DNA from: Rheinheimera sp. D18
GTDB lineage: Bacteria > Pseudomonadota > Gammaproteobacteria > Enterobacterales > Alteromonadaceae
Length of the DNA stretch: 64,000 bases
Assembly: GCF_004345025.1 (NCBI RefSeq)
Contig: NZ_CP037745.1
Coordinates: 744,001-808,000 of the forward strand
Reading direction: 5' to 3'
In this document: in pieces, positions 1 through 64,000 of the stretch
Layout of the letters: each line of letters starts with the position of its first letter
Position numbering within the stretch: the stretch's first letter is position 1
The notes under the pieces: generated by a model
Database searches by the model: none
Told to the model about the DNA's origin: nothing
What the model saw: only the letters and a program-made list of their open reading frames with translations
Made by a program: the position numbers and the translations under genes

Positions 1-56
1 GCACATCTTTGTTAAGCTCAGGCGCGATAAAACAACAAGAAACAGGGAGCTCTTCG

Positions 57-2222
57 ATGAAACACGTACTTAGTATTCTAGCGGTATCTTTGCTAGCCGC
101 TTGTGGCGGTGAGCCAAACACGGCTACTGTAACCGAACCGAATAATGTAACTATGACTGAAACTACAAAAAACGCGCTAACTTACCCGCAAACAGCCAAA
201 GGTAAAGTAGTTGATAGCTATTTTGATAATAAAATTGCTGATCCTTACCGCTGGCTTGAAGATGATCGCAGTAAAGAAACTGAAGCTTGGGTTAAAGCAC
301 AAAATAAGGTCACTTTTGATTACTTAGCTACTATTCCCTATCGTGAAACAATAAAGCAAAAATTAGCCGCGTCATGGAATTATGAGAAAATCAGTGCGCC
401 GTTTAAAGAAGGCAAATATACCTATTTCTATAAAAATGACGGCTTACAAAACCAGTATGTGCTCTATCGCCAATTAGACGATGGTAGCAGTGAAGTGTTT
501 TTAGACCCGAACACCTTTAGTGCTGATGGCACCACGTCATTAGCTGAAACCAGCTTTTCTAAAGACGGTTCTAAACTTGCCTATTCTATTTCAGAAGGTG
601 GCAGTGACTGGCGCAAGATCATCGTTATTGATGTTGAAACTAAACAGAAATTAGAAACCGAACTGGTTGATGTAAAATTCAGTGGTATTAGCTGGTTTGG
701 TAATGAAGGCTTTTATTACTCGAGTTACGACAAGCCCGATGGCAGTGAGTTGTCAGCTAAAACTGATCAACATAAGTTGTATTATCACCAGTTGGGCACA
801 GCACAGAAAAATGACCCAGTTATTTTTGGCGATACTGACAGCGAAAAGCACCGTTATGTTGGCGCTTCTGTAACTGAAGATGACAAATATTTGCTGATTA
901 CAGCAGCGGTTTCAACGTCAGGTAATAAGCTGTTTTTAAAAGATTTAACTAAGCCAGATAGCGCGCTAGTTACTATTTTAGATCACACTGATTCAGATAC
1001 CCGTTTATTGGATAACGATGGTAGCAAGTTGTATTTAGTTACCAACCTAAACGCACCTAATAAGAAGGTGGTAACGGTAGACGCAGTAAAGCCTCAGCCT
1101 GAATATTGGGTTGACTTAATCCCGCATACTGAACATGTGTTAAGTGCATCTACCGGTAGTGGTTTTATTTTTGCTGAGTATATGGTTGATGCCATTGCTA
1201 AAGTGCAACAGTACGATTACAGCGGCAAGTTGGTGCGTGATGTAGAGCTGCCAGGTGTAGGTAGTGTCGGTGGTTTTAGTGGCAAAAAGCAGGATGCTAA
1301 TCTGTACTATACCTTTACCAATTACACGACAGCACAAACGATTTATAGCTTTAACCCGGCTTTAGGTGATTCAAAGGTTTATAGTAAATCAGGTGCTAAT
1401 TTTGACAGCGAAAACTACGTGTCAGAACAGGTATTTTATAGCTCAAAAGATGGCACTAAAGTGCCTATGATTATTAGCTATAAAAAAGGCTTAAAGCGCG
1501 ACGGCACTAACCCAACCATATTGTATGGTTATGGCGGCTTTAACGTTAGTTTAACGCCAAGCTTTAGTATTCCTAATGCAGTATGGCTAGATATGGGCGG
1601 CGTATATGCTGTGCCTAATCTACGTGGTGGTGGCGAATACGGTAAAGCATGGCATCAGGCTGGTACTCAGTTGCAAAAGCAAAACGTATTTGATGACTTT
1701 ATTGCTGCCGCTGAATACTTAGAAAAGCAGGGCTATACCTCAAGCAACAAATTGGCTATTCGTGGTGGCTCTAACGGCGGCTTATTAGTTGGTGCAGTAA
1801 TGACCCAACGGCCAGACCTTGTTAAGGTTGCACTGCCAGCGGTAGGCGTAATGGATATGCTGCGTTACCATACCTTTACCGCAGGCGCTGGCTGGGCCTA
1901 TGACTATGGTACTAGCGAGCAAAGCCAAGAAATGTTCGATTACTTACGTGGTTATTCACCGGTGCATAATGTTAAAGCGGGGGTTTCGTACCCTGCAACT
2001 ATGGTGACAACGGCCGATCACGATGACCGCGTAGTACCGGCACATTCATTTAAGTTTGCTGCAGAGTTACAAGCCAAAGACGCCGGTACAAACCCGCAGT
2101 TAATACGCATTGAAACTAATGCTGGCCACGGTGCAGGTACGCCGGTATCGAAACAAATTGAGCAAATGGCCGATATCTTTAGCTTTACATTATATAACAT
2201 GGGCTATAAACCACTACCGTAA
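57..2222 (+). CDS. Prolyl oligopeptidase family (S9) serine peptidase, lipoprotein
   Basis: A 721-residue protein that should cleave short proline-containing peptides in the cell envelope. It starts with a lipoprotein signal peptide ending in the lipobox LAAC, so the mature N-terminus is a lipidated Cys near residue 17. An N-terminal beta-propeller region is followed by the alpha/beta hydrolase domain. The catalytic serine is Ser572 in GGSNGG, the acid lies in DHDDRVVP and the histidine is His691 in AGHGAG, all in the order known for S9A enzymes. I chose the ATG at 57 because AGGGAG precedes it; a TTG at 9 is also open but would spoil the signal peptide. The gene stands alone and ends at a terminator. 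The family call is firm; exact substrate and envelope location are inferred. Confidence 0.93.
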
Positions 2223-2252
2223 ATAGGTGTTGTTTTAGTTGTTGTTACAATT

Positions 2253-2277
2253 AAACCCCGCCCTTGTGGCGGGTTTT
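2253..2277 (+). terminator. Intrinsic terminator after the S9 peptidase gene
   Basis: The arms CCCGCC (2257-2262) and GGCGGG (2268-2273) pair around a short CTTGT loop and are followed by TTTT. This sits 30 bases after the stop codon. Confidence 0.8.
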
Positions 2278-2437
2278 GTCTTGGTTTTATGCTGTGCGGT
2301 TATAGCCATAGTGTTGTATTGCCGCTGGCTTAGTTTTACACTGTTTGCCCTTTTTGAAAACTGCGTTGTAGCACTATTGTTTTGCGCTTAACGTAACGTA
2401 ATTACTCACCCAGTTAACACCACATCGGAGCAGGACT

Positions 2438-3652
2438 ATGACAAAAAAAGTAGTGATCCTAGTACTAGATAGCTTTGGTATTGGTTATGCACCCGATGCG
2501 GCTAAATTTGGTGATGTTGGTGCGAATACTTTCGCTAGTATTGCTAAGGTGTTTCATCAGCAAAAAGGCCGGCAGTTAGCCTTGCCTAATTTAGCTAGGT
2601 TAGGCTTAGTTAAAGCGGGCACAGCGGCTTCGGGTGGCGTACAGGCTGATATAGCAGACACTGAGCAACTACTCGGTGGTTATGGTTATGCGCGTGAGCT
2701 TAGCAGCGGTAAAGATACCCCTAGTGGGCACTGGGAAATGGCTGGTGTACCCGTGTTATTTGAATGGGGCTATTTTCTTGATAAAACCCAGAGTTTTCCT
2801 GCCGCACTGATAGACGAATTATGTCGGCGCACTGGTGTGCCAGGTATTTTAGGTAACTGTCATGCTTCAGGCACCGATATTTTAGTAAAACTGGGCGACG
2901 AGCATATTAAAACCGGTAAACCTATTTGCTATACCTCGGCGGACAGCGTATTTCAGGTAGCCGCGCACGAAACGCACTTTGGCTTAGACCGCTTACTCGA
3001 TTTTTGCTTGGTAGCGCGTGAATTACTAGATAGTTACAACATCGGCCGTGTTATTGCTCGGCCGTTTTTAGGCGACAATGCAACTAATTATGCTCGTACC
3101 GGAAACCGACGAGATTACTCGGTACTGCCACCTGCAGCTACAGTATTAGATAAGTTAACTGCTGCTGGCGGTAAGGTAGTTAGCATTGGTAAAATTGCCG
3201 ACATTTATGCGCACCAAGGCATTAGTAGCAGTATTAAAGCCACCGGTTTAGCCGATTTAATCGACACCACCTTGACGCAAATGGCACAGCAAGTAGACAA
3301 TAGTATTGTATTTACTAACTTAGTGGATTTTGATCAAAACTTTGGTCATCGCCGCGACCCTATTGGCTATGGCGAAGCTTTAGAATACTTTGATCAACGT
3401 TTACCTGAACTGATGGCGGCCTGTGCGCCTGATAGCTTGTTGTTGCTTAGCGCGGATCACGGTTGCGACCCTACTTGGCATGGCACTGAACATACGCGTG
3501 AGTATATTCCGGTGCTGGTGTATAAACCGGGCATGCAGCCAGTAAACTTGGGTGAGCGCATGAGCTTTGCTGATATAGGCCAAACGCTGGCTGACTATTT
3601 TGGGCTGGACGCTATGGCGTACGGCGATTCATTTTTAACTTCGATTAATTAA
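2438..3652 (+). CDS. deoB: Phosphopentomutase
   Basis: DeoB interconverts ribose-1-phosphate and ribose-5-phosphate, and the deoxy forms, linking nucleoside breakdown to central metabolism in the cytoplasm. The 404 residues match the usual length. The N-terminal metal-binding segment LVLDSFGIG, the phosphothreonine motif [10 protein letters not shown] (Thr94) and the late metal motif [17 protein letters not shown] are all present, as in the alkaline phosphatase-like metalloenzyme family. The ATG follows GGAGCAGG. It is 9 bases upstream of deoD, the same order as the end of the E. coli deoCABD operon; deoC and deoA are not in this window. Confidence 0.97.
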
Positions 3653-3661
3653 GAGACTTTT

Positions 3662-4363
3662 ATGGCTACTCCGCATATTAATGCAGCAGCAGATGCTTTT
3701 GCGCCAACCGTATTAATGCCAGGCGATCCACTTAGGGCAAAACATATAGCCGAAACCTATTTAACTGACGTGGTATGCGTAAATACGGTGCGTAACATGT
3801 TGGGTTACACCGGAACTTATAAAGGTAAACCAGTTAGCGTGCTGGGCTCTGGCATGGGCGTACCGTCTATCTCTATATATGCAACTGAGCTGGTTAAGTT
3901 TTTTGGTGTAAAAAACATTATTCGTATTGGTTCTTGTGGTGGTTTGCCGCTAGATGTAAAGGTACGAGATGTCGTCATTGGTATGGGCGCCAGCACCGAT
4001 TCTAGTGTGAACCGCAACCGTTTAGGCGGCTTAGATTTTGCTGCTATTGCTAGCTTTAATCTGCTAGAAAAAGCCGTCGTTGCCGCCCGAGCCAAGCAGA
4101 TTGACGTTAAGGTAGGTAATGTTTTTACCTCTGACTTATTTTATAACCCTAACCCAACCTTATTTGACACCTTAGAAAAATATGGCGTGTTGGCAATAGA
4201 AATGGAAGCTGCCGGTTTATACGGTGTTGCCGCCGAGTATGGTATTAACGCGTTAGCCATTTTCACCGTGAGCGATCATATTCGTACCGGTGAGTCACTG
4301 AGTGCTGAGCTGCGCCAAACCAGTTTTAATGAAATGGTTGAAGTGGCGCTGGGCTGCTTATAA
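3662..4363 (+). CDS. deoD: Purine nucleoside phosphorylase DeoD-type
   Basis: DeoD phosphorolyses purine (deoxy)nucleosides to the base and (deoxy)ribose-1-phosphate; DeoB next door then isomerises the sugar phosphate. The 233 residues are the typical length of the hexameric bacterial enzyme. Visible motifs are the phosphate-binding MPGDPLRA near residue 20, IRIGSCG near 85, EMEAAGLYG near 180 and the catalytic aspartate Asp205 in SDHIRTGE. It is almost certainly co-transcribed with deoB, and gpt follows after about 30 bases, so the three form a nucleoside and base salvage unit. Confidence 0.97.
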
Positions 4364-4394
4364 TTTTTGCGTTAGCCAATGTGTAGGGCAGGGT

Positions 4395-4865
4395 ATGTCA
4401 TTATCAACAAATAAAATGTTTTACGTGTCGTGGGAGTCGTTTCACCATGCCACTAAAGAGCTGGCACATCGGCTGCTAGGTAAAAACTATACCGCTATTG
4501 TTGCAGTAAGCCGTGGTGGTTTAGTACCCGCGGCTATTTTAGCTAGAGAGCTGAATATTCGTGTTATTGATAGTATTTGTGTTGCCAGCTACCAGCATGA
4601 TAAACAAGGTAAGCTAAGTATTTTAAAAGCGGCGAGTTTGCAAGATGATGCTAGTTTGCTGATTGTTGACGATCTGGTTGATACCGGTGAAACTGCCAGG
4701 GTCTTGCGTGAGCATTTCCCCAAAGCGAGCTTTGTTACCGTGTATGCTAAACCGCAGGGTAAACCCCTAGTTGATTACTATGTTGCTGATATAGAACAAG
4801 ATACCTGGATCCAGCTACCTTGGGATATGGAGCTTGCCTATAGCAAGCCACTGGTAGATAAGTAA
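4395..4865 (+). CDS. gpt: Xanthine-guanine phosphoribosyltransferase
   Basis: Gpt transfers phosphoribose from PRPP to guanine, xanthine or hypoxanthine. The 156 residues match the E. coli protein in length and in the segments AVSRGGLVP, the PRPP loop IVDDLVDTGET near residues 91-101, and QDTWIQLPWDM near the C-terminus. I chose the ATG at 4395 because AGGGCAGGG precedes it; an ATG at 4416 is possible. Its position behind deoD suggests that bases released by DeoD are re-used by Gpt, although a promoter in the 31-base gap cannot be excluded. Confidence 0.96.
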   Translation: MSLSTNKMFYVSWESFHHATKELAHRLLGKNYTAIVAVSRGGLVPAAILARELNIRVIDSICVASYQHDKQGKLSILKAASLQDDASLLIVDDLVDTGETARVLREHFPKASFVTVYAKPQGKPLVDYYVADIEQDTWIQLPWDMELAYSKPLVDK

Positions 4866-4878
4866 GCTCGGTTAAGAC

Positions 4879-4907
4879 GCTGTATTAGTGCTACTGATAC
4901 AGCTTTT
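4879..4907 (+). terminator. Terminator for the deoB-deoD-gpt unit
   Basis: GCTGTAT (4879-4885) pairs with ATACAGC (4897-4903). The stem extends inward through a T-G wobble and AGT/ACT to a GCT loop, and TTTTC follows. The hairpin overlaps the 3' end of the convergent VF530-family gene. Confidence 0.75.
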
Positions 4908-5109
4908 CTGCAATATATAACTCTTCAACTTTCTGCCGTGCCCAAGGTGTTCTGCGTAAAAATTTTAGACTGCTTTTAACCGAAGGGTCTAGTTTAAAAC
5001 AGTTAATATCAATCTGTTTAGCCAGTTCTGTCCAGCCAAAATGCGTAACTAGTGCAGTAACAATTTGCTCTAAGGTTACGCCATGTAATACGTTGTTAGG
5101 TTGCGACAT
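4891..5109 (-). CDS. VF530 family DNA-binding protein (DUF2132)
   Basis: A 72-residue cytoplasmic protein of the VF530 type, known as small compact helical proteins with proposed DNA binding. The motif stretch [18 protein letters not shown] near the N-terminus and [13 protein letters not shown] near residue 50 are the hallmarks I recognise. I chose the ATG at 5109 because GAGGAGC lies just upstream; an upstream in-frame start at 5145 would add 12 residues without a good ribosome binding site. It is convergent with gpt and its end overlaps the gpt terminator. Biological role unknown. Confidence 0.85.
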
Positions 5110-5176
5110 ACCCAGCTCCTCGTTTATAGGCAAAAAAATAGCCATACAATGATGGCTATTATAACAAAACCAATGC

Positions 5177-6184
5177 TTATAAGCGCTCTAATACTGCGGC
5201 GGTAAAGTCTGTAGTGCCAAAGCTACCGCCTAGATCGCGAGTCGTGCGATCGCCAGTGGCAATAACATCGGCCAGTGCTGCGCGAATTTTCTCTGCCTTA
5301 TCTTGTTGGCCTAAATATTCTAACATTTGAATAGAAGCTAAAATAACTGAGCTTGGGTTAGCTAAGTTCTTGCCAGCAATATCGGGCGCACTGCCGTGTA
5401 CCGCTTCAAAAACTGCGCAGTCAGTGCCAATGTTTGCGCCAGGTGCCATACCCAAACCGCCAACTAAACCCGCACATAAGTCAGATAAAATATCGCCGAA
5501 TAAGTTAGTGGTAACAATAACGTCAAATTGCTGCGGGTTCATCACTAGTTGCATACAGGCGTTATCGACAATCATTTCTTGGGTTTCAATGTCGGGATAA
5601 CGGGTTGCCACTTCACGCGCGGTTTTTAAGAATAAACCCGACGTTGATTTTAAGATATTGGCTTTGTGTACTATGGTTACTTTTTTACGTTTTTCACGGC
5701 GTGCTGTTTCAAAAGCAAATACCGCAATACGCTCTGCGCCCTCGCGGGTAATAATGCTGGTGGCTTCCGCTACCATGCCATCAGCAGACACCACCTGACC
5801 ATGGCCAGAGTACATACCTTCGGTATTTTCTCGGATCGTAATAATGTCAATATTCTCGTAGCGAGCTTTAGTGCCCTTAAACGAAATGACTGGGCGCACA
5901 TTGGAATACAGATTAAATTTTTTCCGTAACGTGACATTAATCGATGTAAAACCATCACCTACTGGCGTCGTTAGTGGGCCTTTTAGCGTGATCTTATTAC
6001 GCGCAATAGCATCTAATGTGGCTTGTGGTAGTAATTCGCCGGTTTTTTCTAGTGCAGTTAAACCCGCGTCAACATATTCGTATTCAAATTCACAGCCAAC
6101 TTTGTCTAGTACCTGAATGGCGGCTTCAACGATGCTTGGGCCAATGCCATCGCCTTTAATGACAGTAATAATTTGCTTGCTCAT
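5177..6184 (-). CDS. NAD-dependent isocitrate dehydrogenase (isocitrate/isopropylmalate dehydrogenase family)
   Basis: A 335-residue beta-decarboxylating dehydrogenase. The N-terminal GDGIGPSIV, the substrate arginines around [10 protein letters not shown], the segment [13 protein letters not shown] and the metal-binding aspartates in [15 protein letters not shown] all belong to the IDH/IMDH superfamily. The ENTEGMYSG variant and the short length fit the NAD-linked isocitrate dehydrogenase branch found in many gammaproteobacteria rather than LeuB. AAGGA lies upstream of the ATG. It stands as a single gene. Coenzyme preference is inferred from family resemblance, and a homoisocitrate or isopropylmalate role is less likely because no leu genes are nearby. 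Confidence 0.85.
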
Positions 6185-6346
6185 GGGGATCCTTAGCTGT
6201 CGTACTACATAGATACAGAAGGCCCAGAACGGGCCATAAACGGCGCAGAATATAGCATTTTTCGGCTATTCACGCCAGTTTACGGTACTGTTGCGACAGC
6301 AGTAACGATTATACTCTGTATAAGTAAGATAAATGGTGTAGTAACG

Positions 6347-7789
6347 CTATAAGCTAAGTTGTAGCGGACAATAACATTGGCAATGGCTAGCTAACTGCAG
6401 TAACCAGTTTGATAAATTATGGTTAAGCAGCTGGCTTTGTTGTGCACGGCTTATTAGCGGTGGCAATTGTTGCGGTATTTGATTAGTTAGCACGGCTATA
6501 CCGCTATACCAAGCCAGCTGCAGCGCTAAACTTTGTTGGCTATTAGGTAGCGTTTTTTCTGCTTGTAGCCAGTGCTGTGCTGCCGGCTGCCATTCACTAA
6601 GGTTGTACTGTCGTAGCAAGCCAAAAACCAGTTGCTGAGTGTCTGGTTTTTGGTAGTGGTTATCGGATATACGTATACGAAAACCGGTTTTAGTGCGCAC
6701 GAGCAAGGCCGATGCATAACTTGTATTGTCCAGCCATAGTGGCGCGCTAATGCACAATGATAAAGCTTGCCAGTAGGCAATGCTGTGTTGTTTAGCTGGC
6801 AAGAGCACACTAAGTGCATACGCCACAATAGCGCTAAACTGTTGTAGTACCAGCTGGTTAGGCTGGTGTAATTGCATTAGATTGGCGTGTAGCTCAGCTT
6901 CGGTCAAAATGTGCGGTAATTGGGTTCGGCCAAGTAAATTTAGCGCTAAATGTAAATCAACAACTTGAGTCTTAAGCCGGTTTAACTGGCTTGCTCTTGC
7001 TAATACTGTGATACCAAGAGCCGCAGACTGACGCAGATAATGTTCAATATCTTTATTATCGGCAGCAAATAGCTGATAAATTTTGGCGTTACTAATTAAG
7101 TCTGTATTGTCTGTTAGATGATCATCAGTTACTGCATTATCTAACGCGGCTGGTAAGGTTAAATAGCATAAAATATGCTGCAGCAAACGCAATTCATACT
7201 CACTGTTACTTAGTGCGATACGTATACCTATGCGTTGCAGCAACGGTTCTGATCCTTTGCGATTATCGCTTAAGTATTCTGCCTGGGTAAGCACCAAACT
7301 TAACGGGTTTTGCAACCAACTTGCTTGTTTACGCTCGCTTGGGTAGCAGCCGGCTAGTACGGTTAATAACGAGGTGTTTTGACCATTTAATTGTAGCAAG
7401 CGCGCAGCCGCTAAGGCAGGAAAAGGCAATAAACTCGGCCATTGTTGCTGTTGTGGCATAGCCCGCACCAAGATACTACAAAAAGCAGCCTGTAATAGTA
7501 ATCGCCAAATTGGCTTAGGCCATTGATAATGCTGGCATAACAGCAAGGTTAGCTCAATTTTCTCTACGCTAGGTGGTAGGTCAGCATGCTCCTTTAGCAA
7601 GCTTAGGCTGTTATCAACGAGGCTTAAGCGCAGCGTTGTGAGTTGTTGGCTTAATTTCAGCAGGTTGGTTGTGTCGGCAAGCTTAGCGATATGAGCGGTA
7701 CTTTGTTGCAGCAAACGTTGATAGCGCAACCAGTCGACGTTATGGTTTTGCACTGGTGGTCGCTGCCTGATACTGCGAAGTTGCAGCAT
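6347..7789 (-). CDS. Uncharacterised protein with a degenerate HDOD-like segment
   Basis: I do not recognise this protein as a whole. It is about 480 residues long, rich in Leu and Gln, without a signal peptide or clear membrane span. Around residues 235-310 the text (AADNKDIEHYLRQSA, then VVDLHLALNLLGRTQLPHI) resembles the pattern of HDOD domains, in which a helix with DPALAxxLLRxAN is followed by AxxxLGxxxI. The aspartate and asparagine positions are altered, so any domain would be degenerate. The start is uncertain: ATG 7789 overlaps the end of the upstream DUF3192 gene, a TTG at 7801 and a GTG at 7753 are also possible. It is the last gene of the ppnN-xni-DUF3192 string. Confidence 0.6.
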   Translation of the reverse strand: MLQLRSIRQRPPVQNHNVDWLRYQRLLQQSTAHIAKLADTTNLLKLSQQLTTLRLSLVDNSLSLLKEHADLPPSVEKIELTLLLCQHYQWPKPIWRLLLQAAFCSILVRAMPQQQQWPSLLPFPALAAARLLQLNGQNTSLLTVLAGCYPSERKQASWLQNPLSLVLTQAEYLSDNRKGSEPLLQRIGIRIALSNSEYELRLLQHILCYLTLPAALDNAVTDDHLTDNTDLISNAKIYQLFAADNKDIEHYLRQSAALGITVLARASQLNRLKTQVVDLHLALNLLGRTQLPHILTEAELHANLMQLHQPNQLVLQQFSAIVAYALSVLLPAKQHSIAYWQALSLCISAPLWLDNTSYASALLVRTKTGFRIRISDNHYQKPDTQQLVFGLLRQYNLSEWQPAAQHWLQAEKTLPNSQQSLALQLAWYSGIAVLTNQIPQQLPPLISRAQQSQLLNHNLSNWLLQLASHCQCYCPLQLSL

Positions 7790-8171
7790 CACCAATCGCA
7801 ATTAAGCGACGATTTTTAAATAATAATGCGGTGCATTCATCGGCAGTGGTAATACCGTCAGCTTTACTGCGATGGGTACGATAATAAAGTATCTGATATA
7901 GCACCTTGCCTTGTTGTTGGGCAAAGGTAATATCCGGAGCGCCTAACCGCGCTAATACTTGCTGCTGTAAAACAGTGTCATTAAGCTGATATTTACTAAT
8001 TATTTTATGGTTAAACACTTCACGATCGGCCCAATTCATTTGCTCAACATCATCTTGATACCACAACAACACCGCCGCAGTAAGCAATACGTATACAACT
8101 AAACCGAACATAATGCCGCTAAATTTGCCGAATCGAAGTTGAGTATGAGTTAAAGCGGTTAGCCATTGCAT
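7740..8171 (-). CDS. DUF3192 family membrane-anchored protein
   Basis: A 143-residue protein with one hydrophobic span near residues 16-38 and a C-terminal DUF3192 domain. The core YYRTHRSKADGITTADE, then CTALLFKNRRL and a Gly-Asp, matches the lipoprotein at 14817-15176 almost position by position, so the two are paralogues. The region before the core (LNDTVLQQQVLARLGAPD) resembles the SmpA/OmlA-like small-protein fold often seen in DUF3192. Function is unknown. The gene starts 3 bases after the xni stop codon, so it is probably translated with it. Confidence 0.8.
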   Translation of the reverse strand: MQWLTALTHTQLRFGKFSGIMFGLVVYVLLTAAVLLWYQDDVEQMNWADREVFNHKIISKYQLNDTVLQQQVLARLGAPDITFAQQQGKVLYQILYYRTHRSKADGITTADECTALLFKNRRLIAIGDAATSQYQAATTSAKP

Positions 8172-8173
8172 AT

Positions 8174-8983
8174 CTAATGAGCCTGCGGGTTAATACGCAT
8201 TTCTTGCAGGTTCAGCCCAAGTTGTACATCGGTTCTTAAGGTTAAAAGCTGCATAAAAATTTTGATTTGCTCTTTGTGTTGTAAAATTTTTTCACGTAGT
8301 TTTTTATGGCAATCAGGGTGTTCCAAAGCGTCGGTTAAGGTTGCACCTAATGCCAGTAAATCGTGAGCACCTTTGGGGCCAATACCGTTTACACCAGGAA
8401 TATGGTTAGTACTATCGCCGACTAAACTCCAATAACGCACCAGTTGTGCTGTGCTAACGCCAAACTTTTGCTGCACACTGTCTTCGTCATGAAATTGGCG
8501 TAAAAACGGGTCATAAATATGAATATTGTCAGCAAGTAGCGGTAAAAAACCTTTGTCGGTAGACACTATAGTTACTTGCTGCCCATGTTGTGCCAGTTTA
8601 GTCGCGACAGAGGCAATAATATCATCGGCTTCATATTCGTCTTGTTCTACGCTATTAATGCCGATAGTACTGGCGCAATGCTTTAAACCCACAAGAGCAT
8701 CAGCCAATATCGCTGACATCGGTTTGCGGTTAGCTTTATAGTCAGGATATAGCGCCTTACGCCACTGGCTGCCACGACCATCAAACACCAATAGTGCATG
8801 GCTGGGTTTTAGGTCGTGTTGTAGCCGCGTTAGGGCTTGGCGCAACATATTTTCGGTATTATGCACAATTTGTATTTTAGTGCTTTCTGCTACGTCATCT
8901 TGCAATGGTAAATACGGCCGCTCTTGAACCGCATATAACCGCCGGATTAAGTTAAGCGCATCAATAAGTAGCAGGTGTACCAT
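8174..8983 (-). CDS. xni: Flap endonuclease Xni (ExoIX-like)
   Basis: A 269-residue protein of the 5'-3' exonuclease/flap endonuclease family. It has the FEN core: LLIDALNLIRR at the N-terminus, ALLVFDGRG, the acidic cluster EYEADDIIA, STDKGFLPLL and the helix-hairpin-helix VNGIGPKGAHDLL. The length and the first residues VHLLLIDALNLIRR fit E. coli Xni rather than the PolA 5'-nuclease domain, and there is no polymerase domain. The stop of the upstream gene ppnN abuts this start. E. coli carries xni near ppnN as well. Its cellular role is replication or repair flap processing by family knowledge. Confidence 0.92.
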   Translation of the reverse strand: MVHLLLIDALNLIRRLYAVQERPYLPLQDDVAESTKIQIVHNTENMLRQALTRLQHDLKPSHALLVFDGRGSQWRKALYPDYKANRKPMSAILADALVGLKHCASTIGINSVEQDEYEADDIIASVATKLAQHGQQVTIVSTDKGFLPLLADNIHIYDPFLRQFHDEDSVQQKFGVSTAQLVRYWSLVGDSTNHIPGVNGIGPKGAHDLLALGATLTDALEHPDCHKKLREKILQHKEQIKIFMQLLTLRTDVQLGLNLQEMRINPQAH

Positions 8984-10342
8984 TTAACGTACAACCTTAT
9001 AGCAAGGTTCATATTTACTACCGGGTAGTTTCATTCTGCCTTGATTAACAAAAGCTTGTAATAAGTTATCCATCATTTGCATTAACTTAGGTTCACCGCT
9101 TATTTGAAATGGCCCTTGCTGACGAATAGCTTTAATGCCGTCATCTTTTACATTGCCGGCGACAATACCCGAAAATGCGCGCCGCAGATTAGCAGCCAGT
9201 GTTGCGCTGTCTTGATCCAAGTGCAAGTCGAGTGCGGCCATATTCTGATGATTTGGGATAAAAGGTTGCTGAAAACCCGGTTCAATTTTCAGCGTCCAGT
9301 TAAAGTGATAAGCATCGCCTACCGATTTACGGTAGTGTCGCACCGCTATCGTGCCTTGTTTCAGCTTACGCGCTACCTCTGGTGGGTTATCAATAATAAT
9401 TTCAAATAGGCTTAACGCTTCTTTACCTAAGGTATTTTCAATAAAGTTAGAAATATCATTAAAGTAAGCTTCGCTTTGTTTGGGGCCTGTTAAAATGATA
9501 GGTAGAGTTTGTTGGCGGTTGTCTTGGTGCAACATAATGCCTAACAGGTACAGTAATTCTTCTGCTGTGCCAGCACCACCAGGAAAGATAATAATACCGT
9601 GCGCCACACGAATAAAGGCTTCAAGCCGTTTTTCAATATCTGGCAAAATAACGAGCTCATTAACAATGGGGTTAGGTGGTTCAGCCGCAATAATGCCGGG
9701 TTCGGTTAAGCCGAGGTAACGGCCTGTGCTGCGGCGTTGTTTATTATGGCCAATGGTCGCGCCTTTCATTGGACCTTTCATGGCGCCTGGGCCGCAGCCA
9801 GTACAAATATCCATGCCGCGTAGGCCAAGTTCGTAGCCCACTTCTTTGGTATATTTATATTCTGCTTCGCTGATGGAGTGGCCACCCCAGCACACGATCA
9901 TATTAGGTTCATTGCTGGCGTCGATAACTCGGGCATTGCGTAAAATATCAAATACCGTATGGGTAATATGGGCACCGTTGTTTAAATCTAACCAGCTTTT
10001 GTCGCTTTGCAAGCGGTTGTGATAAAACAGAATGTCGCGCAAAACGGCAAATAGGTGTTCATGTATACCTTTAATAATCTCGCCGTCAACAAAGGCACTT
10101 GCTGGCGGATTAAATAACTCAATTTTAATGCCGCGCTCTCGGCTTATTAAATTAACCGCAAAGTCTTGGTACTGCTCATAAATTTCTGCTGAGCTGTCGG
10201 TATGGCTGCCAACGTTAAGTACCGCTAGGCAGCAATTACGAAATAATTTAAATGCTTCGCGCTGGGTATTTTGTTTTAAATGGTCGACTTCTAATTGTGA
10301 TAATAAGTCCATTGACCCTAGTGGGTTTAGCTGCACATGCAT
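8984..10342 (-). CDS. ppnN: Pyrimidine/purine nucleotide 5'-monophosphate nucleosidase
   Basis: PpnN (formerly YgdH) hydrolyses nucleoside monophosphates to base and ribose-5-phosphate and is regulated by (p)ppGpp in E. coli. The 452 residues match its length. The LOG-type Rossmann core is visible: MIVCWGGHSISEAEY, GCGPGAMKGPMKGA and the diagnostic PGGAGTAEELLYLLG near residue 255. The N-terminal and C-terminal arms specific to PpnN are present, which separates it from short LOG/cytokinin enzymes. It leads a minus-strand operon with xni and the DUF3192 gene. Confidence 0.95.
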   Translation of the reverse strand: MHVQLNPLGSMDLLSQLEVDHLKQNTQREAFKLFRNCCLAVLNVGSHTDSSAEIYEQYQDFAVNLISRERGIKIELFNPPASAFVDGEIIKGIHEHLFAVLRDILFYHNRLQSDKSWLDLNNGAHITHTVFDILRNARVIDASNEPNMIVCWGGHSISEAEYKYTKEVGYELGLRGMDICTGCGPGAMKGPMKGATIGHNKQRRSTGRYLGLTEPGIIAAEPPNPIVNELVILPDIEKRLEAFIRVAHGIIIFPGGAGTAEELLYLLGIMLHQDNRQQTLPIILTGPKQSEAYFNDISNFIENTLGKEALSLFEIIIDNPPEVARKLKQGTIAVRHYRKSVGDAYHFNWTLKIEPGFQQPFIPNHQNMAALDLHLDQDSATLAANLRRAFSGIVAGNVKDDGIKAIRQQGPFQISGEPKLMQMMDNLLQAFVNQGRMKLPGSKYEPCYKVVR

Positions 10343-10375
10343 ATGTGCTCCTTAATGTATTAACAACACCCGCTG

Positions 10376-11929
10376 TTACTTAGCGGGTTTAAGTATTACT
10401 TTGTCTCGGCCGGATTTTTTCGCTTCATATAAAGCTTCATCGGCGCGGTCAAAAGCACTGCGGCTAGTATCGTTACTGCTAAATTGGGTCGCACCAAATG
10501 AAATAGTAATAGGGACACTAACATTTTTAAATTTAAACGGAATTTTACGAATTTTTTCACGAAGCATATTTAACGGCGCTTCTACTTCGCTAAGCTCACT
10601 TTCCGGGAATAGAATAATAAATTCTTCGCCGCCGTAGCGGGCAATAAAATCGGTTTCACGCAAATGCAGTTTTAATGCCTTGGCGATAACCTGTAAGGTT
10701 TTATCGCCTGCGCTGTGGCCATAGTTATCGTTAATGCTTTTAAAGTGGTCAATGTCGGCTAATGCCACACACAATGGCTTGTTATAGCGCTGAGCCCGTT
10801 TAATTTCTAACTGGTAGCGCTCGTCAAAGGCGGCGCGGTTTGCTATGCCGGTTAGCGCATCTTGCAAACTACGGAAGTTTTGATCAGAAATACGTTTTTT
10901 AAAGGTTAGCGCATCGGCTTCTAGCTCATTTAACCGTGCTTCCATGCTGTCCAGTGTGCTAAGCAAGCTTTGTCTATCTTGTTGCTCTAGCTTATCTTTT
11001 GCGCGCATTGAATTAGCAATAGCCGACAATTTGTCACTTACTAAGGCTTTTAATTGTTCTAACGAGGTCGCACGTTGGCTAGCTGCACCTAAATGGGTAA
11101 TTTGCTGCTCTATTTGCTGGTTTAGCACCAGCATTTTTTCTTGTAGTTCAGAAGAGGTGTTTAGCGATGAAACAACGGCTTGTTGCACACTAGAGAGTGC
11201 GTCATTTAGTTTTAGTAAAAAATGCTCCGCTGACTGCCGCTCTTGGTTAATGCTGGTAATGATAATGCTAATGGTTTTAAGGCAAGCTTCTAGCAACACA
11301 TCAATGGTTAGGTTGCCAAGTAAGCTAACCCGAATTTTATCCATTTCAGTGGCGCAGTCATCGGCAAACGCCAGCTCACTAAGTAAGTTGGTTAGCTCAA
11401 TGCTTATTTTGCGGCAAGTATGGCTATAGCGATCATCGTCTGCGTTGTCACCAGTGAGTTGTTGCTTCGCCTGTAAAGCCTGCTGATACAGCTCGGTCAG
11501 ATTATTTATATGTGGTAAGAAGGCGTGAACTGTCGCTGATGGCGTTTCCACCTTAGTTAATAAGTCGCGTAAATCACGGCGTAACTGATCAGGTAAGCCT
11601 TTTTGTTTTTGCAGTAATTTACCAGCATCAGTTAAGCCCTGCTGCACTTTTTGCACATCAGTTTGGTGCTTAGCTTCAAACTGCTTTAAGGTTTCACTGG
11701 TGCCTTCTATAAATGGCAGCAGTTTTTCTAAGTCAGTACCGCGATTTAGCTCAGTGCGTAATTTAGCCAAACGGTTATCTAGCTCAACATCGACACCTTT
11801 ACACGCTAATGACAGTCGGGCAACAAACTGCGCCAGTATTTTAAACTGTGCTTCGTAAGTGTCTTCAAGCACTTTACGCGCTTTAAGGGCGTTGCTTAGT
11901 TGTTTTTTCGTGTCATCTTGCAAGGGCAT
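10376..11929 (-). CDS. Diguanylate cyclase with long coiled-coil N-terminal region
   Basis: A soluble 517-residue protein that should make cyclic di-GMP. Residues 1-345 are largely helical and charged with several coiled-coil stretches and no membrane span. The GGDEF domain occupies about 347-512: it opens with DALTGIANRAAFD, has the metal-binding ADIDHFKSINDNYGH, and the active-site motif GGEEF near 433. An RETD sequence five residues upstream is an intact inhibitory I-site, so product feedback is likely. The ATG at 11929 and a GTG directly before it are both close to AGGCAGG. It lies 34 bases upstream of ppnN on the same strand. Confidence 0.93.
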   Translation of the reverse strand: MPLQDDTKKQLSNALKARKVLEDTYEAQFKILAQFVARLSLACKGVDVELDNRLAKLRTELNRGTDLEKLLPFIEGTSETLKQFEAKHQTDVQKVQQGLTDAGKLLQKQKGLPDQLRRDLRDLLTKVETPSATVHAFLPHINNLTELYQQALQAKQQLTGDNADDDRYSHTCRKISIELTNLLSELAFADDCATEMDKIRVSLLGNLTIDVLLEACLKTISIIITSINQERQSAEHFLLKLNDALSSVQQAVVSSLNTSSELQEKMLVLNQQIEQQITHLGAASQRATSLEQLKALVSDKLSAIANSMRAKDKLEQQDRQSLLSTLDSMEARLNELEADALTFKKRISDQNFRSLQDALTGIANRAAFDERYQLEIKRAQRYNKPLCVALADIDHFKSINDNYGHSAGDKTLQVIAKALKLHLRETDFIARYGGEEFIILFPESELSEVEAPLNMLREKIRKIPFKFKNVSVPITISFGATQFSSNDTSRSAFDRADEALYEAKKSGRDKVILKPAK

Positions 11930-12050
11930 CACCTGCCTGCTGTTTATTAAATAGTTGTTTAAACATAAGTATATCGACTATCGCTATAAATGCGATATCT
12001 GATTGTCTAGAAATGAAGTTTTTGTTAAAACCGAGCTGGCAAACACGTTA

Positions 12051-12071
12051 CGGTAGGCAAAACGCCTACCG
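12051..12071 (-). terminator. Hairpin downstream of queF
   Basis: CGGTAGGC and GCCTACCG form a perfect 8-base stem around a 5-base loop, 35 bases after the queF stop codon. There is no clear U-tract on either strand, so it may be a weak terminator or an RNA-protecting hairpin. Confidence 0.45.
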
Positions 12072-12105
12072 GGTTAGCATTGTATAATAATGCGAATTAT
12101 CTAGA

Positions 12106-12948
12106 TTACTGGCGGCTTAAACGAATCGCCGGAGGAGTATAAGGTGCGCTAGCACGCCATGGGTTAATATCTAAACCGCCACGCCTAGTATAACGCGCGT
12201 AAACGGCCAAAAAGCTTGGTTGGCAACGCGTCCAAATATCACTAAATATACGCTCAACGCATTGTTCGTGAAATTCATTGTGGCCACGAAAGCTGATCAA
12301 GTAACGTAGCAAGCCTTCATGATCGATGGCTTTACCACGATAGTGGATATACACACTTGCCCAATCAGGCTGAGAAGTAATTAAGCAGTTTGATTTTAAT
12401 AAATGCGAGTGTACACGTTCGTCTACAACATCTGCATCCGGCTGTACCTGCAACAAACTTGCGTCATATTGGTATTGATTAACTTCAATATCCAGCTCGT
12501 CGATACAACGCCCAGGGATCCAGGTTGGTTGAAACGCCATAATTTCATTAACATTATGTAGGCTTACTTTTACCGGTTTGCCGGCACAAGCTGATAAATC
12601 TGTATGTAAATGCTTATAAACCTTACTTAAATCAGTAAATCTGCTTTGGTTAAAGCTATTTAGGTATAACTTAAACGATTTAGACTCAATTAAGTTTTCT
12701 GAGTCATACGGCACCACAAAGGTCGCTAAAGCCACCATGGGTTTACCTTTGGCATTAAGCCAAGATAGCTCATAACCGTGCCAAATATCCTGACCAATAA
12801 AAGGCAGAACAGTCGTGTTTATGCCTATATCGTCGCGGCCTAAACTACGCGGTACCGCTTGTAATAAACTGGCATCATATTTATCAGCATAGGCGGTTAC
12901 TTTACCTAAGCTTAGCCCAGCAAGAATATCGGATTGGCTTTGACTCAT
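12106..12948 (-). CDS. queF: NADPH-dependent 7-cyano-7-deazaguanine reductase
   Basis: QueF reduces preQ0 to preQ1 in queuosine biosynthesis for tRNA. The protein (about 280 residues) is the long, two-lobed YqcD-type. ESKSFKLYLNSFNQSRF, LLKSNCLITSQPDW (with the nucleophilic Cys) and the C-terminal FHEQCVERIFSD and RYTRRGGLDINPWR are all conserved. I placed the start at the ATG of MSQSQSD by comparison with E. coli; a GTG 18 bases upstream is open, and neither has a strong ribosome binding site. It is divergent from syd, as in E. coli. No preQ1 riboswitch fits in the short gap. Confidence 0.95.
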   Translation of the reverse strand: MSQSQSDILAGLSLGKVTAYADKYDASLLQAVPRSLGRDDIGINTTVLPFIGQDIWHGYELSWLNAKGKPMVALATFVVPYDSENLIESKSFKLYLNSFNQSRFTDLSKVYKHLHTDLSACAGKPVKVSLHNVNEIMAFQPTWIPGRCIDELDIEVNQYQYDASLLQVQPDADVVDERVHSHLLKSNCLITSQPDWASVYIHYRGKAIDHEGLLRYLISFRGHNEFHEQCVERIFSDIWTRCQPSFLAVYARYTRRGGLDINPWRASAPYTPPAIRLSRQ

Positions 12949-13022
12949 GTCGGTTACTGTTATCACTGCAAGGTTAACGATACAATGACGCTAGTTTATC
13001 ATAAAGTATGACGGAAGGTCGC

Positions 13023-13574
13023 GTGAGTCTGGCAAGCAATTACTCTCAGTTTATTCATCAAGCGTTGCAGTGGCATCAACAGCAACAAAGCGTGCTAACA
13101 ACTTGGGTTGATACGGCAAGCCCTTCGCCATGTCAGCACGGCGATATTATCGATAACAATGTAGCGTGGCAGCCAGTATTACAGCAACCGAGCGCCGATT
13201 TCACTAATGTTGAACAGGCGCTTGAGCTTACACTGCATGATGATATTAAAACCTTCTATAGCCAGCACTATGGTGCTGGCTTAGCGGCTGAACATCAGCG
13301 TGGTAAGTTAGCCTTGCTAATGGTGTGGAATAACGATGATTTGAAGCGGCTGCAAGAAAATATTATCGGTCACATTATGATGAAACGGCGGTTAAAACAG
13401 CGTGAAACCGTATTCTTTGCCACCACAGAAGATGACGCTGTTTTACTCTCTGTACTAAATAGCAGCGGTGAAGTGTTCGTTGAACATGTTGGCCAAGAAG
13501 TCTCAGAAAAGCTCGCTGACAACTTGGCTGAGTTTTTTACCCAGTTAACGCCGTGCCATTACGATGAGCTTTGA
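13023..13574 (+). CDS. syd: SecY-interacting protein Syd
   Basis: Syd is a small cytoplasmic protein that binds SecY at the inner membrane and is proposed to check translocon assembly. The 183 residues match the family length, with conserved blocks SPCQHGDII, KTFYSQHYGAGL, DLKRLQENIIGH and LADNLAEFFTQL. I chose GTG 13023 because GGAAGG lies 4 bases upstream and the length then fits; ATG 13008 would add five residues without a ribosome binding site. It is divergent from queF and its last 16 bases overlap the convergent DUF2310 gene. Confidence 0.9.
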   Translation: MSLASNYSQFIHQALQWHQQQQSVLTTWVDTASPSPCQHGDIIDNNVAWQPVLQQPSADFTNVEQALELTLHDDIKTFYSQHYGAGLAAEHQRGKLALLMVWNNDDLKRLQENIIGHIMMKRRLKQRETVFFATTEDDAVLLSVLNSSGEVFVEHVGQEVSEKLADNLAEFFTQLTPCHYDEL

Positions 13575-14338
13575 CAATCCCAAGCGATATTACTCAGCAG
13601 CCTACAGCTATCACATTTAAAATCAAAAATGTCATGCATAGGTTGTACTAAACGCCAATTTTTGCCACATCCAGGGCAGGTTTTATCTGCTTCTGCTGAG
13701 CAATTAGTGCTGGTGCCGCTATACAACGCATAAAAAACCGGTATGCCGTTTGTGAGCTCCAGTTGCTTTGCCAGCTTTCTACCTTGCTTATTCAGTGTGC
13801 TATGCAACTGCTGCAGGCTTCGCTCTGCGGTTTTATCTAGTACACGAGTGTGCTGCATCTGAATTTCATCTAATGCTTGATACTGCAGCTGCCAGCGGAT
13901 CAACTGTTCATGATCTGGCTCCGATGTCTTTAACTGATACAAGGCTGTAGGCGCAAAATGTTCGCCGCAGCGCAGTGGCGAGCAGGTATCGCTAAATCGA
14001 GTATATAAAATATAACTTTTGGCTTTAGCGCAGGGATCGGTATGAGGTGACATTAAATCCATTCCCAATACGTGCAATTGCGGATAGGCCAGCCCTGCGT
14101 TGCCAAGCTGCTGTAACGCGGTATTACCTAGTTTGCTGTGATACTTAGCTAATAAGGCGTGCTCATCGGGGATTACAATACGGCTACAAAAACGATCTTG
14201 CTGCCAGGCAGTAGGAAACTCGCGGCCTAATATTTGGCCGTTAAAAATCAGCTTTTCAATATAATGGCGAATGGCTGATTCCGCCTGAGCAAAATTGGTA
14301 TCGGCAATAATTTTAAATTCTAGCTCGGCCACATACAT
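13559..14338 (-). CDS. Zn-ribbon-containing protein, DUF2310 family
   Basis: A 259-residue protein whose C-terminus carries two CxxC pairs (CPGCG near residue 225 and CDSC near 245), a zinc ribbon suggesting nucleic acid or protein binding. The N-terminal part with NGQILGREFPTAW is what I recognise as the DUF2310 family of gammaproteobacteria, often found near syd. Function is unknown. Its 3' end overlaps syd by 16 bases in convergent orientation, and the small gene at 14341-14628 precedes it by 2 bases. Confidence 0.8.
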   Translation of the reverse strand: MYVAELEFKIIADTNFAQAESAIRHYIEKLIFNGQILGREFPTAWQQDRFCSRIVIPDEHALLAKYHSKLGNTALQQLGNAGLAYPQLHVLGMDLMSPHTDPCAKAKSYILYTRFSDTCSPLRCGEHFAPTALYQLKTSEPDHEQLIRWQLQYQALDEIQMQHTRVLDKTAERSLQQLHSTLNKQGRKLAKQLELTNGIPVFYALYSGTSTNCSAEADKTCPGCGKNWRLVQPMHDIFDFKCDSCRLLSNIAWDCQSSS

Positions 14339-14340
14339 AT

Positions 14341-14628
14341 TTAGTTGTCCAACTTGCTGAGTAATAAATCAAGCTTCGCTTCAATTCTGGCTAAGGTTAG
14401 CTCTAGTTCCCTCGATGAGGTTTGAGGTGTTATTTCAGTTTGTGGCACAGCAATGTTTACGTCAGTGGCAATAACAGGGTTAGCTCGCCAGTGTTGATAA
14501 GCACTAAACAATTGTTGTGGCGTAATGCGGCCGGCTAAGCGGGCACGAAATAAGGCCAAACTGGGTGTTTTACCTTCGTACTGCAGTTGCGCGGCTATCT
14601 GCTGTAGCAATGTTACTGGATCTGTCAT
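14341..14628 (-). CDS. Small conserved hypothetical protein
   Basis: A protein of about 95 residues that I cannot assign. The N-terminal half (EGKTPSLALFRARLAG, then ITPQQLFSAYQHWR) looks like a helical DNA-binding or KfrA-like N-terminal region, and the last 30 residues are a predicted coiled coil (ARIEAKLDLLLSKL). The ATG at 14628 is chosen as the first Met; a TTG at 14652 is open. It sits 2 bases upstream of the DUF2310 gene and is probably translated with it. Confidence 0.65.
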   Translation of the reverse strand: MTDPVTLLQQIAAQLQYEGKTPSLALFRARLAGRITPQQLFSAYQHWRANPVIATDVNIAVPQTEITPQTSSRELELTLARIEAKLDLLLSKLDN

Positions 14629-14769
14629 TAGTATTGCCGAATTGACTAACAAGTAGCGAAATTTACCATTGTTAGCGCAGCAATAGTAGAGTTAACTTTA
14701 TAAGTTGCTGTTTTCAAATTAATTAATGTTTGGCATGCGCTTTGCTGTATGTATTTTAACAAATAGTAT

Positions 14770-14794
14770 TAAGCCGCAAAGGCTTAGTTTTTAT
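14770..14794 (+). terminator. Terminator-like hairpin in the leader of the DUF3192 lipoprotein gene
   Basis: TAAGCC (14770-14775) and GGCTTA (14781-14786) pair around GCAAA and are followed by GTTTTTATT, the shape of an intrinsic terminator. It lies only about 25 bases upstream of the start codon at 14817, so it would act on a leader transcript or end a short upstream RNA. Confidence 0.5.
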
Positions 14795-14816
14795 TAAAAT
14801 AAACAGGAAAATTATT

Positions 14817-15176
14817 ATGTTAGCTAAATTTTTAGTCGCGGCAACTTTGGCGATAACGTTAACAGGGTGTGTAGTAGCGGTGGGTGGTAAGCACGAATTT
14901 GATGATGAGAGCAATTGGCAAAAAACTCAGCGTTATAACCAAGACCAAGTTAATCAGTTGGAACTGGACAGGTCGCTACAAGATATTCGTAACCTAATGG
15001 GCGCCCCTGATTTTAGTGAATCGTTTAGCAAAGATGGTGAGACGGTGCAGGTATTGTTTTATCGTACCCATCATGTAAAAAGTGATGGCAAAACCACAAA
15101 GGATGAATGTACAGCACTTATTTTTAAACAAAATAAATTAGTAGGTTGGGGCGATAAAGCCTATCAATATTTATAA
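14817..15176 (+). CDS. DUF3192 family lipoprotein
   Basis: A 119-residue small lipoprotein with signal peptide and lipobox LTGC (Cys18). The DUF3192 core QVLFYRTHHVKSDGKTTKDE followed by CTALIFKQNKL is near the C-terminus, paralogous to the membrane-anchored protein at 7740-8171. The segment DRSLQDIRNLMGAPDF upstream resembles the small OmlA/BamE-like fold. The start follows AACAGGAAAA. It has its own leader with a terminator-like hairpin. Function is unknown; an outer membrane location is inferred from the residues after Cys (no Asp at +2). Confidence 0.85.
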   Translation: MLAKFLVAATLAITLTGCVVAVGGKHEFDDESNWQKTQRYNQDQVNQLELDRSLQDIRNLMGAPDFSESFSKDGETVQVLFYRTHHVKSDGKTTKDECTALIFKQNKLVGWGDKAYQYL

Positions 15177-15296
15177 AGTGATTAGCAATTCGGCAGTGAA
15201 TAGTGGTGGTGGGACAGCAGTAAGGTGTTGTATTTGTCAACGACTAACCTTGCTGTTATTGTGGATAATATATCGACAATAGAACAAGGGATCGTT

Positions 15297-15950
15297 ATGT
15301 TAACTGAATTAAATACGGTAGAGCTAGAACGACTAAAAGCCATATTACTTACTGCTGACGAGCTAAAGCTTGCCGCATCGCTATTGTTTCAGTCTTATCA
15401 TGATGACCCGTTGTTTATGGAGATTTTTCGCGCAGAAAAGCCAGACTATGAACAGCGCTTACGTGCCGCAATTCGTGAAGAACTAAATGCCTTTTGGCAA
15501 GCTAAGCAGCCAATTATTGGCCTATTTCAAGGTGAGCAATTGTATGGTGTGGCCTGTGTTATAACACCAGACTCAGGCATCGGCTCTAATCGGCTTTGGC
15601 ATTGGCGTTTAAATATGTTGCTAACCGCAGGCTATGTTTCTACCAAGCAATTACTAGAAAAAGAACAAAAAATTCATGCAGCAATTCCCGCTGAGCGCTA
15701 CCATATGTTGGCATTTATTGCCGTGGCACCGAAACAACAGCAATTAGGATTGGGGCATTACCTGGTACACGCGGTTGACTCTATTGTTGATAAAGACGAA
15801 ACATCAGAGGGTATTGGCGTGTTTGTTACGCTAGAAAAATATAAAGCTTTCTTTGCGGATGATAAATATCAAACGGTCACTGACTTAGCATTTAATACCG
15901 TAAGTGGCACCCTGATGTTTCGGCAAAGACAGCCATTATTGGCTAGATAG
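15297..15950 (+). CDS. GNAT family N-acetyltransferase
   Basis: A 217-residue protein of the GNAT fold. Motif A is visible as IAVAPKQQQLGLGHYLVHAV near residues 140-160, a QxxGxG/A-type acetyl-CoA pyrophosphate loop, with the preceding beta strand YHMLAFIAVAP. AAGGGATCG precedes the ATG at 15297; a longer frame from 15225 has no such site. The substrate cannot be told. The DUF962 gene follows after 13 bases and may be co-transcribed. Confidence 0.8.
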   Translation: MLTELNTVELERLKAILLTADELKLAASLLFQSYHDDPLFMEIFRAEKPDYEQRLRAAIREELNAFWQAKQPIIGLFQGEQLYGVACVITPDSGIGSNRLWHWRLNMLLTAGYVSTKQLLEKEQKIHAAIPAERYHMLAFIAVAPKQQQLGLGHYLVHAVDSIVDKDETSEGIGVFVTLEKYKAFFADDKYQTVTDLAFNTVSGTLMFRQRQPLLAR

Positions 15951-15963
15951 CAAGGTAAGTGGT

Positions 15964-16278
15964 ATGCAAAAATTTAATAGTTTCGCTGAATTTTATCCTT
16001 ATTACCTTAGCGAACACCGCAGCCCTATATGTCGTGCATTACACTACATTGGTAGCAGCTTAGTACTGGGGGCATTGCTATTAATGCTAGTAAGCCAGCA
16101 GTGGCGCTATTGGTGGCTATTACCGCTAATGGGTTATGGCTTTGCGTGGGTGGGACATTTAGTATTTGAACACAATAAACCCGCTACCTTTAAATATCCG
16201 TTTTATAGCCTAGCCGCCGATTGGGTGATGTTAAAAGATTTCTTAACCGGGCAGTTAAAACATAAGCTACCCAGTTAA
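15964..16278 (+). CDS. DUF962/Mpo1-like membrane protein
   Basis: A 104-residue membrane protein of the DUF962 family, whose yeast member Mpo1 is an Fe-dependent 2-hydroxy fatty acid dioxygenase. The family histidines are visible in the N-terminal YYLSEHRSPICRALHYIG, in WVGHLVFEHNKPATF and there are two hydrophobic spans near residues 30-48 and 50-68. Bacterial members are mostly uncharacterised, so the enzymatic role is inference. It follows the GNAT gene closely. Confidence 0.8.
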   Translation: MQKFNSFAEFYPYYLSEHRSPICRALHYIGSSLVLGALLLMLVSQQWRYWWLLPLMGYGFAWVGHLVFEHNKPATFKYPFYSLAADWVMLKDFLTGQLKHKLPS

Positions 16279-16290
16279 ATAGGCGGGGTA

Positions 16291-16590
16291 TTAGTTAATG
16301 CGATAAGCAGGCAAATTAAAGGCTGCTAATCGCATACCATTAAGTTGTAATTCTGCTTGATAGCGGCTTTCACCATCACCGCTAAAATCGACCTGATAAA
16401 AAGTAATAAAGCGCAGCCGGCCATTGATTTTTTTAAAGCTATGGCCTGAGCGGCCGCAATCTAGCATTTGTAATTGCTGTTGCTGGCATAACTGGTTTGC
16501 GACCACAATGGCGCGTTCATCTTGCTTGCGCTGTAACCAAAAAGCATAACAAATTGTGCTGATAATCAGCAATAGTAATACTGAACCCAT
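16291..16590 (-). CDS. DUF3301 family membrane-anchored protein
   Basis: A 99-residue protein with an N-terminal hydrophobic anchor (residues 2-18) and a short soluble domain with CGRSGHSFKKINGRLRF, which I recognise as DUF3301. GGAGAG lies 5 bases upstream of the ATG at 16590; an ATG 12 bases further upstream lacks a site. It is divergent from yqcC with about 110 bases between. The family is often near yqcC/truC in gammaproteobacteria. Function unknown. Confidence 0.78.
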   Translation of the reverse strand: MGSVLLLLIISTICYAFWLQRKQDERAIVVANQLCQQQQLQMLDCGRSGHSFKKINGRLRFITFYQVDFSGDGESRYQAELQLNGMRLAAFNLPAYRIN

Positions 16591-16699
16591 ACATCTCTCC
16601 ATAGGCTAATGTCTGATCATGCTGTTAGTTAGATGAATTTACAAGGGCTGGCTGCGGCTATTGCTTATGGTAAACTACAGCGCATTAAATGAGGTAGTT

Positions 16700-17020
16700 A
16701 TGTCAGATGTAGTTGAGTCGTTACTAGCAGCGTTAGAGACCGAGCTTAAACAGTTACAATATTGGAGTGTGTTACCGCCATCGGCAAAGGCTATGGCCAG
16801 CAATCTGCCGTTTTGTTATGACACGATGACACTGCAGCAATGGTTGCAACATGTGTTTATTCCACGCATGCGTGCGCTACTAGAGTCAGAACATCCTCTA
16901 CCGAATAAGATTGGTATATCGCCAATAGCAGAGCAAGCCTTTAACCCTGCAGATAAACGTGTGGTGCCATTACTGACTATTATTGCCAAGCTAGATCAAA
17001 CTCTTTGTGGTGCAACATGA
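16700..17020 (+). CDS. yqcC: YqcC family protein
   Basis: A 106-residue cytoplasmic protein of the YqcC family, with the conserved FCYDTMTLQQWLQHVFIPRM block in the middle. GAGG precedes the ATG at 16700. Its stop codon overlaps the truC start as ATGA, so the two are translationally coupled, the same arrangement as in E. coli. Function is unknown; its conserved coupling suggests a link to the TruC pseudouridylation enzyme. Confidence 0.88.
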   Translation: MSDVVESLLAALETELKQLQYWSVLPPSAKAMASNLPFCYDTMTLQQWLQHVFIPRMRALLESEHPLPNKIGISPIAEQAFNPADKRVVPLLTIIAKLDQTLCGAT

Positions 17021-17829
17021 GTTCAGCTGTACCTTTTGCATTAACCGAACTGCTTAAGATTATTTATCAAGATGAGCATATTGTCGCGGTAGATAAGCCT
17101 AGCGGTATGCTAGTGCATCGCTCATTTTTAGATAAACATGAAACCGTGTTTGTAATGCAAACGTTGCGTAACCAGATTGGCCAGCATGTGTTTCCGGTGC
17201 ATCGTTTAGATAGGCCGACTTCCGGCGTGCTATTGTTTGCTTTATCTAGTGAGGTAGCGCGCTTCCTCAGTGAGCAGCAAGAGAAAAAATTTTGGCGCAA
17301 GCATTACCTTGCTGTTGTAAGAGGTTTTTTGCCGCAAGGTGGCGAGCTAAATTATGCGCTCAAAGAACAATTAGATAAAATTGCTGACAAATTTAGTCGC
17401 GATGACAAGGCCGCGCAAGAGGCTATCACCCGTTATCAACCGCTAGCACAAGTTGAGTTACCTATTGCGGTAAGTAAATACCCAGCCGCGCGTTATTCGT
17501 TAGTTGCACTGCAGCCAATAACCGGACGTAAGCATCAATTGCGTCGTCATTTAGCCCATTTACGCTACCCCATTGTTGGCGATACTAGCCATGGCGATGG
17601 CAAGCATAATGCGTTGTTCAAAGACCATTTTAATTGTCGCCGCTTAATGCTAATTGCGAAACAGCTACGGTTACCGCACCCGGTTACGGGCGAGTTATTA
17701 ATACTTAATGCCAGCCTCAATGAGCTAGAGCCTGTGTTTAGCCAGTTTGGCTGGCCAATAGATGATGATTATTACCAACAACAATTCACTACGTTTTTTT
17801 CGGAGGATAAATGGCAAAAATCGCCCTAA
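17017..17829 (+). CDS. truC: tRNA pseudouridine(65) synthase
   Basis: TruC isomerises U65 of tRNAs to pseudouridine. The protein has 270 residues and the RluA-type catalytic motif HRLDRPTSGVL with the catalytic Asp65, followed by LVALQPITGRKHQLRRHL and YPIVGDTSHGDGKHN. The last two blocks are typical of TruC rather than RluA or RluC, and there is no S4 domain. The start ATG overlaps the yqcC stop. The yqcA gene begins inside its 3' end. Confidence 0.94.
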   Translation: MSSAVPFALTELLKIIYQDEHIVAVDKPSGMLVHRSFLDKHETVFVMQTLRNQIGQHVFPVHRLDRPTSGVLLFALSSEVARFLSEQQEKKFWRKHYLAVVRGFLPQGGELNYALKEQLDKIADKFSRDDKAAQEAITRYQPLAQVELPIAVSKYPAARYSLVALQPITGRKHQLRRHLAHLRYPIVGDTSHGDGKHNALFKDHFNCRRLMLIAKQLRLPHPVTGELLILNASLNELEPVFSQFGWPIDDDYYQQQFTTFFSEDKWQKSP

Positions 17830-18257
17830 TGGTAGGTACTGTTTATGGTGCTGCCGAATATGTTGCTGAACAGGCACTGCCGTTATTAGCTAGTTTTGAC
17901 CACGAGGTTAGTTTTTATAATGACGCCAAACTCGATAACGTATTAGCATTTGATGCCGATATTTGGCTGGTTATTACCTCAACTACGGGTGATGGCGATA
18001 TTCCAGATAACCTGTTTCCATTCTATTTGGAGTTACAAAACCGCTTCCCATTATTAACCGGTAAGCGGTTTGCTGTGGTTGCACTGGGAGATAGCAGTTA
18101 CGATACATTTTGTGGCGCCGGCGAGCAGTTTAGAAGCTTGCTGCTAGAGCTACAAGGCACCGAGTTAGCGCCTATGCTGCGTATCGATGCGGGTGAAACC
18201 CTAGAGCCAGAAACGCTAGCTTTACCGTGGTTAGAGCAATGTTTTTCGGCTGTTTAG
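17811..18257 (+). CDS. yqcA: Flavodoxin YqcA
   Basis: A 148-residue FMN-binding flavodoxin of the YqcA/MioC type, a small cytoplasmic electron carrier. The phosphate-binding loop is GTVYGAAEYVAE at the N-terminus, and the isoalloxazine loops are STTGDGDIPDN and ALGDSSYDTFCGAG. GGAGG precedes the ATG, which lies 19 bases inside truC, so the unit yqcC-truC-yqcA is an operon as in E. coli. Its stop overlaps the convergent cysZ stop by 4 bases. Confidence 0.93.
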   Translation: MAKIALMVGTVYGAAEYVAEQALPLLASFDHEVSFYNDAKLDNVLAFDADIWLVITSTTGDGDIPDNLFPFYLELQNRFPLLTGKRFAVVALGDSSYDTFCGAGEQFRSLLLELQGTELAPMLRIDAGETLEPETLALPWLEQCFSAV

Positions 18258-19015
18258 CAATATTTATCTAGTTTGTTGTAGGCTTTGGCTCCTGGCGCTT
18301 TAAGTGCTGGATCATTTTGTGCAGCCAGCTTGTCTACCCACATTGCTGTAGCGCCGCAAACGGCTATTGGCATAACAAATAGGTTAAACAAAGGGACCAT
18401 GCAGGCAATATTAACGGTAATGCCAAAGGCAAAGCTGGTGCTTGGTTGGCTGCGCAGTTGTTGTCGCATAGTACTAAAACTAATTTTATGGTTGTCGTAA
18501 GGGTAATCAACATACTGAATTGCCAGCAACCAGCTGGTAAATAAAAACCATAAAATTGGACCAATAACCGGTAAAAATAAAAATAGAACAAATAGTACAA
18601 TAGCCCGTGGTGCGGCATAAATAAATTTTTGCCACTCGCGGCCCAACAAACGCGGCACATCTTTTAAAAAGCCCGCTATGCCAATGTCGGGTACGGTTTT
18701 ACCGCTTAAATGCGCTGCTACTTTTTCACTTAACAAACCATTAAAGGGCGCGGCAATAAAGTTAGCCAGCATAGTAAAGCTATAAGCTAAGCCCAGTACT
18801 AAGGTCATTACACCAAGTGGGATCAACAGATATTCAAGCCAGTGTAGCCAGCTTGGCAAATATTGCTGTATAGCGCTAATCAGCAGGTTGACTTGCTGCA
18901 GTAAAAAATAAAAGGCAAATGAAAACAACACTAAATTTATGCTTAGCGGTACTAATACAAAACGTTTTAAACCTTTGGTGTGGATCAAACTTAAGCCACG
19001 AAAAAAATAGTACAT
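18254..19015 (-). CDS. cysZ: Sulfate transporter CysZ
   Basis: A 253-residue inner membrane protein of the CysZ (EI24) family, which imports sulfate for cysteine synthesis. Hydrophobic helices are near residues 20-45, 62-90, 135-170 and 200-230, and the family signature AIQYVDYPYDNHKISF is present near residue 170. It is alone on the minus strand and convergent with yqcA with a 4-base overlap. Assignment rests on the conserved signature and topology; transport was shown for homologues, not here. Confidence 0.9.
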   Translation of the reverse strand: MYYFFRGLSLIHTKGLKRFVLVPLSINLVLFSFAFYFLLQQVNLLISAIQQYLPSWLHWLEYLLIPLGVMTLVLGLAYSFTMLANFIAAPFNGLLSEKVAAHLSGKTVPDIGIAGFLKDVPRLLGREWQKFIYAAPRAIVLFVLFLFLPVIGPILWFLFTSWLLAIQYVDYPYDNHKISFSTMRQQLRSQPSTSFAFGITVNIACMVPLFNLFVMPIAVCGATAMWVDKLAAQNDPALKAPGAKAYNKLDKYC

Positions 19016-19231
19016 TACAACCTCAATCTGTAATAGCTTGCCAGCTTAGTTGGTAGTATAAGGCACGACCGTGCGAGATAGGTCGGTGAGATGCGGAATT
19101 TTTGGTAACAGAATATAACGCATGTAATGGTAGCTAGCTTTTTAGTAGCAGTTTTATGCTAGAATATAAGCACTTTTTGCCGCAGCGCGGTGTGTTTTAA
19201 TATTTACAACAACTTCAGATAGGGGTGGGAT

Positions 19232-19426
19232 ATGATGATGTTAGGCTCTGCGCTGATATTTGCTATAACGATATTGTGTTTGTTGGCAGGGTTAACCTTT
19301 CTGTTTTCAGCATTCTTTGTGCCGGCAACTGTTGGCGCAGAAAAACAATTTGAACAACGTTTAGAATACGGCATGTTTGCTGCGGCAGGCTTAATAGGCT
19401 ACGCGGTAATGTTGTTTATGGGCTAA
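19232..19426 (+). CDS. Small two-helix membrane protein, uncharacterised
   Basis: A 64-residue protein with two hydrophobic spans (about residues 5-29 and 48-62) joined by a charged linker (GAEKQFEQRLEYG). AGGGGTGGG stands just upstream of the ATG, and a strong hairpin terminator follows, so it looks like a real monocistronic gene. A possible -10 (TAGAAT, 19160-19165) lies 67 bases upstream. I do not recognise the family. Confidence 0.7.
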   Translation: MMMLGSALIFAITILCLLAGLTFLFSAFFVPATVGAEKQFEQRLEYGMFAAAGLIGYAVMLFMG

Positions 19427-19442
19427 GTAGCGTGCATTAAAT

Positions 19443-19474
19443 ATAGAAATGGCAGCGTAGGCTGCCATTTCTAT
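19443..19474. terminator. Bidirectional terminator between the small membrane gene and panC
   Basis: Perfect 14-base arms (19443-19456 and 19461-19474) around GTAG, with AT-rich ends on both sides. It lies between two convergent genes and can serve both. Confidence 0.8.
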
Positions 19475-19482
19475 CAGTACAC

Positions 19483-20334
19483 TTATACTTCTTCTATTAC
19501 TATATTGTCTATGATTCGCGTATTACCAAGCCAAGCGGCCGCTAAAACTACTTTTTTCTGCTCTTTGTTGGTGGCTAACGCTAAGTCGCTTTGCGCAGAA
19601 ATATCGATATAGTCTGGTGTAAAACCGGCATCAATTAACTGCTGCTTCGCTTGCTGTTCTAATTGGCGGTAGTTATGGTTACCGGCTAAAATTTGTGTGC
19701 GTAACTGCTTTAGTATTTTAAATAGAGCTGGTGCCTGAGCCCGTTGTTCTGCAGTTAAATACCCGTTACGTGAGCTTAGTGCGAGATCATCTTCGGCACG
19801 TTCAGTTTGCACGCCAACGATATCAATCGGCATAGACAAATCTATAACCATCTGACGAATAATGGCGAGTTGCTGATAGTCTTTTAAACCAAAGCAGGCA
19901 ACATCTGGCTGCACAATATTAAACAACTTACACACAATGGTAGATACACCGCGAAAATGCCCAGCACGGCTGGCGCCACAGTGTAAGTCGCCCAGTATTG
20001 GCACTTCAACATAGGTTTGTACATCTAGGCCACGTGGATACATCATTTCGGGCGTGGGTGTAAATACGACGTCGGCGCCATAGTCGCTTAACCCTTGGCA
20101 ATCGGCTTCTAAGGTACGAGGGTAGCTATGTAAATCTTCGTTTTTACCAAATTGCATTGGGTTAACAAAGATGCTGACTATAACTCTATCAGCTTTAGTT
20201 TTCGCAACCTCAACCAAGCGCAAATGTCCTTGATGCAGGTTGCCCATGGTAGGCACAAAAGCAATGGTTTCACCATTTCTACGCCAGATACTAATTTGTG
20301 CACGTAGTGCGTCAATCGAGTTAAGTATATTCAT
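19483..20334 (-). CDS. panC: Pantothenate synthetase (pantoate-beta-alanine ligase)
   Basis: PanC joins pantoate and beta-alanine using ATP to make pantothenate, the precursor of coenzyme A. The 283 residues match the family. The HIGH-type nucleotide motif [11 protein letters not shown] is near residue 30, the segment [21 protein letters not shown] follows, and the KMSKS-like loop is [10 protein letters not shown] near residue 185. It is 5 bases downstream of panB and shares an operon with it, as in E. coli. Confidence 0.97.
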
Positions 20335-20339
20335 CGGCT

Positions 20340-21131
20340 TTAAAAACTATGTTCGTTACCAGGGAAAGTTTGGTTTTTTACTTCGCTAACGTAAGCACTG
20401 ATTGCACTTCTTATCTCACCAGTTTGCGCAAGATAGTTCTTAGAAAACTTAGGGATATAGCCGCTGCTGATGCCTAACAAGTCGTGCATAACTAATACTT
20501 GGCCGTCGGTGACGTTACCGGCACCAATACCAATAACCGGTATAGTTAATGCGTAGGTAATTTGCTTGGCCAACGCTGTTGGAATGCATTCTAGCACTAG
20601 TAGCTGTGCCCCCGCGTCCTGCAAGGCTTTAGCCTGAGCTATCATGGCGGCGGCTGCAGCATCGGTTTTACCTTGTACTTTATAGCCACCAAAAATATTT
20701 ACTGACTGTGGCGTTAAGCCTAAATGGCCACATACCGGCACACCACGTTCGGTTAGCGCTTTTACCGTAGCTAATAAAAACTCACCACCTTCAAGCTTTA
20801 CCATGTTGGCACCCGCTTGCATTAGCGGTACTACGCTTTGCATAGTTTGCTCTACCGAGGTGTAGCTCATAAACGGCATATCGGCAATAACAAAGGCGTC
20901 GGGAGCACCTGCGCGTACAGCGCGGGTATGGTAGGCAATATCGTTAGTAGTGACGGCTAGGGTGTCATTTTTTCCGTGCAGTACCATGCCTAATGAATCA
21001 CCTATTAGCAGTGTTTCTACACCTTGTTCGGCAAATAGCTTAGCAAAGCTGGCATCGTAGGCTGTAAGCATGGTGATTTTTTCACCTTGCAGTTTCATTT
21101 TTTGTAATACGGCAGTGGTGATTTTAGCCAT
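20340..21131 (-). CDS. panB: 3-methyl-2-oxobutanoate hydroxymethyltransferase
   Basis: PanB makes ketopantoate from 2-oxoisovalerate and methylenetetrahydrofolate, the first step toward pantothenate. The 263 residues carry the metal and substrate loops [33 protein letters not shown] and VKLEGGE of this TIM-barrel enzyme, with IPVIGIGAG and VMHDLLGIS later. It precedes panC by 5 bases and follows folK after about 50 bases. Confidence 0.97.
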
Positions 21132-21166
21132 AATATCTCATCCGACCAATTCGCAGGAGGCGCAAG

Positions 21167-21183
21167 ATCGCACAAAGTGCGAT
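21167..21183 (-). other. Intercistronic hairpin between folK and panB
   Basis: ATCGCAC and GTGCGAT pair perfectly around a 3-base loop, beginning at the folK stop codon. There is no U-tract, so it could be a processing or stabilising hairpin that separates panB expression from the upstream genes. Confidence 0.4.
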
Positions 21184-21677
21184 TAGCTGCAACTGCTATC
21201 AAGTTTTTGCAGGCCATTACGCGGCAGCTGCCCAAGTATAGACGTTAGCGTTGTGCCATCGGGCAACACCAGCTGCGGTGCAATGTCATGCAGTGGATAC
21301 AACACAAACTCGCGGCTACGCATACCATAGTGCGGCACAGTTAAACGTGCCGTGTTAATGATGTGGTCGCCATACAGCAAAATATCTAAATCTAGCGTGC
21401 GTGGCCCCCAACGCTCGGCTTTACGCTTACGGCCTTGCAGTTGCTCTATTTGTTGCAGTGCATCAAGTAACTGCTCGGCTTCAAGCTTAGTATCTAAAGC
21501 GACAACAGCATTAACGTAGTCGGGCTGATCTTGTGGCCCCATAGGTTTAGAGCCATAAAAATCAGACACAGCGATTAGGCTGCAAAGTGGTAAATTACGC
21601 AATGCTTCTACCGCTAGTTGCAGTTGCGCTATAGGTTGCTCTAAATTAGCCCCTAAACCAAGATAACAGCGTTGCAT
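21183..21677 (-). CDS. folK: 2-amino-4-hydroxy-6-hydroxymethyldihydropteridine pyrophosphokinase
   Basis: FolK transfers pyrophosphate from ATP to the pterin alcohol in folate synthesis. The 164 residues are the normal length. Signature segments are YLGLGANLEQP at the N-terminus, PDYVNAVVAL near residue 55, and WGPRTLDLDILLYG near 90, whose two aspartates bind magnesium. It starts 3 bases after the pcnB stop codon, the same pcnB-folK pairing as in E. coli. Confidence 0.96.
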   Translation of the reverse strand: MQRCYLGLGANLEQPIAQLQLAVEALRNLPLCSLIAVSDFYGSKPMGPQDQPDYVNAVVALDTKLEAEQLLDALQQIEQLQGRKRKAERWGPRTLDLDILLYGDHIINTARLTVPHYGMRSREFVLYPLHDIAPQLVLPDGTTLTSILGQLPRNGLQKLDSSCS

Positions 21678-21679
21678 GT

Positions 21680-23152
21680 TTACGACTCTGACGATTTGCG
21701 TTTATAGCTGCGTCTGCGGCGTGGACCTTTATCGATGCCTTCTTTACCTAAGTGATTTATTAGCTGTAAGCGGCCTGTTTCGTCAGCAAATTGGAAACGT
21801 TCCCACCACAGTGCTAATTCTGGCAAGCCGCTGTCTTGGGCTTCAGCTTTGGCACGCAGCTGTAAAAAGTCATATGCGCCACGAAATTTGGGTTGTTCAA
21901 GCAGTTTAAATGCGCGACGGCCAGCCCGTTTTGTTAAACGACTTTGCAATGCCCAGATATCTCGCATCGCCAGTGTAAAGCGTTTCGGAATAGCGATAGT
22001 GCGCTGGATATCGTCTAAAACTTCAGTTATAGCAATATTCATGGCATCAATTTCACTTAAACCATCAATAACTAGGGCCTGACTGCGTAGTTCTACTGGA
22101 TACCATAGTAATGCGGCAAAAATAAACGCCGGTGTAACTGGTTTGTCCGCATCAACGCGTTCATCGGTATTTTGTAGTGCTTTGGTCGCTAATTGAAAAG
22201 CTTTACCGGCCGGATCTTGATTGATCAGCTTATCTAGCTGCGGCAGCAGTTGCTTTAATACCTTGGTGTCGCGCATTAGCATAAAGTTATCAAAGGCTTT
22301 ACCAACTAGCAGTAATTTTACTAGTTCGTCAAATAAACGTGCTGGCGGTATGTTTTTCAGCATTACGGCAAGTTGCGCTATAGGTTCTGCTGTAGCTGGA
22401 GCAATTTGCATATTTAATTTAGTGGCAAAGCGAATGGCACGTAAAATACGTACTGGATCTTCACGGTAGCGGGTTTCTGGATCGCCAATCAGCTCAATTT
22501 TACGTTCTGCTATAGCCTGCATGCCGTTGGCAAAATCGTATACCGAAAAATCGCTTACTGAGTAATATAAGGCATTAATAGTAAAATCACGCCGTTCGGC
22601 ATCTTCTTCAATAGTGCCATATACGTTGTCACGTAAAATTTGGCCATGATCGCTTAAACTTGCAGTTTTCTGCTTAGGAGCAACATCAGTTTCATCGTCG
22701 GCGCCACTATGGTGACCACGAAAGGTGGCTACTTCAATGATCTCGCGGCCAAAAACCACATGTGCTAAGCGAAAGCGGCGGCCAATCAAACGGCAATTAC
22801 GAAATACTTGCTTTACTTGCTCTGGGTTGGCACTAGTAACCACATCGAAATCTTTTGGTTTAATACCTAACAGTAGGTCGCGAATACAGCCGCCAACTAA
22901 GTAAGCATCAAAACCTGCATCTTTAAGCCGGTAGAGTACTTTAAGCGCATTAGGGCTGATATCTTTGCGTGATATAGCGTGCTGATCACGGGTTATGCGT
23001 TGCACCGCTGGCAGTAAGCTGGCAGCAGCAGGGGCACGAGGCGCACGCACCGGAGTTGGTGTGGTATTTTCTCGGCTAATTTCTTGGGCTTTATTAGCCT
23101 TGGACTTACCGCTGATGGTTCTGCGGCAAAAATCTAACACTCGCGAAATAAT
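21680..23152 (-). CDS. pcnB: Poly(A) polymerase I, probable AUU start
   Basis: PcnB adds 3' poly(A) tails that mark RNA for decay. The class II nucleotidyltransferase motif LVGGCIRDLLLGIKPKDFDV lies near residues 60-80, then GRRFRLAHVVFG, RRDFTINALYY and DPVRILRAIRFATKL of the tRNA-nucleotidyltransferase-like core. The C-terminus is basic (RRRRSYKRK). The start is notable: CAGGAG at 23165-23160 is 7 bases upstream of an ATT codon at 23152, and reading from it gives IISRVLDFCR, which aligns with E. coli IFTRVANFCR whose first codon is the known rare AUU. The only upstream ATG (23188) has no ribosome binding site. Reading from 23152 gives about 490 residues. gluQ lies upstream and folK downstream. 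Confidence 0.92.
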   Translation of the reverse strand: MISRVLDFCRRTISGKSKANKAQEISRENTTPTPVRAPRAPAAASLLPAVQRITRDQHAISRKDISPNALKVLYRLKDAGFDAYLVGGCIRDLLLGIKPKDFDVVTSANPEQVKQVFRNCRLIGRRFRLAHVVFGREIIEVATFRGHHSGADDETDVAPKQKTASLSDHGQILRDNVYGTIEEDAERRDFTINALYYSVSDFSVYDFANGMQAIAERKIELIGDPETRYREDPVRILRAIRFATKLNMQIAPATAEPIAQLAVMLKNIPPARLFDELVKLLLVGKAFDNFMLMRDTKVLKQLLPQLDKLINQDPAGKAFQLATKALQNTDERVDADKPVTPAFIFAALLWYPVELRSQALVIDGLSEIDAMNIAITEVLDDIQRTIAIPKRFTLAMRDIWALQSRLTKRAGRRAFKLLEQPKFRGAYDFLQLRAKAEAQDSGLPELALWWERFQFADETGRLQLINHLGKEGIDKGPRRRRSYKRKSSES

Positions 23153-23248
23153 GGTAATTCTCCTGAGCAATACCGTTTTATACGGCATTTTTAAAAACGG
23201 GCTAATAATACCGCAGCTAGGCAGAAAAAAGAATTAATCGGCCGACGC

Positions 23249-24142
23249 TTAACGAAATTCTGTAATATTTATTTCCAATTGTGCTGGGATTTGCTCCAGC
23301 CGCCAATTTTTACTCGCCCAGAGTAGCTGTTCTGTCACCGGTGCTAGCTTTAACTCTTTGGGCGGTGTATGCCCTAAGAAGCTTAAAACCTGAGTTAAAA
23401 CGCTATTTGCCGACCATTGGCTAATTGCCGTGGCGTAGTTTTGCTTGCTGAGTTTAAAGCCTGGCGCTAACACCGCCAGTGGTAGGTGGCCATAGCTGGG
23501 TGGCTTTGCTTTTAGTAATTGGCATAACGCTTGTTGACGCGGTGTCATCGGTAATAAGTCCGCACCACGAATAACCTCAGTAATGCCTTGATCAATATCA
23601 TCAATAACGACCACTAACTGGTATGAAAATAACCCATCGCGACGTTTAACTATGTAGTCTTCGTTGGCAAGTTCGGTACTTATATGCTGCTCGCCAAAAA
23701 TACGATCAGTAAAATAGGGTTGTACGTTGTTGCTGCACAGACGCCAAGCAAGTTTACCGGAATGTAATTGGCGTGGGGCACAATAATTATTATAAATACC
23801 GCCCAGCTCACTTATTTGCTTACGGCTACACTGGCAACCATAAACCAGCTGTTGTTGTTGTAATTGTTGAAAAATATCTTGGTAGCGGTCAAGCCGTTGG
23901 CTTTGATAAACCACCGTGCTATCCCAGTTTAGGCCATATTGCTCTAGAGTACGCAGAATATCGCTGTCCATACCAGCAACCATGCGTGGAGTATCAATAT
24001 CTTCCATGCGCACTAGCCATTGGCCATGCTGGCTTTTCGCCTGCAAGTAACTACCAACTGCAGCAATAAGGGAGCCAAAATGAAGAGGGCCGGAAGGCGA
24101 GGGCGCAAACCGGCCTATATAAGTAGGCATAACACCGGGCAT
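23249..24142 (-). CDS. gluQ: Glutamyl-Q tRNA(Asp) synthetase
   Basis: GluQ-RS attaches glutamate to queuosine at position 34 of tRNA-Asp. It is a truncated glutamyl-tRNA synthetase catalytic domain of 297 residues without the anticodon-binding part. The HIGH-type motif is APSPSGPLHFGSLIAA, zinc ligands are in YGCQCSRK and NNYC, and the KMSKS-type loop is FKLSKQN. It starts right behind the dksA stop codon, the dksA-gluQ-pcnB-folK order of E. coli. With queF in the same window, both queuosine synthesis and its further modification are represented. Confidence 0.95.
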   Translation of the reverse strand: MPGVMPTYIGRFAPSPSGPLHFGSLIAAVGSYLQAKSQHGQWLVRMEDIDTPRMVAGMDSDILRTLEQYGLNWDSTVVYQSQRLDRYQDIFQQLQQQQLVYGCQCSRKQISELGGIYNNYCAPRQLHSGKLAWRLCSNNVQPYFTDRIFGEQHISTELANEDYIVKRRDGLFSYQLVVVIDDIDQGITEVIRGADLLPMTPRQQALCQLLKAKPPSYGHLPLAVLAPGFKLSKQNYATAISQWSANSVLTQVLSFLGHTPPKELKLAPVTEQLLWASKNWRLEQIPAQLEINITEFR

Positions 24143-24143
24143 C

Positions 24144-24593
24144 TTAGCCGCCCAGTTGTTTTTCCTTAATTTCAGCTAAGGTTTTGCAATCGATACACAT
24201 ATCGGCAGTAGGGCGAGCCTCTAACCGTTTAATACCAATTTCAATACCGCAGGTGTCACAGAATCCGAAATCATCATCTTCGATTTGCTGTAACGTTTTT
24301 TCAATTTTCTTCAGTAGCTTACGCTCACGATCACGGGCGCGCAGTTCCAAGCTAAACTCTTCTTCTTGGGCGGCGCGGTCTACTGGATCCGGAAAGTTAG
24401 CCGCTTCGTCAGCCATATGATTTTTGGTACGATCTACTTCTTCGCGTAACTGTTGACGCCAAGCGTCCAGAATACGACGGAAATGTTCCAATTGCTTCGG
24501 GTTCATGTACTCTTCCCCGACAGCTTCTTGATAAGGTACTACGCCTGCAAGGGCTAGTAAGCCAAGAGTTTTGTTAGTATTGCCCTCTGGCAT
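24144..24593 (-). CDS. dksA: RNA polymerase-binding transcription factor DksA
   Basis: DksA enters the secondary channel of RNA polymerase and works with ppGpp in the stringent response. The protein has 149 residues. The coiled-coil tip acidic motif FPDPVDRAAQEEEF is intact, and the C-terminal zinc finger has CDTCG and CIDC pairs about 20 residues apart, so this is the four-Cys zinc-containing form. I chose the ATG at 24593 because AGGAG is 7 bases upstream; an ATG at 24599 directly abuts the AGGAG. It leads the operon dksA-gluQ-pcnB-folK. Confidence 0.97.
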   Translation of the reverse strand: MPEGNTNKTLGLLALAGVVPYQEAVGEEYMNPKQLEHFRRILDAWRQQLREEVDRTKNHMADEAANFPDPVDRAAQEEEFSLELRARDRERKLLKKIEKTLQQIEDDDFGFCDTCGIEIGIKRLEARPTADMCIDCKTLAEIKEKQLGG

Positions 24594-24782
24594 AATCATC
24601 TCCTGTAAAATGCCAAGCCAACATAATGGCGGCTATGGATAGCAGAATATTGCACGCATCGCAATCTGATTTAAAAGACGCGGCAGTATACAGATAGCCT
24701 ATAGCAACGTCATCTTTTTTCGAACGGCACGGTATAGCATTGTACTTAACTTGTTGCAACTGCAAAATGACGTGTCGGTGTT

Positions 24783-24808
24783 TTACCAGCAAAGCCTTGT
24801 GATACACT
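24783..24808 (+). promoter_or_regulatory. Candidate pepB promoter
   Basis: An extended -10 (TG-A-TACACT, 24800-24808) lies about 42 bases upstream of the pepB start codon, with only a poor -35 (TTACCA, 24783-24788). Confidence 0.45.
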
Positions 24809-24850
24809 CTAGACCATAAATAAGCGATATTTAGTCAACAAGGACAACTT

Positions 24851-26143
24851 ATGTTAGACGTGGTGCAAATTCAATTACAGTCAACTAATGCGGCAGATAA
24901 ATGGGGCAAAGCATTAATAACACCCGTAGCCGATGGTTTTCAAATTCATTTTAATCAGCAAGATGCCCTACGCAGTGTGCAAAAAGCGGCCCGCAGCTTA
25001 GACAACTTTGGTTTAACACAGGTACAGCTAACGGGTGAGCTTTGGAGCGTCGAGCTTCAGTGGGCGTTTTATCAAGGTTTTTGTTCAGCGAAAAAACAAG
25101 CTGGAGTAACGTTTTGTGGTGATGCCGCGACACAAACGCAACTTAAGCATTTAGTGCAGTGTTTTGCTTGGGCGAAAAAAGTTATTAATCAAGCACCAGA
25201 AGATTTGTACCCTGAACAGCTTGCAAAAGCCGCGATAGCCTTTATTACTGACGTTGCTGCACCTGGTACAGTGCAAAGCCAAATATTACTGGATGAGCAA
25301 CTATTAGCATCAGGTTGGCATGGCTTGCATGCGGTTGGCCGCGGTAGTGCACGTAAACCAGCAATGTTGGTGTTAGATTTTAATCCAACAGCTAATGCTA
25401 ATACGCCAGTGAGTGCAGCTTTAGTGGGCAAGGGAATAACGTTTGATAGCGGCGGTTACTCGATTAAAGCTACCGAAGGTATGTTAACTATGAAATGTGA
25501 TATGGGTGGTGCTGCAACGGTAACTGCTGCATTAGCACTGGCCATATTGCAGGGCTTAACTAAGCGAGTAAAACTTATTTTATGTTGTGCTGAAAACCTG
25601 ATTAGCAGCAATGCCTACAAATTAGGTGACATTATTACCTATAAAAACGGCACCACGGTTGAGATTGTTAATACCGATGCTGAAGGTCGTTTAGTGTTAG
25701 CCGATGGTTTAATGTGTGCAGCAGAAACTGGGGCGAAATTAATTATTGATGCGGCAACGCTTACCGGCGCAGCAGTAACTGCGGTAGGTGCAGAATATAA
25801 TGCTTTATTCGCACTAGATAAACCACTGGCGCAAAAAGCGCTAGCGTATGCGCAACAGGTACAAGAACCAACCTGGCCATTACCCTTAGAACTTTGGCAT
25901 CAGCAGCAGTGCCCATCAGCTTATGCTGATACCGCTAATAGTAGACCGGTAAAAGGCGGTGGTGCCGGCGGTGCCAGTAACGCTGCTGGTTTTTTAAGTC
26001 GTTTTGTACCGAACAACGGTGCAGGTTGGCTACATTTTGATTTAGCTGCCGCCTTTAACAACAATAATAGTGGTTATTGGGCCGCTGGCGCTACTGGGCA
26101 AGGTATTCGTACCATCAGCGCCACATTATTAGCTGAAGCCTAA
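24851..26143 (+). CDS. pepB: Aminopeptidase PepB (M17 leucyl aminopeptidase family)
   Basis: A 430-residue manganese/zinc aminopeptidase of the cytoplasm that trims N-terminal residues from peptides. The M17 signature NTDAEGRLVLADGL is near residue 278, the metal and catalytic lysine region is LVGKGITFDSGGYSIK, and MKCDMGGAATV follows. The short N-terminal domain and the total length fit PepB rather than the longer PepA. It is monogenic, with a promoter-like sequence upstream and a hairpin directly after it. Confidence 0.92.
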   Translation: MLDVVQIQLQSTNAADKWGKALITPVADGFQIHFNQQDALRSVQKAARSLDNFGLTQVQLTGELWSVELQWAFYQGFCSAKKQAGVTFCGDAATQTQLKHLVQCFAWAKKVINQAPEDLYPEQLAKAAIAFITDVAAPGTVQSQILLDEQLLASGWHGLHAVGRGSARKPAMLVLDFNPTANANTPVSAALVGKGITFDSGGYSIKATEGMLTMKCDMGGAATVTAALALAILQGLTKRVKLILCCAENLISSNAYKLGDIITYKNGTTVEIVNTDAEGRLVLADGLMCAAETGAKLIIDAATLTGAAVTAVGAEYNALFALDKPLAQKALAYAQQVQEPTWPLPLELWHQQQCPSAYADTANSRPVKGGGAGGASNAAGFLSRFVPNNGAGWLHFDLAAAFNNNNSGYWAAGATGQGIRTISATLLAEA

Positions 26144-26151
26144 TTAAATTT

Positions 26152-26178
26152 GCCGCACCTTAGCAACTAAGGTGCGGC
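26152..26178 (+). terminator. Hairpin after pepB
   Basis: GCCGCACCTTAG (26152-26163) and CTAAGGTGCGGC (26167-26178) form a perfect 12-base stem with a CAA loop, 9 bases after the stop codon. The following bases (TTACTAAC) are a poor T-tract. Confidence 0.65.
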
Positions 26179-26208
26179 TTACTAACTCTATTTAAGTTGG
26201 ATTAACCG

Positions 26209-28653
26209 TTGTTACCTGTTGCTGATGTGCTGCCAGAATTGCTGTTGTTATTGCAGCAACATAATAAAGTTGTATTGTCGGCTCCACCCGGTGCTGGCAA
26301 ATCGACCTTCCTACCGCTGTATTTATTACAGCATCCAAGTTATGCCAAAAAAACCTTGTTGATGTTAGAACCGCGCCGACTAGCGGCGAAAAATATTGCC
26401 GCTTATTTAGCTCAACAGTTAGGGGAAGCTGTTGGCGAAACCGTTGGTTATCAAATTCGCCAAGAACATAAGCATAGTGCTAAAACACGGTTACTTATTG
26501 TTACTGAAGGTATATTAACGCGTAAGTTACAGCAAGATCCTGAGCTATCTGACGTTGACCTGCTATTGTTTGACGAATTTCACGAGCGCTCGTTACATGC
26601 CGATTTAGCGCTAGCATTGTGCTTAGAGGTGCAACAGCTGCGACCCGAGTTACAGCTGCTTATTATGTCAGCAACATTAGACATGACTCATTTAGGTCAA
26701 GCACTACAAGCTCCAACCTTGCAAAGCGAGGGGCGTAGCTATCCGGTCACTATTGATTATGTACTACCCGAACAACAACCTATACCGGCGCAAATTGCGC
26801 GTGTGGTGCAGCAAGCTCTGCAGCGGCATTCGGGTAATGTTTTGGTATTTTTACCGGGACAAAGTGAAATTCAGCAGTGCGCGCAGTTATTAGTAAAGCA
26901 AGGCTTGCCGGATAATACTCAGCTGCACTTATTACTCGGTAGCTTAACACTAGCACAGCAGCAAGCCGCTATTGCCGCACCACCGGCAGGGCAACGCAAA
27001 ATAGTATTATCTACTAATTTGGCTGAAACCAGTTTAACCATAGACGGTATTACCGTAGTTATTGATAGTGGACTGTGTCGGCAAAGTCGGTTTAATCCAC
27101 GCCAGGGTTTAAGCGTGCTAGAAACCGCTGCTATTAGCCAAGCTGCCGCGACACAAAGGGCTGGCCGAGCGGGCCGGTTACTAGCAGGCCATTGTTACCG
27201 ACTAGATACTGCAGAAAAATGGCAACGTCGGGCGCGGTTTGAAGCACCAGAAATTGATAGTAGCGATCTAACTGCACTGCGTTTAGAGGTGGCAGCTTGG
27301 GGCTGTCAGATTAACGATTTACATTGGCTTACACCGCCACCGGTTGCGCATATAGTGGTGGCTGAGCAACTGCTGCAGCAATTAGGTTTTATTGATACCA
27401 AAGGCGTTATTACCGCTAAAGGCCGAGCTGCGCACCAACTTGGCACCGAGCCTAGGCTGGCCGCAATGTTATTGCATGCAAAAACGTTAGAGCAGCAAGG
27501 CCATGCTGGTGCTATGGCATTAGCTTGTTTGTTAGCGGCATTAATGGAAGATAGCCGCGTATTACAAGATGATATCTACAGCTTGCTGGGTAGAATGAAG
27601 CAAACTTTGCCTCAGCAATGGCAACAAGCACAGAGCTTTGCTCGGATCTTAGGTTGTCAGCTTAGTGCGGCAATGCCGACTGAATTAACGCCGATACTTT
27701 TATTGCGCGCTGTTCCCGATCGATTAGCCAAACATCGCGGCCAGGGTTATCAGTTATCAAACGGTATTGGTGCAACGTTACAACCGCATCACAGCTTAAC
27801 CGGGCAAGCTTGGTTAGTGGTTTTATATATACAACAGTTTGGTCGCGAAAATCGTATCTATCATGCGGTGGCTATTACGCCTGAGCAGCTGATGGCAGAC
27901 TGGCAAGATGAATTATGCTGGCAGACCCAAACCTTTTGGGATGATAAAGTCGGTAGTTTTTATACCGAACAGCAACTTAATTTTGGCCAGTGTCAGCTAG
28001 CGGCTAAACCTGCGCTATTACAGTTAAGTGCTGAACAAAAGCAACAGGCGTGGCTAAACTACATTACATCTAAAGGGCTTACTTGCTTAAATTGGAGCGA
28101 TAGTGCATTGCAACTGCGTAGTCGAGTTTTGCTGTTGCAGCAAAAGCAGCCCAATGTCGGTTGGCCAGATTTTTCTGATAGCACTTTGCTGAGCAGCATA
28201 AATAGTTGGTTGGGCGCATATTTAGCTAATATTAGTAAGAGTGCAGCACTGCAGCAACTGCCGGTGTATGAAGCATTAATGCAGTGTTTAAGCTATACGC
28301 AGCAGCAACTGTTAAATCAGCTATTACCTACACACTGGCAAGCGCCTACCGGTTCCAATATAAAAATTGATTACTTGCCCGATGCTGGGCCAAGGCTTTC
28401 AGTGCGTGTTCAGGAAATGTATGGTCAAATGCAGTCACCGACGTTACTGCAAGGTAGCCAAAATATTACTATCGAGTTGTTATCGCCATCGCGACAGCCA
28501 TTACAGGTAACACAAAATTTGGCTAGTTTTTGGCAAAACGCTTGGCAAGATGTACGAAAAGAAATGCGCGGGCGTTATCCAAAACACTATTGGCCAGAAA
28601 ATCCGGCGCAGGCAATGCCAACAACAAAAACAAAAAAGGCGATGCTAAAGTGA
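26209..28653 (+). CDS. hrpB: ATP-dependent helicase HrpB
   Basis: An 814-residue DEAH-box helicase of the HrpB type; its physiological role is not settled in the family. Walker A is SAPPGAGKST near residue 28, the DEAH-variant box is DEFHE near 123, SAT motif III is IMSATLD, and QRAGRAGR motif VI is near 320. The HrpB-specific C-terminal region with RYPKHYWPENP is present. The start codon is a TTG at 26209: the next codon but one upstream is a stop, and LPVADVLPELL aligns with the E. coli N-terminus. Its stop overlaps the mrcB start, as hrpB-mrcB also neighbour each other in E. coli. Confidence 0.94.
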   Translation: MLPVADVLPELLLLLQQHNKVVLSAPPGAGKSTFLPLYLLQHPSYAKKTLLMLEPRRLAAKNIAAYLAQQLGEAVGETVGYQIRQEHKHSAKTRLLIVTEGILTRKLQQDPELSDVDLLLFDEFHERSLHADLALALCLEVQQLRPELQLLIMSATLDMTHLGQALQAPTLQSEGRSYPVTIDYVLPEQQPIPAQIARVVQQALQRHSGNVLVFLPGQSEIQQCAQLLVKQGLPDNTQLHLLLGSLTLAQQQAAIAAPPAGQRKIVLSTNLAETSLTIDGITVVIDSGLCRQSRFNPRQGLSVLETAAISQAAATQRAGRAGRLLAGHCYRLDTAEKWQRRARFEAPEIDSSDLTALRLEVAAWGCQINDLHWLTPPPVAHIVVAEQLLQQLGFIDTKGVITAKGRAAHQLGTEPRLAAMLLHAKTLEQQGHAGAMALACLLAALMEDSRVLQDDIYSLLGRMKQTLPQQWQQAQSFARILGCQLSAAMPTELTPILLLRAVPDRLAKHRGQGYQLSNGIGATLQPHHSLTGQAWLVVLYIQQFGRENRIYHAVAITPEQLMADWQDELCWQTQTFWDDKVGSFYTEQQLNFGQCQLAAKPALLQLSAEQKQQAWLNYITSKGLTCLNWSDSALQLRSRVLLLQQKQPNVGWPDFSDSTLLSSINSWLGAYLANISKSAALQQLPVYEALMQCLSYTQQQLLNQLLPTHWQAPTGSNIKIDYLPDAGPRLSVRVQEMYGQMQSPTLLQGSQNITIELLSPSRQPLQVTQNLASFWQNAWQDVRKEMRGRYPKHYWPENPAQAMPTTKTKKAMLK

Positions 28654-30929
28654 GTAAAAGCAACACAACTAACCGAGTAAAGCCAAAAGCTAAATCAACA
28701 AAACCTAGACCAAAATTGGTGATTTATATACAGCGCATAGCCATGTTGTTGCTTAAGTTGGCAATATTAGCGCTGTTGGTTATGGTATTTTATCTGGTTT
28801 ATCTTGATAGCAAAATCAGCAAAAAATTTGCTGGCCAAAAATGGCAAGTGCCGGCACAAATTTATGCCCATAGTATGGAATTAGTACCAGGTAAGTTAAT
28901 CAGCCAGCAGCAACTTATAGCCCAGTTAGAAAGCCTACAGTATCAGCGCAATGCTGAACTATCTGCGCCCGGACAATATAGCGTATCGCGCAACCATATT
29001 ACTATTTATCGTCGCCCGTTTACTTACATCGACGGCTACGAAGCCGCACAGTTATTTAGCGTCGAGTTTAATCGCAGTGGCATTAACCGCATCATGCAGC
29101 GCCAACAAAAAGAAGGGCTTAATTTTGCTCGGCTTGAACCGCAGTTAATTGAACATTTAGTTGCCGCACAACAAGAAGACCGCGAACTGGTGCGCTTAGA
29201 ACAGGTACCTGAATTATTCAAAGATACACTGTTGTTAGTCGAAGACCGTGAGTTTTATCACCATCATGGCGTATCTCCGCTGTCAGTACTGCGTGCATTA
29301 TGGGTAAATATGGTGGCGGGGCGCACGGTACAGGGCGGCTCAACACTTACTCAGCAGTTAGCTAAAAATATGTTTCTTAGTAGTGATCGCACTATTTGGC
29401 GTAAAGCTAATGAAGCGCTAATCGCCTTGGTATTAGATTACCGTTTTAACAAAGATCAAATTTTAGAAGCCTACCTAAACGAAGTGTTTGTTGGACAAAA
29501 CTACGCCAATGCTGTGCATGGTGTTGGCCTTGGTAGCCGGTTTTATTTTGGTAAACCGCTAAGCGAACTGCAACCCGCAGAATATGCCTTACTGATTGGT
29601 TTACTAAAAGGCCCGTCTTATTTTGATCCTCGTCGCTCCCCCGAGCGTGCGCAACAGCGCCGAGATTTGGTATTGCGCTTAATGTTTGAACAGCACTTGT
29701 TAGACCGACAACAGTACGAACATGCGGTTAAACAAGCGATAACAGTTATATCGCGCAACCAATATCTTAATGTCGGTAATGCAGCGTACATAGATGCGGT
29801 TAAAAAGGAATTACGCCAGTTAAGTATTGATGCCAATGATAAAAATCAGGGTATTAAAGTATTTACCTATTTAGACACCCAAGCACAACTTGCTGCTGAA
29901 CAAGCGACAAAAGCGCAGTTGGCAGGGCTTGATCCTGAACTGCAAGCGGCAGTAATTGTTGCAAATTATCAGCAGGCCGAAATTATTGCTATGGTTGGCA
30001 GTAAAGATGCTGTGCAAGGTGGCTTTAATCGAGCTATAGATGCTAAGCGCCAAATAGGTAGCATTATTAAGCCGGTGATCTATTTAGAAGCCTTAGCACA
30101 ACAAGGGCGTTATTCATTAGCATCGATGCTAGAAGATGTGCCAATAAGGTTGCGCAGCAATGATCAAGATTGGCAGCCACAAAATTTTGATAAGCAACAC
30201 CGCGGCCCGGTAATGCTAATTGACGCCTTAGCCAACTCGCTAAACGTACCCACAGTGCGTTTAGGATTACAGGTTGGTTTACCGGCAGTAGGTGATGGTT
30301 TAAGAAAGTTGGGCTTACGCCGAAAAGTAAAGTTACATCCTGCCGCGCTTCTTGGCGCCATTGAATTAAGCCCACTTGAGGTTACACAACTGTATCAAAC
30401 CATTGCGAATAATGGCTTGCATCAGCAATTAACCACCATTCAGGCGATAACCGATAGCAGTGGGCATGTATTACATTTACGCGATACCCCGCTAACGCGG
30501 CGTTACAAAGAAGAAGAAGTATATTTGTTGCAATATGCATTAAAGCAGGCAGCAAAAACCGGTACCGCAAAAGCATTGCAAGCAGCGTTTCCTGGGCAAA
30601 TTCTGGCGGGTAAAACGGGGACATCGAGTGATTATCGTGACAGCTGGTTTAGTGGCTTTGATCAAGACACACTGACGACGGTTTGGTTGGGGCGGGATGA
30701 CAACAAAGCGATAGGGCTTACCGGCTCAACCGGAGCCTTAGGTGTATTTAGCCAGTTTTACCGTCAGCATGGTGTTAATTCGATGCTGCGCGTTATACCT
30801 GACAAGATTTCTTTACAGGCATTTTCGTTAAAAACAGGTTATCCGCAAGGATCTAATTGTTTTAACATATTGTTATTACCAGCGATTTCAGTTGAAATGC
30901 CAGTAATGTCTAAATGTATCGCAGAATAA
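28650..30929 (+). CDS. mrcB: Penicillin-binding protein 1B
   Basis: A bifunctional murein polymerase of 759 residues, anchored in the inner membrane. After a basic cytoplasmic tail comes one membrane span (about residues 25-52), the UB2H domain that receives LpoB-type activators, the GT51 transglycosylase with EDREFYHHHG and GGSTLTQQLAKN, and the transpeptidase with the serine motif GSIIKP, the SLN motif and KTGTSSDYRDSWFSG. The start is a GTG at 28650 whose GTGA overlaps the hrpB stop; AAGG is 10 bases upstream. The C-terminus is shorter than in E. coli. The ToxR-like regulator gene follows after 18 bases, so it is probably on the same mRNA. Confidence 0.95.
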   Translation: MSKSNTTNRVKPKAKSTKPRPKLVIYIQRIAMLLLKLAILALLVMVFYLVYLDSKISKKFAGQKWQVPAQIYAHSMELVPGKLISQQQLIAQLESLQYQRNAELSAPGQYSVSRNHITIYRRPFTYIDGYEAAQLFSVEFNRSGINRIMQRQQKEGLNFARLEPQLIEHLVAAQQEDRELVRLEQVPELFKDTLLLVEDREFYHHHGVSPLSVLRALWVNMVAGRTVQGGSTLTQQLAKNMFLSSDRTIWRKANEALIALVLDYRFNKDQILEAYLNEVFVGQNYANAVHGVGLGSRFYFGKPLSELQPAEYALLIGLLKGPSYFDPRRSPERAQQRRDLVLRLMFEQHLLDRQQYEHAVKQAITVISRNQYLNVGNAAYIDAVKKELRQLSIDANDKNQGIKVFTYLDTQAQLAAEQATKAQLAGLDPELQAAVIVANYQQAEIIAMVGSKDAVQGGFNRAIDAKRQIGSIIKPVIYLEALAQQGRYSLASMLEDVPIRLRSNDQDWQPQNFDKQHRGPVMLIDALANSLNVPTVRLGLQVGLPAVGDGLRKLGLRRKVKLHPAALLGAIELSPLEVTQLYQTIANNGLHQQLTTIQAITDSSGHVLHLRDTPLTRRYKEEEVYLLQYALKQAAKTGTAKALQAAFPGQILAGKTGTSSDYRDSWFSGFDQDTLTTVWLGRDDNKAIGLTGSTGALGVFSQFYRQHGVNSMLRVIPDKISLQAFSLKTGYPQGSNCFNILLLPAISVEMPVMSKCIAE

Positions 30930-30947
30930 CATCGGTTATCGGAACTT

Positions 30948-33101
30948 ATGGCAATAAAACCTGAAAGCCCCTTGCAAGTGGGTGAATGGCAGTATTTACC
31001 TGAGCAAGACAAACTGGTGCAGTTTGCTAGCGACGGAAAAATAGCTGTTACCGCAGATTTAGATAACCTGTCACAAAAGGTAGCTAACTATTTTATTGTT
31101 AATGCGGGAAGGCTCGTTACCAAAGACGAGTTATTACAGGACGTATGGGGTATTCGCGACGTATCGGACGGTCGCGTTACCCGCGTTATCCGGGTATTAC
31201 GTGTCGCTTTAGGTGATGATACTCGTGAACCTCGTTATATCGAAACCATTCCTAAGCGCGGTTATCGCTTTATTGCGCCGGTGTCTGTAATTCAGAATGC
31301 AGTAAATATATATAATGGCGAACCATCAGACGCTGTTACTAGCAGTGACGAACCGCAAAAGTTAAAGCGTTTAGTAATGTATGTCTTAGTACTACTGCTG
31401 CTTGTATCAGCACTTTTTTGGTGGCTATGGCCTGCCGATTCAGGTGCAGTAGAGAAAATGGCAACGGATATCCCAATGCTGCGCTACAAACCTGTCACTT
31501 CGATGGATGGTTTAGAGTTTTACCATAACGTTTCTGCTGATGAGCGGTATCTTGCTTTTAGCTATGCTAGTCCGGATGCTGAAAGTGTGACTGTGCTGAT
31601 GTTACAGGATTTACTGGAGTACAAACAAACACGGATTACAGAACCTAGCTACAGCAGTTTTGGTGCGGCATTTAGCCCAGATAACAAACAAATTGCTTAT
31701 CACAGGATGTATCCGGATGGTGCTTGTGAGATTCGTGTTATTAAACTTAACTTAGAAAAACTAACAGTTGCTAGCGATGATCTTGTTGTAACTTGTGGTG
31801 TTAATTCCATTTCGTCTCGTATCTCATGGTCTCCAGATGGTAATTATCTAATTTATCCAACCATGAGTGCACAAAAGCAAATGGTCATTATGCTTAAACC
31901 TGTGCATAGCGGGCTTGCTGAACAGCTTACTGTGCCGCCACCAAATAGCTTTGGTGATTATGCTGCGAGATTTTCACGTAATGGTTCCAAGATACTTTTT
32001 TTACGTGATGCAGCTGGAGCGGCTCAGTTATGGATATTAAACTTATCGAGCCGAGAAACAAAAATGCTGACTAACATCACTGATACTATGCCGGGAAATG
32101 CTGATTGGGATCTTACTAATAATGCTATTATTTATCCTTCAGGGCCCACGACACTCAGCAAGGTAGATGTTAATAGCGGTGAAGTTAAAGTTATCGCTTA
32201 CACTGATTCTTCAGCTTCGGAAATTCAAATTGCCAAAAGTGGTAGGGTTTATGCCAGTGTTGGCAATTTTTCGCATATCAATATTACTAAAACACCCAAT
32301 ATGTTGCATAATTCTAAAGTGTCTACACAGACCGTATTTAGCTCTAACCGAAACGAAAGTTTGGTTGAAGTAAGCCCAATAGCGGGTGATCCTATTGCTG
32401 TGGTCTCTAGACGCTCGGGTTTGCCACAAGTTTGGTTATTTTACCCCGACGGTAGTCAAAAACAAATTACGTTTTTTAACACTAGAGAGCGCTTTAGAAG
32501 CTTAGTATTTTCACCAGATGGTAAAACTTTAGCAGCGCAGGTAAATAACGAAGTATGGTTATTGTCAGCCACTCAGTCACCAAGAAAAGTTGCTACCGGC
32601 GGCGATAATTTAATTTCCTCACCAGTATGGAGTAGCGATGGAAGTGCCATCTATTATGCAGAATCAAAAAATGCTCGTTGGAATATTATTCGTTTAATTA
32701 TCTCTGGCGAAGAGGAAACAGCGAGCATATTTGCTGAAAACCGAGAGCTATATATTGAAAGTTATGATGGCAAATACAGTATATGGCGTGATGCAATTAG
32801 CAAAAAGTTTTACGTGCGATGGCATAGCAATAACAAAGTAGAAGAATTGCCGATTCAGCTGCCAGAAAATCAACTTTGGCTGAAGTTTCAGTTGAAAAGT
32901 AAAGGTGTGTACTTTACCTATTTACTGAATGATATTAACTATCAGCTGCAATATTATGATTTCACCACCCGCGAACTATCCATTGCTTTAGAATCAAATT
33001 TATACCACAGCCGCTTCAGCTTATCGCCTGATGAGGAGTCGGTGTATATACTACAATCGGTTCGCGGTGACTTTGATATTGCTCAAATTGATTTGCCCTA
33101 A
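30948..33101 (+). CDS. ToxR/CadC-like transmembrane transcriptional regulator with periplasmic beta-propeller
   Basis: A 717-residue one-component membrane regulator. Residues 1-110 are an OmpR-type winged helix (LVTKDELLQDVWG, then the recognition-helix stretch VTRVIRVLRVALGDD and the wing IETIPKRGYRF). One membrane span lies near 141-162, so the rest is periplasmic. That part carries WD40/TolB-like repeats (FSPDNKQIAYH, WSPDGNYLIYP, FSPDGKTLAAQ, WSSDGSAIYYAE), as in CadC-type proteins with PD40 sensors. It would sense a periplasmic signal and bind DNA from the membrane. Only 18 bases separate it from mrcB. A paralogue lies at 33556-35637 with a small exported protein between. Ligand and targets are unknown. 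Confidence 0.9.
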   Translation: MAIKPESPLQVGEWQYLPEQDKLVQFASDGKIAVTADLDNLSQKVANYFIVNAGRLVTKDELLQDVWGIRDVSDGRVTRVIRVLRVALGDDTREPRYIETIPKRGYRFIAPVSVIQNAVNIYNGEPSDAVTSSDEPQKLKRLVMYVLVLLLLVSALFWWLWPADSGAVEKMATDIPMLRYKPVTSMDGLEFYHNVSADERYLAFSYASPDAESVTVLMLQDLLEYKQTRITEPSYSSFGAAFSPDNKQIAYHRMYPDGACEIRVIKLNLEKLTVASDDLVVTCGVNSISSRISWSPDGNYLIYPTMSAQKQMVIMLKPVHSGLAEQLTVPPPNSFGDYAARFSRNGSKILFLRDAAGAAQLWILNLSSRETKMLTNITDTMPGNADWDLTNNAIIYPSGPTTLSKVDVNSGEVKVIAYTDSSASEIQIAKSGRVYASVGNFSHINITKTPNMLHNSKVSTQTVFSSNRNESLVEVSPIAGDPIAVVSRRSGLPQVWLFYPDGSQKQITFFNTRERFRSLVFSPDGKTLAAQVNNEVWLLSATQSPRKVATGGDNLISSPVWSSDGSAIYYAESKNARWNIIRLIISGEEETASIFAENRELYIESYDGKYSIWRDAISKKFYVRWHSNNKVEELPIQLPENQLWLKFQLKSKGVYFTYLLNDINYQLQYYDFTTRELSIALESNLYHSRFSLSPDEESVYILQSVRGDFDIAQIDLP

Positions 33102-33137
33102 GTGTTTTATAACCACTTTATAATAATTTCGTAGAGA

Positions 33138-33152
33138 TTAAATAAGATTAAA
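33138..33152 (+). promoter_or_regulatory. ToxR-type direct repeat upstream of the small exported protein gene
   Basis: TTAAA-TAAGA-TTAAA at 33138-33152 matches the TNAAA-N5-TNAAA pattern known for ToxR, and the longer repeat unit AGATTAAA recurs at exactly 10 bases. It lies 70 bases upstream of the start at 33222. A TATATA (33175-33180) could be the -10. The region is AT-rich, so chance is not excluded. Confidence 0.4.
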
Positions 33153-33221
33153 ATACTAGCTTGGTCACGATGCATATATAAATACTTCGACGTTATCAAC
33201 ATTTTACTTAGGGCTAAAAAT

Positions 33222-33449
33222 ATGAAAGTAAGTATATTAGGGTTGGCAGCCGGAATGGCTTTATTAGCCGTAGCAACCAGTGACACTGTAATTGAATTTA
33301 ATAATAACTCGGCAGAGCTTATTGCTTGTGGCTGGTTTCCCTTGTGTGGTGATCCAGATATCTATAACCCAATGATAGAACCTAAAGATTCAAAATCAAT
33401 AACAGACAGCAAAGATAACAAGAACGATAAAAACGCTAAATTAGCATAA
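33222..33449 (+). CDS. Small exported protein, uncharacterised
   Basis: A 75-residue protein with an N-terminal signal-like segment (VSILGLAAGMALLAVATS) and a short mature part. Two cysteines six residues apart (CGWFPLC) could form a disulfide, and the last 25 residues are very hydrophilic, rich in Lys, Asp and Asn. AGGG lies 10 bases upstream of the ATG. I do not recognise a family. It sits exactly between the two ToxR-like regulators, on the same strand, with a ToxR-type repeat in front, which suggests it is a target or a periplasmic partner of one of them. Confidence 0.6.
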   Translation: MKVSILGLAAGMALLAVATSDTVIEFNNNSAELIACGWFPLCGDPDIYNPMIEPKDSKSITDSKDNKNDKNAKLA

Positions 33450-33516
33450 GAAGTTTTTCAGCTGTTTGATGAATGGTTTAGTAAACAGAAGCGCTAAACA
33501 TTTTGTCGAGTTAATG

Positions 33517-33522
33517 TATACT
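33517..33522 (+). promoter_or_regulatory. Candidate -10 element for the second regulator
   Basis: TATACT lies 34 bases upstream of the ATG at 33556 without a good -35 at the proper distance, which would fit an activator-dependent promoter. A short inverted repeat GTTTAGTAAAC is at 33476-33486. Confidence 0.35.
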
Positions 33523-33555
33523 CCGCCCAGATAGTTTGCAGTAGGGCGGTTGTTA

Positions 33556-35637
33556 ATGTTGAATATTCACGCTGTGGTACAGTTTGGTGATTGGTACTAT
33601 CAGGTGATATATGGTCAGTTATGGCCTGTTAATCAGCCAATGACAAGTGAACATATGGTTCGGCTTGAACCGCGGCTGCATAGTCTACTCAATTTTTTTC
33701 TACAACATCCCAATACCTTACTAGCAAAAGACATCCTAATAGATAAAGTTTGGCCAGCAAATGAAGGCACAGACGCTGCCGTTATGCGTGCAGTTGGCGC
33801 TTTGCGTAAGGTATTAGGCGATGATGCGCGCACTCCGGTTTATATAGCAACAGCATCTAAAAAAGGCTATTGCTGGCTTGCTGAGGTTCAGGCTGCTTCT
33901 CTGCCTGCTGATGCACCAATAATTAATGCCGACGTTGAAATAGACCATGCTACAGTGCCAATTAACGCTGACGTTATCGCTAAACCGTGGTCGTGGCGCT
34001 TTATGGTTGCCACTACACTCACCGTGATTTTAGGCTGCGCCAGTGTGGCTTTTGTTCTAGCAAAATTTACCGCTACACCTTTAATTCGACTACCAGATAG
34101 TATAGTGCCAATTAGCGCATTAAGCGGGCAAGAATATTGGCCGGCACTTAACGCTAACCAAACGCATGTGATTTATCAGCATAAAGCACTTGAGACTACG
34201 GCATTAAATTGGAGTATACAAAATCTTACTGATTTGCGCGTGAGGCATGCGCCAGAGCGTTATCAGCAGTTATCGCAGGCAATTTGGTTAGATGATCAAC
34301 ATATCGTGTTCCGTGGCATTAAAGCTGACACCGACTGTCATTTTTATCGTCAGCAATTGTTACCAAGTATTGGTGCAGCTGAAATGCTATGGCCATGTAA
34401 CACGGTGTTAGCCCAAGGCCTAACCGCATGGCAAGATCAGTTGCTGTGGTTAGACAGTGATAACAACAATAACGCACAACTGTGGCAAGGAACGCCAGAT
34501 AAACCTGCAAAGATGTTAAGTGTGCTGCCAAATGCGTGGCGTAAGCTTGAGCACCTATTAGTTAGTAATAACAGTGCATATTTACTGGCTGAAGAGACGG
34601 TAAATAATAGTATTTTGTTAAAGCTTGACCTACCTAATGGCGCGTTAGAGTTAGTTAAACGTTTTCCGTTTATTGTTAGTCAGTTTTCTTGGTGGGATCA
34701 GTCTCAGCTGCTTCTTTCGCCACAAGATCTTGAGCTGGAAATAGTTGACATTCTCAGTTTAACTAGCCAAAAACTTGGGCCGTTATCACGCAACCTAACT
34801 CAGGCTATACGCTACCCTGGCCAGGTAATAGCAGTGCAATACCTTAACTATACGACCGATATCTTTGAGGTTTCAACCCGGCCGCAATTGCCTGAAGTTA
34901 CAACTTATAAACCGTGGCATGTTAGTAACCGCAGTGAGCGTTTGCTGGCAGCAAGTGCAGAAAAAATCGCCTTTGTATCAGAACGGACTGGGAATAATGA
35001 AATTTGGTTAGCCCAAGGCGCAGATAGCATCCAGCTTGCGCGGCTGCCGGATGATCAGCAGGTGCAACAGTTGTTGTGGCATAAAGGTAATTTGCTCGTG
35101 CTGCTCAATAGTCAGTTATATACATTAGATATTGTTAAGCCTGCACTGATACCGCAATTGGCGCAGCCCACTAGCCCTGGACGTTACGCCAGTTGCGAAG
35201 ATGTGTTGTATTGGACCGAACTGACTAATGATGGTTGGGCGTTGTTTACGCAAACACATGATACGAAGCAACTTGTCCATCGTGGCGTAGTTGATGTGCG
35301 CTGTGCACCAGAACAAACGCTAGTATTGCAGTTTGCTGAAAATAACAACTTGATGCTACGGCACAACGATGGCCGCCTTGCGCAGTTACCCGTACAAATT
35401 AATTGGCGCCAGCAAAATGCTGAACAGTGGTTTGTTGATAGCAGTGGTATTTATTGGCTAGATCAAGCCAACCATAGAATACAGGCTTATGCATGGCTAG
35501 AAGGCGGGGCTCAAAGTTTCGCTTTGCCGCAATCACAGCCACCGGTGGCGATATACAGTAAGGGGAAAGGGGTGGGTTATATCGTGCAGCCAAGGCTGCA
35601 CGATACCGATATTGTTTGGTTAAAAAACCGTCGCTAA
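33556..35637 (+). CDS. ToxR/CadC-like transmembrane transcriptional regulator (paralogue)
   Basis: A 693-residue protein with the same plan as the one at 30948: a winged helix in residues 1-105 (HPNTLLAKDILIDKVWP, AVMRAVGALRKVLGDDAR, IATASKKGYCWL), a membrane span near 149-171 and a long periplasmic region. The propeller repeats are more diverged than in the paralogue, but FVSERTGNNEIWLAQG corresponds to its SRRSGLPQVWLF. AGGGCGG is 6 bases upstream of the ATG at 33556; a TTG at 33550 is less well placed. It ends just before the convergent hemL. A perfect 12-base inverted repeat lies inside its last codons. Confidence 0.88.
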   Translation: MLNIHAVVQFGDWYYQVIYGQLWPVNQPMTSEHMVRLEPRLHSLLNFFLQHPNTLLAKDILIDKVWPANEGTDAAVMRAVGALRKVLGDDARTPVYIATASKKGYCWLAEVQAASLPADAPIINADVEIDHATVPINADVIAKPWSWRFMVATTLTVILGCASVAFVLAKFTATPLIRLPDSIVPISALSGQEYWPALNANQTHVIYQHKALETTALNWSIQNLTDLRVRHAPERYQQLSQAIWLDDQHIVFRGIKADTDCHFYRQQLLPSIGAAEMLWPCNTVLAQGLTAWQDQLLWLDSDNNNNAQLWQGTPDKPAKMLSVLPNAWRKLEHLLVSNNSAYLLAEETVNNSILLKLDLPNGALELVKRFPFIVSQFSWWDQSQLLLSPQDLELEIVDILSLTSQKLGPLSRNLTQAIRYPGQVIAVQYLNYTTDIFEVSTRPQLPEVTTYKPWHVSNRSERLLAASAEKIAFVSERTGNNEIWLAQGADSIQLARLPDDQQVQQLLWHKGNLLVLLNSQLYTLDIVKPALIPQLAQPTSPGRYASCEDVLYWTELTNDGWALFTQTHDTKQLVHRGVVDVRCAPEQTLVLQFAENNNLMLRHNDGRLAQLPVQINWRQQNAEQWFVDSSGIYWLDQANHRIQAYAWLEGGAQSFALPQSQPPVAIYSKGKGVGYIVQPRLHDTDIVWLKNRR
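35580..35605 (+). repeat. Perfect inverted repeat inside the 3' end of the second regulator gene
   Basis: TATCGTGCAGCC (35580-35591) and GGCTGCACGATA (35594-35605) are perfect complements with two bases between, so the RNA would fold with an 11-base stem and a 4-base loop. It lies 32 bases before the stop codon, inside coding sequence. Confidence 0.8.
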
Positions 35638-35647
35638 AGCTGTAAGC

Positions 35648-36928
35648 TTATAATTGTTTAAAACTATGCTCTGCTGCGGCTATAGTTTGTGCTAGATCGT
35701 CATCGCTGTGTGCTAGTGACAAGAAACCCGCTTCATACGCTGACGGCGCTAAATAAATACCTTGATCTAACATAAGATGGAAGAACTGCTTAAAGGCGTT
35801 GATATCGCACTGGGTCGCTTGTTGAAAGTTAGTAACAGTGGTTTCTTTGCTAAAGAACATACCGAACATGCCACCAACCTGATTCGTGGCAAAGGGAACG
35901 CCGTGCTTAGCTGCTGCTGCGCTAATGCCTTGAATTAATGTCGTGGTTTTTGCGGTTAGGGCTTCATACACGCCAGGTTTGCTAATGGCCGTTAACGCCG
36001 CTAAGCCAGCTGCCATAGCAATAGGGTTACCAGATAGTGTGCCCGCCTGATACACCGCACCTAGCGGCGCTATATGCTGCATAATTTCACGTTTACCACC
36101 AAAAGCGCCCACTGGCATGCCGCCGCCAATAATTTTACCCAGCGTGGTTAGGTCTGGTTTTACGTTATAAAACGCTTGTGCGCCACCTAAGGCTACGCGA
36201 AAACCTGTCATAACTTCATCAAAAATGAGCACTGCGCCGTATTGATCACACAACTGGCGCAAGCCTTCAAGAAAACCTGGTGCTGGTGGTATACAGTTCA
36301 TATTGCCGGCTACTGGCTCAACAATAATACAAGCGATGTCGCTACCTTGTTCGGCAAACAGTTGCTGCAATTGTGCTAAGTTATTAAATTCGCTAGTGAG
36401 CGTATATTTAGCAAAATCGGCCGGTACGCCAGGTGAGTTTGGTACGCCTAACGTTAATGCACCTGATCCCGCTTTAACCAATAATGAGTCGGCATGGCCA
36501 TGATAGCAGCCTTCAAACTTAACAATGGTATTACGGCCGGTGTAGCCGCGCGCTAAACGTATAGCGCTCATGGTTGCTTCAGTACCAGAGCTCACCATAC
36601 GTAGCATTTCCATACTTGGCACTAGTTGGCTGACTAATTCAGCCATAGTCACTTCGGCCGGGCAAGGCGCGCCAAAGCTTAAACCTTTAGCTGCCGCATT
36701 GATTACCGCATTGCGAATATCTGGATGGTTATGCCCCAGTAACATTGGGCCCCAAGAGCCAATGTAGTCGATATAGCGTTTACCATCGACATCATATAAA
36801 TAGGCACCATCAGCACGGTCAATAAATACTGGCGTGCCACCGACACTTTTGAAAGCGCGAACCGGTGAGTTTACGCCGCCAGGAATAGTATGCTGAGCAC
36901 GTTGAAATAATTCTGCAGATAAAGACAT
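35648..36928 (-). CDS. hemL: Glutamate-1-semialdehyde 2,1-aminomutase
   Basis: HemL converts glutamate-1-semialdehyde into 5-aminolevulinate, the entry to haem synthesis by the C5 route. The 426 residues match the family. The N-terminal [11 protein letters not shown], the substrate-binding region [29 protein letters not shown], and the PLP lysine in [17 protein letters not shown] near residue 265 are all present. E. coli also has hemL near clcA and erpA; here pyrB and hemJ have come between. Confidence 0.97.
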
Positions 36929-36971
36929 TAATTAGGTTCCAGTAAGTAAGGTTAAAAAGATTACGGCACTG

Positions 36972-37985
36972 TTAGCCACTGTGTTTATTGCTATACCAAG
37001 GTACGGCGCATTCATAGTTAGTGAGAATATTTTCAACACCCAAGGTTAAAGCAAATAGTGCCATGCGAACTAAAATACCGTTATCAGCTTGGCGAAAAAT
37101 AGCTAAATTGGGGTTTAGGTTTAAGTCGTTGTCTAGCTCATTTGCTTCAGCTCGCGAATCGCGCGGTAGCGGATGCATAATGACGGTGTTCGATTTGCAG
37201 TACTTGGTATAAATTTCCTGATTAAGGCGGAATTTACCACGGTATAAGTTGGCTTCATCTTTTGATGGGAAACGCTCTTCCTGAATACGAGTTTGATAGA
37301 CAATATCAGCGTTAACGTTACCTTCAAGCACCTCGGTTATATGCACCTGGTGGCCTGCATTTTCTATGGCACTGATAATATCATCAGGCATCGCTAGCTC
37401 TTTGGGTGCAATTAACGTGAAGCGAACATCTTTGTACAGCGCCAGCAGTTTAGATAACGAATGTACAGTACGGCCAAATTTTAAATCACCCACCATCGCG
37501 ATATGCATGCCATCAATAGTCAAGCCGGAACCGGCAAGTTCGCGTTCAATAGTAAATAAATCTAATAAGGCTTGGGTTGGGTGCTCATTCGCACCGTCGC
37601 CACCGTTGATCACCGGCACTCGGCTACCTAAAGCAAATTCTGCAACAGAGCCAGATTGCGGATGGCGCATAGCGATAACATCGCTGTAGCTACTAATAAC
37701 CCGAGCGGTATCAAATAACGATTCACCTTTAGACAAGGCTGATGACTCCATACCGGTGGTTTCGCGCACTTCGCCACCTAGCAGGTTAAACGCACAACCA
37801 AAACTGACACGGGTGCGAGTACTGGGTTCAAAAAATAAGTTACCAAGAATCGCACCTTCAAGTACCTTGGTGCGTTTTTGCCGACTGGCATAAGGTTGCA
37901 TGCTGCGTGCTATTTGAAAAACATGTTGAATGTTGTCGCGGTCAAACTGGCTTACAGAAAGAATGTGGTCGCCTTTAAAGCTCAT
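36972..37985 (-). CDS. pyrB: Aspartate carbamoyltransferase catalytic chain
   Basis: PyrB condenses carbamoyl phosphate with aspartate in pyrimidine synthesis. The 337 residues hold the carbamoyl phosphate loop FFEPSTRTRVSFG near residue 53, ESSALSKGESLFDT, the HPTQALLDLFTI segment and HPLPRDSRAEANELD near 275. No regulatory chain gene pyrI follows, so this is the slightly longer pyrI-independent type seen in some Alteromonadales. A perfect TATAAT is upstream on the minus strand. Confidence 0.95.
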   Translation of the reverse strand: MSFKGDHILSVSQFDRDNIQHVFQIARSMQPYASRQKRTKVLEGAILGNLFFEPSTRTRVSFGCAFNLLGGEVRETTGMESSALSKGESLFDTARVISSYSDVIAMRHPQSGSVAEFALGSRVPVINGGDGANEHPTQALLDLFTIERELAGSGLTIDGMHIAMVGDLKFGRTVHSLSKLLALYKDVRFTLIAPKELAMPDDIISAIENAGHQVHITEVLEGNVNADIVYQTRIQEERFPSKDEANLYRGKFRLNQEIYTKYCKSNTVIMHPLPRDSRAEANELDNDLNLNPNLAIFRQADNGILVRMALFALTLGVENILTNYECAVPWYSNKHSG

Positions 37986-38018
37986 AGTCAGTGCTCTTTT
38001 CGCTGAAAATTAACAGAG

Positions 38019-38049
38019 GCCGGAACCGGCATTATTGCGGCGTATTATA
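38019..38049 (-). promoter_or_regulatory. pyrB promoter -10 and leader hairpin
   Basis: On the minus strand TATAAT is at 38049-38044, about 60 bases upstream of the pyrB ATG, without an obvious -35. Soon after the expected RNA start comes GCCGGTTCCGGC (38030-38019), a short self-complementary element. No U-rich terminator or leader peptide of the E. coli pyrL kind is clear. Confidence 0.5.
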
Positions 38050-38078
38050 GGCGAATTTAGCTAGTAAAAGCGAATGTG

Positions 38079-38513
38079 TTACCACATAGGTTTAATGTAA
38101 GCGAGTAATACCACAGCAAGCAAAACCAGTACCGGCAGCTCATTAAATATACGATAAAAACGTGGGCTACGCTGGTTGCGGTTATGTTTAAAGTCGGCCA
38201 ACAATTTAAAACAATAAATATGGTAAACGTACAACAAGCTGACTAACACTAGTTTGATATGTAACCAGTGGCTGGCTGCAAACCAAGCTGTGCCGTAGTG
38301 ATAAATGACTAAGCTGCCAAATACCAGCGTTAGGATGGCAAAGGGCGTAACAAAATACAGTAACCGGCGTTCCATAATTTTAAATTCGGCATCGCAATCA
38401 GAACTTTGCGTGCTAGCGTGATAAACAAACAGTCGGGGTAAATAAAAAATACCGGCAAACCAAGCCACCATAAAAAATACATGCAACGCTTTAAAAACAA
38501 GAATAGTGGTCAT
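38079..38513 (-). CDS. hemJ: Protoporphyrinogen IX oxidase HemJ-type
   Basis: A 144-residue membrane protein with four hydrophobic helices (residues 4-24, 52-72, 82-102 and 122-142). HVFFMVAWFAGIFYLPRLFVY at the N-terminus has the conserved His of the HemJ (TIGR00701) family, which oxidises protoporphyrinogen in bacteria lacking HemG or HemY, and WLHIKLVLV is the second family block. The start overlaps the stop of the upstream CLC gene by 4 bases, so they are coupled. The neighbourhood with hemL supports a haem role. Confidence 0.88.
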   Translation of the reverse strand: MTTILVFKALHVFFMVAWFAGIFYLPRLFVYHASTQSSDCDAEFKIMERRLLYFVTPFAILTLVFGSLVIYHYGTAWFAASHWLHIKLVLVSLLYVYHIYCFKLLADFKHNRNQRSPRFYRIFNELPVLVLLAVVLLAYIKPMW

Positions 38514-40216
38514 AATAAGTTATTCTGCTCTACTAGTAAGCTGCGGACTTGGTCCCAGCGAATAATACCAATTAGTTGCGGCATATCTTGCTCGCGATAA
38601 ATATATACCGCACCTTCGCGCCGGTCTTCGAGAATAGCAAATACTTCTGCCATCGTCGCTTGATGATTAACACCTCGTAGCGGCAGATACTGAATGGCGT
38701 TATTGCCCGATAGCGATAGCTGTACGTCATAACTGGCGAGAAAGTACTCCGTAGCGTTATTGTTTGTGCGCTGCACCAATAATTGGTGTGGTGGTTCTAG
38801 TTTATCTAAAGCCTGCTGTACTTGTTGCTCGTCAGGGTTGTTGAGTAAATGATATTGATTATCCAATAGGGCTAATACGCCTACTTTTTGCAATACGTCA
38901 TCAGCCGGTGACAGTTTATAGGGCATTTGCAGAAAATCGAGTTGTAGTAAGAAAATTGACTTAGTATTAAAAAACTGCACGCCGGTAATATAGGCGGTGG
39001 TGATCACCAGCATGGCGGGAATAATAATAGTGGGGTTGTGAGCTAGCTCCATTACGGCCACTAGCGCTGCAAGCGGCGCATGCATAGTGGCCGCCATTAA
39101 ACCCGCCATACCTAAAACGGCGTAGGTGCCGGCAATGCTGCTATCGCCGATCACGGCTGATGGAATAATAGCTAATAGCGTACCTAGTACAATTCCTATA
39201 CCAAACACTGGGCCAATTACGCCACCGGGCACGCCTAAACCTAAAGCAAATAGCGTAAGCAGCATCTTGCCAATAAATATTGTTAACAGCAGTGTAATAT
39301 CATCTGGCGCATTAACGGCATAAAAAATGGCGCCAGTTTCAGCACCCATAGCTTGTGGAATAACATAGCCTACTGCGGCTGTAAGCAATGCAGCTAATAG
39401 TAAGCGTGCCGTAAATGGCCAGTTTTTAAATAGCTTGATTAAGCGCATCATGTTTTTATTAAACACAAAAGCCAGCGCACCAAACACGATGCCGCAAAGC
39501 ACTAAGTAGGGCAGATGCCAGCCACTAATAGGAATAATATTAAGCAATGACAGCTCGTTGACGCTATCAAACACGCCTTGAGTTACTAATGCGCCAACTA
39601 CAGATGACAGCATAATAGGAATAAATACGTGCACGCGATATTCGCGCAGTACTACTTCCATCACAAAAATAACAGCGGCCAACGGCGTATTAAACGAAGC
39701 AGAAATACCCGCAGCAATACCGCAGCCAGCGAGAATACGTATGCTGTTATAAGGCAGCTGTAGATATTTACCTAAGGTGCTAGCGGCATAGGCACCAAGA
39801 TGCACCGATGGGCCTTCTCGGCCTACAGAAAAACCACTGGCCAAGGCTAAAATACCACCAAAAAATTGATTGAGCGTATTACGGGTAGGCATAATACCGT
39901 ATTTCAATTTAATACGGTGAATAACAAAGGGAATGCCTAGGCGATAATGCTTATAACCGGTAAGCCACGCAAACACGGCAATCAGTAGTGCGCCGCCAAT
40001 CGGCAGTAGCCAGCGAATATCGGCACTGGCAGTAGAGAAATCATCGGCGCGGTCCAAAAAGAAACTTTGTAGGCCAATAATAGCTAAACGAAACAGGATA
40101 ATAAGCGTAGCCGCCGCTAAGCCACCGAGCATACCTAAAAGGCACAGTTGTAGCGATGTTTGCGGTAATGCTAACTGACGTTGTAAAGACGGAAGCCAGA
40201 TTTTCCAGCGTTGCAT
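38510..40216 (-). CDS. CLC family chloride channel/transporter with C-terminal CBS-like region
   Basis: About 568 residues: a CLC core with roughly a dozen helices to residue 430, then a cytoplasmic C-terminal part that ends in GIIRWDQVRSLL, a CBS-like pattern. The gating glutamate is present as Glu134 in GREGPSVHLGA, and GVPGGVIGPVFGIG is the later anion loop. Other positions differ from E. coli ClcA: GSGIP is replaced by RLGIP (Leu93 for the central Ser), the internal proton glutamate position reads FVMEVV, and the loop with the central Tyr reads KSIFLL. The ATG at 40216 is preferred to a GTG at 40228. Divergent from erpA, as in E. coli clcA-erpA. Channel rather than exchanger is possible. 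Confidence 0.88.
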   Translation of the reverse strand: MQRWKIWLPSLQRQLALPQTSLQLCLLGMLGGLAAATLIILFRLAIIGLQSFFLDRADDFSTASADIRWLLPIGGALLIAVFAWLTGYKHYRLGIPFVIHRIKLKYGIMPTRNTLNQFFGGILALASGFSVGREGPSVHLGAYAASTLGKYLQLPYNSIRILAGCGIAAGISASFNTPLAAVIFVMEVVLREYRVHVFIPIMLSSVVGALVTQGVFDSVNELSLLNIIPISGWHLPYLVLCGIVFGALAFVFNKNMMRLIKLFKNWPFTARLLLAALLTAAVGYVIPQAMGAETGAIFYAVNAPDDITLLLTIFIGKMLLTLFALGLGVPGGVIGPVFGIGIVLGTLLAIIPSAVIGDSSIAGTYAVLGMAGLMAATMHAPLAALVAVMELAHNPTIIIPAMLVITTAYITGVQFFNTKSIFLLQLDFLQMPYKLSPADDVLQKVGVLALLDNQYHLLNNPDEQQVQQALDKLEPPHQLLVQRTNNNATEYFLASYDVQLSLSGNNAIQYLPLRGVNHQATMAEVFAILEDRREGAVYIYREQDMPQLIGIIRWDQVRSLLVEQNNLL

Positions 40217-40318
40217 AAGCCATAACACCCGTATTAGTTAGCTAATAGTTTAACATAAGTTGCTGAGTTAGCAGCGCTAATCTAGGTTTTGTTAATGATT
40301 AAGCGACAGTGTTGGCTA

Positions 40319-40351
40319 ATACTTGAATAAAACAGTCAGGTATTAGATAAT
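40319..40351 (+). promoter_or_regulatory. erpA promoter overlapped by an IscR type 1-like site
   Basis: A -35 TTGAAT (40323-40328) and a -10 GATAAT (40346-40351) are 17 bases apart, 30 bases before the erpA start. The 25 bases 40319-40343 fit the IscR type 1 motif as I remember it at all but one position: ATACTTGA at the left, CAGTCAGGTAT at the right. E. coli erpA is known to be repressed by [2Fe-2S]-IscR through a type 1 site. Confidence 0.65.
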
Positions 40352-40381
40352 TCGCATCTTAGCTAAACCTGTGGAGTTGTT

Positions 40382-40723
40382 ATGTCAGAGCCCGCTGTAC
40401 CAATTGAATTTACTGAAGCCGCAGCGCGAAAAGTAGCGTTGTTGGTAAGTGAAGAGGAAAATCCAGAGCTTAAGCTACGGGTTTATATTACAGGTGGCGG
40501 TTGTTCAGGTTTTCAGTACGGTTTTACCTTCGATGAAAAAGTGAATGATGGTGACTTTGTAGTAGAAAAACAGGGCGTATCTATGGTTATTGACCCCATG
40601 AGCTTGCAATATTTAATGGGCGGTGTGGTTGATTACATTGATGGGTTGCAGGGTAGCCGTTTTACTGTGCAAAACCCTAACGCTACCACTACCTGTGGTT
40701 GTGGCTCGTCGTTTTCCGTTTAA
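40382..40723 (+). CDS. erpA: Iron-sulfur cluster insertion protein ErpA
   Basis: ErpA is an A-type carrier that delivers Fe-S clusters to target enzymes, in E. coli including the isoprenoid enzymes IspG and IspH. The 113 residues hold the three cluster cysteines: [11 protein letters not shown] near residue 41 and TTCGCGSSF at the C-terminus. The spacing fits ErpA/IscA, and the N-terminus [12 protein letters not shown] with neighbour genes favours ErpA. A promoter with an IscR-like site precedes it. Confidence 0.97.
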
Positions 40724-40769
40724 ATGTACTTAAGCGTAAACTAAAAAATACACTTGCTGTTGATCTAGC

Positions 40770-40943
40770 TTAGCGCTGTGTCAGCAGCATGATTACCCAT
40801 AATGTCGCAGCCAACACAACATTAAAGCCAATAATATAACTAAAGCCTTTCCAGCCCTGCTTTATGCCCCAGCCATACTGCCGTATATAGGCATACCAAG
40901 CACCACACATAATCAATGGTAGAAGAAATAGTAGTTTTATCAT
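40770..40943 (-). CDS. 57-residue membrane protein, uncharacterised
   Basis: A short gene reading MIKLLFLLPLIMCGAWYAYI at the start, then a Gly/Trp-rich polar loop (RQYGWGIKQGWKGFSYI) and a second hydrophobic helix ending in a stop. It has two predicted spans (about residues 2-20 and 36-54) with the basic loop between. A purine-rich AGAGAGAAAG precedes the ATG. It converges with erpA and there is no other gene in this 467-base gap before 41192. I do not recognise a named family; the even hydrophobic pattern and sensible start suggest it is real. Confidence 0.6.
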   Translation of the reverse strand: MIKLLFLLPLIMCGAWYAYIRQYGWGIKQGWKGFSYIIGFNVVLAATLWVIMLLTQR

Positions 40944-41111
40944 GATCTTTCTCTCTAGCTGTAATACCTAGTATTTTAACATGTCGTTACACCAAGTTAT
41001 TCAGGTGCTTGTAAATTATAGTTTTTTAAAGTGTAAAGTTCTTATACAAATTTTAACGCTTGTAGCTGTACGCTTGTCGTATCCTGTGGTTTAATTAACC
41101 GATTTATCTTG

Positions 41112-41131
41112 CTTATTGCATTTGCAATAAG
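41112..41131. promoter_or_regulatory. Inverted repeat upstream of the XRE gene
   Basis: CTTATTGC and GCAATAAG are perfect complements separated by ATTT, 61 bases upstream of the XRE start codon. The spacing suits an operator for a dimeric helix-turn-helix protein, possibly its own. The rest of the 248 bases between 40944 and 41191 shows only AT-rich promoter-like sequence (TATTATACATATAA around 41150). Confidence 0.4.
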
Positions 41132-41191
41132 GTTTGGAATGGCAGGAAGTATTATACATATAAAAGCGTTACACGCTGGGAGAAGAGCAAC

Positions 41192-41434
41192 ATGAAAGGT
41201 ACAAAGAGCGTTATTTCTGATGAAAACAAACGTTTATGCGTTTGGCTAAAGCGTCAACGTCAAGAGAAAGGCCATACGATGCGTAGCTTGTCAGAAATAT
41301 TAGGTACGCCGCATTCCTTTATCGGCAAGGTTGAAAACCAAGAACGCAGATTAGATGTAATAGAATACGTGCGTTATTGCCAAGCACTAGAAGTTGACCC
41401 CGGCGAAGGGTTAAACCAAGTGCTATCGGTATAG
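41192..41434 (+). CDS. XRE family helix-turn-helix protein
   Basis: An 80-residue single-domain DNA-binding protein. The helix-turn-helix is residues 15-70: LKRQRQEKGHTMRSLSEILG, TPHSFIGKVENQERRLD, VIEYVRYCQALEVDP, the usual Cro/C1 pattern with the recognition helix around HSFIGKVE. GGGAGAAGAG precedes the ATG. It is monogenic, with a terminator behind it and no phage genes or toxin gene next to it. Targets unknown. Confidence 0.85.
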   Translation: MKGTKSVISDENKRLCVWLKRQRQEKGHTMRSLSEILGTPHSFIGKVENQERRLDVIEYVRYCQALEVDPGEGLNQVLSV

Positions 41435-41441
41435 TTGTTAG

Positions 41442-41475
41442 CACAACACCGCTAAATGGCGGTGTTGTGGTTTTG
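41442..41475. terminator. Terminator between the XRE gene and ampG
   Basis: CACAACACCGC (41442-41452) and GCGGTGTTGTG (41459-41469) form an 11-base stem followed by GTTTTGTTT. It begins 7 bases after the XRE stop codon and overlaps the last codons of convergent ampG. Confidence 0.7.
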
Positions 41476-42837
41476 TTTACCGTATTTGGCTAGTAGTATA
41501 ATTAAAATTAATGCTGGAGCGCCTAGCAGCGCAGTAATAATAAAAAATTGGTTATAACCCACCTGTTCTACCCAAGCCCCAGAAAAACCGCCAACAAATT
41601 TAGGCAGCAGCAACATTAATGAGCTAAACATCGCGTACTGCGTAGCGGTAAATGCCCGGTTCACCAGCGACGATAAATAAGCAATAAACGCACTGGTAGC
41701 GATACCGGCACTGAGATTGTCAGCCGAAATAATCAAAGTAAGCCAAGTAATGTCATAACCAATTTGGCTTAGTGCGGCAAATAATAAGTTGGTTAGCGCG
41801 CTTAATAACGCGCCAAGAAACAAAATTCGCATAGTGCCAAGCTTGTTAATTAGCACGCCGCCGAGACCTGCGCCGATTAACGTCATTACTACACCATACA
41901 GTTTAGATATGCTGGCAACTTCTTCTTTGCTATAGCCCATATCAACGTAAAATGCGTTAGCCATTACGCCCATAACAATGTCGGTTAATCTGTAGCATGC
42001 AATTAATGCTAGCATCATTAAGGCTAACCATTTGTAGCGACTGAAAAAATCAATAAAGGGAGCAAGCACCGCCTGTTTTAACCAATGCAAGAAGCGAGTA
42101 AATATATTGCCTTCAATGCTAAGGTGTTGCTTTAACTCGCTATCTGGTTCTTTGCTAAGTAGTGTAGTAATAATGCCGGGCAGCATACACAACGCCATAA
42201 CAACGTAAGCAAATTGCCAGCCTGATAAATCATAATTACTGTCTTTAGAAAACACTGCCGCTAACCAAAGCGTGCCGGCAGAGGCGAGGATCATCGCTAG
42301 CCTGTAACCGGTAAGGTAGGCCGCCGCTAACGCAGCTTGTAACTGTTCTGGTGCACTTTCAATACGAAAAGCGTCAACATTAATATCTTGGGTGGCTGAA
42401 GCGAATGCCAGTATTACCGCAAATATTGCCATTAATGCTAAATCTTGTTGCGGGTCCATGTTCGCCATGCAAAGTATAGCTGCGACAACCAAAAATTGAG
42501 ATAACACTAGCCAGCTGCGGCGACGGCCCAACTTATGGTGCAAAAAAGGAATTTGTAGATGATCGGCCAGTGGTGACCAGAGCCATTTAATGGCGTACGC
42601 CAAAGCTACCCAGCTAAAGTAACCAATGTCGGTGCGCGACACGCCGGCCTCGCGCAGCCAAAACGACAGTACACCAAAGACCAACATTAATGGCAAACCA
42701 CTGGAAAAGCCTAGAATAAAAATAGCGAGTACTCGGCGTTGGCAATAAATGCTTAGGCTGCTAAGCCAAGTTAAATAGTAAGGCAAGAGGGTTACCAGTA
42801 AACTGCTGTAATATTCTAGTAGCTTACCTATCAACAA
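41452..42837 (-). CDS. ampG: Muropeptide transporter AmpG family (MFS)
   Basis: A 12-helix inner membrane permease that returns anhydro-muropeptides to the cytoplasm for murein recycling. Family blocks are LGFSSGLPLMLVFGVLSFWL near residue 40, IKWLWSPLADH, LGRRRSWLVLSQ and ASATQDINVDAFRIE. The order ampG-yajG-bolA is that of E. coli, here with a cyclophilin gene and others added. The start is unclear: a TTG at 42837 or 42834 is the first open start and the first 30 residues are extra compared with E. coli AmpG. A related AmpG-like permease function is possible. Confidence 0.85.
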   Translation of the reverse strand: MLIGKLLEYYSSLLVTLLPYYLTWLSSLSIYCQRRVLAIFILGFSSGLPLMLVFGVLSFWLREAGVSRTDIGYFSWVALAYAIKWLWSPLADHLQIPFLHHKLGRRRSWLVLSQFLVVAAILCMANMDPQQDLALMAIFAVILAFASATQDINVDAFRIESAPEQLQAALAAAYLTGYRLAMILASAGTLWLAAVFSKDSNYDLSGWQFAYVVMALCMLPGIITTLLSKEPDSELKQHLSIEGNIFTRFLHWLKQAVLAPFIDFFSRYKWLALMMLALIACYRLTDIVMGVMANAFYVDMGYSKEEVASISKLYGVVMTLIGAGLGGVLINKLGTMRILFLGALLSALTNLLFAALSQIGYDITWLTLIISADNLSAGIATSAFIAYLSSLVNRAFTATQYAMFSSLMLLLPKFVGGFSGAWVEQVGYNQFFIITALLGAPALILIILLAKYGKQNHNTAI

Positions 42838-42852
42838 CTTGTGGTCAAGTGT

Positions 42853-43173
42853 TTATGGTCTTATTCCAATACAGTTATTTGGCGCTATGCCACAGCCCTT
42901 TAAATAACTAACACAATCTTGAATATTGCGCCTAAGCAGTTTGTTTTCTCGTAAGGTAACGTCGGGCCAAAATTCAAGTTGATGGATCAGGTGCCAGAAT
43001 ACTTGTTCTTGACGAGTGTAAGGTAATTGTAGGGCCTGATTAAGCTGAGCCCATTCTTCTAAGGTATCCCAGACAAACAGGTGTAGCTCGCTATGTTGCA
43101 AACGACCAAGAAAATAACGCGAAATGTAGAAAACTAATTGCTTAGATTTCTGCTCGATAAATAGGTTAGTCAT
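42853..43173 (-). CDS. Conserved hypothetical protein
   Basis: A 106-residue soluble protein that I cannot name. It is helical with many aromatic residues (HLFVWDTLEEWAQL, QEQVFWHLIHQLEFWPD) and ends with two cysteines (DCVSYLKGCG). It lies 15 bases upstream of ampG on the same strand and downstream of the cyclophilin gene, so it is likely part of that operon. Confidence 0.65.
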   Translation of the reverse strand: MTNLFIEQKSKQLVFYISRYFLGRLQHSELHLFVWDTLEEWAQLNQALQLPYTRQEQVFWHLIHQLEFWPDVTLRENKLLRRNIQDCVSYLKGCGIAPNNCIGIRP

Positions 43174-43227
43174 ATTGGGCTTAACAGTACCTAATAATTA
43201 ACACTGTTAAGCCAAGTATAGTCGGTT

Positions 43228-43818
43228 TTATTGCTCTGGCAGTACGATAACGGTTTTTAGCAGTACCTTTTCTACCGGCACATTTGGCCAGCCCAGTTCA
43301 ACGGAAGTATCCGTTTGAATTGCACTGATTTTCTCAATAACGTCAAGGCCTGAAGTAATATAACCAAATACGGCATAACCCCAACTGCGACCAGGATCAA
43401 GGTGGCTGTTATCGGCTAAATTAAAGAAAAACTGGCTAGTGGCACTGTGTGGTTCGGTCAGCCTAGCCATGGCAATAGTGCCCAGTTGGTTTTTCAAGCC
43501 GTTACCCGATTCATTAAAAATAGCTTTCAGCTCTTCTATCGGCTTATAGTTGGCATCGTAGCCGCCGCCTTGCAGCACAAACTCAGGCTCTAACCGATGA
43601 AATAGCGTATTGTCGTAGGATTTCTGCTTTACATAACTAAGAAAATTATTAACGCTAATTGGTGCTTTGCTGCGATCTAGCTCTACAATTATCTCGCCAT
43701 ATGACGTAATCAGCTTTACCTTTGGGTATAAGTTATTTGGCTGAATAAACTGGCCCGGATTGGCATAAGCGGTTGCGTTGCCAACTAGCAGTAATAAAGC
43801 AAAAAAACAGCTGCGCAT
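43228..43818 (-). CDS. Periplasmic peptidyl-prolyl cis-trans isomerase, cyclophilin type
   Basis: A 196-residue cyclophilin with a signal peptide (first 19 residues, ending in ATAYA), so it acts in the periplasm on protein folding. The core has YDNTLFHRLEPEFVLQGGG, GTIAMARLTEPHSATSQFFFN and SWGYAVFGYITSG. The family tryptophan of cyclosporin binding is absent, as in bacterial PpiA. The gene starts right after the yajG stop codon and is probably co-expressed with it. Confidence 0.9.
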   Translation of the reverse strand: MRSCFFALLLLVGNATAYANPGQFIQPNNLYPKVKLITSYGEIIVELDRSKAPISVNNFLSYVKQKSYDNTLFHRLEPEFVLQGGGYDANYKPIEELKAIFNESGNGLKNQLGTIAMARLTEPHSATSQFFFNLADNSHLDPGRSWGYAVFGYITSGLDVIEKISAIQTDTSVELGWPNVPVEKVLLKTVIVLPEQ

Positions 43819-43819
43819 G

Positions 43820-44374
43820 CTATTGCTCCTTTATTACCTGTTGCCAAGAGCCATCTTGCAGTAGCTGCACTAACACTTGTTCGGTTAATACACGTAGCTC
43901 ACGTTCTACCGCCGCAATATCCATTTTAAACGGCGCAGTAAAGCTGCTGTCGCCAGAATAGGTTTTGCTAAATAAACCCTGAGAACTTTGTACCTGAACC
44001 GTCAGTGCCACCTGATTCGTTACTACATGTTCTAGAGTACGTTGCTCAACCAAGGCTTGTAGTTGGGCTATTTTTATCGTCATTTGCGTGCTGCTATTTA
44101 CATCAAGTCTTGCGCCTTGATCAATAAGCGCTTGAGATAGCGTTTGTTCTAATTGCGCACGCACATCATTGCTAGTAGCAATTTGTTGTACCTTATTGCC
44201 ATTACGCACCCGTAACGAGTATGCAACACCACGCTCATCCGTCACTGCAAACGCAAATTGAGCTTGTTGTAGTTGATTCGATTGCGACAGAAATACTTGG
44301 GGTGCCAGAATAAAGCTAGGTATTGTGCTACTACAACCGGCTAATAGTATTGCTGCTAGTATAATAAAACGCAT
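43820..44374 (-). CDS. yajG: YajG family lipoprotein
   Basis: A 184-residue lipoprotein with lipobox LLAGC (Cys14). The mature part resembles E. coli YajG, with alternating beta strands and the segment NDVRAQLEQTLSQALIDQG. YajG lies beside ampG and bolA in E. coli, and here all three are in one neighbourhood. Function is unknown. The rlmG stop is 2 bases upstream of its start, so the minus-strand genes from rlmG to ampG may form one long unit. Confidence 0.82.
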   Translation of the reverse strand: MRFIILAAILLAGCSSTIPSFILAPQVFLSQSNQLQQAQFAFAVTDERGVAYSLRVRNGNKVQQIATSNDVRAQLEQTLSQALIDQGARLDVNSSTQMTIKIAQLQALVEQRTLEHVVTNQVALTVQVQSSQGLFSKTYSGDSSFTAPFKMDIAAVERELRVLTEQVLVQLLQDGSWQQVIKEQ

Positions 44375-44376
44375 TA

Positions 44377-45540
44377 TTAACTCCTTTTAACCACTTCTAA
44401 AATAACAAATTTTGCATCGGCAGCCAGTTGTCGGCAATTACCAAACAAACGTGTTAAAACATCGCTATAACCTAAATGACGGTTTGCCACTATACGCAGG
44501 TGACCACCTTGTTTTAGCACTCTTTTTGCATCAGTAAACATTTGCAATGCAATATGGCTGGTAACTATTTGGTTCTGATGAAACGGTGGATTACATAAAA
44601 CGTAATCGGCTGTTCTATCTGCTTGCAGGCTTAGGCAATCATCGACCACAAATTGGCAGTATGCTAATTGTTCAGGAAAATTGGCCGCTACTGTCATTTT
44701 GGCGGAATCTACAGCCATGTATGATTCATCGCAATAAATTAACTGAATATCTTTGCCCTGAGCCAATATTGGCAAACTCAATACACCATTGCCACAGCCG
44801 AGATCAATAACCACATCATTTAGCTTAACTAAGGGTAGATGCTGCAGAAAAAAGCGCGCACCTTGGTCCAATTTTTCTCGTGAGAACACATTCGCATGGT
44901 TTATCAGTATATAAGGTGAATTCTCTAGCGGCCAACGTAGCGGAAAGGCTAGGGTTTCTGTATCGCGCAGTGCAGGGTTAAACTGACAGCTAATTAGGCG
45001 GCACTTTTTAACCGTTAATGACGCGCTCGCCTCACCTAAACAGTTATTAAACATTGCTAGCACATTACGGTTAATATCTTTGGCTTTGGCACTAGCTAAG
45101 ATAATACTGTCAGTGGTTACTACCTTTGCCAGTTGCTGCAAAATATAGTGCAGATAACTATGATTATTCGGTAGTTTTAGTAGCACAATATCCGCTGAGT
45201 TTGGCAATGGCTCAATACTGCTTTGTTGTTGCAGATTAGCAATGCCTAAAGTGTTTTGCTCTCTATTATACAGGCTGCCACGGGCCGCAAGTACCGAGTC
45301 GTTTATTTGTACCTGAGCATACTTTGCTAAAGCACAAGATAACGCGCCAAAACTATCATTAATAATCAGTAAATTTGGTTGGCGATTATGCTGCATAAAA
45401 AACTGAACCGCCGCTTGCTGCGTATGCTCTATCAGTAATTCGTCTGCCGCATCCCAAGCTTGTAGGCTGGTATTGGGCTGCTGTAACGGCCAGCGACATA
45501 ATTGCAAGTTGTTACCCGCATAACTAAAAGTAGTATTCAT
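44377..45540 (-). CDS. rlmG: 23S rRNA (guanine(1835)-N2)-methyltransferase RlmG
   Basis: A tandem Rossmann methyltransferase of about 387 residues. The N-terminal copy is degenerate and the C-terminal copy has the SAM loop VIDLGCGNGVLSL near residue 250 and the N2-guanine motif NPPFHQ near 320. The arrangement is that of RlmG/RsmC; length and N-terminus favour RlmG. The ATG at 45540 is chosen, since a longer frame to 45588 would overlap the divergent alkB-like gene. Confidence 0.85.
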   Translation of the reverse strand: MNTTFSYAGNNLQLCRWPLQQPNTSLQAWDAADELLIEHTQQAAVQFFMQHNRQPNLLIINDSFGALSCALAKYAQVQINDSVLAARGSLYNREQNTLGIANLQQQSSIEPLPNSADIVLLKLPNNHSYLHYILQQLAKVVTTDSIILASAKAKDINRNVLAMFNNCLGEASASLTVKKCRLISCQFNPALRDTETLAFPLRWPLENSPYILINHANVFSREKLDQGARFFLQHLPLVKLNDVVIDLGCGNGVLSLPILAQGKDIQLIYCDESYMAVDSAKMTVAANFPEQLAYCQFVVDDCLSLQADRTADYVLCNPPFHQNQIVTSHIALQMFTDAKRVLKQGGHLRIVANRHLGYSDVLTRLFGNCRQLAADAKFVILEVVKRS

Positions 45541-45572
45541 AGTGCCACTATCGGTGAAATAAGGTGAACATT

Positions 45573-46196
45573 TTGACACGCCAATCACATAGCGACAACC
45601 TGCAACTTACCCTGCAGCAGTTTAATCTGCCGGATGCCAATATTAGTTTGTGGCCTAATTGGTTAACTGAGCCATTTAGTTATAATTTACAGCAGCAATT
45701 AGTGTCGCAGTTAAGCTGGGCACAAGATAGTATTATAATGTTTGGTAAACCCGTTAAAATACCTAGACAGCAAGTATGGATGGGCGACAGTCATTGTCGT
45801 TATCGATACTCTGGCACTACTTTTATACCACAACCTTGGCACCCAGCAGTGCGCCAATTAGCTGACAATCTTAGTCAGTTTTTACAGCAACCATTTAATT
45901 GTGTTTTGCTTAATCTATATGCTGATGGCCAACACCATATGGGCTGGCATGCTGACAATGAGCCCGAACTGGGGCATGATCCGGTTATTGCTTCGGTTAG
46001 CCTTGGCGCGGCTAGGCGTTTTGAGCTTAAGCATCGCACTCAACCTTGGCAGTTGACTTTAGACTTGCCGAGCGGCAGTTTGCTACTAATGATCGGCCAG
46101 TGTCAGAGGCATTGGCTGCATCGCTTGCCAAAACAAAGTAGAATAAACCATTGCAGGTTAAACCTGACGTTTCGTTATATAGAGGCCGTATCTTAG
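45573..46196 (+). CDS. AlkB family alpha-ketoglutarate-dependent dioxygenase
   Basis: A 207-residue Fe(II)/2-oxoglutarate dioxygenase that should repair alkylated bases, of the ALKBH2/3-like type rather than E. coli AlkB. The iron triad begins with the HAD of GWHADNEPELG near residue 126 and ends with the His in RHWLHRL; the 2-oxoglutarate arginines are in NHCRLNLTFR. PRQQVWMGD is the DNA-base loop typical of this group. AAGGTGA is 5 bases upstream of the TTG at 45573, which I prefer over GTG 45564. It is divergent from rlmG. Confidence 0.85.
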   Translation: MTRQSHSDNLQLTLQQFNLPDANISLWPNWLTEPFSYNLQQQLVSQLSWAQDSIIMFGKPVKIPRQQVWMGDSHCRYRYSGTTFIPQPWHPAVRQLADNLSQFLQQPFNCVLLNLYADGQHHMGWHADNEPELGHDPVIASVSLGAARRFELKHRTQPWQLTLDLPSGSLLLMIGQCQRHWLHRLPKQSRINHCRLNLTFRYIEAVS

Positions 46197-46322
46197 ACAA
46201 ATTTATTTTTAGTAAGGCCGCCAATTCGTTACTGCAAATTAATTAACTTGACAGCGTTCTTGACTGGTAAGTTTAAGCTTGGCATCTAGAGTTATTAGTG
46301 GGAATAAAGAAGGATTAAAACT

Positions 46323-46664
46323 ATGTTGATTCAAACCGCTATTGAACAGAAGTTACTGAGTAAGTTTGATCCTGAATTCCTTGAGGTAGTAAATGAAAGC
46401 CACCTACACAACGTACCCCAAGGGTCAGAGTCACATTTTAAGGTTGTGATTGTTACGCCAGCATTTAATGGCTTGCGTCTAATACAGCGCCATCGTGCCG
46501 TAAATGCCGAGTTAGCAGAAGAGTTGGCAGAAAAAATTCATGCGCTGGCGCTGCATACTTATACCCCGTCAGAATGGCACGAGTATTATGCTGATAAAAC
46601 ACCTATTTCGCCACGCTGTTATGGCGGCAGTCAAACTGCAAATAATGATAAAGCGTCGGTGTGA
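46323..46664 (+). CDS. bolA: BolA family protein
   Basis: A 113-residue BolA-type protein, in E. coli a stress morphogene that partners monothiol glutaredoxins through an Fe-S cluster. The core has NESHLHNVPQGSESHFKVVI and RLIQRHRAVNAELAEEL followed by IHALALHTYTPSEW, including the conserved His of the RHR motif. GAAGGA precedes the ATG. The ampG/yajG neighbourhood supports the name. A terminator overlaps its stop codon. Confidence 0.94.
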   Translation: MLIQTAIEQKLLSKFDPEFLEVVNESHLHNVPQGSESHFKVVIVTPAFNGLRLIQRHRAVNAELAEELAEKIHALALHTYTPSEWHEYYADKTPISPRCYGGSQTANNDKASV

Positions 46665-46674
46665 CGCTTTTTTT
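46650..46674 (+). terminator. bolA terminator
   Basis: AAAGCGTC (46650-46657) and GACGCTTT (46663-46670) pair around GGTGT and are followed by TTTT. The stop codon TGA is inside the hairpin. Confidence 0.85.
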
Positions 46675-46709
46675 CTGTAGCGCAAAATTTAAGCCAAATA
46701 AGAAAAAAT

Positions 46710-46748
46710 ATCTGGTCAGATCTGTTTTCTGGCGTAAAGTTTTACACT
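46710..46748 (+). promoter_or_regulatory. FadR-like operator and candidate promoter of fabV
   Basis: ATCTGGTCAGATCTGTT at 46710-46726 agrees with the E. coli FadR operator pattern (AACTGGTCNGACCTGTT) at 14 of 16 specified bases. A TACACT (46743-46748) is a plausible -10, so the site would overlap the -35 position at 46720-46725. The overlap would favour repression if FadR binds. Confidence 0.5.
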
Positions 46749-46784
46749 AGCGTCAATTTTTTCGAGACAACAGCAGGAGCTGTC

Positions 46785-47978
46785 ATGGTTATTCAACCTA
46801 AAATACGTGGTTTTATCTGTACTAACGCCCATCCTGTCGGCTGTGCCGCGCATGTGCAAGAACAAATAGATTATATAAAAGCGCAAGGCCCGGTAGCTAA
46901 CGGCCCTAAAAACGTGCTGATAATTGGTGCTTCAACCGGCTATGGTTTAGCATCGCGCATTACTGCCGCTTTTGGCTCTGGCGCAAAAACACTGGGCATT
47001 TTCTTTGAGAAAGAACCTAGCGAAACTAAAACGGCTTCAGCAGGTTGGTATAATACTGCTGCGTTTGAACAAGCAGCAGAAGCTGAAGGTTTATGGAACA
47101 AGCATATCAATGGTGATGCGTTTACCGATGAGTTAAAAGCACAGACCATTGATATTATTAGCCGCGAAATGGGTAAAATTGATTTAGTAGTATATAGCCT
47201 TGCAGCACCGCGCCGTAAAGACCCAGTAACAGGTGAAGTGTTTAGTTCGGTACTTAAGCCTATTGGCCAAGCCTATACCGCTAAAACGCTAAACACGAGT
47301 AAGCGCGAAATTGAAGATATTTCAGTTGAGCCGGCTAATGATGATGAAATTTATCAAACCATTAAAGTTATGGGCGGCGAAGATTGGGAGCGCTGGTTAG
47401 ATCAGTTAAATGCTGCAAATGTGCTGGCAGATAACTGTCAAACGGTTGCCTATACCTATACGGGTAAAGAATTAACTTGGCCAATTTATGGCAAAGCCAC
47501 CATTGGTAAAGCGAAAGAAGATTTAGACCGCGCCGCCGCTGACATTACCAGCAAGTTAAGTGCTAAAAAAGGTAAGGCTTATGTTGCATCGTTAAAAGCC
47601 TTAGTGACACAAGCTAGTTCAGCTATTCCTATTATGCCGCTGTATATCTCTTTACTGTATCGCGTAATGAAAGAAGAAGGCTCACACGAAGGCTGTATTG
47701 AACAGATTAATGCACTATTTCGTCAGGGATTATATACAGACAAGCCTATTTTAGATGAAGTAGGGCGTTTACGTATGGATGGTAAAGAGTTAAGTGATCA
47801 TATTCAGCAAACGGTAAAAGACTTATGGGGCCAGGTAACAACCGACTCTATTGATACGTTGACTGACTATAAAGGCTATCATAATGAATTTCTTAGATTA
47901 TTTGGTTTTGGTTATAACCAAATAAATTATGATGCTGAGGTATCACCTTTAGTTATGCTAAAAAATATCAGTGCTTAA
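46785..47978 (+). CDS. fabV: Trans-2-enoyl-ACP reductase FabV
   Basis: FabV reduces the enoyl-ACP double bond with NADH at the end of each fatty acid elongation cycle and is known to resist triclosan. The 397 residues match the family. The N-terminal MVIQPKIRGFICTNAHPVGC, the nucleotide loop IGASTGYGLASRI near residue 48, VVYSLAAPRR, and the catalytic Tyr-x8-Lys in YGKATIGKAK near 230 are present. AGCAGGAG precedes the ATG. It is monogenic with a FadR-like site in front and a strong terminator behind. Confidence 0.97.
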   Translation: MVIQPKIRGFICTNAHPVGCAAHVQEQIDYIKAQGPVANGPKNVLIIGASTGYGLASRITAAFGSGAKTLGIFFEKEPSETKTASAGWYNTAAFEQAAEAEGLWNKHINGDAFTDELKAQTIDIISREMGKIDLVVYSLAAPRRKDPVTGEVFSSVLKPIGQAYTAKTLNTSKREIEDISVEPANDDEIYQTIKVMGGEDWERWLDQLNAANVLADNCQTVAYTYTGKELTWPIYGKATIGKAKEDLDRAAADITSKLSAKKGKAYVASLKALVTQASSAIPIMPLYISLLYRVMKEEGSHEGCIEQINALFRQGLYTDKPILDEVGRLRMDGKELSDHIQQTVKDLWGQVTTDSIDTLTDYKGYHNEFLRLFGFGYNQINYDAEVSPLVMLKNISA

Positions 47979-47982
47979 CAGA

Positions 47983-48008
47983 CAAAAGCCGCCTAATGGC
48001 GGCTTTTG
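47983..48008. terminator. fabV terminator
   Basis: AAAAGCCGCC (47984-47993) and GGCGGCTTTT (47998-48007) form a perfect 10-base stem with a TAAT loop, 5 bases after the fabV stop codon, followed by GTTT. Confidence 0.88.
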
Positions 48009-48234
48009 TTTATACAGAAATGCGCTAAAATTGTCCAAAACTTGTCACAATAAGCCATTAAAAGAGTCAGGCGGCAAGGTTAGACCAATGGTGGAATTGT
48101 GTAGGTAGTTTGCTGGAAAATTTACGCATTAGCATAGATAGGTCGTGGTAATAATGATAGAATCCGCGACTTTAAACACGTGTATCTGGTATAAAAATAA
48201 ACAGTGGGAAACCCTGATAAACCAAACCAGATGC

Positions 48235-48251
48235 GCTGCGCATTGCGCAGC
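48235..48251 (+). promoter_or_regulatory. Hairpin in the nqr leader
   Basis: GCTGCGC and GCGCAGC pair perfectly around ATT, 47 bases upstream of the nqrA ATG. The 290-base gap before nqrA also has AT-rich promoter-like stretches (TAGAAT at 48158-48163, TATAAA at 48190-48195), none with a convincing -35. Confidence 0.35.
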
Positions 48252-48298
48252 TGAAAAACAAGGCCCTGTTTCTTCCCAAAATAGTAGTGCAAGTACGT

Positions 48299-49636
48299 AT
48301 GATAAAACTCAAGAAAGGCTTGGACATTCCCCTGGCGGGCAGTCCTAAACAAGAGATCAGTACGGGCAATGCCATTACCACTGTCGCTGTATTAGGCGAA
48401 GAGTATATTGGTATGCGTCCGACCATGTCGGTTGATGTTGGCGATACAGTAAAAAAAGGTCAGGTACTTTTCGAAGATAAGAAAACACCCGGCGTTAAGT
48501 TTACTGCTCCGTTGGCAGGCACTGTTAAAGAAATTAACCGTGGCGCAAAGCGCGTGTTGCAATCTGTAGTTATTGAAGCTGCAGGTAATGATGCGGTGCA
48601 ATTTGCTAAATATTCTGCAGACCAGCTAAGTGGCTTAAGTCGCGAGCAAGTTACGCAGAATTTGGTTGATTCAGGGCTTTGGGTTGCTCTGCGTACCCGC
48701 CCGTTTAGCCAAACGCCGGCTATTGACAGCACGCCTCGGGCAATCTTCGTTAACGCAATGGATACCAATCCGGTTGCTGCTGACCCAAGCGTAATAATTG
48801 CTGCAAATAGCGATGCTTTCACTCAAGGTTTAACCATACTGGCTACTTTGACCGACGGTAAACTTTACCTAGCAAAGAAAGCTGGTGCTAATGTTCCAAG
48901 CGTAAGCAAGGCGCAAGTGGCAGAGTTTTCTGGCCCACATCCAGCAGGTTTAGTTGGCACGCATATTCATGCGCTTGATCCAGTAAGTGCGAAAAAAGTG
49001 GTTTGGCATATTGGTTATCAAGACGTTATTGCTATTGGTAAGTTATTCACTACCGGTGAATTACATAGCGAGCGTGTTATTGCTTTAGCTGGCCCAGCGG
49101 TTAAGAACCCGCGTTTAGTTAAAACTGTACTTGGCGCTTCAGTTGCTCAGCTTACGGCTGGCGAACTGGTTGAAGGGCAGAACCGTATTATTTCTGGTTC
49201 AGTATTATCTGGTGCAACAGCTCATGGCGTGCACGGTTATATTGGCCGGTTCCATACTCAAGTATCGGTATTAGCTGAAGGCTTTGAAAAAGAGTTTTTA
49301 GGCTGGATAGCACCAGGTGCAACCAAGTTTTCGGTAACTCGGGCGTATTTGTCACATTTGAATCCAAAGCGGTTATTCAAGATGACGACTACAACCAACG
49401 GCTCAGCCCGTGCCATGGTACCTATTGGTAATTATGAGCGCGTAATGCCTTTGGATATTCTGCCCACGTTACTGCTTCGTGACATGGTCTCTGGTGATAC
49501 CGATGGCGCACAAACGCTGGGTTGCTTAGAGTTAGATGAAGAAGATATGGCGCTGTGTACCTTTGTGTGCCCAGGTAAATACGATTACGGCATCATTTTA
49601 CGTAATTGCCTGACGACCATTCAGAAGGAAGGCTAA
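48299..49636 (+). CDS. nqrA: Na+-translocating NADH:quinone reductase subunit A
   Basis: NqrA is a cytoplasmic-side subunit of the sodium pump Na+-NQR and holds no covalent cofactor. The 445 residues match. The N-terminal [13 protein letters not shown], the biotinyl-lipoyl-like [18 protein letters not shown], and [18 protein letters not shown] are family hallmarks. I chose ATG 48299 by homology; the ribosome binding site is weak and a GTG 12 bases upstream is open. It leads the nqrABCDEF operon. Confidence 0.97.
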
Positions 49637-49638
49637 TC

Positions 49639-50844
49639 ATGAGTTTGAAGCATTTTTTAGAGCGCATTGAACCGTCATTTGAAAAAGGCGGTAAATATGA
49701 AAAGTGGTATGCGCTGTATGAAGCCTTTGCTACTGTGCTTTATACCCCAGGTCTGGTAACAAAAAACGGTACCCACGTACGTGATAGTATCGATTTGAAA
49801 CGTATCATGATCTTCGTTTGGCTGGCATTATTTCCAGCATTATTTTTCGGTATGTACAACGTTGGCCATCAGGCAGTAATTGCTTTGCAGGCTGGTTTTG
49901 CTACGCCGGATACGTGGCAGGTTGCACTTTATCAATTATTTGGTGGTGCATTATCGGCCGATTCTGGCTGGATCAGCAAAATGTGGTACGGCGCGGTATG
50001 GTTTATACCTATCTACGCAGTTACTTTTATTGTTGGCGGCTTCTGGGAAGTATTATTTGCTACCGTGCGTAAACATGAAGTAAACGAAGGTTTCTTTGTT
50101 AGCTCTATTTTGTTTGCGTTAATTCTGCCAGCAACTATTCCATTATGGCAGGTTGCGCTGGGTATTACCTTTGGTGTTGTTATCGCTAAAGAAGTATTTG
50201 GTGGTACTGGCCGTAACTTTTTAAACCCAGCATTAGCTGGCCGTGCGTTTTTGTTCTTTGCCTATCCAGCGAATATTTCTGGTGACGCAGTATGGACAGT
50301 GGCTGACGGCTATTCAGGCGCGACTTGGTTAAGTAAAGCCGCTGCCGGTGAGTTAGATTACTCAGCAAACATGCAGGTGTGGTGGGATGCATTCTACGGT
50401 TTTATTCCAGGTTCAGTTGGCGAAACCTCAGTATTGGCTTTATTAGTCGGTGGTTTAGCCCTTATTTATTTCCGTATTGCTTCTTGGCGCATTGTGTTGG
50501 GTGTCATGGTAGGTATGGTGCTAAGCGCTTACCTGTTTAATGCCATCGGCTCAGAGTCTAATGCCATGTTTGCTATGCCTTGGCATTGGCATTTGGTATT
50601 AGGTGGTTTTGCCATTGGTATGTTCTTTATGGCAACCGACCCAGTATCAGCGTCGTTTACTGACAAAGGTAAATGGGCGTACGGTATTTTAATTGGTTTT
50701 ATGGTGGTAATGATCCGTGTAGCTAACCCTGCATATCCAGAAGGTATGATGTTAGCAATACTGTTTGCAAACCTGTTTGCGCCACTGTTCGATTTCTTCG
50801 TGGCACAAGCTAATATCAAACGGAGGCTGGCACGTAATGTCTAG
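49639..50844 (+). CDS. nqrB: Na+-translocating NADH:quinone reductase subunit B
   Basis: NqrB is the large membrane subunit with about ten helices; it carries a covalent FMN and riboflavin and lies on the sodium path. The 401 residues include [20 protein letters not shown] and the FMN attachment motif SGAT with Thr229, the substrate of the ApbE enzyme encoded downstream. AGAAGGAAGG precedes the ATG, 2 bases after the nqrA stop. Its 3' end overlaps nqrC by 8 bases. Confidence 0.97.
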
Positions 50845-51622
50845 TAATAACGATAGCATCAGCAAAACGCTGATCGTAGTCATTTCTTTATGTCTGATCT
50901 GTGCGGTAATCGTATCAACAGCTGCAGTGCAGCTGCGCCCACAACAGATAGCGAATAAACTACTAGATTCACAGAAAAACGTCCTTGCAGTGGTAGGCTT
51001 GTTGTCTGGCTCAAATATTAATGAGTTATACAACACGCATATTTCTGAACGTTTTGTTGACTTAGATAGCGGTGAGCTGGTTGAAAAACCAAAAGATTAC
51101 GACTATCGAAAAGCAATGAAAGACCCAGCAAAAAGCGAGCGTTTGGCAGCTGAAGATGACATGGCTTCAATAAAAAGCCGTGCCAATATTGCGCCAGTAT
51201 ATTTTGCTTATGATAAAGGCATTGAGTCAGGTGAATTATCAGCCATTGTGCTGCCAATTCATGGTTATGGCTTGTGGTCTACCATGCACGCTTTCTTAGC
51301 ATTAGGGGCTGACGGTACTACTATTAAAGGTCTTAACTACTATGAGCAAGGCGAAACGGCTGGCTTAGGTGGTGAAGTGCAAAACCCGAAATGGGCGGCG
51401 CAATTTGATGGTAAAAAATTACTCGATGCATCAGGTAAACCAGCAATTAAAGTGGTTAAACCAGGCAATGCCAGTGCTGATTCAGCATTTGAAGTAGATG
51501 GTTTATCGGGCGCAACCTTAACCAGTAAGGGTGTGCAATATACTTTCGATTTCTGGGCTGGTGCTAAGGGTTTTGCCCCGTTTCTGGCTAAAGTTCGCGA
51601 TGGAGCATTAAACAATGGCTAA
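50837..51622 (+). CDS. nqrC: Na+-translocating NADH:quinone reductase subunit C
   Basis: NqrC is a periplasm-facing subunit anchored by one N-terminal helix (about residues 8-32). Its FMN-binding domain carries the second covalent FMN on Thr227 in [13 protein letters not shown]. The 261 residues match the family. The start lies 8 bases inside nqrB, with GGAGG 10 bases upstream, and its end overlaps nqrD, which shows tight translational coupling. Confidence 0.97.
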
Positions 51623-52244
51623 CGCAAAAGAAATTAAAACCGTTCTGTTTGGGCCGGTATTTGCAAATAACCCTATCGCATTACAAGTACTTGGTATTTG
51701 TTCTGCGCTAGCGGTAACCACGAAAATGGATAAAGCCTTGGTAATGTGTATTGCACTTACCCTAGTAACCGCATTTTCTAACTTTTTTATCTCGTTAATT
51801 CGTAACCACATTCCATCTAGCGTACGAATTATCGTGCAGATGACTATTATTGCGTCTTTAGTAATTGTTGTTGACCAATTATTGAAAGCCTTTGCTTACG
51901 ATGTAGCCAAAGAGCTGTCGGTGTTTGTTGGCTTAATTATTACTAACTGTATCGTAATGGGTCGTGCTGAAGCTTATGCCATGAAAAGCCCGCCAGTTAT
52001 CAGCTTTTTAGATGGTATTGGTAACGGTTTAGGTTATAGCGTTGTGCTTATGGCACTGGCCTTTATTCGTGAACTGGGCGGTTCAGGTACGGTATTTGGT
52101 TTTGAGATACTGCCATTGGTTAAAGACGGCGGTTGGTATCAGCCTATGGGCTTACTGTTAATGCCACCAAGTGCATTCATTATCATTGCCGGCTTTATCT
52201 GGATTTTACGTACCTTCCGTACCGAACAGGTAGAGAAGGCCTAA
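51615..52244 (+). CDS. nqrD: Na+-translocating NADH:quinone reductase subunit D
   Basis: NqrD is a six-helix membrane subunit of 209 residues that, with NqrE, shares an intramembrane [2Fe-2S] cluster. The cysteines are in [10 protein letters not shown] near residue 29 and in [14 protein letters not shown] near 112, the positions known for this cluster. [13 protein letters not shown] is a further family block. It overlaps the end of nqrC by 8 bases. Confidence 0.97.
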
Positions 52245-52254
52245 GGAGATATTG

Positions 52255-52863
52255 ATGGAACATTATATTAGTCTATTCATCCGTGCCATCTTTATTGAAA
52301 ACTTGGCATTATCATTTTTCTTAGGCATGTGTACCTTTATTGCTGTTTCTAAAAAAATCACTACGGCTTTTGGCTTAGGGGTTGCGGTAACAGTGGTATT
52401 AGGTATTTCAGTACCAGTAAATAATTTGGTATATCAGAATTTGTTAGCTCCAGGTTCACTTGACTGGGCTGGCTTTCCTGAAGCTGATTTAAGCTTCCTA
52501 GGGTTTTTAACCTATATCGGTGTTATTGCGGCACTGGTACAAATTCTAGAGATGATCTTAGATAAGTTTTTCCCAGCTTTATATAACGCTTTAGGCATTT
52601 TCTTACCGTTAATCACCGTTAACTGTGCTATTTTTGGTGCAGTAGCCTTTATGGTAGAACGTGATTACAACTTCGGTGAAAGCGTAGTATTTGGCTTAGG
52701 TAGCGGTATTGGCTGGATGTTAGCTATTACGTTGCTGGCAGGTATTCGTGAGAAATTAAAGTATGCAGATATTCCACAAGGTTTACGTGGTCTGGGTATT
52801 ACTTTCTTAATGGTTGGTTTAATGGGGTTAGGCTTTATGTCTTTCTCTGGTGTTTCACTGTAA
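52255..52863 (+). CDS. nqrE: Na+-translocating NADH:quinone reductase subunit E
   Basis: NqrE is the inverted homologue of NqrD with 202 residues and six helices. The cluster cysteines are in [13 protein letters not shown] near residue 26 and [11 protein letters not shown] near 120. AAGGAG is 6 bases upstream of the ATG at 52255; a TTG directly before it is less likely. It lies 10 bases after nqrD in the operon. Confidence 0.97.
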
Positions 52864-52881
52864 GGGGTAAAGGCACACAAG

Positions 52882-54114
52882 ATGGAAAATTTAGACATAT
52901 TTCTTGGCGTTGGCATGTTTACCCTAATGATTTTAGCATTAGTGCTAATTATATTAGCGGCAAAATCTAAGCTAGTTGCTACAGGTGACATTACCATAGG
53001 TATTAACGGCGACCCGAAAAAAGCCATAAAGGCGCAAGCGGGCGGTAAATTATTAAGCGTGTTAGCAGGCAAAGGTATTTTCCTATCGTCTGCTTGTGGT
53101 GGCGGCGGTTCTTGCGGTCAGTGCAAAGTACACATTAAGTCTGGCGGTGGTGAAATACTACCAACAGAATTAGGCCACATTTCCAAAGGTGAAGCCCGTG
53201 AAGGTTGTCGTTTATCTTGTCAGGTAAACGTAAAAACTGACATGGAAATTGAAGTTGAAGAAGAAATCTTCGGTATTAAAAAGTGGGCATGTGAAGTCAT
53301 TTCTAATGATAACAAGGCTACGTTTATTAAAGAACTGAAGCTGCGGATCCCAGATGGCGAGTCTGTGCCTTTCCGTGCGGGTGGTTATATTCAGATTGAA
53401 GCACCAGCGCATCACATTAGGTACAAAGATTTCGATGTTCCAGAGCAATACCGTGGTGATTGGGAGCGCTTTAAATTCTTCACGTTAGAGTCAAAAGTAG
53501 ACGAAGAAACAATTCGCGCTTACTCAATGGCGAACTATCCTGAAGAGGAAGGCATTATTATGCTGAACGTGCGTATTGCGACGCCGCCACCAAATAACTT
53601 GACCTTACCTTGCGGTAAAATGTCATCTTATATTTGGAGCCTAAAAGAAGGTGATAAAGTCACTATTTCTGGCCCATTTGGTGAGTTTTTCGCTAAACAA
53701 ACCGAAGCAGAAATGGTGTTTATTGGTGGTGGTGCAGGTATGGCACCGATGCGCTCGCATATTTTTGACCAAATGCGTCGTTTAAAAACCACTCGTAAAG
53801 TTAGCTTCTGGTACGGTGCTCGCTCTAAGCGTGAAATGTTCTACGTTGAAGATTTTGATATGCTTGCGGCTGAAAACCCGAACTTTGAATGGCACGTTGC
53901 TTTATCAGATCCACAACCTGAAGATAACTGGACTGGTTACACAGGGTTTATTCATAACGTAATTTATGAAAACTACCTGAAAAATCATAAAGCGCCAGAA
54001 GACTGTGAGTTCTACATGTGCGGCCCACCAATGATGAATAAAGCAGTAATTAGCATGCTTAAAGACCTTGGTGTAGAAGACGACAATATTCTATTAGACG
54101 ACTTCGGCGGCTAA
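52882..54114 (+). CDS. nqrF: Na+-translocating NADH:quinone reductase subunit F
   Basis: NqrF takes electrons from NADH. The 410 residues comprise an N-terminal membrane helix (5-25), a [2Fe-2S] ferredoxin domain with cysteines in [14 protein letters not shown] near 70-80 and a further Cys near 111, and an FAD/NADH reductase domain with [21 protein letters not shown] and [12 protein letters not shown]. It closes the nqrABCDEF string; a weak hairpin and then apbE follow. Confidence 0.97.
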
Positions 54115-54132
54115 TAGACAACGCAACAACAA

Positions 54133-54158
54133 AAGGGGCGACCGTAAGGCAGCCCCTT
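54133..54158 (+). terminator. Weak hairpin between nqrF and apbE
   Basis: AAGGGGC (54133-54139) and GCCCCTT (54152-54158) can pair around a 12-base loop, with CTGCTTTC after. It may only reduce read-through into apbE, whose start is 18 bases on. Confidence 0.45.
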
Positions 54159-54176
54159 CTGCTTTCTGGATATTAT

Positions 54177-55202
54177 ATGCACGCATATTCATTAATAAAA
54201 ATCTGGTTTATTACTATTTGTCTGTTGGTAATCTCGGGATGCAGCCCTGCAAAGCCAGCGAGCGAGCAGGTACAGCTAAATGGCAATACCATGGGTACCT
54301 ATTATGTGGTTAAGTATTATGACGATAGCCCTATAGATAGCACCGATTTACAACAGCAACTGGATACCGAACTAGAATTAATTAATGATTTAATGTCAAC
54401 GTACCGACCTGAATCAGAGCTAATGCGCTTTAACCATCATAACGACGCCAGTGCCTTCGCTATATCGAAGCCGACTAGGCTAGTGGTAGCTGAAGCATTA
54501 AGGCTGGCACAGCAGACCGATGGCGTGTTAGATATCACCGTTGGCCCATTAGTTGAACTATGGGGCTTTGGTGCTAAAGGGCGTGTTGAAAAAGCGCCGT
54601 CACAAACTGATATTGATCAAGCACGCGCGGTAGTAGGTTATGAAAAATTAACGTTAACCGATAACGGGCTTATAAAAGCAGTACCCGGTTTAGCTGTCGA
54701 TTTGTCGACCATTGCCAAAGGGTATGGTGTTGACAGGGTTGCAGAAATACTCGAGCAAAATGGCATCTCTAATTATTTAGTCGAAATTGGTGGCGAAATG
54801 CGCATCAAGGGCACTAAGCCGTCAGCTCAACCTTGGAAAATTGCGATAGAAAAACCGGTAAATGCTGGACAAACTATGCAGCGCGTTCTACAAACGGGTG
54901 ATATGGGAGTGGCTACGTCAGGGGATTACCGTAATTACTTTGAAGCTGAGGGGGTTCGCTATTCGCATTTAATTGACCCACGAAGCGGTAAACCTATTCA
55001 GCATCATACGGTATCAACTACCGTGTTACATCCATCTTGTATGACAGCAGATGGCTATGCTACAGCACTAAATGTTATGTCATCAGATGAAGCTATTATT
55101 TTCGCAAATCGGTATAATATAGCAGCATTGTTAGTGGTTAAAACTGATGATGGCTTTATAGAGCTAGCATCTGATGCGTTTAAACCTTTTTTAACTGAGT
55201 AG
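54177..55202 (+). CDS. apbE: FAD:protein FMN transferase
   Basis: ApbE attaches FMN from FAD to threonines of NqrB and NqrC in the periplasm. The 341-residue protein has a lipoprotein signal with the lipobox VISGC near residue 22. The catalytic core has GNTMGTYYVVKYY, VDLSTIAKGYGVDRV, YLVEIGGEMRIKGTK and YSHLIDPRSGKPI. Its place behind nqrF, next to nqrM, fits its role as maturation factor for the complex. Confidence 0.96.
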   Translation: MHAYSLIKIWFITICLLVISGCSPAKPASEQVQLNGNTMGTYYVVKYYDDSPIDSTDLQQQLDTELELINDLMSTYRPESELMRFNHHNDASAFAISKPTRLVVAEALRLAQQTDGVLDITVGPLVELWGFGAKGRVEKAPSQTDIDQARAVVGYEKLTLTDNGLIKAVPGLAVDLSTIAKGYGVDRVAEILEQNGISNYLVEIGGEMRIKGTKPSAQPWKIAIEKPVNAGQTMQRVLQTGDMGVATSGDYRNYFEAEGVRYSHLIDPRSGKPIQHHTVSTTVLHPSCMTADGYATALNVMSSDEAIIFANRYNIAALLVVKTDDGFIELASDAFKPFLTE

Positions 55203-55212
55203 TGAGGCCGAC

Positions 55213-55425
55213 ATGACCCTATTTTTAATGACGTTTGGTTTATTTTTGCTAGTAGTCGTTGCCATGGCACTGGGCTATTTAATGCAACGTAAAACTATTG
55301 GCGGCAGTTGTGGTGGCTTAGATGCTCTAGGTATAGACAAAGCCTGTGATTGCGCCGATCCCTGTGAAGCACGCAAAAACCGTTTAGCCAAAGAAAAATT
55401 TTGGCAGGAAAATAAGATTGTTTAA
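55213..55425 (+). CDS. nqrM: Na+-NQR maturation protein NqrM
   Basis: NqrM is needed to insert the iron centre between NqrD and NqrE. The 70-residue protein has an N-terminal membrane helix (about 3-23) and the four-cysteine pattern GGSCGGLDALGIDKACDC followed by ADPC. GTGAGG precedes the ATG. It lies 10 bases after apbE, completing a full structural and maturation set in one direction. Confidence 0.96.
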   Translation: MTLFLMTFGLFLLVVVAMALGYLMQRKTIGGSCGGLDALGIDKACDCADPCEARKNRLAKEKFWQENKIV

Positions 55426-55534
55426 CGGCCTATTAGTCATGTAGTGCTTGTCGCAAGTTAATGCACTGGTTATGCTGTAGCTCTGGGTATAAGGGTGCAG
55501 GGTAACACCACGTGCTAACCACGTCAGGGCAGGG

Positions 55535-58168
55535 ATGAAATTACGTGACACTTTAGTTGCTTACATGCTGCCGTTGCTGGTGCTACCTGTGATGTTGTTC
55601 GGCTATATGGCGTATCACTTTAGTAAGCAGTATTTACAACAGCAACTCTATTTTAATGCAGATAAAGCGATAACAACACAGCAAGAGATGCTTAGTCAGT
55701 TCTTGCAACAGCAACAAATTCGACTTGGCATGCTGGCACAAAGCCCGCTGCTGCAACAGTACATTCAGCAACCCAATGCGCTATCACTCAGTGAAGTAGA
55801 CAAACAATTTCGTCAGTTTGTTGTCGCAGATCCACAAATTCTATCGCTCAAGCTGATTAATTTAAACGGTGATTACGAATTACAATTACCGGCAAAACCC
55901 ACGTATTCGTCGTTACCTAACCGGTTTCGTAACGAATATTTTTCTTCACTGCAGGCGCAAGTAGACAAGGCTGGCTATTTTTTAGCAGAAGACGCTGATA
56001 GCAAACGGCTACAGCTATTTTTTGCTCACAAGCTTTATGGCAGCTCAGTTACTGAAACTCGTCGTCTTTGGGGTTATCTGGTTGTTGTGGTGAAACCCGA
56101 TCTGTTTGACGAAGTAGTCAGTTATCGGCACACACCAAATAGTGTTACCTTGCTAATTAATCGGGCAGCAACTATCACCTACGCGAATAATTCAGCACTA
56201 ATAGGCAGCGCGTTTGCACCGAGTAACTTTCGAGCCATTCAACGCAGCATCGATACTGATGAATTTACGTCCGATATTTTGTTAGGACAACAACGGATTT
56301 TATTAGGTAAAAGTTTACCTGGCGCATTTCAGTTACTTTACGGTATTGATGAAACTGAACTGATGGCCCCGCAACGCGCATTATCTTTTTCGCTAATTTT
56401 GTTTACTTTAGCGATATCTATTATTTTGCCACTGCTAGTTTACTGGTTGCTGATCCGTAACGTTTTTGAACCTATTAAGCGGCTAACTGCAGCAAAAACG
56501 GCTGTCGGTCGCGGTGATTTATCTACGTTGCTTGAAGTAAAAAAGCAAGACGAATTAGGTGACATGTTTGCGGCTTTTAACGTAATGGTGAGGCAGCTTC
56601 GCGTATATCGAGAGCGTGAGCGCGCTTATAAACAGCAGTTAGAAGATAAAGTACTGCGCCGAACCCATGACTTAGCTCGTGCTAATGATGAGCTTGAAGC
56701 CGCTAACCAAGAGTTAATATTAGCTCGTGAAACTGCTGAGCAAGCTAACCGGTTAAAGAGCGTATTTTTAGCTAATATGAGCCATGAAATACGCACGCCG
56801 TTAACGGCGATTATTGGTTTTTCAGAGCAAGCACAGAGCGAAACAGATACCGCCAAATTGCAGAATTATTTACAGCGCGTGCTAAAAAGCGGCGATCATT
56901 TACTGCGATTAATTAACGATATTCTTGATTTATCAAAAATTGAAGCGGAAAAGCTAGAGTTAAACTATGAAGCATTTAGTGGCTTAACATTAATTGATGA
57001 CGTGTTTTTACTTACCCGTAGCCAAGCAGAAGCAAAAGGTGTGCAGTGCCAGCTTAAACTTAATTTTCCTTTACCCGCGCAGCTCTATACCGATGCGTTG
57101 CGTTTTCGCCAAGTCTTGCTGAACCTAACCAGCAACGCGGTGAAATTTACGCAAAAAGGTAAAATTGTTATTGAGGTATCTTTTGATGTACTGCTGAAGC
57201 AGTTATCGATTAAAGTTAAAGACACCGGCATTGGCATGACGCCAGAAGAATTAAGTAGGATATTTAGACCCTTTGTTCAAGCAGATGCTACCGTAACTCG
57301 CCATTATGGCGGAACTGGGCTTGGCTTATGTATTTCAAAGCAATTAATGCTACAAATGGACGGCAATATTTATGTAGAAAGTGTTAAAGGCATAGGTAGC
57401 TGTTTTGAATTACAGTTTAATTGTAACGCGATGCCTTTAACATTAATTGATAACTATGTTAAAGCAGCAACGAGTCAAATTAATATTCTTTCCGAACCGC
57501 AGACTACACATAAGCTGCATATTTTAGTTGCAGAAGACAACCTTGATAACCAGTTGTTGTTGCAGCTGATGTTAGAAAAAGCTAATGTCAGTTGCCAAGT
57601 AGTTGATAATGGCCAAAAAGCGGTTGAACGAGCATTAACAGATAATTTTGATCTGATTTTTATGGATATGCAAATGCCATTAATGGGAGGCGAAGAAGCG
57701 ACCCGTTTAATTAGAGCTGCGGGTGTGCTAACGCCCATTATTGCGGTAACGGCAAATGTAATGTCAGAGGATCTAGAACGTTATCTAGCGTCGGGCTGTC
57801 AGGGCTTATTACCTAAGCCAGTAATACAAGCAGAATTAATGGCGATATTAGCCAAATATGGCAACCGAATGGCATCAAATGCCGACAAGTTGACGCAACA
57901 ATTAGCTTTAGATCCACAAATGCAGGCGTTAAAACAGCAATTTACTGCGCAGTTACCCCTGCTGCTACAAGAGCTGCAGAGTTATTTTACTGACGCTAAG
58001 TGGCACGAATTAGCTTACGCGGCGCATAGCCTTAAAGGCAGTGCAGGCAGCATGGGCTATCCAGAGTTAACTGTGTTGGCCGGTGAACTTGAACGATCTG
58101 CTAATAAGCAGCAAAATGTTATGTGTGACACGCTACTTAACAGTATGACGCAGATTATTATGCGATAA
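55535..58168 (+). CDS. Hybrid sensor histidine kinase
   Basis: An 877-residue membrane signalling protein. Order: membrane span 8-28, a periplasmic sensor domain of about 250 residues (Cache-like by size and position), second span near 283-308, HAMP near 305-358, a coiled coil, HisKA with His417 in NMSHEIRTPL, an ATPase domain with N, G1 and G2 boxes (near 515-630), a receiver domain with Asp711 in FMDMQMPLMGG, and an HPT domain with His831 in AHSLKGSAGSMG. It could run a full internal phosphorelay. No response regulator with an output lies next to it; the HDOD gene follows after 41 bases. Signal unknown. Confidence 0.92.
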   Translation: MKLRDTLVAYMLPLLVLPVMLFGYMAYHFSKQYLQQQLYFNADKAITTQQEMLSQFLQQQQIRLGMLAQSPLLQQYIQQPNALSLSEVDKQFRQFVVADPQILSLKLINLNGDYELQLPAKPTYSSLPNRFRNEYFSSLQAQVDKAGYFLAEDADSKRLQLFFAHKLYGSSVTETRRLWGYLVVVVKPDLFDEVVSYRHTPNSVTLLINRAATITYANNSALIGSAFAPSNFRAIQRSIDTDEFTSDILLGQQRILLGKSLPGAFQLLYGIDETELMAPQRALSFSLILFTLAISIILPLLVYWLLIRNVFEPIKRLTAAKTAVGRGDLSTLLEVKKQDELGDMFAAFNVMVRQLRVYRERERAYKQQLEDKVLRRTHDLARANDELEAANQELILARETAEQANRLKSVFLANMSHEIRTPLTAIIGFSEQAQSETDTAKLQNYLQRVLKSGDHLLRLINDILDLSKIEAEKLELNYEAFSGLTLIDDVFLLTRSQAEAKGVQCQLKLNFPLPAQLYTDALRFRQVLLNLTSNAVKFTQKGKIVIEVSFDVLLKQLSIKVKDTGIGMTPEELSRIFRPFVQADATVTRHYGGTGLGLCISKQLMLQMDGNIYVESVKGIGSCFELQFNCNAMPLTLIDNYVKAATSQINILSEPQTTHKLHILVAEDNLDNQLLLQLMLEKANVSCQVVDNGQKAVERALTDNFDLIFMDMQMPLMGGEEATRLIRAAGVLTPIIAVTANVMSEDLERYLASGCQGLLPKPVIQAELMAILAKYGNRMASNADKLTQQLALDPQMQALKQQFTAQLPLLLQELQSYFTDAKWHELAYAAHSLKGSAGSMGYPELTVLAGELERSANKQQNVMCDTLLNSMTQIIMR

Positions 58169-58209
58169 CGGCAGCCCATTGGGTAAATGCGGTTAATGAA
58201 GGAGATAGT

Positions 58210-59052
58210 ATGACAGCGCAACAACAACTGCTTCAGATCTTGCAGCATAAAATTCAGCACGACCAATTGTTACTGCCGACATTGCCTGATGTTGCATTAA
58301 AGGTACGACAGCGCTCTGCAGAGCCTGATATTAGCCTTAATGAAATGGCCGATGTTATTGCCCAAGACCCTGCATTAGCCGCCAGAATGATCAGAGTGGC
58401 AAATAGTGCATTTATGGGCCGCTCGATTAAAGTAAACACACTAAACCAAGCTGTTACTCGAATTGGCTTAAGTCAAATTCGTAACATTGCTATTGCCATG
58501 GCACTAGAGCAAATTTTTGTGTCACAACACAAAGAAGTGCAGCGTCAACTTGATGCCTTATGGCAAAACAGCATAGAAGTAGCCAGCATCGCGGCTGCCT
58601 GCCTTACCTTTTATAATAGTAAAGTTGGCCGCACCGGTTTAAACAAAGATATTTTAACCTTAATGGCGCTAGTGCATAACATAGGGGCTTTGCCGTTAAT
58701 TAGTGAGGCAGAGCGGCAGCAAGATCTGTTAGGGGATTCACGGTTTTTATTGTTTTTAGCCAGCAACTTAGCGATCGAAGTCAGTGTGCGAATACTGTTT
58801 GCCTGGGGCTTTGCGGAACCCTTTCACGAAGTTGCCAGAACATGGCAGACATTAGCACCTTGTAATCCAGGGCCAGATTATACCGATTTTATTCGTTTGG
58901 CGAATATTGCCCGTGATGGTTATAGCGATAAAGAACTACAGCAACGCTTACTCCAACACTACATAAATTTGCAAATGGTGCCCGAGGAAAACTTTATGCT
59001 ACATCCTGATATACAGACGGTATATCAGGATGTGCGCGCAATCTTTAGCTAG
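58210..59052 (+). CDS. HDOD domain signalling protein
   Basis: A 280-residue soluble protein made of one HDOD domain, a degenerate HD fold used in signalling without hydrolase activity. The core is LPTLPDVALKVRQ, IAQDPALAARMIRVANSAFM and AVTRIGLSQIRNIAIAMAL, and the later VHNIGALPLI replaces the catalytic HD pair. GAAGGAG precedes the ATG. It lies behind the hybrid kinase and may act with it. A perfect inverted repeat is inside its last codons. Confidence 0.88.
   Translation: MTAQQQLLQILQHKIQHDQLLLPTLPDVALKVRQRSAEPDISLNEMADVIAQDPALAARMIRVANSAFMGRSIKVNTLNQAVTRIGLSQIRNIAIAMALEQIFVSQHKEVQRQLDALWQNSIEVASIAAACLTFYNSKVGRTGLNKDILTLMALVHNIGALPLISEAERQQDLLGDSRFLLFLASNLAIEVSVRILFAWGFAEPFHEVARTWQTLAPCNPGPDYTDFIRLANIARDGYSDKELQQRLLQHYINLQMVPEENFMLHPDIQTVYQDVRAIFS
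59002..59032 (+). repeat. Perfect inverted repeat inside the 3' end of the HDOD gene
   Basis: CATCCTGATATAC (59002-59014) and GTATATCAGGATG (59020-59032) are perfect 13-base arms around AGACG, 18 bases before the stop codon and fully inside coding sequence. No T-tract follows. Confidence 0.85.
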
Positions 59053-59063
59053 TTAGTGTGATA

Positions 59064-59963
59064 TTACTCTGCAGCGGTTAACTGCTGGCTAATGCTTAGT
59101 AAGGCATTATTTAGCGCTGCAGTCATCAGTAATAGATCAGCATCAAGACGAGCGGTTAAATCCTCCCAGCCAAGTTCTTCATTTTGGCCGGTAATTAAAT
59201 CGTGAAATTTAATCCGTTTTATTGCGCCGTCGTCAGCTATTGCTAAAGATAGGTTGTCATTTTGCTCTAAGCTGATGCTGGTTACTAATTTATCCTGCAA
59301 GTGGCTTTGTACTTCATCAGCACTGAGTAAATGATTGCTAAATTTTACCTTAGCGCCTTCTTCGTCCGGTGCTTTAAGCTCAGCTTCGCTACCTAAACTG
59401 AAACCTTGGGGCAAGGCCTTGTCTTGCAACCAGAGCTGTAAATGTGTGTTTAGTTTGTGGGTATCAAGCCAAGGTAGCGCGGGCAAAGAGCCTAGAGCTT
59501 TACGTAGTAAAGCTAAAATATCTTCGGCTTTGCTAGCACTACTGCTGTTAATCACTAGCCACTGATTTTCTGGATCGTAATAGCCTTGAGTTAGGCTTGA
59601 ACGGCTAAATGCTCGTGGCAATAAGCTAAGCTGAAGCTCTTCTTTTAAACTTTGTTTTTCTTTTTTACTCAGCGGCCGGCCTTTTTCTTGCTCTAAAGCT
59701 TCTAGCTTGGGCTGCATTTCTTCGTTAATTACCGCCGCCGGAAGAATTTTTTCTTGGCGTTTTACGGCGAAAAATATGATCTGACCATTAATGTGACTAT
59801 AGTGCTTAATACTTGGGTGTAATGGAAAGCTAAAGCCGCTTCTTACCAATTCTTGCGCGCTTAACGGCGCAAATTTAAACTCGGCTAAAGCTTGATCCCA
59901 TACCGCAACATCAGTACTTAGTGGTGCACTAAGCTTATACACACGAACATTTTTAAACCACAT
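59064..59963 (-). CDS. rdgC: Recombination-associated protein RdgC
   Basis: RdgC is a nucleoid-associated DNA-binding protein that forms a ring around duplex DNA and limits RecA activity. The 299 residues match the family, from MWFKNVRVYKLSAPL to the C-terminal LDADLLLMTAALNNAL, with SRSSLTQGYYDPENQWLVIN in the middle. It is convergent with the HDOD gene with 11 bases between, and the kinase gene lies upstream on the same strand. Confidence 0.96.
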   Translation of the reverse strand: MWFKNVRVYKLSAPLSTDVAVWDQALAEFKFAPLSAQELVRSGFSFPLHPSIKHYSHINGQIIFFAVKRQEKILPAAVINEEMQPKLEALEQEKGRPLSKKEKQSLKEELQLSLLPRAFSRSSLTQGYYDPENQWLVINSSSASKAEDILALLRKALGSLPALPWLDTHKLNTHLQLWLQDKALPQGFSLGSEAELKAPDEEGAKVKFSNHLLSADEVQSHLQDKLVTSISLEQNDNLSLAIADDGAIKRIKFHDLITGQNEELGWEDLTARLDADLLLMTAALNNALLSISQQLTAAE

Positions 59964-60013
59964 ATCTTAACATCCATCAAAAAACATGGCCGGCAGTATA
60001 GCGCGGAACCAAC

Positions 60014-61756
60014 CTAGATTTTTAGATTTTTTGGGAAGCAAATATGGTAATGCAAACCTTTTCCGAGTTCGCTACTTACCTGAATGCTGCCACCTAAGGT
60101 TTGGCGCACCAAGTTGTAGGCAATATGAGTGCCTAAACCGCTGCCCCCTTGGTCGCGTTTAGTGGTAAAAAATGGATAAAATAGCTTGTCTAATTGCTCT
60201 GGTGGCAGACCTCGGCCATTATCACTGTATTTAATATCCACGTTTTCGTCTTCATCTAATACGGTAATGCGTACTAAACCATTCTCAATATTTTCAAAAC
60301 CGTGGATCAACGAATTCATTAGTAAGTTAGTGAATATTTGCGAGATCGCACCAGCAGGGCAGTTTAAGATAATATTATCAGGGCAGTTTACTTCAATCTG
60401 ATGATGCGTTTTTTTAAAGTTAGGCTGTAATGAGCGAATAATTTCGTTTAGGTAGTCAAACAAGTTAATGGTTCTAATTGCCTCGCTGGCTTGGTCTACC
60501 GCAATTTGTTTAAAACTTGCTATTAGCTCAGAGGCACGCATTAAGTTTGATTGCAGCAATTCGGTACTCTGGCCTGCCTCTTCAATAAAGCTTTCCAGCA
60601 TTTTTGGTGTTAGGGTTTTATCGTTATAAGCTATGGCTAAAGCTTGTAACTTTTCGTCTAAAAAGCTGGTTGCGGTAACGCCAATGCCTACTGGCGTATT
60701 TACTTCATGGGTAATACCCGCCACTAAACCACCTAGTGCGGCCATTTTCTCTGATTGCACTAACCTGTCTTGTGCCTGCTTTAAATCTTCAACAATTTTC
60801 TCTAGTTCTGTTTGCTTGCTACGTAGCGCATCTTCAATATGACGACGTCGTTCAATTTCTTCTTTTAAGCTTTGTTGTTTTACTTCAAGCTCTTGTTTTT
60901 GCTGCTGTAAATCCATCATGGCTTGGCTTAAGCCAGACGTTTTGCGAGCAACATCTTGTTCTAACATCAGATTTTGCTGATCTAGTTTTTCATTAGATAG
61001 TAATAGTTGCTTTTGTGTCGTTTCTAGTTGTGTTTTGTAATCTTGTACTCGGCTGATTAAACGGTTAAACGCATCAGCAGTAACACTAAGTTCCGAGCTA
61101 TCGTCGTGCTGAATTTCAATTCTAGCGCCATCTAACTGGTCTAATTCTATATCTTCTATCTGCTGGGTAAGCTCTGCTAGCGGCACAGTAAGCTGTTTAC
61201 GAAATGCCATTAAAAATAAAATGATTAAAAATGTGGTTTTTAACATGGCATTGCCAACTAAAAAGTAAATGCCTACTTTTATTCGGTCAATAACCACTGC
61301 GCGGCTTGAAAATAGCGTAACGTCGCCTACTTGAGTAGCGCGGCCAGAGAACTCAAAAATAAGCGGGAAAGTATAACCAAAGATGCCGGATTGTTGTTCG
61401 GTAAGCCTAACGCCTTCACGGACTAATTGGGTACTAAAGCGCTCTTGTATATTGATATAACGGCCCAGTTGCGTAATTACCGCACCGCTGTCATCACGCA
61501 CAATAATGCCTTCAATTGCTGGAATAGCTAATAAGCCATCGGCGATGATCATCGCCTGTTGGGTATTTAACTCCCAAATAGCACGCGTTAGGCTGCCAGA
61601 AAACGTTTGCTGCAGCGTTTCTAATTCACCATTGATATGTGCTTTAGTATTAAAGTACTCCGCAACAATTTGTCCTAATGTAACAACAAAAGTTAAAATA
61701 AAATAAACAGACAATACCTTGGTTAACAGCTTACGAGATAAGCTTTTATGCTGCAT
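60014..61756 (-). CDS. Sensor histidine kinase
   Basis: A 580-residue membrane kinase. Two spans (about residues 14-36 and 163-187) enclose a periplasmic sensor of about 125 residues, followed by HAMP (185-240), a long coiled coil (235-330), the phosphoacceptor His350 in GITHEVNTPVGIG, and an ATPase domain with DNGRGLPPEQLDKLF and GGSGLGTHIAYNLV. The THEVNTP form of the H-box is typical of kinases that partner separate receivers. It has no receiver of its own and is divergent from the response regulator at 61939, its likely partner. Confidence 0.92.
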   Translation of the reverse strand: MQHKSLSRKLLTKVLSVYFILTFVVTLGQIVAEYFNTKAHINGELETLQQTFSGSLTRAIWELNTQQAMIIADGLLAIPAIEGIIVRDDSGAVITQLGRYINIQERFSTQLVREGVRLTEQQSGIFGYTFPLIFEFSGRATQVGDVTLFSSRAVVIDRIKVGIYFLVGNAMLKTTFLIILFLMAFRKQLTVPLAELTQQIEDIELDQLDGARIEIQHDDSSELSVTADAFNRLISRVQDYKTQLETTQKQLLLSNEKLDQQNLMLEQDVARKTSGLSQAMMDLQQQKQELEVKQQSLKEEIERRRHIEDALRSKQTELEKIVEDLKQAQDRLVQSEKMAALGGLVAGITHEVNTPVGIGVTATSFLDEKLQALAIAYNDKTLTPKMLESFIEEAGQSTELLQSNLMRASELIASFKQIAVDQASEAIRTINLFDYLNEIIRSLQPNFKKTHHQIEVNCPDNIILNCPAGAISQIFTNLLMNSLIHGFENIENGLVRITVLDEDENVDIKYSDNGRGLPPEQLDKLFYPFFTTKRDQGGSGLGTHIAYNLVRQTLGGSIQVSSELGKGLHYHICFPKNLKI

Positions 61757-61824
61757 GAGAAAACCTTGTGGTAAAGAAAATTAGCATTATTGTACACAAT
61801 AACGAATAACCAGTGGTTTGCAAA

Positions 61825-61859
61825 TAGCGTATACGGCTATAGGCTATTTATAGCGTATA
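61825..61859. repeat. Direct repeat in the divergent kinase/regulator intergenic region
   Basis: TAGCGTATA occurs at 61825-61833 and again at 61851-61859, 26 bases apart, between the two divergent genes. It could be a regulator binding site shared by both promoters. Confidence 0.35.
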
Positions 61860-61938
61860 TGTTGCTTTATGATGGCGTAATGTATATATTTTTTCACCAA
61901 TGGCGCCAATCTTAAGACGACAAAATAGGCAGTAGTAA

Positions 61939-62304
61939 ATGGCTTTAACCGCGTTAATATGTGACGACTCTTTACTCGCTCGTAATCAGCTAAAAAAATC
62001 TTTGCCGGCAGACTTTGATGCCAACATTATTACCGCGAGTAATGGCTTGGAAGCCTTGGCTATGTTGCGTACTCAAGAAGTGGGTATCGTGTTTCTTGAT
62101 TTAACCATGCCAGAACTTGATGGTATTGGCGTACTTGAAGCAATAAAGTCAGAGGGCATGGACTGTTTAGTTATTGTCGTGTCAGCAGATATTCAGCCAG
62201 AAATGCAAAAGCGAGTAATGGACTTGGGCGCATTAGCCTTTATTCAAAAACCAGCAAATGCGGCTAAATTGACTGATGTTATGCATAAGTATGGCCTAAT
62301 ATGA
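61939..62304 (+). CDS. CheY-like response regulator
   Basis: A 121-residue single receiver domain. The acidic pair is in LICDDSLLAR, the phosphoacceptor is Asp54 in VFLDLTMPELDG, and the switch residues are the Ser in VVSADI and the Lys in FIQKPA. It has no output domain, so it works by protein contact. Its end overlaps the start of the CheC-like gene (ATGA), and a kinase is divergently encoded, so a kinase-receiver-phosphatase set is likely. Confidence 0.93.
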   Translation: MALTALICDDSLLARNQLKKSLPADFDANIITASNGLEALAMLRTQEVGIVFLDLTMPELDGIGVLEAIKSEGMDCLVIVVSADIQPEMQKRVMDLGALAFIQKPANAAKLTDVMHKYGLI

Positions 62305-62915
62305 CAGATTTTAGTTTTAGCGAAGAGCAACGTGATGGTTTGCAAGAGCTAGTAAATATAGCTATGGGCTTAGCCAGCGATAAGCTTGCTCGCTATCTTA
62401 ATACGCTAGTGCATTTACAAGTGCCAGCGATCAAGCTGGTGAAGACCGACTATTTGCCTACGCATTTTGCTAACCGTTATCCACAACAAAGCATGACTAT
62501 GATTAGCTTGGGGTTTTTTGGTGATCACGGCTTGCGTGGTGAAACCATTATGCTGTATCAACTAGCCAATGTTGATACTATAGCTAAGCTGCTTGGTTAC
62601 AATAATGACGATAGCTCTGAAGCAGAAATGCTGACTGATATCAGTTCTATTTTAACGACAACCTTTCTAAATGGTTTGGCCGAACAACTAGAAAACAATT
62701 TCTCGTACGCTGCACCACGTATTTTATCAAGCCGTGATCAACATTTTGCGGAAAAGCTAGCATCAACCGCTAAACAGTGGCAGCTAGCATTACAAGTAGA
62801 TATTCGTTATCAACTGATCGATTATAGTTTTAACTGTGACATGATCTTGCTGATCCCAGGCGAAGCAGTGCTACGCTTGCGTGTCATTTTGGATAAGATT
62901 CTGGCAAATTTCTAG
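62301..62915 (+). CDS. CheC-like phosphatase family protein
   Basis: A 204-residue protein of the CheC/CheX/FliY family, which dephosphorylates CheY-type receivers. The first active motif is visible at the N-terminus as LQELVNIAMGLASDKLARYL (Glu and Asn spaced as in ExxN). A second, weaker copy lies near residue 112 (LTDISSILTTTFLNGLAEQL), in which the Glu/Asn pair is altered. It is coupled to the receiver gene by a 4-base overlap and to the GGDEF gene by one base. Phosphatase activity on the neighbour receiver is inferred. Confidence 0.82.
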   Translation: MTDFSFSEEQRDGLQELVNIAMGLASDKLARYLNTLVHLQVPAIKLVKTDYLPTHFANRYPQQSMTMISLGFFGDHGLRGETIMLYQLANVDTIAKLLGYNNDDSSEAEMLTDISSILTTTFLNGLAEQLENNFSYAAPRILSSRDQHFAEKLASTAKQWQLALQVDIRYQLIDYSFNCDMILLIPGEAVLRLRVILDKILANF

Positions 62916-63850
62916 TGCAACTTGATTGGTTATTGCAACCACTACTCTCACAGCTAAATACCGGTGTGTTGATTTTAGACAGTCAACATAACGTTGTATT
63001 TTTAAATCAGTTTATCACTAGGCGTGCCGATCTGCAGCTGGCTGAAGTTGAAGGCAAACTGGTTTACACTGTTTTTTCTGGTTTACCTGAAGCTTGGCTA
63101 AGGCGCAAATTAGACGGCGTGTTGGCGTTGCAGGCTCCCGCGTTTAGTAGTTGGGAGCAGCGGCAATATATTATTAAATTACCTCATCTGCGGCCAGTTA
63201 GTAGTGATAGCGAGTATATGGCGCAAAACTGCAGTATGTTGCCGTTAACTGCGCCTGATGGCGTATCGCAGTATGTGTGTCTGTTAATAGAAGATGCAAC
63301 CGATGCTTATGTATATCAGCATCAGTTGCAGCAAAGTATGTCTATGCTAGAGCTGGCGAATCGTACTGACGGTTTAACCGGCGTATATAACCGCAGCTAC
63401 TGGCAATCGCAATTAGAATACGAGACACAGCGCGCGGCTCGTTACCAACACCCGGTATCTTTATTATTATTTGATCTTGATAAGTTTAAGCAATTGAATG
63501 ATCGCTATGGCCATCAAGGTGGCGATGCCGTGCTTATTGAGCTGTCAGCAATGATTACTGAGTTATTACGTGATACTGATTTGCTGGGTCGCTATGGCGG
63601 TGAAGAGTTTGGTATTATTTTACCAGAAACTAATTTGGCGTGCGCGCAATTGGTTGCAAATCGAATTTGCGCCGCCGTTGCTGCGCAAAAAATACTGTTT
63701 AATGGCCAATCTATCGCGGTTACTATCAGTATTGGCGTTGCCAGTTATACCAACCAAACTGCCGATGAGTTAATACAGCAAGCTGATATGGCACTGTATA
63801 ATGCAAAGCGATTAGGGCGTAACCAAGTTGCAGTTTGGACAGCGGATTAA
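62915..63850 (+). CDS. PAS-GGDEF diguanylate cyclase
   Basis: A 311-residue cytoplasmic protein. Residues 8-130 form a PAS-like sensor (LNTGVLILDSQHNVVFLNQF), a helical linker follows, and the GGDEF domain spans 150-308: DGLTGVYNRSYW, FDLDKFKQLNDRYGH and the intact active site GGEEF at 228-232 with an RDTD inhibitory site at 219-222. It starts with GTG at 62915, overlapping the CheC-like stop by one base. Together with the receiver and CheC-like protein it suggests that the phosphorelay output is cyclic di-GMP. Confidence 0.92.
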   Translation: MQLDWLLQPLLSQLNTGVLILDSQHNVVFLNQFITRRADLQLAEVEGKLVYTVFSGLPEAWLRRKLDGVLALQAPAFSSWEQRQYIIKLPHLRPVSSDSEYMAQNCSMLPLTAPDGVSQYVCLLIEDATDAYVYQHQLQQSMSMLELANRTDGLTGVYNRSYWQSQLEYETQRAARYQHPVSLLLFDLDKFKQLNDRYGHQGGDAVLIELSAMITELLRDTDLLGRYGGEEFGIILPETNLACAQLVANRICAAVAAQKILFNGQSIAVTISIGVASYTNQTADELIQQADMALYNAKRLGRNQVAVWTAD

Positions 63851-63892
63851 AACTGGCATTCATAATTCTTAAAATATAGTCGCTATTAATTA

Positions 63893-63922
63893 TTGACAGA
63901 AGTGTTTTAGTCTGTGCATATT
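63893..63922 (+). promoter_or_regulatory. Candidate thr operon promoter
   Basis: A perfect TTGACA (63893-63898) is followed after 18 bases by CATATT (63917-63922). Transcription would then begin at or next to the leader ATG at 63930. Confidence 0.5.
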
Positions 63923-63929
63923 AATGACG

Positions 63930-63986
63930 ATGAAAATAACAACGATAGCACTCACCACTATTACCACCACCAACCCTTCGGGGTAG
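63930..63986 (+). CDS. thrL: thr operon leader peptide
   Basis: An 18-codon reading frame, MKITTIALTTITTTNPSG, with seven threonine and three isoleucine codons. This is the composition of the thr attenuator peptide, where ribosome stalling at Thr and Ile codons prevents terminator formation and lets thrABC be transcribed. There is no Shine-Dalgarno sequence; an ATG at 63924 would add Met-Thr. The GC-rich CTTCGGGGTAGGAGG at its end would be the region that pairs with the attenuator, which lies outside the window together with the expected thrA. Confidence 0.8.
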   Translation: MKITTIALTTITTTNPSG

Positions 63987-64000
63987 GAGGTCAGCGGTGT

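What the first reader, a model, noticed from the sequence alone, without database searches (positions are those of the whole stretch)
30948..35637. Two paralogous ToxR/CadC-like membrane regulators flank a small exported protein, with a ToxR-type repeat between them
Seen: two long proteins with an N-terminal winged helix, one membrane span and a periplasmic propeller-like domain, and between them a 75-residue protein with a signal peptide, a CxxxxxC pair and a charged tail. Upstream of the small gene, 33138-33152 reads TTAAA-TAAGA-TTAAA, the known ToxR pattern TNAAA-N5-TNAAA. Known: ToxR often works with a periplasmic partner (ToxS), CadC senses through its periplasmic domain. Inference: the small protein is a target gene product or a periplasmic co-sensor, making a sensory module that I cannot match to a named system.
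Basis: partly seen in the sequence, partly recalled or inferred. Interest (0 to 1): 0.7.

Follow-up and report, generated by a model that had tools for sequence, protein, structure and literature searches.

The report
Membrane regulators paired with exported disulfide-loop peptide
Two membrane-anchored gene switches sit on either side of a gene for a tiny exported protein with a small two-cysteine loop, and similar pairings recur beside related switches in bacteria of other families, which suggests an undescribed peptide-and-receptor signalling module.

Summary
The three genes are real. Regulators A (30948-33101) and B (33556-35637) each have a ToxR/CadC-type winged helix, a membrane span and a large periplasmic beta-propeller region; between them lies a 75-residue exported protein with a CX5C loop (CGWFPLC). 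In the genus 24 of 31 genomes have all three genes and 7 of 31 have none; the absences look like two losses of the whole set. Alkalimonas has the same triad at the same site. The ToxR box is at chance level and missing in 17 of 17 relatives.

Beyond the finding: related regulators in other families sit beside otherwise dissimilar small exported proteins with C-x3-P-x-C. A uniform test found one beside 30 of 34 regulators of three partner groups (the other 4 have a CX6C variant), 0 of 58 other regulators of the superfamily and 0 of 189 other genes. Duplicated cores agree in amino acids while codons differ. I read this as a co-component system in which the loop is the propeller's dedicated ligand. 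Binding is not shown; two structure predictions left the peptide unplaced.

The parts
30948..33101 (+). Regulator A, 717 aa: winged helix + one membrane span + periplasmic (probably tandem) beta-propellers; Cys260 and Cys283 in 17 of 17 orthologs
30948..31283 (+). A: cytoplasmic winged-helix DNA-binding domain (residues 1-112), 83% mean identity to 17 orthologs
31353..31427 (+). A: membrane span (residues 136-160, helix in the model)
31473..33089 (+). A: periplasmic all-beta region, TolB/PD40-like, probably tandem beta-propellers (residues 176-714), 52% mean identity to orthologs
33117..33139 (+). Place of an element aligned in the genus after the stop of A (TTTAT-N7-TCATCGAGTT in many relatives; the window copy is divergent); possible regulatory site
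33138..33152 (+).
33222..33449 (+). Small exported protein, 75 aa: signal-peptide-like N-terminus, linker, CX5C core, K/D-rich tail
33327..33347 (+). Core CGWFPLC (residues 36-42), proposed disulfide-loop ligand; both Cys in 18 of 18 genus sequences, C-x3-P-x-C in 17 of 18
33495..33522 (+). Sigma-70-like promoter of B (TAAACA-N16-TATACT); the pattern alone is at chance frequency in the region, but the -10 box is kept in relatives
33523..33549 (+). Inverted repeat CCGCCC...GGGCGG just before B, kept by paired changes in relatives; overlaps the likely Shine-Dalgarno sequence
33556..35637 (+). Regulator B, 693 aa from ATG 33556: same architecture as A, no PD40 match of its own; Cys263, 283, 549, 585 (numbered from the TTG) in 16 of 16 orthologs

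Best explanation
A co-component signalling module. The small protein is exported; its two cysteines probably close a 7-residue loop (C-x-x-aromatic-P-x-C), and this loop is the dedicated ligand of the periplasmic propellers of its neighbouring membrane-tethered regulator(s). Binding, or loss of binding when the peptide is cleaved, reduced or displaced, changes the dimerisation or conformation of the winged-helix regulator at the membrane, which then turns target genes on or off. In this genus and Alkalimonas one peptide gene serves two paralogous regulators, A and B (agonist/antagonist or heterodimer); elsewhere one peptide serves one regulator. Shown: gene structure, export-type N-terminus, invariant Cys pair, all-or-none occurrence and co-loss, recurrence beside related regulators in other families, matched core copies. 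Inferred: disulfide formation, direct binding, direction of regulation, targets.
For: All three genes in 24 of 31 genus genomes, none of the three in 7 of 31 (small; A: 16, 107; B: 17, 108); adjacent in 23 of the 24 (in G012 B lies about 5 kb away). At the vacated site mrcB faces hemL with a gap of 55-93 bp in 5 of 7 and one 195-198 aa gene in 2 of 7. The absences are two separate losses (a clade of 6; G021, sister of triad-bearing G019) if the triad is ancestral, as Alkalimonas suggests. Outside: 21 of 22 loci found with a distant regulator have an adjacent small exported CxxxPxC ORF, the 22nd being cut by a contig end (2 of the 22 are from the genus, 2 more had been seen before). Uniform test: 18 of 18, 10 of 10 and 2 of 2 regulators of three partner groups and 6 of 6 B rows, against 0 of 58 other regulators and 0 of 189 other genes. 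Groups were labelled by having a partner, so the weight lies in the clades without negatives and in the zeros. In 79 named-genome loci (a capped list) the scan found it in 12, always within 252 bp of the regulator. CX6C partners tail to tail in 9 of 14 loci of another search, which an operon does not explain. Core copies in one protein (4 Alkalimonas) or in tandem genes (L137) agree in amino acids while 1, 2, 5, 4 of 7 and 7 of 12 codons differ. Foldseek matches include LRP6 solved with disulfide-constrained peptides.
Against: No binding shown. Two AlphaFold predictions of regulator plus small protein as one read-through chain left the core at pLDDT about 35-38 (window; L134), so no confident placement; the tool gives no interface, and the alignments were shallow, but it is a negative. 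Foldseek TM-scores are low (at most 0.36) despite E-values of 1e-18 to 1e-12, so the LRP6 analogy is one of fold class, and the top matches are axonemal chains. 58 of 58 other regulators of the superfamily show no such peptide beside them. G012's core is CIWYTYC, without the proline. 5 of 14 loci have no clear CX6C partner. The core codon difference in L158 is one codon only. No target gene was identified.
Confidence: 0.55

Rival explanations
1. Cell-to-cell pheromone: the core is cut out of the exported precursor, leaves the cell as a roughly 1 kDa disulfide loop, and is sensed by neighbours through the same propeller regulators, i.e. peptide quorum sensing with a membrane-tethered transcription factor as receptor.
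For: Precursor-like layout: signal peptide, variable linker, conserved core, variable charged tail; two cores in one Alkalimonas precursor and two tandem genes with one core in L137; the core varies between species but is matched within a species.
Against: I recognised no exporter, processing protease or outer-membrane route beside the genes, though neighbours outside the window were not annotated systematically. Nothing shows release from the periplasm. The same facts fit a purely periplasmic ligand.
Confidence: 0.2
2. Target only: the small protein is an output (for example a secreted effector or antimicrobial) whose gene the regulators control; the regulators sense something else.
For: An element precedes the small gene in the genus; B has its own promoter-like sequence. 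Regulators often lie beside their targets (recalled).
Against: The rest of the small protein is poorly conserved while core and adjacency are kept; core copies are matched to each other; partners lie downstream, divergent (L147, L148) or tail to tail; in the genus loss is of the whole set.
Confidence: 0.15
3. Redox gauge: the small protein is a DsbA substrate whose cysteines report periplasmic thiol state to the regulators' conserved cysteines (A Cys260/283; B four Cys).
For: Cys pair in 18 of 18 genus small proteins; conserved Cys in A (17 of 17) and B (16 of 16) periplasmic regions.
Against: A pure redox gauge needs neither the aromatic-proline motif nor species-matched core residues; two regulators with partners (L055, L127) lack the Cys pair in the alignment.
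Confidence: 0.08
4. Coincidence: an unrelated small ORF kept by synteny between mrcB and hemL.
For: Synteny of the block is conserved in the genus.
Against: Recurrence at unrelated loci in other families and the zeros of the controls; co-loss of all three genes.
Confidence: 0.02

Closest known systems
Co-component systems ToxR/ToxS, TcpP/TcpH, VtrA/VtrC (PMC9214523: abstract, introduction start, section 6 and passages seen)
   Same: Membrane-tethered CadC-like winged-helix factor with a neighbouring gene for a periplasmic partner; fast-evolving periplasmic parts
   Different: Of the 14 pairs in its Table 1, 12 partners are called lipocalin, one (VtrC) known and one a half barrel, and several genes overlap; here the regulator carries large propellers and the partner is a small exported disulfide-loop type protein. 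'propeller' and 'TolB' occur 0 times in that paper's main text
CadC (one-component, PDB 5ju7)
   Same: Winged-helix domain (phmmer E 6.3e-10), one membrane span, periplasmic sensor
   Different: Different periplasmic domain; no small partner protein of this kind known (recalled)
TolB beta-propeller (PDB 1crz, 2ivz, 3iax)
   Same: Sequence similarity of part of the A propeller (E 2e-7); TolB binds peptide segments of colicins and Pal (recalled)
   Different: TolB is soluble, with no winged helix or membrane span; not a regulator (recalled)
LRP5/6 ectodomain with Dkk1, sclerostin or disulfide-constrained peptides (PDB 3s2k, 6l6r, 8dvm)
   Same: Propeller ectodomain bound by small disulfide-containing ligands; among the 50 best Foldseek matches
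   Different: Animal receptor, no homology implied; TM-scores at most about 0.3
Peptide pheromone systems of Gram-positive bacteria (agr, ComCDE; recalled)
   Same: Small precursor gene beside its receptor gene, species-matched variable core
   Different: Receptors there are kinases or cytoplasmic regulators, no propeller receptor (recalled)

Membership tests
ToxR/ToxS-type co-component system | CadC/ToxR-like winged helix at the N-terminus | tested here: met
   Trans_reg_C E 2e-13 (A), 1.3e-13 (B); CadC and ToxR chains in PDB for A
ToxR/ToxS-type co-component system | Single membrane span between winged helix and periplasmic domain | tested here: met
   A: helix 136-160 in the model. B: hydrophobic stretch seen by eye only
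ToxR/ToxS-type co-component system | Partner is a ToxS/VtrC-type lipocalin-like protein | tested here: not met
   Partner is 75 aa with no family match; too short for a lipocalin barrel (inference)
   Chance frequency in window; absent in 17 of 17 relatives
ToxR/ToxS-type co-component system | Partner binds the regulator's periplasmic domain | tested here: inconclusive
   Two read-through fusion models did not place the core
CadC one-component regulator | Full-length CadC model match | tested here: not met
   NF007540 matched only in residues 9-119 (A) or 9-122 (B), 48.6 and 66.3 bits against a cut-off of 400
TolB-like beta-propeller proteins | PD40/TolB propeller repeats | tested here: met
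   A: PD40 63.7 bits, cut-off 20.9, four stretches; TolB equivalog 82.9 bits, below its cut-off of 343. B: only through the profile match to A-type regulators
Peptide pheromone system | Peptide released and active between cells | not testable with these tools
   needs supernatant assays
Peptide pheromone system | Precursor gene genetically linked to its receptor gene | tested here: inconclusive
   Linkage of small gene and regulator is shown; that the regulator is its receptor is inferred

The most novel reading that the evidence does not exclude
A large, undescribed family of Gram-negative peptide signalling systems: small exported precursors with a C-x-x-aromatic-P-x-C (or CX6C) disulfide loop act as species-specific pheromones read directly by membrane-tethered transcription factors whose receptor part is a tandem beta-propeller, with A and B as paired receptors of opposite output in this genus and Alkalimonas.
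Probability: 0.22. Interest if true: 0.92.

Novelty: new variant of a known kind. Interest (0 to 1): 0.72.

Why it matters
Membrane-tethered winged-helix regulators with propeller-type sensors turned up in many gammaproteobacterial genomes here, and my searches found no text naming their ligand. A gene-linked, motif-defined small exported protein gives a concrete ligand candidate for three groups of them, testable with a synthetic 7-15 residue peptide. If the peptide leaves the cell, it would be a new form of peptide communication in Gram-negative bacteria; if not, it is still a new partner class for co-component regulation.

Tried and rejected
ToxR operator: at chance and not conserved. Regulon search with TTTAT-N7-TCATCGAGTT, one mismatch, in 12 genomes: 11 matches, 7 at the triad; the other 4 equal the 4 of the reversed control; no regulon found, and the window's own copy is too divergent for the pattern. 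Docking by read-through fusion prediction: two jobs, core not placed. Family libraries for small proteins: window protein none up to E 1 in Pfam and NCBIfam; 8 further ones in Pfam only: Dockerin_1 for the 203-aa L135 protein, none at its cut-off for the other seven (weak sub-threshold matches such as Motilin_ghrelin E 0.0036 taken as chance). Literature: nine searches, judged from their listings (titles, abstract starts), showed no description of this pairing; only open PMC papers are held. PMC10269533 was searched by terms only (TolB, WD40, propeller, PD40 0 times).

Counting choices: the order-wide search with the genus profile (3 of 394, all in the genus) cannot see the more distant partners, so it is no proof of absence. 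The tree used 102 of 129 distinct regulators, most A and B orthologs of the genus being left out as redundant; labels for L133, L137, L139, L140 and L024 were set by hand because the stricter filter missed their partners; one search recovered all of them. in full: partner_P 18 of 18, A 10 of 10, CxxCPxC 2 of 2, B 6 of 6, dockerin 1 of 1, CX6C rows 0 of 4 (other motif), contig-edge rows 0 of 3, others 0 of 58; control 190 genes with 1 hit, which is a duplicate copy of a partner-bearing regulator (L151 = L096), hence 0 of 189. G012 was not among the 10 A rows and would fail the pattern. One search printed 10 of 14 loci: 9 clear (L228-L236, some the same genomes as L162, L168, L194), L237 doubtful; L238 is the dockerin locus, L239-L241 printed nothing. 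Several named loci are the same contigs as unnamed ones. Deep forks that would decide one or three origins are weak. The organism of the window was not identified by any search.
Full report
What is there. ORF listing and translation confirm three same-strand genes: regulator A 30948-33101, a 75-aa protein 33222-33449, and regulator B, listed from TTG 33550. Relatives align with an ATG at the place of 33556, so B is probably 693 aa. Both regulators match Trans_reg_C; A has PD40 repeats and a sub-threshold TolB match; the small protein matches no family. A and B are full-length paralogs (BLASTP E 1e-17; profile-profile E 3e-49 over 656 columns). The neighbours are HrpB, penicillin-binding protein 1B (mrcB), HemL and aspartate carbamoyltransferase.

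The ToxR repeat. TNAAA-N5-TNAAA occurs 7 times in 64 kb against 8.9 expected, and none of 17 relatives has it between A and the small gene. It is chance. What aligns there instead is an element, TTTAT-N7-TCATCGAGTT in many relatives and divergent in the window; in 12 genomes tested, 7 of 11 matches lie at this locus and the rest equal the control.

The genus. The small protein was found in 18 of 41 genomes with a single sequence, all in the genus, and with a profile in 24 of 31 genus genomes, once each. Orthologs of A and B occur in the same 24, and the remaining 7 have none of the three. The order mrcB-A-small-B-hemL holds in the window and 16 of 17 relatives examined; in G012 about 5 kb separates the small gene from B and hemL was not looked at; in the other six genomes the three genes are adjacent by their coordinates. 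In the 7 lacking genomes mrcB and hemL face each other, 55-93 bp apart in 5 and with one 195-198 aa gene between them in 2. A quick tree of HemL, MrcB and HrpB places six of the lacking genomes in one clade (support 100) and G021 as sister of triad-bearing G019 (100). Three Alkalimonas loci hold A, small gene and B between mrcB and hemL, so the whole set was most simply lost twice. The small proteins share both Cys (18 of 18), C-x3-P-x-C in 17 of 18, and end in KLA or QLA in 13 of 18. The winged helix of A keeps 83% mean identity and the periplasmic part 52% (17 orthologs), those of B 70% and 47% (16 orthologs); A keeps two and B four periplasmic cysteines.

Beyond the genus. A distant regulator beside a small exported CEPFPEC protein was used to search an even sample of 394 genomes of the order: 23 places in 18 genomes. 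Of 22 loci examined, 21 have an adjacent small ORF with a hydrophobic start and C-x3-P-x-C; the other is cut by a contig end. Two of the 22 are from the genus, two more had been seen before, and L135 is a 203-aa dockerin protein on the opposite strand. A scan of named genomes returned 79 loci, a capped list of the best 80 of 194 (Kangiellaceae, Aliikangiella, Alkalimonas, Kangiella, Colwellia and others); 12 of 79 have the motif ORF, all within 252 bp of the regulator, and the scan found none elsewhere in those loci (815,503 bases). Some of these are the same contigs as. On 102 distinct regulators a quick tree gives three partner groups: A type (10 rows, support 100), Kangiellaceae type (18 rows, 99) and a Kangiella group (6 rows, 100); 58 rows elsewhere have none, and partner presence needs 3 changes (deep forks weak). 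The uniform test gave 18 of 18, 10 of 10 and 2 of 2 for the C-x3-P-x-C rows, 6 of 6 for B, 1 of 1 for the dockerin locus, 0 of 4 for the CX6C rows, 0 of 3 at contig edges, 0 of 58 for the others and 0 of 189 control genes after setting aside one duplicate regulator. Because rows were grouped by partner, the evidence is that no negatives fall inside the groups and no positives outside.

A CX6C class. Four Kangiella-type regulators have, on the opposite strand and tail to tail, small exported proteins with CRLFGYFC (two), CRLFNVFC or CKLFPKLC. Searching the order with one of them gave 14 places in 14 of 394 genomes; 9 have a clear CX6C partner within 54 bp, 1 is doubtful, 1 is the dockerin locus and 3 show none.

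The core is the selected unit. In four Alkalimonas proteins the core occurs twice; the two 7-residue cores are identical within each species, while the four species have four different cores, and 1, 2, 5 and 4 of the 7 core codons differ between the copies. In the 15-codon stretch around them there are also 2, 5, 2 and 2 amino-acid differences, outside the core. At four variable sites in and just after the core 15 of 16 species-site pairs match, the best of 24 permutations (four related species, so indicative only). In L137 two tandem small genes share a 12-residue core with 7 synonymous and no amino-acid changes, while the upstream parts agree at 28 of 46 residues. This is what a ligand unit matched to one receptor would show.

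Structure. AlphaFold models of two regulators, each with its small protein attached by read-through, have mean pLDDT 80.4 and 80.8 with a winged helix, one helix at the membrane and a large all-beta region. The best Foldseek matches are axonemal doublet-microtubule chains; tricorn protease and LRP6, including LRP6 with Dkk1 or disulfide-constrained peptides, are among the first 50 (E 1e-18 to 1e-12, TM at most 0.36). The small core has pLDDT about 35-38 in both: no docking evidence.

Mechanism and novelty. The best reading is a co-component system in which the exported loop is the propeller's ligand. It resembles ToxR/ToxS in principle but fails the membership test on the partner and on the operator. 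Kinch et al. (PMC9214523; abstract, start of introduction, section 6 and passages seen) list lipocalin-type partners and one half barrel; the transmembrane regulator survey PMC10269533 was only searched by terms. The listings of nine literature searches showed no report of this pairing.

Noticed in passing
window 33517-33558: Inverted repeat CCGCCC...GGGCGG between the -10 box and the start of B; in 15 sequences 98.3% of pair cells are kept and 3 of 8 pairs have changes on both sides. The right arm overlaps the likely Shine-Dalgarno sequence, so it may be an RNA hairpin limiting translation of B, or an operator.
   Followed up: partly
window 33117-33139: Element after the stop of A, TTTAT-N7-TCATCGAGTT in many relatives, before the small gene.
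   Followed up: partly
L025 7091-12061 (G012): About 5 kb between the small gene and regulator B in one genome; three of its long ORFs have no Pfam match.
   Followed up: partly
L158 7125-7397, L159 2548-2832, L169 7175-7468, L173 7155-7457: Alkalimonas small proteins carry two cores per protein, identical within a species.
   Followed up: yes
L135 3816-4427 (same place as L095 9176-9787): A 203-aa Dockerin_1 protein with CPQFPDC just after its hydrophobic start lies convergent to a propeller regulator.
   Followed up: no
L137, L140, L142, L143: A sigma-70-family (ECF-like) sigma factor gene lies upstream of these regulators (Pfam tested for L137 only); possible link with the peptide system.
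   Followed up: no
L160 2442-4781, L174 2965-4794: Two regulators of the superfamily without peptide partner are divergent from exported enzyme genes (S15 peptidase, beta-lactamase-family protein), suggesting other inputs there.
   Followed up: no
window 33438-33446 and orthologs: The tail of the small protein ends in KLA or QLA in 13 of 18 genus members and in A in 17 of 18; could be a protease or PDZ recognition end.
   Followed up: no
L155 7161-7337, L156 7121-7276: Variant small exported proteins with CYVCPRCC and CRICPKCC, convergent to regulators of the Kangiella group.
   Followed up: partly
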